A DNA stretch of 26,730 nucleotides, from IMG/VR virus record IMGVR_UViG_3300033153_004977, positions 1 through 26,730 of that record. The stretch is one strand, 5' to 3'. The DNA is from a virus. The notes beneath the pieces were generated by a model. That model saw only the letters and a list, made by a program, of their open reading frames with translations. It had not been told where the DNA came from and did no database searches. This document shows, piece by piece, positions 1 through 26,730 of this stretch (the first letter of the stretch is position 1; each line of letters begins with the position of its first letter). A program made the translations under genes and the position numbers.

Positions 1-919
1 CCGAAGCCAATCCAACAGCGATGCTGTCAAGCATTTCAATGTGAACATCGTTATCCTCGCGACTCATGTCCTGGAAAATGTGACCACTAGTGACGGCTTT
101 CCAACAGTTAGAAACTCGATTGACCAAATCTTGTTGGTAACTTGGCTTCATACGGGCTCGGAAGTTGGATACCCGTATCAATGGGTAATCACCTTCTAAA
201 ACATTTCCCGTGGGTTTCGACACTAATTCGTCAATCCACGCGATGTTCTCTACAGAGCCAATGGGCTCACCAAGCAACCAACCATACAAAGAGCATTGAT
301 CGGCGTATGACTGAGAACAGTTCTCCATGTAATCACGATTGATCTTCATGCCACGAAAATCGTATTCCATATACATTTTATGGGACTTCATGTGCGAACG
401 GCTGGCTTTCCCTAAATAGCCATCCCGACAAAGAGCATAGCCTTTCGTCGGAGATGCCGCGCTTTTACTACAGAAGCCTTTTACTTTCCAATCGAGAACA
501 ATGCTGATTCGTCCAAACCCAAAATCAAGAACGAAACGACAGTCGGGTTTACCAAGGAATGGCGCACCACCGATGTCGCCGGTCAATTTACATTCAAATC
601 GTGGTTCTTCGACAGATTTCTTTAGCAAGTCAAGAAGTTCCGCGTAGGCACCCGTCAATTGGTATGCCTCGAAACAATGTCGACCGGCATCCCAGGCGAA
701 ATCTCGATTCTGTTCTTCGACTTGGTCTTCAAACAGAGTCTGCAATTCATAGATGGGATCAGCGCCAACGCCATACAGAGCAGCATGGAGAGCCGACTTC
801 ACATAGGCATCAAATGCACTACCAACGCACATCGGACCTGTCTGAGGTTGTCTCGCTGGTCGTGTCTCCGACAAGTACTTGATGTAGAACTCCGAAGGGT
901 CCATCTCGAAAAGTGACAT
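1..919 (-). CDS. PD-(D/E)XK (RecB/Cas4-like) nuclease, 3' end cut by window edge
   Basis: About 306 residues are visible and the frame stays open to the left edge, so the C-terminus is missing. The core reads VGSAFDAYVKSAL (residues about 32-44), then GKPDCRFVLD and IVLDWKVKGF, which fits the Asp ... (D/E)xK metal-binding core of phage RecB-like exonucleases that process DNA ends in recombination or replication. The first ATG is at 919, but the frame is open upstream and encodes LPTYLSYSS just before MSLFE. A leader of that kind is usual in this family. A strong Shine-Dalgarno site (AGGAGAA, about 959-965) lies 40 nt upstream of the ATG, with only ATT/ATC codons at a suitable distance. The true start may therefore be a rare ATT or ATC near 950-955. 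It lies downstream of, and is probably co-transcribed with, the HNH gene at 963-1430. Nuclease class is confident; the exact role (exonuclease or Cas4-like) is not. Confidence 0.8.
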   Translation of the reverse strand, partial: MSLFEMDPSEFYIKYLSETRPARQPQTGPMCVGSAFDAYVKSALHAALYGVGADPIYELQTLFEDQVEEQNRDFAWDAGRHCFEAYQLTGAYAELLDLLKKSVEEPRFECKLTGDIGGAPFLGKPDCRFVLDFGFGRISIVLDWKVKGFCSKSAASPTKGYALCRDGYLGKASRSHMKSHKMYMEYDFRGMKINRDYMENCSQSYADQCSLYGWLLGEPIGSVENIAWIDELVSKPTGNVLEGDYPLIRVSNFRARMKPSYQQDLVNRVSNCWKAVTSGHIFQDMSREDNDVHIEMLDSIAVGLAS

Positions 920-962
920 CGACGAATATGAAAGGTATGTAGGTAATCTGATAATACTTCTC

Positions 963-1430
963 CTATATGTGTTTCCAATTTTTTCTCGAACGTATTCGAG
1001 ATATTTGTGGACGAGATATTCTAAAGCGTTCTGCTTCTTCTGCATTGGTTTTATTTGATGAGCGAATTTGAAAAACATCTTTTTCTGTCAATTTTGCTCT
1101 TGCGTGATTTTGACCTCGCGAACTTCGTCCTTTAGCAACCATGTCTTCAGCATTATTCTTATGTGATCCCTCAAACAAATGATTAGGATTACAACATGAT
1201 GGATTATCACATTTATGGCATAAGTGCTGACTCAATCCACCATAGGTCAGATGGTATGCTACACGATGAGCGAGATAATTTATATTGTTGATACGCAACC
1301 ATCCGTAACCACTTTTGAGACAATAAGCTATCCAGTCCCAACACTCATCTGATCCCTTTTGATTAACTCTATCCCAAAAATGCTCAATTTGTCTGAGGGA
1401 CATCTTCGGAATAGGTTTAGGCAATTTCAT
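963..1430 (-). CDS. HNH homing endonuclease with C-terminal HTH
   Basis: 155 aa. The N-terminal part holds a His-Me finger/HNH_3-type core: AHRVAYHLTYG, then two Cys pairs in LCHKCDNPSCCNPNHLFEG, then NNAEDMVAKGR. The C-terminal 45 residues (LTEKDVFQIRSS ... WKHI) look like a small helix-turn-helix specificity module. Such free-standing genes cut one DNA site and spread by recombination; they normally give the phage no essential function. The ATG overlaps the TGA of the upstream gene by 4 nt (ATGA), so it is translationally coupled. It is a divergent relative of the HNH proteins at 11421-12077 and 12278-12931, with the same SDECWDW/SDECWKW opening and WKHI/WKHV endings, so this family has multiplied in the genome. 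Confidence 0.88.
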   Translation of the reverse strand: MKLPKPIPKMSLRQIEHFWDRVNQKGSDECWDWIAYCLKSGYGWLRINNINYLAHRVAYHLTYGGLSQHLCHKCDNPSCCNPNHLFEGSHKNNAEDMVAKGRSSRGQNHARAKLTEKDVFQIRSSNKTNAEEAERFRISRPQISRIRSRKNWKHI

Positions 1431-1675
1431 CGCGTGATGATCCTCCCTTTCTCGTGTTTGGCAACCGCCTTCAACAATTCCTCACCCATACATTCTCGAC
1501 AGAGACTGCTAACTTGACGAGAGACCTGTCCCACCCAGTAGGAAACCTGTTTCAGGTTTCCAATGTCTTTGCAAGTGATGAGCGTTTCAAGAGAACCTTG
1601 TATAGCTTCTACTTGTTCCCGGAGTTGAGCCATGCGATCACTGTGTGTCATTTGTTGTGGTTCTTCATTGTTCAT
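1427..1675 (-). CDS. hypothetical small protein, probable coiled coil
   Basis: 82 aa. No known family is recognised. The middle (HSDRMAQLREQVEAIQGSLE) has heptad-like spacing of hydrophobic residues and a high charged/Gln content, suggesting a short coiled coil. There is no signal peptide or membrane segment. It starts with an ATGA overlap on the zincin-like gene upstream and ends with an ATGA overlap on the HNH gene downstream, so it sits inside a coupled operon. The tight overlaps are the main support that it is real. Confidence 0.65.
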   Translation of the reverse strand: MNNEEPQQMTHSDRMAQLREQVEAIQGSLETLITCKDIGNLKQVSYWVGQVSRQVSSLCRECMGEELLKAVAKHEKGRIITR

Positions 1676-2094
1676 AGGAACCTCAGTATTGCGTCATTGT
1701 CAATATGGTAATGGAAGAAGTACGGTGGGAAGTTGTGCATCACCTCATGTACAAGAACAAATGCACCATATTTCAAACCCAGATGTGGGACTTCCTCGTC
1801 GATAGTAATGCCAGGACAAGTTGGCATGTTGTAACCATGCGTACCGTCCGGGAGTTGAAGTACACGAACGCCAAACAAACCTACACGGCGGTAATGCTTC
1901 ACTGTGTACTCCATGGCAGCACGTACCTGGTCATCCTCGCACGTCTCAATCTTCCGTTCAATATGAGCGATCTCGCGGTCAAGCCACCACTGGGCATTTT
2001 CCCCACCACCTGGCAACAGATTGGAACAGTAAGGAGCAATACAGAAGCTGATAAGGGCTACTACAAAACAGAGTTTGAATCTTGGCATCTTCAT
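1672..2094 (-). CDS. secreted zincin-like metalloprotease (HEVMH motif)
   Basis: 140 aa. The N-terminus (MKMPRFKLCFVVALISFCIA) is a typical signal peptide: basic start, hydrophobic core, small residues near 18-23. The motif VLVHEVMH (His116, Glu117, His120) matches the HExxH zinc site of zincin peptidases. His128, His130 or Asp132 could supply the third ligand. The protein is short for a peptidase, so it could be a minimal domain or an inactive relative. Start choice: the ATG is preceded by GAGGAGGATTTCTA, a very strong ribosome site, and it overlaps the stop of a 35-aa ORF (TAATG). Inferred role: an exported enzyme acting in the periplasm or cell wall during infection. The target is not deducible. 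Confidence 0.65.
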   Translation of the reverse strand: MKMPRFKLCFVVALISFCIAPYCSNLLPGGGENAQWWLDREIAHIERKIETCEDDQVRAAMEYTVKHYRRVGLFGVRVLQLPDGTHGYNMPTCPGITIDEEVPHLGLKYGAFVLVHEVMHNFPPYFFHYHIDNDAILRFL

Positions 2095-2201
2095 TAGAAA
2101 TCCTCCTCAGTTGGCATCATCGATTCCTTGCAGTGACCGGTCCAATCGGCCCCACCTGTTGTCACGGTCACGAGGAAACAATTGGTCTTGGCGATTTTCA
2201 T
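2094..2201 (-). CDS. small ORF, 35 aa, unknown
   Basis: Reads MKIAKTNCFLVTVTTGGADW, then ending ESMMPTEEDF. It fills the gap between the RNA ligase stop (2206-2208) and the zincin-like gene, and its TAA shares a base with the downstream ATG (TAATG). The gap is otherwise unexplained and the spacing fits the operon pattern. No family is recognised. There is no strong ribosome site of its own. Confidence 0.45.
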   Translation of the reverse strand: MKIAKTNCFLVTVTTGGADWTGHCKESMMPTEEDF

Positions 2202-2205
2202 CCCA

Positions 2206-3306
2206 TCAAGCATTATCTTGGGCTCCCTTTCGGTCAAGATAATCGGCGGACACATATTTGAGGATCGCACGCTGCGCGTTGAAGCGACCGCCGATAAGAT
2301 TGGTCTGCCTCTCCAGCACAGGCTTAATCACGATCCCTTCACGACCCTTGAACTTGCGAACCGGCGTGCCGACTGAAGTCAAGCCAGAAGCGTACTCATC
2401 AATCACTCCGCTGACACATGACCACGGACCTTGATAAAGTACCGGAACTGTTGGAACACCATGCTTCAAGCAATGTGCTTGAACATCAGTCCAGTCTAGG
2501 AAGACGGTGTTTATCTTGATGTCGAACACACGGTAACCTACGTCGCCTTCAACTCCGTAGTCCAAGTCTTGAACACCCGAGCCGAAGATTTCTCCGTAGA
2601 CAATCACGTTGGCACACTCGCCGCACAGTTCGGCAAGCATCGACAACATACCCTCATTGTCCAAAGGTCGCCAGTACCGAAAAGCCTCGTTGCATTGCAT
2701 CCAACGGACCTTGTGGCTGCCAGCAGCATAGACCCACTCGTCACCCTCAAATAGTACACCGACACGAGAATTGGTGCCGTGAATCTTCTCAGTGATGACA
2801 ACCTGTTCATCGTCTCCAAATTCCGAGAACACACCAGGATATCGCCAGTAGTGTTGGATGTTGGTATACTTGGTGAAGTCGCCGGGTTCTAATTGGAATC
2901 GTTTGCCGCTTATGACACCAGGCAAATTTGACAAGACAGTCGGTGGTTCATATTTCTCACCTTGGTAGATGGTTGTGACATCGGTGTCAACTTCCATCCG
3001 CTGGTCACAAGGTATCACGAACCCGAAGCTGGGGACACCACGAAGGCGGCAGGCTGCGATACGGCTCTGAACCTTCTTGCCATTCCATCGGACATGCTTC
3101 AAGTATTTCTTGACGCCGAGTTCCTCAGCTACACTTTCGGGGATCATCATGTCTGCCGGGAAGTAAAGCACTTTCTCGCCAGGTGTGTGATCGCCCGCAC
3201 CAGTAACACATTGGGTGCCGAGAATCTTTATGACATCCAACCGGTCAGCATCGGGATGGCGATCGACTGATTGAATGGTCTGTACAGTTATCGCAATGTC
3301 ACTCAT
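2206..3306 (-). CDS. RNA ligase, DraRnl/Rnl5-like
   Basis: 366 aa. It seals RNA 5'-phosphate/3'-OH nicks through an enzyme-AMP intermediate. The C-terminal nucleotidyltransferase domain is complete: motif I EKIHGTN with nucleophile Lys174, motif III VYGEIFG (about 237-243), motif IIIa YRVFDIK (258-264), motif IV REGIVIKP (322-329), motif V ILKY (348-351). The first 130 residues (including VLYFPADMMIP and CRLRGVPSFGF) match the N-terminal OB-type domain that distinguishes the Deinococcus DraRnl (Rnl5) group from T4 Rnl1/Rnl2. The start ATG overlaps the upstream SEC-C gene by 8 nt. A phage may use it to repair host-nicked tRNA or other RNA; four tRNA genes lie in the same transcriptional direction. 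The family call is confident; the substrate is inferred. Confidence 0.88.
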   Translation of the reverse strand: MSDIAITVQTIQSVDRHPDADRLDVIKILGTQCVTGAGDHTPGEKVLYFPADMMIPESVAEELGVKKYLKHVRWNGKKVQSRIAACRLRGVPSFGFVIPCDQRMEVDTDVTTIYQGEKYEPPTVLSNLPGVISGKRFQLEPGDFTKYTNIQHYWRYPGVFSEFGDDEQVVITEKIHGTNSRVGVLFEGDEWVYAAGSHKVRWMQCNEAFRYWRPLDNEGMLSMLAELCGECANVIVYGEIFGSGVQDLDYGVEGDVGYRVFDIKINTVFLDWTDVQAHCLKHGVPTVPVLYQGPWSCVSGVIDEYASGLTSVGTPVRKFKGREGIVIKPVLERQTNLIGGRFNAQRAILKYVSADYLDRKGAQDNA

Positions 3307-3475
3307 TAGGTCTTCCGTAAATGAAAAGTTCCTCGTTCATGATTTGTGCCCGAGTCTTACCATTTGCCATACCGGCTTCGATACGCTTCACTTTTTCAAG
3401 GCAACAATGTTTCAGTTTCTTCCCGCTTCCGCAGGGACACTTTTCGTTTCGTCGTTTCTTCTGTGATTTCAGCAT
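3299..3475 (-). CDS. SEC-C motif zinc-binding small protein
   Basis: 58 aa from the ATG at 3475. It contains CPCGSGKKLKHCC, the SEC-C zinc motif (CxC...C(H/C)) found at the C-terminus of SecA and in many small proteins, preceded by a basic KSQKKRRNEK tail. In SecA this motif binds SecB and ribosomes. As a stand-alone module it is usually only an adaptor, so function is open. The in-frame ATG at 3529 would add 18 residues but would deepen the overlap with the preceding gene (stop at 3396), so I chose 3475; the overlap is still 80 nt in different frames. Its TGA overlaps the RNA ligase start. Confidence 0.7.
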   Translation of the reverse strand: MLKSQKKRRNEKCPCGSGKKLKHCCLEKVKRIEAGMANGKTRAQIMNEELFIYGRPNE

Positions 3476-3608
3476 TATCAGTCCATTCTGAAAGAGCCAA
3501 AGTTGTGTTTGATTTAGAAATTTGAGCATCCTGGTAATGTGACTCGTATTCCGCTTTCAGGTCAGAGAACCTCACGGTCAATTTATCTGCGTCTTGTTCC
3601 ATGCTCAT
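3396..3608 (-). CDS. hypothetical, charged, 70 aa
   Basis: Begins MSMEQDADKLTVRFSDLKAE and ends in a Lys/Arg/Glu-rich tail (KRKVSLRKREE). The start at 3608 was chosen because it forms the usual ATGA overlap with the upstream membrane-protein gene; an in-frame ATG at 3722 would lie deep inside that gene. No domain is recognised and it is probably soluble. Its 3' end overlaps the SEC-C gene by about 80 nt, which is unusually long for this phage, so one of the two ends may be mis-set. Confidence 0.5.
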   Translation of the reverse strand: MSMEQDADKLTVRFSDLKAEYESHYQDAQISKSNTTLALSEWTDNAEITEETTKRKVSLRKREETETLLP

Positions 3609-3832
3609 CGTGTTCTCTTCTTTCTGACCTTGTCCTTCAAGCTGTTCTCCGTTGCCATCGCCCATACACAGGAGATGCACAAATTGATTGTCATGGCTAT
3701 CCCTAGAAGTGGAAAGAAACAAGACATATCGAAGGCTGAATTGCAGATCATCCAGGTCATACCAACCTCAGCCCACCCGAACACGAAAGTGAAAATCAGG
3801 AATAGTGTGAACCATCCACAAGCAAATTTCAT
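3605..3832 (-). CDS. small membrane protein, two predicted TM helices
   Basis: 75 aa. Hydrophobic stretches at about 5-30 (GWFTLFLIFTFVFGW) and 38-60 (FFPLLGIAMTINLCISCVW), followed by a strongly basic tail (KDKVRKKRTR), predict an inner-membrane protein with a cytoplasmic C-terminus. The size and topology would allow a holin-like role, but no endolysin gene is near and I see no family signature. It is coupled on both sides by ATGA overlaps (start 3832, stop 3605). Confidence 0.6.
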   Translation of the reverse strand: MKFACGWFTLFLIFTFVFGWAEVGMTWMICNSAFDMSCFFPLLGIAMTINLCISCVWAMATENSLKDKVRKKRTR

Positions 3833-4017
3833 AACCGTATCCTCGCTACTCGAATTCCGAAAATGTAATACTCAGTGTACTCAATTTTAGCATGCCCATC
3901 TCGGAACTTCCAGCATCGATATTCTGAAGCTAATGGGGTGAATATATTCCTGGGTTGAAAGATGCACCAAGTTAGATGCCGGTTCATTCTCTTAAAGGTT
4001 CGTTCTTCAATACTCAT
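3829..4017 (-). CDS. hypothetical, 62 aa
   Basis: Reads MSIEERTFKRMNRHLTWCIF ... YYIFGIRVARIRL. Basic and aromatic-rich, with no recognised domain. AAAGGA about 11 nt upstream is a plausible ribosome site. It overlaps the downstream membrane-protein gene by ATGA and is the first clear gene of this small cluster, after a 190-nt gap that follows the DNA ligase. Confidence 0.5.
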   Translation of the reverse strand: MSIEERTFKRMNRHLTWCIFQPRNIFTPLASEYRCWKFRDGHAKIEYTEYYIFGIRVARIRL

Positions 4018-4144
4018 GAATCTTTGATCCTTTCTTACTGCTTTTCAATTTTCCTTTGTTCACTGACGTGGCTAGAAAAGCAAGCACCAATCATGGAGTT
4101 GATTGACATGAACCCACCAACCTAGCAGAGGAAGTTGATGAGAT

Positions 4145-4210
4145 TTAATTCCCAAAATCCTTATCACTTACTAAAATAGTGAAGCCTCCACTCACACTAA
4201 TTCTCTTCAT
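4145..4210 (-). CDS. possible 21-aa leaderless-gap ORF after DNA ligase
   Basis: MKRISVSGGFTILVSDKDFG(N) starts by ATGA overlap on the ligase stop, with GAGG 8 nt upstream, so it could be translated by coupling. A second tiny frame (4035-4109, MSINSMIGACFSSHVSEQRK...) follows. Together they would fill the 4018-4206 gap, but neither has independent support. A weak hairpin (4178-4192: AGTGGA/TTCACT on the minus strand) followed by ATTTTA lies inside and could instead be a weak terminator. Confidence 0.25.
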   Translation of the reverse strand: MKRISVSGGFTILVSDKDFGN

Positions 4211-5304
4211 TCCACTTTTCCTCGTTTCCTGAAATATCTGGCTTCCTTTGGTATCTTATCGTCAGACAACTCACGATACTTGAACGTGATCCGCTGACCT
4301 AGATAAAAGTGTTTTGCTTGAGCACTGGGAAACATATCTTCACCTGGATGATCATTGGCATAATTTCGCTCTAAATCAGTGGCAAACGCCCGCTCGGCAT
4401 CAGTTAGACCGGATAGTTCCAATCGCTTACCCTTGTAGTCCAAGATAAGTGCCCCAATACAACCCATATGCTTAGAACCTTTGTTAGTCCGCCGCCCGCA
4501 GGTGAAGCCAGTGAGAATTCCCTCATCGTCATCGATGGGTTTGTACTTTAACAGATCGTTTACACGTCGAGGTGTCCAAAGTCCTTTGGGGTTTCGGATA
4601 ATGACGCCTTCGCCGCCTTGGTCCATCACACCATCCATGAAGCTATTAAGAGCGGCTCTGGCGGCTGCCTCGTCTTCTGGGAGTCTGATCTGCTTGAGAA
4701 TGGCACAAACGGCATTTGGATCATCTGAGAGGTGGTTTCGGAGAACTTGTAACTCTTGCTCGAAAGTAAAATCAGTACTAAACGATGGAGATTCCATCCA
4801 ACATGACTCTATATATTTTGACAACCAGGTCATGCAATTATCATCAATTACCCGATGAAAATTGCTGTTCTTGATCTCGCCCGGCATCCACACACGGGCA
4901 CCTGGCATCGAATAGATAGCATAACGAACCTGCTTAAATCGAGGATCAGGTTTATCCCCTGCAACAATTGAACGGCAAAGTTGGAATCTACCTCGACCAG
5001 CCCACAGTTCACCATCCAATGGAATAGTGGGTAGTCTATCTAAGAACCAATCAGGTGCTATGATAGGATTACCATAACGGCTCCATAACCCACTGGCAAT
5101 GGGTTTTATTTTGGGCTTCGGCTCTCCAGTCTTTGGATTGATCAGGCTGGCCCAAGGAATATCCTTCGTAGGGACACCACGACTGACACCGCCGTCCCAG
5201 AAGCATCGGCTGCCATCCAACTTTTCACTCAGCATCCAACCGGCGATCTTGGACTTGTCGGGATTAAATTTCTTCGCAAGCTGTAGAAATTCGCGTCTGG
5301 CCAT
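4207..5304 (-). CDS. ATP-dependent DNA ligase
   Basis: 365 aa, close to the length of T7-type phage ligases. It joins nicks in duplex DNA during replication and repair. Motif I SEKLDGSR places the adenylated lysine at Lys28. Motif III LDGELW is at 96-101, motif IV GGEGVIIRNP at 230-239, motif V LLKYKP at 251-256. The C-terminal 100 residues form the expected OB-fold, with the late motif ITFKYREL. The ATG at 5304 is the only sensible start. A 23-bp element shared with two other leaders (5336-5358) lies 32 nt upstream and probably drives transcription. Confidence 0.93.
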   Translation of the reverse strand: MARREFLQLAKKFNPDKSKIAGWMLSEKLDGSRCFWDGGVSRGVPTKDIPWASLINPKTGEPKPKIKPIASGLWSRYGNPIIAPDWFLDRLPTIPLDGELWAGRGRFQLCRSIVAGDKPDPRFKQVRYAIYSMPGARVWMPGEIKNSNFHRVIDDNCMTWLSKYIESCWMESPSFSTDFTFEQELQVLRNHLSDDPNAVCAILKQIRLPEDEAAARAALNSFMDGVMDQGGEGVIIRNPKGLWTPRRVNDLLKYKPIDDDEGILTGFTCGRRTNKGSKHMGCIGALILDYKGKRLELSGLTDAERAFATDLERNYANDHPGEDMFPSAQAKHFYLGQRITFKYRELSDDKIPKEARYFRKRGKVE

Positions 5305-5335
5305 GGGTCTCTCTCATGGATTGAAGTTAGTCTTT

Positions 5336-5358
5336 CCCTATTATTAGTACCACCAAAT
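5336..5358 (-). promoter_or_regulatory. putative extended -10 promoter/operator, copy B
   Basis: On the minus strand this reads ATTTGGTGGTA, then CTAATA, then ATAGGG. The blocks TTT(A/G)GTGGTA and ATAGGG recur at 21891-21919 and 14858-14876, each just upstream of a minus-strand gene. TGGTA followed by an AT-rich hexamer fits an extended -10 box with transcription starting near AGGG. A second CCCTAT block (5369-5374 in the + sense ATAGGG) makes a loose inverted repeat. This is inferred from recurrence only. Confidence 0.45.
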
Positions 5359-5376
5359 TCCAAGGTGCATAGGGAA

Positions 5377-5946
5377 TTATACCAAACACATAGCATCTTT
5401 TAAGCATTCTTCGATATAGATGTGAGGATTGAGATGATAATTCGGATTCCACGGCCTGGGGACTAGGATTGCCTGTCCACCCCGGGTTGCGCGGAACTTG
5501 TCGACATTCTCAGGAGCATCATCGATGAGCAAAACATCGGGTCGAGCATAGGCGTGCTTGACTGGCGTGATGCTGTATTGTTCGATAATCCAGTGAGGGA
5601 GATTGTCACGCATCCACTGAATCTTCCCTGCGAAATGCAACGGATGACCGATCGATTTCGTGCAGATCATAACATTCTCTCGCCCAACACACCCAGCACA
5701 CAAATCAAGCAACCACTCGGTATCCTCTCGCAATGGCATCCATGACCAAATGTTTGGTTCCACCATCGACCAGAATTCATCTGGCGTGATATCATCCGGT
5801 TTCATGATATTGTAAGCCGCCGTGATATTGTACCCAACTTCAACCGGATAATCTTCTTCCCGATATGAGCATCCTAATTCATTTAGAACTAGCATGGTAA
5901 ATCGGTTGCATACATCATCCAGATCAACGAGGATTTGATTGATCAT
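5377..5946 (-). CDS. HAD-superfamily 5'(3')-deoxyribonucleotidase-like phosphatase
   Basis: 189 aa. Motif I ILVDLDDVCNRF gives the Asp8-x-Asp10 nucleophile/acid pair. Motif II is MICTKS, with a following Lys (GKIQW). Motif IV is LLIDDAPENV (paired Asp). This pattern and length fit the 5'(3')-deoxyribonucleotidase/NT5C branch of HAD phosphatases, which dephosphorylate (deoxy)nucleoside monophosphates; phages use such enzymes to adjust nucleotide pools. The ATG at 5946 is chosen because it overlaps the sigma factor stop by ATGA; the longer frame upstream adds only MQATRTSR. Substrate is not provable from sequence. Confidence 0.75.
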   Translation of the reverse strand: MINQILVDLDDVCNRFTMLVLNELGCSYREEDYPVEVGYNITAAYNIMKPDDITPDEFWSMVEPNIWSWMPLREDTEWLLDLCAGCVGRENVMICTKSIGHPLHFAGKIQWMRDNLPHWIIEQYSITPVKHAYARPDVLLIDDAPENVDKFRATRGGQAILVPRPWNPNYHLNPHIYIEECLKDAMCLV

Positions 5947-6638
5947 TCTTGAAGTCCTTGTTGCTTGCAAAATCGTTTGTAAAGTTTTTGTTCACGTTTT
6001 CGGGTTGTCGGTACACTGATACCCAACTCTTTTGCGACTTCCTTTTGGGTTAAACCGACCAACCGAGCATTCACGAGAAGAGTCTCTTCCTCGGTTTGAC
6101 ACGCCCCATAAATTCGTTCAAGGCAATAGATTTCCACAAAGGCGTCGTAAGTTTGATTTTTGATCCAATCCTGTGGTATGTCTATTTGCCGAGTCGGTGC
6201 TTCATCTCCCGGAGGGGTATGCCTAGATCGCAGCGTTGCAGAAATAGTATCAGTCGAATCAAGTTCATAGTATTGTTGGACGTTACGGTAAATGACAATG
6301 TAAAGATATCCGAGAATACTTATCTTGTCTTTATTAACAAAATGATCATATCCTTCTTCTCGGGCATTTCGCACCCATCGATTGACACCTTCAGTGAGGA
6401 ATAACAATCCCTCACTGAAAAGATCATCAGCTAAGTACTGTGCGCTAGGGTGCAACGAAATAAATTTCGTGATGACACCACCAACTAATCGCATGTTTTT
6501 GATGATGAATTCATCAATGGCTCCATCGTCACCAGCTATCGCCTGTCGTAAACACTTGATGTTTTCCTTAATGGATGGTGCTGCACTGGGGCTTTTACTA
6601 CCCAACAATCGATTGATATCCTTATAGAAGGGCTTCAT
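5943..6638 (-). CDS. phage RNA polymerase sigma factor (sigma-70 family)
   Basis: 231 aa. A sigma region 2-like block covers about residues 45-95 (DEFIIKNMRLVGGVITKFI, then DDLFSEGLLFLTEGVNRW). The C-terminal 40 residues carry a region 4 HTH: LVGLTQKEVAKELGISVPTT, then RKREQKLYKRF. It would bind host core RNA polymerase and redirect it to phage promoters. The start at 6638 is set by GGAGG five to six bases upstream and an ATGA overlap with the preceding gene; 13 more in-frame residues exist upstream. The shared leader motif at 5336, 14858 and 21891 is a candidate target. Confidence 0.82.
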   Translation of the reverse strand: MKPFYKDINRLLGSKSPSAAPSIKENIKCLRQAIAGDDGAIDEFIIKNMRLVGGVITKFISLHPSAQYLADDLFSEGLLFLTEGVNRWVRNAREEGYDHFVNKDKISILGYLYIVIYRNVQQYYELDSTDTISATLRSRHTPPGDEAPTRQIDIPQDWIKNQTYDAFVEIYCLERIYGACQTEEETLLVNARLVGLTQKEVAKELGISVPTTRKREQKLYKRFCKQQGLQE

Positions 6639-7147
6639 ATTGCCTCCTGTGATAGTTCGTGCCGCATACAAATCCAAAGCTGACTTGCGTAGAATTTCCG
6701 CTTTTCACAGTTTGCGAAAGAGAACTCATAGACCAACATACCGGGGTCAGGGTCAAAAATCTGACCATAACAATTGTAGACAGCATGATGGCACCGTTTA
6801 CCACGACCCTCAAGTATCCCACAGGTCGAGTTGATGATTCTCATGAACCTCGCCCGATACTCAGCCTCCGTTTGATACCACACATGGTGTGTCTTAGAAT
6901 GATCAGTTGCCAGTATCATCGGAAACAATTCGACCGGCGTCATCGCATATCCATGCCGCCAAGCAATCTGCACCAATTCTTGTGAGTGAAACCCCTTTCG
7001 ACAGGCTGGTTCCATCAGAAGCGGGAAGATAATCTCGCTTCCGTCATGTCCTGCCTCTTCAATCACATTTTTCACAGGGATGTCCAGAGCCATGGCAAGA
7101 GCGGTTATTGCACACGACCATGCGTTTGGTTTCACTTGACGGTTCAT
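6635..7147 (-). CDS. cysteine-peptidase-like protein (C39/papain-like fold)
   Basis: 170 aa. The opening VKPNAWSCAITALAMALDIP places Cys12 at the head of a helix, as in C39-like/papain-fold peptidases. HHAVYNCYGQIFDPDP supplies His121 and Asp132, matching the later His...Asp/Asn pair. There is no signal peptide, so it acts in the cytoplasm, if it is catalytic. It precedes the sigma factor with an ATGA overlap. It might process or bind a host or phage protein. The alternative is a non-catalytic relative. Confidence 0.6.
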   Translation of the reverse strand: MNRQVKPNAWSCAITALAMALDIPVKNVIEEAGHDGSEIIFPLLMEPACRKGFHSQELVQIAWRHGYAMTPVELFPMILATDHSKTHHVWYQTEAEYRARFMRIINSTCGILEGRGKRCHHAVYNCYGQIFDPDPGMLVYEFSFANCEKRKFYASQLWICMRHELSQEAI

Positions 7148-7191
7148 GTGTTAATCCTAACATCTCTTGATAAAAGTATTTGACTGATTTC

Positions 7192-7599
7192 TCAAGCATC
7201 GTCGTTCTCTAAAATAGTATCGAGTAAGACATCTATTTCAGCCTTAGTAGGCATTGCCCAAGAGGGCTTCCAGTACTCTAGCCAATTGGGAGGAGCGAAC
7301 AATTTATCGTACTCTTTTTGTGTAGCGGCTGTCAAAATCCAGATACCGATTCCTGCCTTATTCCACATTGGCCATTTGATTCTTTGAGCCTTGGTGAATG
7401 AGTACCTTTTCGGATGTTTAACATCAACCCATCTTTCGCCAAACCCTCTTTTGAAGAGATATAAATCAGGGATACCTCGTTGAAAAGCGTTCCCGTGCAT
7501 TACCTCCACAACCCATCCTCGTGTCCTCAGAAAATCGGTCAAATCTTTCTGGATGTGATATTCCGGACCATGCTTAGAACGACGAATTTTTCCCTGCAT
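7192..7599 (-). CDS. VRR-NUC-like PD-(D/E)XK endonuclease
   Basis: 135 aa. The core is HIQKDLTDFLRTRGWVVEVM, then RGIPDLYLF (Asp45), then RWVDVKHP (Asp59-Val-Lys61), the compact arrangement of VRR-NUC/phage Holliday-junction-type nucleases. Glu13 in GPEYH is the usual upstream acidic residue. Probable role: structure-specific or nicking nuclease in replication and recombination. The start codon lies inside the first of two tandem near-palindromic repeats (7598-7625), and there is no strong ribosome site, so expression may be controlled there. Confidence 0.78.
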   Translation of the reverse strand: MQGKIRRSKHGPEYHIQKDLTDFLRTRGWVVEVMHGNAFQRGIPDLYLFKRGFGERWVDVKHPKRYSFTKAQRIKWPMWNKAGIGIWILTAATQKEYDKLFAPPNWLEYWKPSWAMPTKAEIDVLLDTILENDDA

Positions 7600-7625
7600 A
7601 TCTGATACCTATATATCTGATACCT
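7598..7625. repeat. two tandem near-palindromic 13-bp repeats over the nuclease start
   Basis: ATATCTGATACCT occurs at 7598-7610 and again at 7613-7625, a 15-bp period. The core GTATC-A-GATA(T/C) on the minus strand is almost self-complementary. The first copy overlaps the ATG of the VRR-NUC-like gene. The geometry suggests a repressor operator or a translational operator. Confidence 0.5.
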
Positions 7626-7636
7626 GTAATTGAAGA

Positions 7637-7699
7637 TCACTGTTTCCAGTAATAACCCAAAATAATAACAAGGCGAATGAATGAAATCATGATAAACAT
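7637..7699 (-). CDS. possible 20-aa hydrophobic peptide
   Basis: MFIMISFIRLVIILGYYWKQ begins by TGATG overlap on the stop of the gene at 7699-8034 and would be a single membrane segment. It fills an otherwise empty stretch between that gene and the nuclease. There is no homology evidence, and translation could only be by coupling. Confidence 0.25.
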   Translation of the reverse strand: MFIMISFIRLVIILGYYWKQ

Positions 7700-8034
7700 C
7701 AATGAGTTGAGTAATAATGACCATTCTCCCAGACACAATGGCGGACAGGTTCATCAATCTCTGGAAACTTGAAAACAATAAACACTCGCGTAGCATACTC
7801 TGGGTAAAGTTTTTTTGCAATTCTGAAAGCTTTACGCTTGGCCCGAATGCGGGCTTTGTGTTCATTTGCCAACAACAAGTGGATTGTAGTCCATTTCCAC
7901 CAGAGAAATCGTTTTGTCACCAAGTTCTCAATATATTGATACTGAGGCGTGATAGTGTTTCTCAGTTTCCACTCTGGTTGACCATTTATATTGTGGATAG
8001 TCTCAATCTCATACCTCAAGACCTTGTTAAGCAT
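7699..8034 (-). CDS. hypothetical, 111 aa, basic
   Basis: Starts MLNKVLRYEIETIHN. GGAG lies 8 nt before this ATG; a TTG four codons upstream is the weaker alternative. The middle is basic (HKARIRAKRKAFRIAKKLYP), which could bind nucleic acid, and the ends are rich in Trp/Tyr/His. No family is recognised. It overlaps the upstream gene by 8 nt. Confidence 0.6.
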   Translation of the reverse strand: MLNKVLRYEIETIHNINGQPEWKLRNTITPQYQYIENLVTKRFLWWKWTTIHLLLANEHKARIRAKRKAFRIAKKLYPEYATRVFIVFKFPEIDEPVRHCVWENGHYYSTH

Positions 8035-8347
8035 GATGTGCTCCAATCAATTTGACAACCTTGGTTGACAGGACCCCACTAATTCTCTTAGTGGCTGTGA
8101 TGCGTAATTCTTTGTAACTATCCCTGTTAAGATTAAAATGTTTCAGAGCATCCTTCCATGCAGCGGCATCAGCTTCACTCTTGTTGTGTATCACATAATC
8201 GGTAACCACTCGCCTCTTTTTCAGACGTAAGAAACCATAAGGTTTCATTTTGAATGTCTCAGTCTTCCGATAAGCCAGACGACAAACTCTAATTATTTCC
8301 CAACCACCTGATTCATTACGACCTTCAACTTGGTAGAATAGCAACAT
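8027..8347 (-). CDS. hypothetical, 106 aa
   Basis: MLLFYQVEGRNESGGWEIIR ... VVKLIGAHHA. It mixes beta-like segments and basic residues (RLKKRRVVTDYVI), with no recognised motif. It has a clear independent frame and an overlap with the following gene. It sits between the sulfotransferase and another hypothetical gene in the same direction. Confidence 0.6.
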   Translation of the reverse strand: MLLFYQVEGRNESGGWEIIRVCRLAYRKTETFKMKPYGFLRLKKRRVVTDYVIHNKSEADAAAWKDALKHFNLNRDSYKELRITATKRISGVLSTKVVKLIGAHHA

Positions 8348-8363
8348 GTTAGCAGCCTTTCCA

Positions 8364-8882
8364 TTAGGTTAGCAGGATCCTGTAGTTATTGTTGAGAAAA
8401 TCCTGACGAAACCGTTTGGTCACCATTCTGGCCGTGTGAAAATTATAATAGTCCATGAATGAACGATCTTTCCGCCCCATTGACACATTCCGTTGAGGTA
8501 TCTTCAATAGTGGGAGACCAACATTATCCATTACATACTCGAATTCCTCTTGGAGATTCTCGAAGTGGATGACATGATTGCAGGCGGGTTGTCCGAAGAA
8601 CATTCTCTCACCTTGTAAAAAGTGACATCCGTCGAGAAATTCTGGCAACCAGAGTGAGAATGGTTTCTCCCTTGGCTTGTTGTAGAACCAAGACACTATC
8701 ACATCGAATGGATTGCGAACAGTACAGATGACATCCCAATCATACAGGTCCCACGTCGGTTCGTAGGCATGGTGGTTACCTTTGATAACGAAACCCATTT
8801 TCATCAACGTGTGGGCGGTAGCGGTTGACGCCGTCCGAGGATGAGCAATAAAAGCGACTTTCTTTTCTTGATGTACATACAC
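8364..8882 (-). CDS. PAPS-dependent sulfotransferase-like protein
   Basis: 172 aa from a GTG at 8882, which shares its G with the TAG of the polymerase gene (TAGTG) and has GGAG 8 nt upstream; an upstream TTG would add seven residues. FIAHPRTAST (about 12-21) matches the 5'-phosphosulfate loop of sulfotransferases, and VRNPFDVIVSWF (about 55-66) matches the 3'-phosphate-binding motif (RNPxDxxxSxF). The protein is shorter than typical sulfotransferases (about 250-300 aa), so it is a compact form. It would move a sulfo group from PAPS to an acceptor such as a glycan, lipid or small molecule. The acceptor cannot be read from the sequence. Confidence 0.78.
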   Translation of the reverse strand: MYVHQEKKVAFIAHPRTASTATAHTLMKMGFVIKGNHHAYEPTWDLYDWDVICTVRNPFDVIVSWFYNKPREKPFSLWLPEFLDGCHFLQGERMFFGQPACNHVIHFENLQEEFEYVMDNVGLPLLKIPQRNVSMGRKDRSFMDYYNFHTARMVTKRFRQDFLNNNYRILLT

Positions 8883-11428
8883 TACATCATCTCCGGGGCA
8901 CAAATTTTGACGGTGACCGATCCACCCTTCTTCTCAGCCCAATTTGCTTGGGCTTCATTCCAAGTCATCCCGATCAGCGGAACTTGCGATCGATAAGATT
9001 CAACAGATTCCCTGACTTTTTGGGTCACTTGAGAGATATATTTTGGATGAGTAACGCACATGATTTCATCATGAACATTCATTGGAGCCACGATCAATTC
9101 ATGAACACCATAAGGTTGAATATCCCAAATCATTCGCTGAGTATTTTTCGTGATCTGTCCACCAGGTGATTGAATCTCGTGATTCGCAGCAGCCCGCATG
9201 TTAGCTTGCTGTAATCCAAAGGCTGCACCATACAACGCACTGGCAACAGCACCACCGGCTGTCTGGACTCGATCTCGACGCCAGACCTTCACCGGATGGT
9301 TTCGCCACCCCTTAGGTGGAGCATTGGCCAACTCAAACAAGGCTCGGCAAATCTTATTCTCTAGTGTGAAGTACCTGCGAAAACCTAAGAAGGATTCAAC
9401 GTAATCAGATGGTTCCTTCCAGATAACTTGTGTCCCGACACCACCAGGTTGACGCATCGAGCAGAAAGCATCGAATGTACGTTCACGAGCCTTACCCACG
9501 CCGGGATACTTCTTATCAAACGCCTCCATCGCCGCCTTGGCGACATCCTCATCGACACCCAGGTTGCGGACCAGAGTCTCCCAAGTGCCACCATAGATCA
9601 TAGCGAACACACCGGATTTACCCTTTAGGTACATGTCGTTCTCAGTACCACTTGATGCAAGTATCTGAGCATAGGTGTAACCAGGAAAGAGAGACATCGC
9701 GAACAGACCATGAATCTTTTGACGAACCATATGTTCATCATCACACTCATCGCATTTACCAGAGTCTTTGCAATCCTTGCAGCCAGCCCCCTCACATTTA
9801 TGGCACTTTCCAGTTTGATTGCAAAAAGGACATTCGATCTTCTTCAGTAGATCAGTACGGAGGGTTGGATCATTGTAGACGGCATCAGCCAGTGTTACCT
9901 CAAACGCATCAAAGTCACCACCACAGAGGACAAAATTATCCCATGTTAATGGAAAACATCTACGCACATCCTTAGTCGCTTTGATCCCTTGAGCGTTCAA
10001 GCCATCCGTCCCTGACATCCGGCTGGACTTGGTGCCAACGACAACGAAGGACGCATGGAAGCGACCAGCCAAGAGCAGCTTATTGTAGAGTTCAACTTCC
10101 TTGCCAGCGATCTTGATGTCCAATACCTCTTTGGCGCGGTAGGCGGCTGGGTGGTTACCCATGTCTTCCTCGCAAGGTGGCATAACTTTCAAGATACCTT
10201 CGTCACATCGTGGACAACCTTTGCCTTCGCACTTTTCGCAAGGCTCTTCTTCTCCAACAGTCCATTTCTTTTTGATCTTCTCCAAGTTCTGTTTCTTCGT
10301 GGACCAGACGCCGGTAGCTTCAATCTGGATGACTTCAGTGTCATCCATCATCTCGTACATGTATTCGCGAACTTCACTTGGTTTATTCGGATTGAACTTG
10401 CTGCCATCGACTTTCTCTTGAGCAATCTTGCAAAGGTCTTCCATGCCGGGTCTATCGATATTGAAACCATGCCAACGAATCACTGGAACCATTGTCGCCA
10501 GGATCGAATCATCATCACCTATTGGTGGATATTTGAAGTGCTTGTCGAGTTCCCGTGTGTAGACGATGTCATCGTAGGCATACTCTCTAGCATCTTCGTG
10601 AGTTCCCCAGTGATCAATGAACAGCTTGATCTTTGCGGGCCAGGCATGACCCTTGAGAACATCAATCTCTTTCTTCTTGTCATAACCCCAAACTTCCCAA
10701 TTCTTTTCACGGCTGGATATGGCTTTGGCGAATGGGGCATAACCCAATTCCTGAGGATACCAAGATTTCGGCGGTTCTACATCTTCGTAATGAAACTTTG
10801 GCATAAGATCCATGGCATGTTCAGCCAGAAATTTCAGACCACCGGCGGGTGCGAACTTTAGAACAACATCCTTGAAGTCAGGATCAAACTCTCCATCACG
10901 CATTCGATCCATGACAGTCCAGCGAGGGGCTTCGGGGTCAGCTTTACGAGCAAAATATATACCGTCCAACTCAACCCTTTTTTCAAGTTCTTCCGACAGC
11001 GCATACGCCAACGCAGTTGGAACTTTCCGAATATAAATACTCTTGCGCGCCATCAGTGATTGGAATTCGCCCTTACGAGAATACATCATCAAATCAAGAG
11101 CAGAAGCGAACTTGATGGCCGGTCCATCACGTCCGTACATTTCTAGTTCTGCTATCTCTTCGATGTGTTCGACCGGTATCCAGTCCAGAGGGCATAGACG
11201 AAAAATCGTATAGAGCTTCGCTAATTGAAAAACATCAAATGCCAAATTGAACCCGACAATACAGTGTTCAAGCCAACTTTCAATCAGACGGAGTGTCTTA
11301 CCAATAGGCTCAGTCCAGATGTCATAGAGATGGATCGGTCCGTCTTCGATAGCGTATTGAAGGAGCACAGCCATGGAGTGCAGACCGCAAGTCTCGGAAT
11401 CCACGTATATTTTAAGGGGTTTAGACAT
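8882..11428 (-). CDS. family A DNA polymerase with 3'-5' exonuclease and inserted zinc clusters
   Basis: 848 aa from the ATG at 11428. Exonuclease motifs: Exo I YVDSET (Asp10, Glu12), Exo II GFNLAFD (59-65), Exo III EYAYDDIVY (about 283-291). Polymerase motif A is GGDFDAFEVTLADA (503-516); motif B runs from Lys604 to Tyr612 in KSGVFAMIYGG; motif C is NVHDE (784-788). Phe608 aligns with E. coli Pol I Phe762. Two Cys-rich modules are inserted: CEKCEGKGCPRC (397-408) and a larger one at 533-562 (CPFCNQTGKCHKCEGAGCKDC..CDEC), DnaJ-like CxxCxGxG patterns placed between the exonuclease and motif A, and between motifs A and B. It is the main replicative polymerase of the phage. An HNH gene lies immediately upstream with an 8-nt overlap. 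Confidence 0.93.
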   Translation of the reverse strand: MSKPLKIYVDSETCGLHSMAVLLQYAIEDGPIHLYDIWTEPIGKTLRLIESWLEHCIVGFNLAFDVFQLAKLYTIFRLCPLDWIPVEHIEEIAELEMYGRDGPAIKFASALDLMMYSRKGEFQSLMARKSIYIRKVPTALAYALSEELEKRVELDGIYFARKADPEAPRWTVMDRMRDGEFDPDFKDVVLKFAPAGGLKFLAEHAMDLMPKFHYEDVEPPKSWYPQELGYAPFAKAISSREKNWEVWGYDKKKEIDVLKGHAWPAKIKLFIDHWGTHEDAREYAYDDIVYTRELDKHFKYPPIGDDDSILATMVPVIRWHGFNIDRPGMEDLCKIAQEKVDGSKFNPNKPSEVREYMYEMMDDTEVIQIEATGVWSTKKQNLEKIKKKWTVGEEEPCEKCEGKGCPRCDEGILKVMPPCEEDMGNHPAAYRAKEVLDIKIAGKEVELYNKLLLAGRFHASFVVVGTKSSRMSGTDGLNAQGIKATKDVRRCFPLTWDNFVLCGGDFDAFEVTLADAVYNDPTLRTDLLKKIECPFCNQTGKCHKCEGAGCKDCKDSGKCDECDDEHMVRQKIHGLFAMSLFPGYTYAQILASSGTENDMYLKGKSGVFAMIYGGTWETLVRNLGVDEDVAKAAMEAFDKKYPGVGKARERTFDAFCSMRQPGGVGTQVIWKEPSDYVESFLGFRRYFTLENKICRALFELANAPPKGWRNHPVKVWRRDRVQTAGGAVASALYGAAFGLQQANMRAAANHEIQSPGGQITKNTQRMIWDIQPYGVHELIVAPMNVHDEIMCVTHPKYISQVTQKVRESVESYRSQVPLIGMTWNEAQANWAEKKGGSVTVKICAPEMM

Positions 11429-12077
11429 GCTTCCAAGTTTTCCTTTGAACAATGAATTTGATATTCTGAGTTGAGCAATGATACTTGAGAGCAAGTTCTT
11501 GATGAGTCAAGCCTTTTGAGTATGTAGCACGAATTTCCAAGACATCCTCTTCTGTAAGACGCACTATGCGACGGGGTTGTCGAGAATACTCGGAGCGATC
11601 GATATGCTTCCAAAGTCTCCCACAACGTATTGCCGATACTGTACACTCACTGACTCCCAGTTCGAGTGCCAACGACCTACCAGTTTGTGGTGATGTCAAA
11701 ACATGCCTAGCTTGAGTCTCCGTCAAAATAGCCATTCCATGTTCTTCACCTGGATGTGAAATCTGATGACCTTTCTCATCGCGATCATCATTATTTTGAT
11801 ACCTCGTACCTTTCCAAAGATGTGCAGGATTACAACACGAAGGAATATCACACGTATGGCAAACATCGGTCCCACCTGGATCAATACCATTGGCTAAGAA
11901 AAATGCTATGCGAGGTGCTTTATACAGAGGACCCAAACGAAACAAACCTCGTCCAAATTCATCCTTAGCAGCAGTCCACTTCCAACATTCATCAGAACCA
12001 CGTTTATCGACTTTCAACCAGAAGCGTGCAATATCAGATTCTGTGAGTGCAGGTATTGGTAGATATTTTTGTTTCAT
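11421..12077 (-). CDS. HNH homing endonuclease with two HTH modules
   Basis: 218 aa from the ATG at 12077 (an upstream TTG would add four residues). The order is an N-terminal SDECWKWTA segment, an HNH core with ICysPair VCHTCDIPSCCNPAHLWKG, then NNDDRDEKGH, then two repeated HTH units: LTETQARHVLTS...CTVSAIRCGRLWKHI and LTEEDVLEIRATYSKG...WKHV. The doubled DNA-binding tail may give a longer recognition site than its relatives. It sits directly in front of the DNA polymerase gene; polymerase genes are favoured sites for such elements, and the target may be the polymerase locus of a related phage. Confidence 0.87.
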   Translation of the reverse strand: MKQKYLPIPALTESDIARFWLKVDKRGSDECWKWTAAKDEFGRGLFRLGPLYKAPRIAFFLANGIDPGGTDVCHTCDIPSCCNPAHLWKGTRYQNNDDRDEKGHQISHPGEEHGMAILTETQARHVLTSPQTGRSLALELGVSECTVSAIRCGRLWKHIDRSEYSRQPRRIVRLTEEDVLEIRATYSKGLTHQELALKYHCSTQNIKFIVQRKTWKHV

Positions 12078-12133
12078 GTTGATTCTCAAATGATGGTGTT
12101 TGTTTTATGGGCACGATATACATCGCACTTCAA

Positions 12134-12153
12134 TGGCTATCTGGAGACAGCCA
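12134..12153. other. strong short hairpin between small gene and HNH gene
   Basis: TGGCTATCTGGAGACAGCCA can fold as an 8-bp stem with one G-U pair and a 4-nt loop. Neither side has a clear T-run, so a terminator is only possible. It lies just after the stop of the 43-aa gene and could be an RNA processing or stability element. The same gap holds a second small inverted repeat (CGAT-GTAT-ATCG). Confidence 0.4.
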
Positions 12154-12158
12154 GTGTT

Positions 12159-12290
12159 TCACTCGACTTCCTCCATCGCGAAGTCATACCCTTCCCAATT
12201 ATCAACTCCAGCATTGAACAATGCTTGAAGGACTTTTGAATCATGCAAAAGAATTTCATACTCTTCGTGTGTTATCGTCACGTCGTCCAT
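12159..12290 (-). CDS. conserved small phage protein, 43 aa
   Basis: MDDVTITHEEYEILLHDSKV ... LFNAGVDNWEGYDFAMEE. The pattern EEYExLLxDSxxLxAL...AGVDNWxGYDxA is widespread in small proteins of unrelated phages. Its function is unknown. It overlaps the end of the upstream HNH gene by 13 nt, suggesting that the HNH gene was inserted just in front of it. Confidence 0.7.
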   Translation of the reverse strand: MDDVTITHEEYEILLHDSKVLQALFNAGVDNWEGYDFAMEEVE

Positions 12291-12931
12291 GTGAGATGTT
12301 CCTTTTTCCAGTTACCTAATGCCTGTTTTGCTTGAACAATAGTATCGAACGCTCCAAGCCAATAATGCTTACCCTTGGATGTGATTCTTGCTTGAAACCG
12401 ACCTTTGTAAGGAGAGACACCCCTCACCCCAGTCTGTCCATCTATATTCCCGCTGCCAGTATGACGTTTTCCTTTGAGATGCTTCCATTTCTTACCACGT
12501 CGTATATTTGATATAGTAGAATCAACTACACCATACACATCAGCAAGTGCAGAATTGGTCTCATCAGATTCAAGAATCTCGACTACTTGAGTTTCAGTTA
12601 AGATTGATGAAATAGTTTGTTCACCTCTAATTTGTCTCCCTTTATCTTGCATGTCTCGATTATTATCCAAAACTGTCCCGAGCCAGAGATGTTCAGGATT
12701 CACACAAGATCGATTGTCACAAGTATGACAAACACACATATTTCCAGGGTCTTTATTCTTAATAAAATATGAAACACGATGTGCTCCATATGAAACAAAC
12801 CCAACTGAAAATTGGCCATAGCCATCTGCTTTGTTAGCAGTCCACTCCCAGCAATCATCAGAATCACACTTGTCGACTTTCGACCAGAAGCGTTTAAGAT
12901 CAGATTCTGTGAGTATAGGTATTGCTTTCAT
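12278..12931 (-). CDS. HNH homing endonuclease with HTH and AP2 domains
   Basis: 217 aa from the ATG at 12931, with GGAG five bases upstream; longer in-frame reading would run through the tRNA-Thr gene and is rejected. Domains: SDDCWEWTA start; HNH core AHRVSYF ... CVCHTCDNRSCVNPEHLWLG; HTH LTETQVVEILESDE...NIRRGKKWKHL; and a C-terminal AP2-type DNA-binding domain TGVRGVSPYKGRFQARI ... YWLGAFDTIVQAKQAL. It lies directly downstream of tRNA-Thr, so it may travel with, or cut near, a tRNA locus. Confidence 0.87.
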   Translation of the reverse strand: MKAIPILTESDLKRFWSKVDKCDSDDCWEWTANKADGYGQFSVGFVSYGAHRVSYFIKNKDPGNMCVCHTCDNRSCVNPEHLWLGTVLDNNRDMQDKGRQIRGEQTISSILTETQVVEILESDETNSALADVYGVVDSTISNIRRGKKWKHLKGKRHTGSGNIDGQTGVRGVSPYKGRFQARITSKGKHYWLGAFDTIVQAKQALGNWKKEHLTWTT

Positions 12932-12942
12932 AATTTCTCCAA

Positions 12943-13013
12943 AGCCGCAGGAAGGAATCGAACCTTCTTCGTCGGTGTACAAGACCGATGCTTGACCATT
13001 AAGCTACAGCGGC
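12943..13013 (-). tRNA. tRNA-Thr (anticodon UGU)
   Basis: A 71-nt cloverleaf: acceptor GCCGCTG/CTGCGGC with one T-T mismatch at pair 6-67; D-stem GCTT/AAGC; anticodon stem TCGGT/ACCGA around the loop CTTGTAC (U33, anticodon UGU reading ACA); T-arm GAAGG-TTCGATT-CCTTC. CCA is not encoded. It lies between a structured RNA candidate (5' side) and an HNH gene (3' side). Confidence 0.88.
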
Positions 13014-13017
13014 AAAA

Positions 13018-13146
13018 GGGACGCCCGGCTCATCGCATGGGTTAGTCCAGGTTACCACCCTAGACTATACCTCCCGGTTACCAACGTCGCCAGCCATGCG
13101 GTAGTAGTTGTTCAATGGCTCATTTGCCATACACCGGGAACGTCCC
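13018..13146 (-). ncRNA. candidate structured RNA 1, 5' of tRNA-Thr
   Basis: These 129 nt have no ORF and show nested base pairing (given in + coordinates). Closing stem: 13018-13023 with 13141-13146 (GGGACG/CGTCCC), continued by 13024-13028 with 13134-13138 (CCCGG/CCGGG) across a 2-nt bulge. Second helix: 13034-13040 with 13094-13100 (CGCATGG/CCATGCG). Inside it is a 9-bp hairpin, 13043-13051 with 13059-13067, with a 7-nt loop. A separate hairpin pairs 13115-13119 with 13126-13130 (ATGGC/GCCAT). The block ends 4 nt before tRNA-Thr, and its first base is the last base of the upstream TAG stop. Stable small RNAs of unknown function in tRNA clusters are known from T4 (RNAs C and D). I do not recognise a riboswitch or ribozyme core. 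The strand is inferred from neighbours. Confidence 0.6.
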
Positions 13147-13373
13147 TATATCTTGTCGAGTACTGCTTGTGCAGCTTCCTCCCTGTTCTTGTAGACACCT
13201 GTGTCCATGAGAAGATCGAGAGCTTCTTTGATCCACGCTGTTACCTTGGCCATCTTCTTAGGCATATCAGGATCGACGATAGCTCTCAAGCCATCTGTGA
13301 TTCCACCACCGACTGGGATGGCATCTCTCGTAAACTTATTGATCACCAATCTCTTTTCATTCGGTCCCATCAT
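13146..13373 (-). CDS. hypothetical, 75 aa, C-terminal helical domain
   Basis: MMGPNEKRLVINKFTRDAIP ... REEAAQAVLDKI. Its ATG lies inside the 3' end of the ParB-like gene (overlap 17 nt), with GGGA five bases upstream. A PVGGGITDGLRAI turn is followed by helices (ALDLLMDTGVYKNREEAAQ) that resemble the short dimerisation helices of phage DNA-binding proteins, but no family can be named. The gene ends at the first base pair of structured RNA candidate 1. Confidence 0.55.
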   Translation of the reverse strand: MMGPNEKRLVINKFTRDAIPVGGGITDGLRAIVDPDMPKKMAKVTAWIKEALDLLMDTGVYKNREEAAQAVLDKI

Positions 13374-14181
13374 CGTCATCCCATGGATTATCGTTGTTGC
13401 TCTCCTGTTGATAGTCAGGAGCATAAGTCTTGATGTCTTTCCTGATATCAGTAGTAGTAATATATCCAGCAGCCCATGCAAGAAGACGTGGAGGCAACCC
13501 ATTGATCCCAGCGTTGATCAAGACTCCTGTCATCTTGCTGATCTGTTCCTTGGTTTTCCGTGGTCTGAATTTTCGTTTGAGTTTTTTGGGAAACTTTTTC
13601 CCCGATCTGCTCTTCAATTGGATGATCTGCTTGGCACCCTCGATCCTCTCATCTTCGGGCAGATTCCAAATGGCTTCGATGTCAGTTGCAACTATTCGAC
13701 CAGCCGCTGCCAACTGTTGAACCTCTTCCGGAAGTTGAGTCAAGCGAAATCTAGTGTGTATCCATCTAGTGGGTTTCTTCAACTCAGCCGCTGCCTTCCT
13801 GAGTGATATACCCTCAGAATACATTGCTTTAATAGCCAAGGCTTCTTCAAGCATGTTCAGGTCTTTACGTTCCAAGTTCTCCGTGAAATTCAGTAGGCGA
13901 GCCTGGTGTTCGTTAAGGTCTGATCTAACGACTGCTGGTATCTTATCCCATTTCAGGAAGACGGTACAGGCTTTGTATCGACGGTGACCTGCGATGAGCC
14001 TTAACTTCCCATCCTTCCATGGTTGGACTACAATAGGAAACTGAAGACCAATCTCTCCAATGGAGTCTGCCAGTTCGGAAACTGACTGTAGTGTGAAAGC
14101 ACCACGACAATTGAAACTCTCGTCATAGAAAATCTCTGCAACAGGAATCTCGTATGCGTCGTAGTGCTTCAATCTTTTCAT
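13357..14181 (-). CDS. ParB-like DNA-binding/nuclease-fold protein 1
   Basis: 274 aa from the ATG at 14181 (ATGA overlap with the upstream gene). ParB N-terminal domain: IPVAEIFYDESFNCRG, GLQFPIVVQPWKDGK, GHRRYKA (65-71), then TENLERKDLNMLEEA, followed by an HTH-type block (ISLRKAAAELKKPTRWIHTR). A basic stretch KKFPKKLKRKFRPRK and an acidic tail (DNPWDDDDGTE) follow. Phage ParB-like proteins act in partitioning, transcription control, or as CTP-dependent clamps or nucleases; I see no ParA partner, so segregation is unlikely. A second paralogue is at 22736-23611. Confidence 0.82.
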   Translation of the reverse strand: MKRLKHYDAYEIPVAEIFYDESFNCRGAFTLQSVSELADSIGEIGLQFPIVVQPWKDGKLRLIAGHRRYKACTVFLKWDKIPAVVRSDLNEHQARLLNFTENLERKDLNMLEEALAIKAMYSEGISLRKAAAELKKPTRWIHTRFRLTQLPEEVQQLAAAGRIVATDIEAIWNLPEDERIEGAKQIIQLKSRSGKKFPKKLKRKFRPRKTKEQISKMTGVLINAGINGLPPRLLAWAAGYITTTDIRKDIKTYAPDYQQESNNDNPWDDDDGTE

Positions 14182-14858
14182 GTCCACATCCACAATCGTA
14201 CGGCGGCGAGTCGCTTCAACATCTCCTCTGCCTTCTCGTCCATGAGTTGCTCCACTTCATTGATCTCGTTGATGCGAGCCTTGTAAGCAGTCTTATGTTC
14301 GTCATCTCTGTAGACCATTTCCAATTTACCGGCGACACAGTCGGGCATACCCTCGTAGGGCACACAGAGCATCTTGGGACCATCGATTGCATCCCAGAGT
14401 TCATCCATCTTTGCCGGATACTCTTTCAGGTAGACCGTATTCCACCATCGGTAGAGTTCCTGCATTTCATCCATAACGTTTTCCATCACGCCATTCACCA
14501 TCAGTTGATGGGGACAGTCACCATACCACTCGATGTGACCGGGCAAGCATTCCTTGTCAATGAAGTCGGTGAGTATCTGGAATGACGCATGGAGCAAGAT
14601 CGTGCGCCGATCGGACCAGGTATGTGGCAAGTGGCGACAACGGACAGTCCCATAGCGATGCCATGCCCAACACTTGAGGTTATACCACATCGTCATTGGA
14701 CGGAGACAGGCTGGCCAGATTTCCCAATACTTGTATTTGATCTTGGTGATAAGAGATTTCGGTGAGGCATCATTGAATTCAATCATTGCATGTGTCCAAA
14801 TACTGCGTTGAAAACAGTCGGCTGCTTCATCAACTGGTAAGTCTCCGGAATAAGTCAC
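14178..14858 (-). CDS. conserved phage protein of unknown function, Trp/Cys-rich
   Basis: 226 aa if started at the GTG at 14858, or 202 aa from the ATG at 14786 (MIEFNDASPKSL...). The N-terminal half is rich in Trp, Tyr and His (KYKYWEIWPACLRPMTMWYN, HTWSDRRTILLHASFQIL), and the C-terminus is a charged helix (EVEQLMDEKAEEMLKRL). This style of protein recurs in large phages, but I know no function. The shared leader motif lies at 14858-14876; if it is a promoter, the GTG start would be nearly leaderless and the ATG at 14786 becomes the better choice. Confidence 0.6.
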   Translation of the reverse strand: MTYSGDLPVDEAADCFQRSIWTHAMIEFNDASPKSLITKIKYKYWEIWPACLRPMTMWYNLKCWAWHRYGTVRCRHLPHTWSDRRTILLHASFQILTDFIDKECLPGHIEWYGDCPHQLMVNGVMENVMDEMQELYRWWNTVYLKEYPAKMDELWDAIDGPKMLCVPYEGMPDCVAGKLEMVYRDDEHKTAYKARINEINEVEQLMDEKAEEMLKRLAAVRLWMWT

Positions 14859-14876
14859 CCTATTACCACTAAAATT
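14858..14876 (-). promoter_or_regulatory. putative extended -10 promoter/operator, copy D
   Basis: Minus-strand reading: AATTTTAGTGGTAATAGGG. It shares TTTTAGTGGTA and ATAGGG with the copies at 5336 and 21891 but has no spacer between the two blocks. TGGTAATAG fits an extended -10. It separates structured RNA candidate 2 from the following gene. Confidence 0.4.
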
Positions 14877-14893
14877 GAGTCACGTCTTCAAGC

Positions 14894-15020
14894 CTCAGTT
14901 TTCCTTGAATCACGTTCCTCCGAGAAGGCACAATGTGGAAACTGAGAACCACAATAGTGCCCCTACATCTCGCGTCTTATCCAAGGGTCCATATGCTAGG
15001 GCTCGCGATGAACCCTTCGG
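14894..15020 (-). ncRNA. candidate structured RNA 2, 3' of tRNA-Phe, possible pseudoknot
   Basis: The stretch 14877-15037 has no ORF. Pairings in + coordinates: GGCAC 14927-14931 with GTGCC 14957-14961, and GTGG 14935-14938 with CCAC 14949-14952, making one interrupted hairpin. On the minus strand its loop contains CTCAGTTT, which is exactly complementary to AAACTGAG at 14894-14901, an H-type pseudoknot (or an alternative 10-bp stem with one bulge). A second domain pairs CCAAGGGT 14981-14988 with ACCCTTCGG 15012-15020, or alternatively GGGCTC 14999-15004 with GAACCC 15010-15015. No known RNA family is recognised. The location directly after a tRNA mirrors candidate 1. Confidence 0.5.
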
Positions 15021-15037
15021 TTGAATTTCCTTATAAA

Positions 15038-15109
15038 TTGGACCGACTGGACTTGAACCAGCACTGCCGGATTTTCAGTCCGGTGCTCTTCCAATTGAGC
15101 TACGGTCCA
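15038..15109 (-). tRNA. tRNA-Phe (anticodon GAA)
   Basis: A 72-nt cloverleaf: acceptor TGGACCG/CGGTCCA, D-stem GCTC/GAGC, anticodon stem CCGGA/TCCGG around CTGAAAA (U33, anticodon GAA), T-arm GCTGG-TTCAAGT-CCAGT with one G-U pair. CCA is not encoded. It follows tRNA-Asn by about 35 nt in the same direction. Confidence 0.92.
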
Positions 15110-15126
15110 AAATACCGTTGATTCGT

Positions 15127-15154
15127 CAAGTTGTGGTGGGCAAGTTGTGGTGGG
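15127..15154. repeat. 14-bp tandem duplication at the tRNA-Asn 3' end
   Basis: CAAGTTGTGGTGGG occurs twice back to back (15127-15140, 15141-15154). The inner copy includes the 3' acceptor strand of tRNA-Asn and the outer copy repeats it outside the gene. It may be a slippage duplication, or the scar of an element that used the tRNA end as a site. Confidence 0.7.
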
Positions 15155-15218
15155 AGGACTTGAATCTCTGATTGTCTGGATAACAATCGGATGTTCAACT
15201 CAACCGAACTACACCACA
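15145..15218 (-). tRNA. tRNA-Asn (anticodon GUU), imperfect stems
   Basis: A 74-nt frame with a perfect 7-bp acceptor (TGTGGTG/CACCACA), D-stem GTTC/GAAC, and loop TTGTTAT giving anticodon GUU with U33. The anticodon stem TCCGA/CCAGA has two mismatches (29-41, 31-39), and the T-stem AGAGA/CCTCC has two (49-65, 53-61); all four are A-C oppositions. It is either a decaying gene, or tolerates A+-C pairs, or is repaired by editing. Its first 10 nt hold the stop codon of the PQ-loop gene (TAG at 15209-15211). CCA is not encoded. Confidence 0.6.
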
Positions 15219-15469
15219 CGGGGTCGAAACCAGTACCACAATATCACACTGATACAGAACAGATTCATGAAGTAATTGAAAAGCAACCACGCTACCACTC
15301 CGAACTCTCCAATGGTCGCGACCACATAACAGACCTCACCAGTCCACCATAACAACAATGTCGGAAGGGATAGACCATGTGCATGACCTTGGCAATAGCA
15401 TTTGTAAGTTTGAGGCACACCGCTAAAAGCCAGACACAGAGAGCCTATCCATCCGATTACTGTGATCAT
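15209..15469 (-). CDS. PQ-loop (SemiSWEET-like) membrane protein
   Basis: 86 aa, the size of bacterial SemiSWEETs. Three hydrophobic helices are at about 2-20, 34-52 and 58-80. Gly-Val-Pro-Gln in LAFSGVPQTYKCY (about 13-25) is the PQ motif, followed by GHAHGLSLPTLLLWW, matching the GLS... stretch after TM1 in this family. SemiSWEETs dimerise to move sugars or other small solutes across the membrane. The start ATG is preceded by GAGCGGAA. The gene ends inside tRNA-Asn. Transporter fold is likely; the substrate is unknown. Confidence 0.75.
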   Translation of the reverse strand: MITVIGWIGSLCLAFSGVPQTYKCYCQGHAHGLSLPTLLLWWTGEVCYVVATIGEFGVVAWLLFNYFMNLFCISVILWYWFRPRVV

Positions 15470-15587
15470 TTCCGCTCAACAGCTTTCAATAGAGTTCATA
15501 GCTGATCCATGAGGGCTTGAGCCTTAATTAAATCAACGCGGATACATAGATCGATACTATTTCAATAGAAACATGGTTGACAAAATC

Positions 15588-15734
15588 TCATGATTGGTCA
15601 CGTTTCAAGCTCTCCAGGTATTCACGTTCGCTACGGCAGACCGGACGCCCAGAAATTTTCTCCGGGACATTCACCTTTTCAAGTTTATCATACATTCGCT
15701 CGAATGTCAAGTCAGATTCTTTCTTTTCTGACAT
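15588..15734 (-). CDS. small hypothetical, 48 aa
   Basis: MSEKKESDLTFERMYDKLEK, ending RSEREYLESLKRDQS. Strong ribosome site AGGAGAATAAAT just before the ATG at 15734. Highly charged and helical; no family is known. The following 118 nt (15470-15587) contain no credible gene; they carry a CTATT-GA-AATAG palindrome (about 15557-15568) and the PQ-loop leader. Confidence 0.6.
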   Translation of the reverse strand: MSEKKESDLTFERMYDKLEKVNVPEKISGRPVCRSEREYLESLKRDQS

Positions 15735-15736
15735 AT

Positions 15737-15988
15737 TTATTCTCCTGGGATTGGATTGAGCCATGCGAATTTGCCAGACCTAGCGAGCCAACAAACACCT
15801 TTGTAACCTGATTTGAGCCCTCTTCGCGGCTCTCGATTCATAGCATTTTGTCGTTTTGTCATTGGTCTCAAATTCTCACGTCGATTGTTAAGACCATCAA
15901 GTATATACCATTTCCATTGCATCAAATAATCGTAGTCCCGATCATCCACCAGGGCTTCCTTGCCCTTTGTCAAAGGTATCCTTTCCAT
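15737..15988 (-). pseudogene. HNH-AP2 endonuclease remnant, internal deletion and truncated tail
   Basis: 83 aa. The N-terminus (IPLTKGKEALVDDRDYDYLM, then QWKWYI) matches HNH-AP2 homing endonucleases such as the one at 21054-21532. It then jumps directly to LDGLNNRRENLRPMTKRQN, so about 35 residues that should carry the MHR...DHIN catalytic histidines are gone. The AP2 domain begins (SGYKGVCWLARSGKFAW) but stops after 20 residues. The reading frame is intact with GGAG eight bases upstream, so a short protein may still be made, but it cannot be an active nuclease. Confidence 0.75.
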
Positions 15989-15990
15989 GG

Positions 15991-17301
15991 TTACTCCAGA
16001 GTGATTCGATACCGCTGCGGACCTCTCGCCTCACGAATCGGGTCCTTCAAACGAATATCCATTCGCCAGGTAATCCCGTACTTCGGATTGACACCATGTA
16101 ACCACTGGAAAGGCTCCGAATATGCCGACAGGCTATTGTAGGCATAGGCGTCAGTCGCGGGCCACGGACCATTCATAATGATCTCAGTATCCTGCTCACC
16201 TACCATACCTTTCTGATGGAAGTGACCAACACAGTAATATCTGATCCTTGGGCAACCGGTGAGTAATGGACCAAGAGCTTGGAGTCGCTTCTGCCGTCGT
16301 TGGAGTCCATACCAGGGAATAGACATGGAAGACCTGATGTCGTCACCATGAGCGATGTTGAAGCCTACACCGTTGATGTCAAGGTTCACGGACCAAGCAT
16401 CGGGAATCAGGAATGATACGTTATCTATATCTTGACAGTGTAACTTCGCCATGAGACCTACGAGGTAATCCCAGTTGTCATGGGCTCCGTAATAGTCTTT
16501 CTTCGGCGTACGGCGACCGTGATTGCCAGGGACATAGACGACGTTCACTTGCTCAAAATGCGGCGCAAAGTCTCGATACATCAGGGCATGAAGTTGACCA
16601 ATGGCATACGCATTTTTCATCATGCGTCGAAAGTAAGATCGTCCGGCGGCTCCGTGGATTTCTCCACTAGTGAAGTCTCCATAGGCCAGCACATTGAGGA
16701 CAGGGAATCGGAACCTGGAAGACATGATGTCTTGAGTCCATTGGATTGTGGATTCCACAAGTCTCTCAGCGCGACAGCATGATATGGGGAAGTCATAGGT
16801 CTCCAACCCTCCACATTCATTCGGGTTGACGATTTGATCATGATGACCATCACTAAGATGTAAAACAGCGTGCTCGGTAATAAGACCTTTCTTTGCAGAT
16901 TTCTTCCTGGCCTTAGGAAGTGGTTTAATAGGGATGATACGGTCAGTAAGGACACCAGTCATTGATTGAAAGAGACCATCAAGTTTTGCACTAGCTTTAG
17001 CTTGTTTCCGAGCACGATTCCGTTCTTCTGTTAAGTGGAGAACTTCGCCCTGTAACTCAAGAATCTTCTTATTGGTCGGGTCATAGTCTTCAATTGGCTT
17101 CCGTTGACCACCTGCCTTTTTCGGAGCCGGTTTACCATGAGGCCATGGGACATCAGCATGAGCGCGTTCGTTTGCAATCTCGCTAACAAGTGATCGACTA
17201 ATCTTGTATTTCTTTGCCAATTCTTTTTGTGACCCCACACAATCTGTGAGGTCTTGTTTTAGCAAAGCAATTTTTGCCTTCGTGATCTTGGATTTCGCCA
17301 T
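15991..17301 (-). CDS. HTH-metallophosphoesterase fusion
   Basis: 436 aa from the ATG at 17301. Residues about 22-45 form an HTH (KELAKKYKISRSLVSEIANE), followed by a coiled linker (ILELQGEVLHLTEERNRARK). Calcineurin-like phosphoesterase motifs: LSDGHH (149-154), YGDFTSGE (about 207-214), VPGNHGRRT (257-265), IAHGDD (316-321), VGHFHQKG (358-365). These metal-dependent enzymes cut phosphodiesters or remove phosphates; with a DNA-binding tail a DNA or RNA substrate is likely, as for SbcD/Mre11 relatives, but no SbcC-like partner is present. A terminator lies in its leader, so the start is downstream of 17326. Confidence 0.85.
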   Translation of the reverse strand: MAKSKITKAKIALLKQDLTDCVGSQKELAKKYKISRSLVSEIANERAHADVPWPHGKPAPKKAGGQRKPIEDYDPTNKKILELQGEVLHLTEERNRARKQAKASAKLDGLFQSMTGVLTDRIIPIKPLPKARKKSAKKGLITEHAVLHLSDGHHDQIVNPNECGGLETYDFPISCCRAERLVESTIQWTQDIMSSRFRFPVLNVLAYGDFTSGEIHGAAGRSYFRRMMKNAYAIGQLHALMYRDFAPHFEQVNVVYVPGNHGRRTPKKDYYGAHDNWDYLVGLMAKLHCQDIDNVSFLIPDAWSVNLDINGVGFNIAHGDDIRSSMSIPWYGLQRRQKRLQALGPLLTGCPRIRYYCVGHFHQKGMVGEQDTEIIMNGPWPATDAYAYNSLSAYSEPFQWLHGVNPKYGITWRMDIRLKDPIREARGPQRYRITLE

Positions 17302-17325
17302 GTGGGTGATTCCTTCTATACAGAG

Positions 17326-17357
17326 AAAACAACCCACAGGGTGAACCTGTGGGTTGT
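17326..17357 (-). terminator. Rho-independent terminator after the secreted protease
   Basis: A perfect 12-bp stem ACAACCCACAGG/CCTGTGGGTTGT (17329-17340 with 17346-17357) with a 5-nt loop. On the minus strand it is followed by TTTCTC, so it stops transcription coming from the protease gene. On the plus strand there is no T-run. It lies 40 nt after that gene and 25 nt before the next start, implying a separate promoter or partial read-through. Confidence 0.85.
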
Positions 17358-17396
17358 GTCAAATCCAACTAACCTTGAGTCTCTCCCTCGTACAGA

Positions 17397-18242
17397 TTAG
17401 CGTCCGTCGTCGAGCGGAATCTTCTTCATGTCAGCAGCACTCGGCATCGGGACTGTGGCGTCCATCGCCCATGCCATGTTGACGGTCTTCGCCCATTCCA
17501 GTTGTCGCCGTACAGGAACGTACCAAGCGAAGCCTTGAGCATCGCGGATACCTGCGGTCAACATACCAATGTATTGACCAGTCTCCTGGTTGAACACACC
17601 ACCGCCAGAAGAACCAGGGAACGATACGGCAGAAGTCTGGTCGTAGACGGCTTCAGCATAGTTGTCATCGAGAGCCAGGAGACGCCCTACCTGAGACGTG
17701 ACGCCGGTCGTAAATGAACAAGAACCAATATCGCCGAGCAGACTACCGACATGAATCAGTTCAGTACCAATGCCGGGAATCTCTTCGCCGAGATAAAATG
17801 TGGTTGTCTCACGGGTATAGTTCCGCATCCGAACTTCGAGTACGGCTTGATCGTCACCAGTTTCACAATTAGAAAAGCAAATCACTCGACAATCGAGATA
17901 CTCTTGCTTCACCTTACGACCGTCTTGGATGACTTCCTGGTAAATCTGGCAATCCTTAAAACCAACGACAATCCTCTCTGTGCCAGTTTCCCGGTCGATT
18001 ACTTTGCGTGTAGTGCGGAGATCATCGACGACATGGCCAGCAGTCCAGACATAGGACTTGTATATATCAGGAGCAACCTCCCGTGTGAATAGTGTTCCGG
18101 AGCCACGTCCGCGACCGTCCACACTAATGGTGACGCTGACGTTTCGCAAATTATCGATAACTTTCTGGTCGGTAACGGGAGCGGCAATACAGAATTGAGA
18201 CATCAACATCAGAGCCGCTACATAAGAAACAAGTCGTCTCAT
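17397..18242 (-). CDS. secreted trypsin-like serine protease
   Basis: 281 aa with a signal peptide (MRRLVSYVAALMLMSQFCIA, cleavage near AAP). Chymotrypsin-fold triad: His70 in VWTAGHVVDD, Asp130 or 131 in TGDDQAVLEV, Ser212 in FPGSSGGGVFN. It resembles the S1/DegP catalytic domain but has no PDZ domain. It is probably exported to the periplasm or medium and could degrade envelope proteins or process a phage protein. It is last in its transcription unit, followed by the terminator at 17326. Confidence 0.85.
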   Translation of the reverse strand: MRRLVSYVAALMLMSQFCIAAPVTDQKVIDNLRNVSVTISVDGRGRGSGTLFTREVAPDIYKSYVWTAGHVVDDLRTTRKVIDRETGTERIVVGFKDCQIYQEVIQDGRKVKQEYLDCRVICFSNCETGDDQAVLEVRMRNYTRETTTFYLGEEIPGIGTELIHVGSLLGDIGSCSFTTGVTSQVGRLLALDDNYAEAVYDQTSAVSFPGSSGGGVFNQETGQYIGMLTAGIRDAQGFAWYVPVRRQLEWAKTVNMAWAMDATVPMPSAADMKKIPLDDGR

Positions 18243-18277
18243 TTGAGACCTCCAAAAGAAGTGAAAGTGAAAGTGAA

Positions 18278-18583
18278 TTAGTCGTCTGATTCGTTACCAA
18301 AGTCTACATCAAGATCGATTTCAATGTCAAAATCCGTTTCGTGAATGGACTCAAATTGATCTAGCAGGGTCTCGAAGATAATATCCTCAAGTGTCTCACT
18401 GCTTCGTCCACTCACAAGTTCGATTATGACTACATCGCCTCCAATAAAATCAAACGAATTGCAAGATTCTCCGTACTCTTGCAGCCCAACATGAATGGCT
18501 TCGTGTATCTCTGAAGTCGGATTATCAAGAGTGGAAATCCACTCGATACTGAATGCCATGTAAAGACGTATTAGAGACATCAT
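18278..18583 (-). CDS. hypothetical acidic protein, 101 aa
   Basis: Starts MMSLIRLYMAFSIEWISTLD and ends in a very acidic tail (FDIEIDLDVDFGNESDD). The ATG at 18583 overlaps the helicase stop by ATGA and has GGAG nine bases upstream. No family is recognised. The acidic tail could mimic DNA or bind a basic partner such as the helicase, but that is speculation from charge and position. Confidence 0.6.
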   Translation of the reverse strand: MMSLIRLYMAFSIEWISTLDNPTSEIHEAIHVGLQEYGESCNSFDFIGGDVVIIELVSGRSSETLEDIIFETLLDQFESIHETDFDIEIDLDVDFGNESDD

Positions 18584-20526
18584 GGTGTATTCTCCTGAAC
18601 AGTCCACTGAATTCCCTTCATGATTTTACCCATCGTCATTAGTTCCAGTTTCCTGTTCTCTCTGATGATGTCGACAACACGCTCGTCGGTGGGTAAGTGG
18701 ATTAGATCAACAATGACACAACCAAGATTCTCATCCATACCCTTACGGTGGATGCGGTCCTCGGACTGGATGCGATACTCAGGTTTGAATGAGTTACTCC
18801 AATAGACGGCCATCCGGGCTTCCGTCAGCGTTAGCGACATGCCGCCCGACTCGGGGTGGGCCACGAAGGCAACCCGTGGGTTGTTCTCCAGGTCGGCCCA
18901 GAAATCGAGTGGCTCTGCGTCGGTGGTCATAGTTCCGTCTGGCAAGGTCACTTGAAAGCCACGGCCGTCACAACGTACAACTGCCCAACCTTCCTTATGG
19001 CAAATACTAACACAACGATCAACTGAACCAGTGAAACCGGCAAAGACTACGATTCGTCCAGTTTCTTCACATTCTTCAAGAAGATCCCGCAAGGCTTTCT
19101 CTTTCGGACATGGAACTTCACGAGTGATTCGCTTGATCTTCTTCATTTCGCCAGAACCATGGCACTTGGGGCACTTGACTTGTCGCTTCTCTAACTTATT
19201 GATTAGGTTATCCTCCAACAACGAGATGTCTTGATAAGACCGCTCAGTGCTTGGATTGAACCATTCGTCCACAATTCCTTTTGACTCCGGGCAATGGTTG
19301 CATGGTCGTGTTCCGTCATCTACGTCACGATACTGAAAACCATCCGACAATTCTCTCAGTAGTGTCATGCCTGTCATGGCATTAGGTGCCGCATCTACCA
19401 GCGTCTTTGCGACTCGCAAGAGTGACTTGCTTGGAGTGCATTCAATTTTTCGATAACGCTTATCAGGTAAGTTGAGACAATCCTTCTTGTGCTTGACAAC
19501 GACAAGCCCTTCGAGCCGCTCAAACATGTAGGCGACTTCATTCTTTGATGGCACAAACTCGTGATACTCGTCATTAGGTTCGTATGGATCCAGTTCGTGA
19601 GCACCTTCCTCAAATAGCTCTCCGCATAATGAACACTTGTTTTCGTTGTCACGCCAACCCATTGGTTTCCAGAATGTCCCGGTATCCAATTCATGCTTGA
19701 CCATGAATGCCAAACGTGATTGTATCGCTTTGATGTTGCCTTCCTTCAAGAAGCCCGGCCAAGCAATTTCACATTGGCTGAACCAGTCAGTCGGTTTCTT
19801 CGGAGACGGCGTCCCCGACATCAAAATACAATAACCATCCCACATGTTAGTAGAACGAATCAGACTGGCAAGTTTGAAAGCCGCCTTTGATCTCTGACTT
19901 GTCGATGTTTTCAGTCGGGATGATTCATCAAAAATGACACCGCCGGGTAGTGGATTACCTTTCTTGTATTCGTCCATGATACGCACGAGGTGCTCATAAG
20001 TCATATACTCGATGGTCGCACAAGTTTCCACAAAATTCCATTTGCGGAATTCACGTTGAATGTTCGACAAAGAAGTCTTGGGACCAACCCAATACCAATA
20101 TGGAACACCTGATCTCTCGATGACCTCTTGTGCAGACAATGTCTTCCCCACCCCCATCTCGGCTGCCCATATCTGATAATGATAGGATAGACCATGATTG
20201 GTCAAATCCTTCTGGTGTTCCATCAATGGTCGCGAGTACTCATGCTCAATCAGTGGTCGTTCAAACCACTCGTAGACATTCTTGCCCATCAGGTAATGAA
20301 GTTGGAACTGGTTGCGGAAATTGTCTTCCACAGACCACATCATCTTCTTTGGAGTATCATAGCCGTGCCATCGGCTACCACTCATAGCTTTGATTTCATC
20401 CTTCAAACCGAAAGGACTCTTCAGAAACCAAATGCGACCATCCTTGTACTCCAGCGTAACTGGGGCTTTGAGAAGAGTGCCACTGCTTGAACGGTATATC
20501 AGTTTCGTTTGTACTAATTTGGTCAT
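18580..20526 (-). CDS. SNF2-like SF2 helicase with inserted zinc clusters
   Basis: 648 aa. Motif I AAEMGVGKT (121-129), motif II VIFDESSR (Asp200-Glu201; DESS in place of DEAH), motif III LMSGTPSP (235-242), and motif VI QSEDRIHRKG (587-596) identify a two-domain SNF2/RapA-type translocase. An N-terminal 90-residue domain (WHGYDTPKKMMW) resembles that of phage UvsW/SNF2-like helicases. Cys clusters are inserted between the RecA lobes: CSLC (298-301) with downstream His residues, CNHC (409-412), and CPKCHGSGE..CP (452-474). It likely remodels branched DNA in replication and recombination. Confidence 0.88.
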   Translation of the reverse strand: MTKLVQTKLIYRSSSGTLLKAPVTLEYKDGRIWFLKSPFGLKDEIKAMSGSRWHGYDTPKKMMWSVEDNFRNQFQLHYLMGKNVYEWFERPLIEHEYSRPLMEHQKDLTNHGLSYHYQIWAAEMGVGKTLSAQEVIERSGVPYWYWVGPKTSLSNIQREFRKWNFVETCATIEYMTYEHLVRIMDEYKKGNPLPGGVIFDESSRLKTSTSQRSKAAFKLASLIRSTNMWDGYCILMSGTPSPKKPTDWFSQCEIAWPGFLKEGNIKAIQSRLAFMVKHELDTGTFWKPMGWRDNENKCSLCGELFEEGAHELDPYEPNDEYHEFVPSKNEVAYMFERLEGLVVVKHKKDCLNLPDKRYRKIECTPSKSLLRVAKTLVDAAPNAMTGMTLLRELSDGFQYRDVDDGTRPCNHCPESKGIVDEWFNPSTERSYQDISLLEDNLINKLEKRQVKCPKCHGSGEMKKIKRITREVPCPKEKALRDLLEECEETGRIVVFAGFTGSVDRCVSICHKEGWAVVRCDGRGFQVTLPDGTMTTDAEPLDFWADLENNPRVAFVAHPESGGMSLTLTEARMAVYWSNSFKPEYRIQSEDRIHRKGMDENLGCVIVDLIHLPTDERVVDIIRENRKLELMTMGKIMKGIQWTVQENTP

Positions 20527-21044
20527 TTTGGAGCCTCCAACAAAAATGTATGTTGGTCCCGTGATCCTTTCTTAATGCAATCACCCCATACATTCAAATT
20601 GGCAGCTTCAAACAGACCAAGCATTTTGTTGAAGAGATACCTCACGGATGGTTCTACATCAGGACTACATCCCGCGACCACGGCGTTTTTCCACTGAGCA
20701 AGAGTTCCAGTTACTAAGGCGGCATCAATACCTCTGACAACAGTCTCGGCAGTTGTAAAAGGCATCGACGAACAGTACTCCATTACATCCAGGATGTCCC
20801 TCTCGTCGGCTACCAATAACACAGAAAAAGAGACATGCGTCAATAAATGGGGTGGCAAACTCACAGGAGCATTTCTGTCCTTCATTGCCGCCAGACAGGA
20901 AAGGAATCTCTCACTATCACTCAACTGCTTGTGACTGGCGTCCGAGGAAGCCGCCGGTGAGTACCCGAACATCTCACGACTTGCCGAGAGGAATTTGGCG
21001 AAATCTATCGCAGGCTGTTGAACTAGAACTGCTATAGCATTCAT
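20523..21044 (-). CDS. hypothetical, about 173 aa
   Basis: Begins MNAIAVLVQQPAIDFAKFLS (a second ATG one codon upstream is closer to the ribosome site GAGGAGAA) and ends HTFLLEAPK. Mostly helical with no recognised motif. Internal features: a Ser/Ala-rich loop, and a LLTHVSFSVLLVADERDILD strand-helix. It overlaps the helicase start (ATGA), so the two are coupled, suggesting a helicase partner or regulator. Confidence 0.6.
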   Translation of the reverse strand: MNAIAVLVQQPAIDFAKFLSASREMFGYSPAASSDASHKQLSDSERFLSCLAAMKDRNAPVSLPPHLLTHVSFSVLLVADERDILDVMEYCSSMPFTTAETVVRGIDAALVTGTLAQWKNAVVAGCSPDVEPSVRYLFNKMLGLFEAANLNVWGDCIKKGSRDQHTFLLEAPK

Positions 21045-21053
21045 CATTTCTCC

Positions 21054-21362
21054 TCAGTGATGGGCGAACTCGCCTACAAGTTCTTCTCTCTTTTCCTGTA
21101 TAACGGCAGCGGCTTCAGGTATAGTGTCATAAAGGCCAAGATAATACTTTTTATCTTCAAAACCTATTTGAGCACGGTATTTACCTAGTCGTTTATCAAA
21201 GTAAACACCCTTAACACCAGTTGTGCTGTTCTTTTGTGCGCCTCGGTTGTGTAGATTCTGACTGACAGTTGCAGAACGCAGATTAGGACGTTGGTTGTTG
21301 AGTGGATTCTGATCCTTATGGTCAATCTGAGTAGTATCAATCCCCATCCGTTCAGCTATCAC
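21054..21362 (-). CDS. HNH-AP2 endonuclease, C-terminal part (split by frameshift)
   Basis: 102 aa from a GTG at 21362 (GTGATAGCT). It holds the second half of an HNH core (IAERMGIDTTQIDHKDQNPL, NNQRPNLRSAT) and an AP2 domain (TGVKGVYFDKRLGKYRAQIG ... YYLGLYDTIPEAAAVIQ). The first catalytic His of HNH proteins of this type lies in the upstream fragment (MHT). The frame is offset by a CA repeat; removing one CA from the CACACACA run would restore MHTVIAERMG. Translation could restart on the GTGA overlap. See the fragment at 21359-21532. Confidence 0.7.
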   Translation of the reverse strand: MIAERMGIDTTQIDHKDQNPLNNQRPNLRSATVSQNLHNRGAQKNSTTGVKGVYFDKRLGKYRAQIGFEDKKYYLGLYDTIPEAAAVIQEKREELVGEFAHH

Positions 21363-21532
21363 TGTGTGTGCATGAGGATGGTTTTCTTTTTGCCATTTAC
21401 TTTAGGTGAGTTTCGTGATGCTCGAAAGCCATTGCGAAACCAATGGGCGCACCACTTCCACTGTATCAGATATTCGTAGTCGATATCATCGACCAGAGCA
21501 ACTTGTCCTTGAGTCAGTTCAATCTCTTTCAT
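21359..21532 (-). CDS. HNH-AP2 endonuclease, N-terminal part (split by frameshift)
   Basis: 57 aa from the ATG at 21532 (ATG at 21538 is also possible; AGGG precedes both). IELTQGQVALVDDIDYEYLI, then QWKWCAHW, is the conserved N-terminal platform of HNH-AP2 proteins and is shared with the remnant at 15737-15988. The frame ends HTQ-stop straight after ILMH, exactly where the intact family continues to the catalytic core. Alone it would not be a nuclease. It follows tRNA-Met directly. Confidence 0.7.
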   Translation of the reverse strand: MKEIELTQGQVALVDDIDYEYLIQWKWCAHWFRNGFRASRNSPKVNGKKKTILMHTQ

Positions 21533-21549
21533 TTTCATCCCTGTTAAAG

Positions 21550-21623
21550 TAGCGGGTGCTGGATTTGAACCAGCGTTATGGGCGTATGAAACCCATGAGA
21601 TAACCAGACTTCTCGAACCCGCC
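21550..21623 (-). tRNA. tRNA-Met (anticodon CAU)
   Basis: A 74-nt cloverleaf: acceptor GGCGGGT/ACCCGCT with a G-U pair at position 1-72, D-stem GAGA/TCTC, anticodon stem TGGGT/GCCCA around TTCATAC (U33, anticodon CAU), T-arm GCTGG-TTCAAAT-CCAGC. CCA is not encoded. Elongator Met is most likely; a CAU anticodon read as Ile after lysidine modification cannot be excluded. Confidence 0.9.
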
Positions 21624-21628
21624 ATAGA

Positions 21629-21665
21629 CGAACTGTCCTGGGGCAGCCGTTCCCAGAACAGTTCG
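21629..21665 (-). other. large hairpin 5' of tRNA-Met
   Basis: An 8-bp stem CGAACTGT/ACAGTTCG, one C-A mismatch, then a 5-bp stem CTGGG/CCCAG and a 9-nt loop. It lies 10 nt after the small membrane gene and 5 nt before tRNA-Met. No T-run follows, so an RNase III processing site, mRNA-end stabiliser or weak terminator are all possible. Confidence 0.55.
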
Positions 21666-21675
21666 TATAAACGTC

Positions 21676-21810
21676 CTACCCCTGTCCAAGGATAACCAAG
21701 ATAACCTGGGCAACTTGGTCAGCGTAAGTTCCGCTGCCGACTAGAGCCGCCAACGCCAGAGCAATCACCCAAACCCATTTATTCTTCGCGTACTTCTTCA
21801 GAATCTCCAT
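21676..21810 (-). CDS. small membrane protein, 44 aa
   Basis: MEILKKYAKNKWVWVIALAL, then AALVGSGTYADQVAQVILVI and LGQG. One clear membrane helix (about 11-30) after a basic N-terminus, and a second weakly hydrophobic helix. A near-perfect ribosome site AGGAGG six bases upstream fixes the start at 21810; longer in-frame reading would run through a terminator hairpin. It has its own promoter-like element and attenuator-like leader (21831-21919), so its expression seems specially controlled. The name could be holin-like, toxin-like or other; no family is recognised. Confidence 0.65.
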   Translation of the reverse strand: MEILKKYAKNKWVWVIALALAALVGSGTYADQVAQVILVILGQG

Positions 21811-21830
21811 TTGAGCCTCCTTTTGTTTGA

Positions 21831-21887
21831 GAAAAATGTCACTCCCGACAATCCCTATAGAGGCATCCCGAGTGACATAGTATGTCA
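21831..21887 (-). promoter_or_regulatory. attenuator-like leader with mutually exclusive hairpins
   Basis: Minus-strand order: TGACAT (21887-21882), ACT, ATGTCACTC (21878-21870), a 25-nt loop, GAGTGACAT (21844-21836), then TTTTCTC (21836-21830). Segment 2 can pair with segment 3 in a 9-bp stem followed by a T-run (an intrinsic terminator) or with segment 1 in a 6-bp hairpin, TGACAT-ACT-ATGTCA (antiterminator). This is the classical architecture of a transcription attenuator or riboswitch expression platform, placed 20 nt before the ribosome site of the small membrane gene. Confidence 0.6.
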
Positions 21888-21890
21888 TTC

Positions 21891-21919
21891 CCCTATTAAA
21901 GTATACCACCAAAATAGGG
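21891..21919 (-). promoter_or_regulatory. putative extended -10 promoter/operator, copy C
   Basis: Minus-strand reading CCCTATTTTGGTGGTATACT followed by TTAATAGGG. TGGTATACT is a good extended -10 box. The outer CCCTATT/AATAGGG blocks form a 7-bp inverted repeat. It shares TTTGGTGGTA and ATAGGG with copies at 5336 and 14858. It lies just upstream of the attenuator-like leader. Confidence 0.55.
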
Positions 21920-21942
21920 CTGCGCAGTGAATAATCTTTCAA

Positions 21943-22677
21943 CTATCGGGCACGACCTCGCCCTTCGGTGTTTTCATCAACTTTCTCGACACCGGCGTCG
22001 GTCGGGTTCATGAACCGATTCATCTCGAAGATGATCTTCTCGATAGACGGAACCCGTGTGAAAGGAGTTGAACATCGGACAACAACTGGAACATGCCACG
22101 ACCATTGCTTTTTCTCGATCAGTTTAATGTTCATCGTGAATGGTTCCGCACCATGTGGTTTAGTGCCTTCCAAGGCAGGACGGGCAGCGATGTCAGCTTC
22201 AGTCACTCGGAGGAACGGATAAATTTTATTGGCTTCGGAGCGAGTGCTCTTTGTACCACAGAACCATTCCAGGAACCTTCCTGTCGTCCGTTCATAAACG
22301 AGGAAGCTGGGACCATACATACAGCCACTATTCTGTTGACCGGAGGCATCTTGAATCCGCTTGAATTCATCTGATTCCATATCGTAGTTTGTGATGATGG
22401 CATCAGTGTCTTGCAAATCGATTGCTTTTGGACGACGAGCAAATGGTACCACGTCAACAGACTTTCCAAGGTCAGTGATGGCGTCATCGCCTTCGGGAAT
22501 TCCCCAGGTGCCGGGAGCAATCAACCCTTGGTTGATAGCCTTACCCTTACTAAACAGTTGAAGACGGCCAAGGAAATCTGCGCCTTTGGCGAGATCATTG
22601 AAGTCATCATCGGAGCCCATGGTAGTGGCGGGAAGCTGGGAAAAATCGACAGGGACCAAATTCGTTTCTTGTGACAT
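21943..22677 (-). CDS. conserved phage protein of unknown function
   Basis: 244 aa. Features: GKAINQGLIAPGTWGIP, GKSVDVVPFARRPKAID, a central CMYGPSFLVYERTTGRFLEW block, and a low-complexity acidic/basic C-terminus (KVDENTEGRGRAR) that is probably disordered. This pattern occurs in hypothetical proteins next to replication genes of environmental phages. A single-strand binding or replisome accessory role is possible, given the disordered tail and the position between a ParB-like gene and the replication genes, but I cannot show it. Ribosome site is weak (AAAGGTAACTAAGC). 22678-22735 holds nothing obvious. Confidence 0.6.
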   Translation of the reverse strand: MSQETNLVPVDFSQLPATTMGSDDDFNDLAKGADFLGRLQLFSKGKAINQGLIAPGTWGIPEGDDAITDLGKSVDVVPFARRPKAIDLQDTDAIITNYDMESDEFKRIQDASGQQNSGCMYGPSFLVYERTTGRFLEWFCGTKSTRSEANKIYPFLRVTEADIAARPALEGTKPHGAEPFTMNIKLIEKKQWSWHVPVVVRCSTPFTRVPSIEKIIFEMNRFMNPTDAGVEKVDENTEGRGRAR

Positions 22678-22735
22678 GCTTAGTTACCTTTAAGTGAAAA
22701 TGAGATGGTTGAAAAATCGTGGATTCTGTGTCTAT

Positions 22736-23611
22736 CTAAGTTCCTTTCCAGGTCTTGCGGGCTCTTGCGCGAGCCGCGATCTCTTGTTCTTCCTGTCCAC
22801 CTTTATCGATGTGCATAGCCCATTGTAAGGCTGCTACCCATCCGTCCAAAGGCGTCTTGCAACACTCTGAAGCGATTATCAGAGCGGCTTCCGTTTTCAT
22901 TTCAGCTTCAGCTTGAATCTCTTTCAAAGATTTGAGATAAGGTTGTGCTTTGAAATCATTCGTGAAAAAAGTATCGAGTTTGCCTTGACGAACGGCTTCC
23001 TTGAAATGTTTGATGATACCGGCAGCTAGGGCTTTGAATGCAGTTGTGTGCATGATCTTCGCGTGATCGATGTATTCGGGACGTAACTTCGGAGGTATCT
23101 TCACCAGCATGTATGCGTTCCCAAGTGGAATCTCTCCCCGATCGATTGCTTTCTGGATTTCCTTTGAGAGTCGGAGCAGACCCAATTGTTGCTGAACCCA
23201 CGAGGTATTCTTATTAACCATACTGGACAATTGTCTCAATGTGATACCATCGTGCATCTTCTGAATTCGTCGCAATTGCTTGGCGAATTCGACGGGTCTT
23301 GTCTCAGGTCGGATTGCGTTCGCTTGAATCTGAAGGGCTAATACTTGCTCATCAGTAACGCCATCCTTGATGATGCACGGCAGACTTTTGATGCCAAGTT
23401 CGCGGGCGGCTGTCGTTCTCCACATCCCGTCGATAATCTCCCAGAAACCTGGCTTTCGAGGGCTGGGACGGACTGCAATCGAGTTAAGGAGACCAATTTC
23501 ACCAATGGATGTCTTGAGTTCTAGGAAATCAGTTGAATCACGGAGTACGGGTCTCAGGAGTATCCAAGGATCAAGGAGTTTGTTGAGTGGCAGCTTTTCA
23601 AGTGCAAGCAT
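22736..23611 (-). CDS. ParB-like DNA-binding protein 2
   Basis: 291 aa. ParB-type N-terminal domain: ELKTSIGEIGLLNSIAVRPS, WEIIDGMWRTTAARELG (DGMWR replaces the usual GHRR), then IQANAIRPETRPVEFAKQLR, and an HTH-type block ITLRQLSSMVNKNTSWVQQQ. Start ATG with GGGAG seven bases upstream. It is the first minus-strand gene after the divergent region, so one 19-bp repeat at 23627-23645 sits in its leader and might be its binding site (autoregulation or origin binding). About the size of the other ParB-like protein but of low similarity. Confidence 0.8.
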   Translation of the reverse strand: MLALEKLPLNKLLDPWILLRPVLRDSTDFLELKTSIGEIGLLNSIAVRPSPRKPGFWEIIDGMWRTTAARELGIKSLPCIIKDGVTDEQVLALQIQANAIRPETRPVEFAKQLRRIQKMHDGITLRQLSSMVNKNTSWVQQQLGLLRLSKEIQKAIDRGEIPLGNAYMLVKIPPKLRPEYIDHAKIMHTTAFKALAAGIIKHFKEAVRQGKLDTFFTNDFKAQPYLKSLKEIQAEAEMKTEAALIIASECCKTPLDGWVAALQWAMHIDKGGQEEQEIAARARARKTWKGT

Positions 23612-23626
23612 GGTATCTCTCCCTAG

Positions 23627-23645
23627 CTATTCATAATAGTCAACG
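23627..23645 (-). repeat. 19-bp inverted repeat, copy 1 (ParB side)
   Basis: Minus-strand reading CGTTGACTATTATGAATAG, identical to the plus-strand sequence at 23941-23959. The inner CTATT-ATG-AATAG is itself a near-palindrome. GCTAGGGAG, a ribosome site, follows directly. It is probably a regulatory-protein binding site or a promoter core (TTGACT resembles a -35 box). Confidence 0.75.
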
Positions 23646-23904
23646 AGATCGATAGCAAAATGAAAGACTAAATTGAAATTTCTTGAAAAATTCCAAAGGG
23701 GTCAAAAGGAATACTGGTTTTCCTCTGTATCCTCTTATATGTAATTTTGTGTGCAGCTTTCTATATCTCTATAAAAGAAGATACTCCCTTATTTGGCTAC
23801 TTTTGGATGTAACCTGAAGTGCCGCATTGAGATACAGCCAGGCGCAAAACTCGTTTTGAGCTAACACACTATTCTTTCATTAGGGTTATTTGGAAATTTT
23901 TGAG

Positions 23905-23917
23905 ATTCTCAGAGAAT
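23905..23917. promoter_or_regulatory. 13-bp palindrome, operator candidate
   Basis: ATTCTCAGAGAAT is a perfect palindrome around a single central base, in the non-coding divergent region about 25 bp before the plus-strand copy of the 19-bp repeat. It may be a repressor or activator site. Confidence 0.4.
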
Positions 23918-23940
23918 GTTTTTCTTTTCGATGTGTATTT

Positions 23941-23959
23941 CGTTGACTATTATGAATAG
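23941..23959 (+). repeat. 19-bp inverted repeat, copy 2 (primase side)
   Basis: CGTTGACTATTATGAATAG, pairing with copy 1 at 23627-23645 at a distance of 295 bp. TTAAGGAG follows directly, as GCTAGGGAG does at copy 1, so both sites point outward toward their genes. The primase ATG is 46 nt further on. Confidence 0.75.
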
Positions 23960-24005
23960 TTAAGGAGTTTGGCTATTCGGCCTACCCACCTATCGAAAGG
24001 TATTT

Positions 24006-25121
24006 ATGAAGAAGCTTATCACCGAAGCCATCGTTGATTTTCTCAAAGCCAGGAGGAACGACCATCCCGGTCAGGATTTGCTGGACAAATATCTGGAACA
24101 CGGGACCAATATGGAAACCCAGGTGAACGTCGCTGCTGGCGAGGGGGAACCCGTCGCTGGTAAGCGATCTACTTGGACTGATGGTATCAATGAATGGTGG
24201 AACATTCGTATCCCGAAGGGTTCATACGACGAACCAACCTTCAAGGACTACAAACTCTCCTGGCCGTTTGAGTGGCACGCTGAAGGCATCGGGTCTACCG
24301 GCTGGGATTGGAAGGAACGGTGCAGCCGATGGCTGGGATTCGACTTTGATGCGCTCACCGGGCACGCTAAGGGTGTTGGCATCGAAGACGAGCAACTAGC
24401 CGAAGTTCAGAAAGCCGCCGAGGCGCTTCCCTTCGTCGAAGTACGAAAGTCCACAGGAGGAAAAGGCATACATCTCTACGTTTATGTGGACGAGGTTCCG
24501 ACCAACAACCACACCGAACACGCCGCTCTCGCGCGTTGCGTTCTTGGGATGATGTCGAGTGAAACAGGGTATGATTTCGCCTCACAGATCGATTGCTGTG
24601 GAGGTGTGATGTGGATTTGGCATAAGAAGCTGACGGTGGATAACCAAGGTCTTTCCTTGAAGAAGCCTGCCGAGAAGATTCTCAAATTGGAAGACTTACC
24701 CTCAAATTGGATGGACAATATCGAGGTTATCAGAGGGAAACGTGGCAAGGTCCGAATCGAAGGTATCAAGGATGAGGACATAGACCCATTTGACAAACTG
24801 GCGTCTGCCCGCCGTATCACTTCTTTGGATGAAAAGCACAAGGCCATCATTGATGAACTGGCACGGTCGGGCTACTCCACGGTTTGGGTATCGGATCATC
24901 ATTTGGTTCAGACTCATACATGCGCTCTTCAAAAGTTGATGAGTTCTACAAAACCACGTCTGAAGGAACCGACAAGGCCAGTCCGAACTGTTTCATGTTC
25001 CCGGCTCCCAATGGTGCCTTCAAGGTATACCGTTTCAGTCCGGGTGTGTCGGAGGCGGCTACCTGGCAACAAGATGGTGAAGGCTGGACGACCTGTTTCT
25101 ACAACCGTGAACCCGATCTGA
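24006..25121 (+). CDS. primase-helicase, AEP primase half (frame 1)
   Basis: 371 codons, of which about 310 look authentic. RWLGFDFDALTG carries the Asp113-x-Asp115 metal pair of archaeo-eukaryotic (PrimPol) primases. VRKSTGGKGIHLYVYV (about 146-161, with His156) is the nucleotide-binding sxH motif, and a late QIDCCGGVMWIWH segment supplies the third acidic/His region. It would make primers for phage replication. After VSDHHLVQTHTCALQ the amino-acid sequence turns into Arg/Ser/Pro-rich nonsense, while the conserved continuation FYKTTSEGTDKASPNC is in the -1 frame. Start set by AAAGG six bases upstream. Confidence 0.8.
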   Translation: MKKLITEAIVDFLKARRNDHPGQDLLDKYLEHGTNMETQVNVAAGEGEPVAGKRSTWTDGINEWWNIRIPKGSYDEPTFKDYKLSWPFEWHAEGIGSTGWDWKERCSRWLGFDFDALTGHAKGVGIEDEQLAEVQKAAEALPFVEVRKSTGGKGIHLYVYVDEVPTNNHTEHAALARCVLGMMSSETGYDFASQIDCCGGVMWIWHKKLTVDNQGLSLKKPAEKILKLEDLPSNWMDNIEVIRGKRGKVRIEGIKDEDIDPFDKLASARRITSLDEKHKAIIDELARSGYSTVWVSDHHLVQTHTCALQKLMSSTKPRLKEPTRPVRTVSCSRLPMVPSRYTVSVRVCRRRLPGNKMVKAGRPVSTTVNPI

Positions 25122-26647
25122 AGACGGCAGCGCGTGCCTTGGGTGGTGCCGAACTTGCCGACAACAAGGGCTTCCAGTTCGAGAGTGCAAAAGACGCTAT
25201 CGAAGTGGCCAAAGCCCTCGGCGAAAAGATCGAGATTGAAGAGAAGTTCCAGCATCGCGAAGCTGTTGTCAAACCCAACAAGGACGGTCGCCTGGTGGTC
25301 AGAGTAGACAAGGAAAAGGACGAAGTCAGGCCAAAGGGTGGTTGGGCAAAGATTCGCGGTGGATTCTGGGAGAAGGTGTTTGAAGTGAAGACCGGCGCTA
25401 CTGAAGATGAATTGGACGTTGCTGAGTTTGATGACTCTCTGCGCGCGACGGTGACGCCCGACGGACAGTTTGCTGGTTTCTATTTACAGTCATCAGAGGG
25501 TACATGGGACTATCACCCGAAGACCAATGTCTCGTGCATGTTGCAGGCCGAATTCCACTGTGGAAAGACTGACGCTGACACCTATATCGGAAAAGCAATC
25601 AAGCACCGATTCACGACAGTGTGCCAACCCTTCCAGCCCGAATTGCTGCCCGGTCGAAAATTCAATCGTGGCGCGGCTCAACACCTCGTACAACCAGCAA
25701 ATGTTGACGAGCCGAATCATCCCCACTGGGACATGATTCTGGACCACTGCGGCAAGGACCTCGACCCCTATATCGTGAAGCACGAGTGGTGTCGGGAAAA
25801 AAGCATCCGCACTGGCAGAGACTACCTCACAGCCTGGTTCGCGTTTCTGCTGCGTGATCCATACACGCACTTGCCCTATATCGGTTTGTTCGGACCCGAA
25901 AACAGTGGGAAATCGATCCTGCATGAGTCGTTCCGGTTCCTCATTACCGGTGGTATCGCCGGTGCAAAACGAGCGCTCACTGGTAAAGGTGACTTCAACG
26001 GCGAGCTTGAGAACGCTATCCTTTGCTACGTGGAGGAAGTCGATCTTTCCAATGAGCCTGCTGCACGTTCGCGGATGAAGGATTGGACCACGGCTCACTA
26101 TCTCGACATCCGCCGGATGCGGACGAACCAGTACCAGGTTCCAAATCTGACACACTGGATTCAGTGTGCGAACAACGTGAGTCATTTTCCGATTTGGCCC
26201 AACGAATCAAGGATGACTCTGTCCCACGTACCGTTCCCTGAGAATCCAATCAAGAAGCCGGAACTGGAGGCTCACCTTGAGTCGGAGGCTTCACACTTCA
26301 TGAGAACGATTCACGATGTCACCATTCCTGAACATCACAGCCGTCTTGGCCTTCCAGTGATCGAAACAGATCACAAGAAGGAACAAGCCGACACTGTTGC
26401 ACCGCTGAACATCTTTCTGCGAGAGAAGTGTGTGGTTCATCCGGACGCAAAGATCGGGAAGAGCGCTCTCCGCACGGCCTATAACTTGTGGGCTCACAAA
26501 AAGGGTCACCCCGAGCTTTCGCAGAGACAGTTTTATCCACTACTCAATGACTTGACTGCTGGCGTGGTGCGCCCACGAGGCAAAGTCAAGATCGGCAACA
26601 AATTCGTTGACGCTTATAAAGGAATCCAACTGAAAGGAGCAGCATGA
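24884..26647 (+). CDS. primase-helicase, SF3 helicase half (frame -1)
   Basis: The authentic part begins near 24935 (VDEFYKTTSEGTDKASPNC) and continues from the primase half. The middle region (about 200-330) is the D5_N-type linker. Walker A is GPENSGKS (337-344), Walker B VEEVDL (383-388), and motif C-like WIQCANN (425-431), followed by an Arg-containing RMTLSHVPF. A winged-helix-like C-terminus (LRTAYNLWAHKKGHPELSQR, QFYPLLNDL) ends the protein. SF3 helicases fused to AEP primases unwind the fork. The annotated ATG (24884) is not credible as a native start; expression needs a -1 shift or a corrected sequence. Confidence 0.85.
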   Translation: MGIGSSFGSDSYMRSSKVDEFYKTTSEGTDKASPNCFMFPAPNGAFKVYRFSPGVSEAATWQQDGEGWTTCFYNREPDLKTAARALGGAELADNKGFQFESAKDAIEVAKALGEKIEIEEKFQHREAVVKPNKDGRLVVRVDKEKDEVRPKGGWAKIRGGFWEKVFEVKTGATEDELDVAEFDDSLRATVTPDGQFAGFYLQSSEGTWDYHPKTNVSCMLQAEFHCGKTDADTYIGKAIKHRFTTVCQPFQPELLPGRKFNRGAAQHLVQPANVDEPNHPHWDMILDHCGKDLDPYIVKHEWCREKSIRTGRDYLTAWFAFLLRDPYTHLPYIGLFGPENSGKSILHESFRFLITGGIAGAKRALTGKGDFNGELENAILCYVEEVDLSNEPAARSRMKDWTTAHYLDIRRMRTNQYQVPNLTHWIQCANNVSHFPIWPNESRMTLSHVPFPENPIKKPELEAHLESEASHFMRTIHDVTIPEHHSRLGLPVIETDHKKEQADTVAPLNIFLREKCVVHPDAKIGKSALRTAYNLWAHKKGHPELSQRQFYPLLNDLTAGVVRPRGKVKIGNKFVDAYKGIQLKGAA

Positions 26648-26730
26648 CCGCTTTTGGACTCTTCCAATAACGTCTTTCTGCAGCCAAGCGCCAACTCCCC
26701 GATTGCAGGGATACTATCGGTGCCAAGGGT
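26644..26730 (+). CDS. possible next gene, truncated by edge, early ochre codon
   Basis: ATG at 26644 overlaps the helicase stop (ATGA) and has an ideal ribosome site (AAAGGAG). The frame reads MTAFGLFQ, then TAA, then stays open as RLSAAKRQLPDCRDTIGAKG to the edge. Either an eight-residue peptide, a gene with a nonsense change or sequence error, or a gene that starts elsewhere. Too little is visible to name it. Confidence 0.3.

Follow-up and report, generated by a model that had tools for sequence, protein, structure and literature searches.

The stretch between a short open reading frame and a tRNA-Thr gene in the analysed phage DNA specifies a structured noncoding RNA of a real new family, as judged from sequence and predicted fold with strong comparative support; its expression has not been tested. 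The window, i.e. the whole stretch of DNA analysed, is a 26.7 kb piece of an uncultured tailed phage (IMG/VR virus record), in which genes are mostly on the minus strand. The RNA has the orientation of the neighbouring genes and is located just ahead of tRNA-Thr. Its 5' end (13146) is the last base of the TAG codon of ORF 13502-13146, and 4 nt separate its 3' end (13018) from the tRNA, in agreement with the limits given in the preliminary description of this DNA. The locus comprises the following features:

13018..13146, minus strand: structured noncoding RNA, 129 nt (match of covariance model R1 with exact ends, 43.2 bits; fold; covariation)
12943..13013, minus strand: tRNA-Thr (UGU), 4 nt 3' of the RNA (ARAGORN; Rfam tRNA, 66.5 bits)
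13357..14193, minus strand: ParB-like gene, upstream context (Pfam ParB_N, 1.5e-12)
8882..11494, minus strand: family A DNA polymerase gene (Pfam DNA_pol_A)

The DNA polymerase gene is closer to the RNA in most relatives of the window's clade. Here, tRNA-Thr is followed on the minus strand by two HNH endonuclease genes (12278-12931 and 11421-12089) whose start regions resemble each other, and they are probably mobile insertions that separate the RNA from the polymerase gene. Two ParB-like genes are present in the same 26.7 kb fragment (13357-14193 and 22736-23611). In addition, a terminator-like, near-perfect inverted repeat of 12 bp with a short loop (ACAACCCACAGG / CCTGTGGGTTGT) is found near a gene boundary at 17329-17357.

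The RNA is predicted to form a closed domain, composed of the closing stem P1, the hairpin P2 and the helix P3, which would hold P4 and P5. A pseudoknot would tie the linker between P2 and P3 to the strand preceding P4. The P4 hairpin of most relatives is absent in the window and in its closest relative, and the elements identified in the window RNA are:

13134..13146, minus strand: P1 closing helix, 5' strand (GGGACG, UU bulge, CCCGG; fold, covariation)
13018..13028, minus strand: P1 closing helix, 3' strand (CCGGGCGUCCC; fold, covariation)
13115..13130, minus strand: P2 side hairpin (AUGGC-AAAUGA-GCCAU; fold, covariation)
13094..13100, minus strand: P3 helix, 5' strand (CGCAUGG; fold, covariation)
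13034..13040, minus strand: P3 helix, 3' strand (CCAUGCG; fold, covariation)
13044..13066, minus strand: P5 hairpin (AGUCUAGG-GUGGUAA-CCUGGACU; fold, covariation)
13107..13110, minus strand: pseudoknot 5' strand (CAAC, inside conserved UGAAC; covariation)
13082..13085, minus strand: pseudoknot 3' strand (GUUG, following conserved GAC; covariation)

All four helices proposed in the preliminary description are recovered in the computed fold, as a closing stem of 11-12 bp with the UU bulge, a side hairpin of 5 bp, CGCAUGG/CCAUGCG and an inner hairpin of 8-9 bp; the pseudoknot had been missed. The minimum free energy of 13146-13018 (minus strand) is -55.4 kcal/mol, compared to a shuffled mean of -42.8 (z -2.93), and one of 200 shuffles folded as well. 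Because the plus strand of the same block gives z -3.0, folding alone is not decisive, and evidence modelled from the single sequence is only moderate.

Comparative evidence was collected using the DNA polymerase as a query, since no relatives of the 118-aa upstream ORF were found in a homologue search. Polymerase homology disclosed 10 and then 80 loci. The closest relative (L002, 75% polymerase identity) carries the RNA at the corresponding position (78% identity over 73 nt), with a different gene preceding it; the upstream ORF is not conserved, whereas the RNA is. A narrow pattern derived from the window and L002 matched only the contig of the latter. Many of the more distant relatives carry the RNA upstream of the polymerase gene, mostly without an adjoining tRNA. 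The placement directly 5' of tRNA-Thr, emphasized in the preliminary description, is therefore true of the window and incidental to the RNA. Furthermore, in the close relative L013 the RNA is missing and tRNA-Thr directly follows the stop codon, so that the RNA behaves as a separable unit. Two details of these polymerase loci can be added. Three tandem copies of a short repeat (GGAACTTTCTGTCAA) are located just ahead of the polymerase gene of L002 (9935-9986), and the RNA of L082 (9916-10032) looks intact in its 5' half alone, the polymerase reading frame apparently starting within the 3' half.

In a MAFFT seed alignment of 15 related phages from which the window was left out (A3), 89.8% of cells are paired and changes on both sides are observed at 31 of 44 pairs, while sliding the partners as a control lowered pairing to 36-46%. 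The covariance model R1, built from 15 relatives and likewise excluding the window, matched exactly 13018-13146 on the minus strand when run on the window alone with filters off (43.2 bits, E 5e-8); the E value of this match was 3e-6 across 1.7 Mb. The alignment resulting from the R1 search, with members reached through polymerase homology (A4), has 92.8% of cells paired and both-side changes at 36/36 modelled pairs, including 12/12 in P1 and 5/5 in P2. Being fitted to the model, A4 leans towards it. The claims of covariation rest on A3 and A4, as pattern scans fix two variants of the pseudoknot. The pseudoknot (13107-13110 with 13082-13085) was not included in the covariance model, and it is paired in 98.9% of cells with both-side changes at three of its four pairs; the window has CAAC/GUUG, and most others have CCCA/UGGG, CCUA/UAGG or CCUC/GAGG. 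For a possible contact between the P4 and P5 loops (AGCC/GGCU), pairing reaches only 69% of cells, and no claim is made. Conservation in the family is strongest in the core formed by P3 and the pseudoknot, and not at the ends.

The decisive support for the window RNA is thus comparative, consisting of covariation and an independent model match with exact ends, both of which are drawn from sequence. The preliminary description considered the fold unlikely to arise by chance. Folding energies alone did not decide this, with z only about -3 and both strands alike, and it was covariation together with the exact-end match that refuted chance. A covariance search of related phages had been named there as a check, which would fail if relatives kept the sequence without compensatory changes; compensatory changes were found, and the proposal was not refuted by this test. 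The designation as an undescribed structured RNA also stands, given covariation in independently found phages and the lack of an Rfam match.

R1 matched 24 of 85 sources. When viral contigs were scanned with two patterns, 77 were picked out, and R1 confirmed 69 of the 76 searched. Altogether, about 90 distinct phage records carry the RNA, mostly from uncultured phages with sizes ranging from about 85 kb to 608 kb. Eighteen records searched over their whole length (up to 608 kb) were positive with a second model, R2, and all of them have a single copy; the window itself stays below the R2 threshold, and its clade has few representatives in the R2 seed. In most lineages the length is about 110-140 nt. 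An exact core pattern, which does not cover core variants, had no matches in a single scan of 84,980 genomes of bacteria and archaea; as far as this one pattern shows, the RNA is absent from bacterial chromosomes, as expected of a phage-specific RNA.

The only cultured carrier found is Sinorhizobium phage Phosso, with the RNA at 288,275-288,397 of PV764938; this phage was reached via its tail sheath protein and makes the RNA experimentally testable now. BLAST of six RNA members, including that of the window, against cultured phages revealed no homologues, and the tail regions of five cultured jumbo phages (Atu_ph07, PA5oct, CBB, 121Q and GAP32) gave no convincing R1 match. With the cut-off opened to E 10, Rfam 15 produced only chance-level matches below gathering scores for the RNAs of the window, L047, L024, L108 and L131, and only the tRNA was found in the window region. 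No paper describing the RNA was found in a literature search. Novelty is claimed for the RNA family in its sequence and fold; considered as a kind of gene, it can be grouped with other stable RNAs of phages whose function is not known.

Four types of gene neighbourhood were observed. In the window's clade the RNA lies between a ParB-side gene and DNA polymerase A. Other members are in or beside tRNA arrays, a tRNA being present within 400 nt at 21 of 78 non-redundant loci; the nearest tRNA is on the strand of the RNA in all 21, at distances down to 0-5 nt. In large and jumbo phages the RNA is located between tail sheath and tail tube genes, the sheath being identified from ORFs matched to annotated sheaths. 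The remaining context is beside terminase, NAMPT, TyrRS or homing endonuclease genes. Downstream genes vary by lineage, and the conserved downstream gene that would define a cis-regulatory leader is not found.

Members in tRNA arrays and jumbo phages have an extra hairpin, P6, between P3 and P1, which the window and the rest of the polymerase clade lack. Acceptor-, D- and T-like arms occur together only in L122 and L137, where P1 is an acceptor-like helix of 7 bp, P2 is D-arm-like (GCCC-UUGGUA-GGGC), and P6 is T-arm-like (AGGAG-UUCAAUU-CUCCU, loop UUCAAUU). In six tRNA-array members, the P2 loop UGCUCA is complementary to the P6 loop UGAGCA over 5-6 bp, resembling the docking of D and T loops; the version in L133 is altered and still pairs. 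P2 loops of jumbo members are UUCG or GNRA tetraloops. Neither ARAGORN nor the Rfam tRNA model recognizes the RNA as a tRNA with a cloverleaf and an anticodon arm. These sequence features suggest that tRNA-like ends may be matured by tRNA enzymes, although not generally, since the window's clade lacks P6, and processing is untested.

Of 50 records reached via loci of the RNA or of Ro, 10 contain a gene for a Ro/TROVE protein, and in one of these 10 (Atu_ph07) no RNA was detected. In the jumbo sheath-tube locus of 12 contigs and of cultured phage Phosso, the Ro gene, which encodes gp398 in Phosso, is about 1-2.6 kb 3' of the RNA on the same strand. Independently of this lineage, L017, a member of the polymerase clade, has a Ro gene whose end lies 15 nt upstream of the RNA. 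Position beside a Ro gene is accordingly seen in one jumbo lineage and L017, and not in most carriers. Ro as a general partner was rejected as a firm claim: TROVE was also found in 8 of 40 polymerase-clade records without detected RNA, no significant R1 or R2 match lies close to any other Ro gene of the 80 loci, and four Ro-bearing actinophages gave no R2 match. Ro remains a candidate partner in some phages, neither proven nor general, and there are no binding data. A group I intron (89 bits) was noticed downstream of the Ro gene in the phage contig L203 (9571-9788).

We consider it probable that the RNA is encoded by a stand-alone gene of large tailed phages and acts in trans as a noncoding RNA, because the fold is kept while neighbouring genes change. 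The analysis shows the fold with its pseudoknot, the presence of one copy, the distribution in phages and the variety of gene contexts, whereas transcription, processing, protein binding and function are inferred. The RNA would probably be trimmed out of a longer transcript, in tRNA arrays by the enzymes that mature neighbouring tRNAs, and it would then act during infection as a stable RNA bound to protein in a ribonucleoprotein. The partner may be phage Ro where its gene adjoins the RNA; in other phages, a host protein or a different phage protein may take this role. The RNA is well conserved as a single copy in surroundings as different as tRNA arrays, tail operons and the vicinity of replication genes, and it is probably useful in infection. 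What counts against action in trans is a coding gene within 20-150 nt downstream at many loci, and a cis role in some lineages is therefore not excluded. Phage polymerases with RNA operators are known, e.g. T4 gp43, and the distance between the RNA and the polymerase ORF is often only 20-250 nt in the polymerase clade; a riboswitch-like leader or autogenous operator, ancestrally of the DNA polymerase, could thus be imagined, with the tRNA and HNH gene of the window inserted later. We regard this as improbable, since the next gene elsewhere is a tRNA, a tail tube gene or a terminase-side ORF, the RNA also occurs between tRNAs with no coding gene close by, and P1 closes the domain with no conserved expression platform visible. 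Virtually no credence can be given to a chance fold of a GC-rich spacer, which would agree with the modest z value and the equal folding of both strands and is refuted by the comparative data.

The arms of L122 and L137, the complementary loops of the six array members and the position of array members flush with tRNAs would also fit a cloverleaf-like decoy or mimic that engages RNase P, nucleases or the CCA enzyme, and so shields phage tRNAs or blocks host anticodon nucleases. This is distinctly improbable for the family: lack of P6 in the polymerase clade and tetraloops in jumbo P2 indicate that tRNA likeness is not ancestral or not general, and conservation peaks in the core. Alternatively, the RNA could be a phage partner similar to Y RNA, which binds the Ro ring and steers Ro or a tethered nuclease to structured or damaged RNAs such as tRNAs. 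The Ro genes next to the RNA in the jumbo lineage and L017 favour it, as does the lack of any Rfam Y RNA among hits listed in a gathering-threshold scan of nine Ro loci carrying the RNA. TROVE proteins occur in a subset of jumbo phages, and the cellular ones work with a tRNA-like partner (PMC7824862). However, the jumbo cases all concern the same syntenic locus and could go back to a single event, no significant R1 or R2 match lies near the other Ro genes of the 80 loci or in the four actinophages tested, and most carriers have no detected TROVE gene, though many records are fragments. The RNA itself is not a Y RNA by Rfam models (window, L047, L024, L108, L131 and the nine Ro loci). We hold this possibility to be unlikely, if tenable, and quite unlikely in its extended form, in which a phage-only pseudoknotted RNA with tRNA-like ends would serve phage Ro in the way of a Y RNA and guard or recycle tRNAs in infection.

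Among known RNAs, the stable RNAs C and D of T4 (species 1 and 2; 139 and 119 nt) are also products of phage stable-RNA genes of unknown function adjoining tRNA genes, but neither R1 nor R2 matches them, and RNA C ends in a T-arm-like hairpin and has a different fold. Homology was rejected, as the best R1 score in the T4 region is 6.9 bits, not at rnaC or rnaD, and T4 has no R2 match. The T4 parallel drawn in the preliminary description consequently holds for position, some relatives being inside phage tRNA arrays, and fails for homology. Y RNAs and bacterial YrlA with Ro60/Rsr are similar in the adjoining Ro/TROVE gene in some phages, in paired ends and in tRNA-like arms of some members; they differ in that no Rfam Y RNA model matches, most carriers are without Ro, and the family has a complex pseudoknotted core. 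GOLLD and ROOL are large ornate, structured RNAs reported from phage or phage-linked DNA, with unsettled function. They are several hundred nt long, exceeding the length typical of the present family, and have no Rfam match to it; structures of both are given in PMC12286853. The manA and wcaG RNAs, putative 5' UTR elements (PMC2864571), are likewise structured motifs in phages, but neither model matches the family.

Other RNA elements were noticed in the vicinity of some members. In L209, from a phage contig of 296 kb, a wcaG RNA (4298-4413; Rfam RF01761, 56 bits) follows the RNA at a distance of about 0.9 kb, and a permuted tmRNA (Rfam RF04321, 116 bits) is in the same phage tRNA array as the RNA in L133 (951-1219, minus strand). 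In jumbo phages, at L206 (4958-5400) and homologous loci (alignment A7), noncoding sequence is conserved past the RNA for about 300 nt in the direction of the Ro gene, and this extension may represent a larger structured RNA or a second one.
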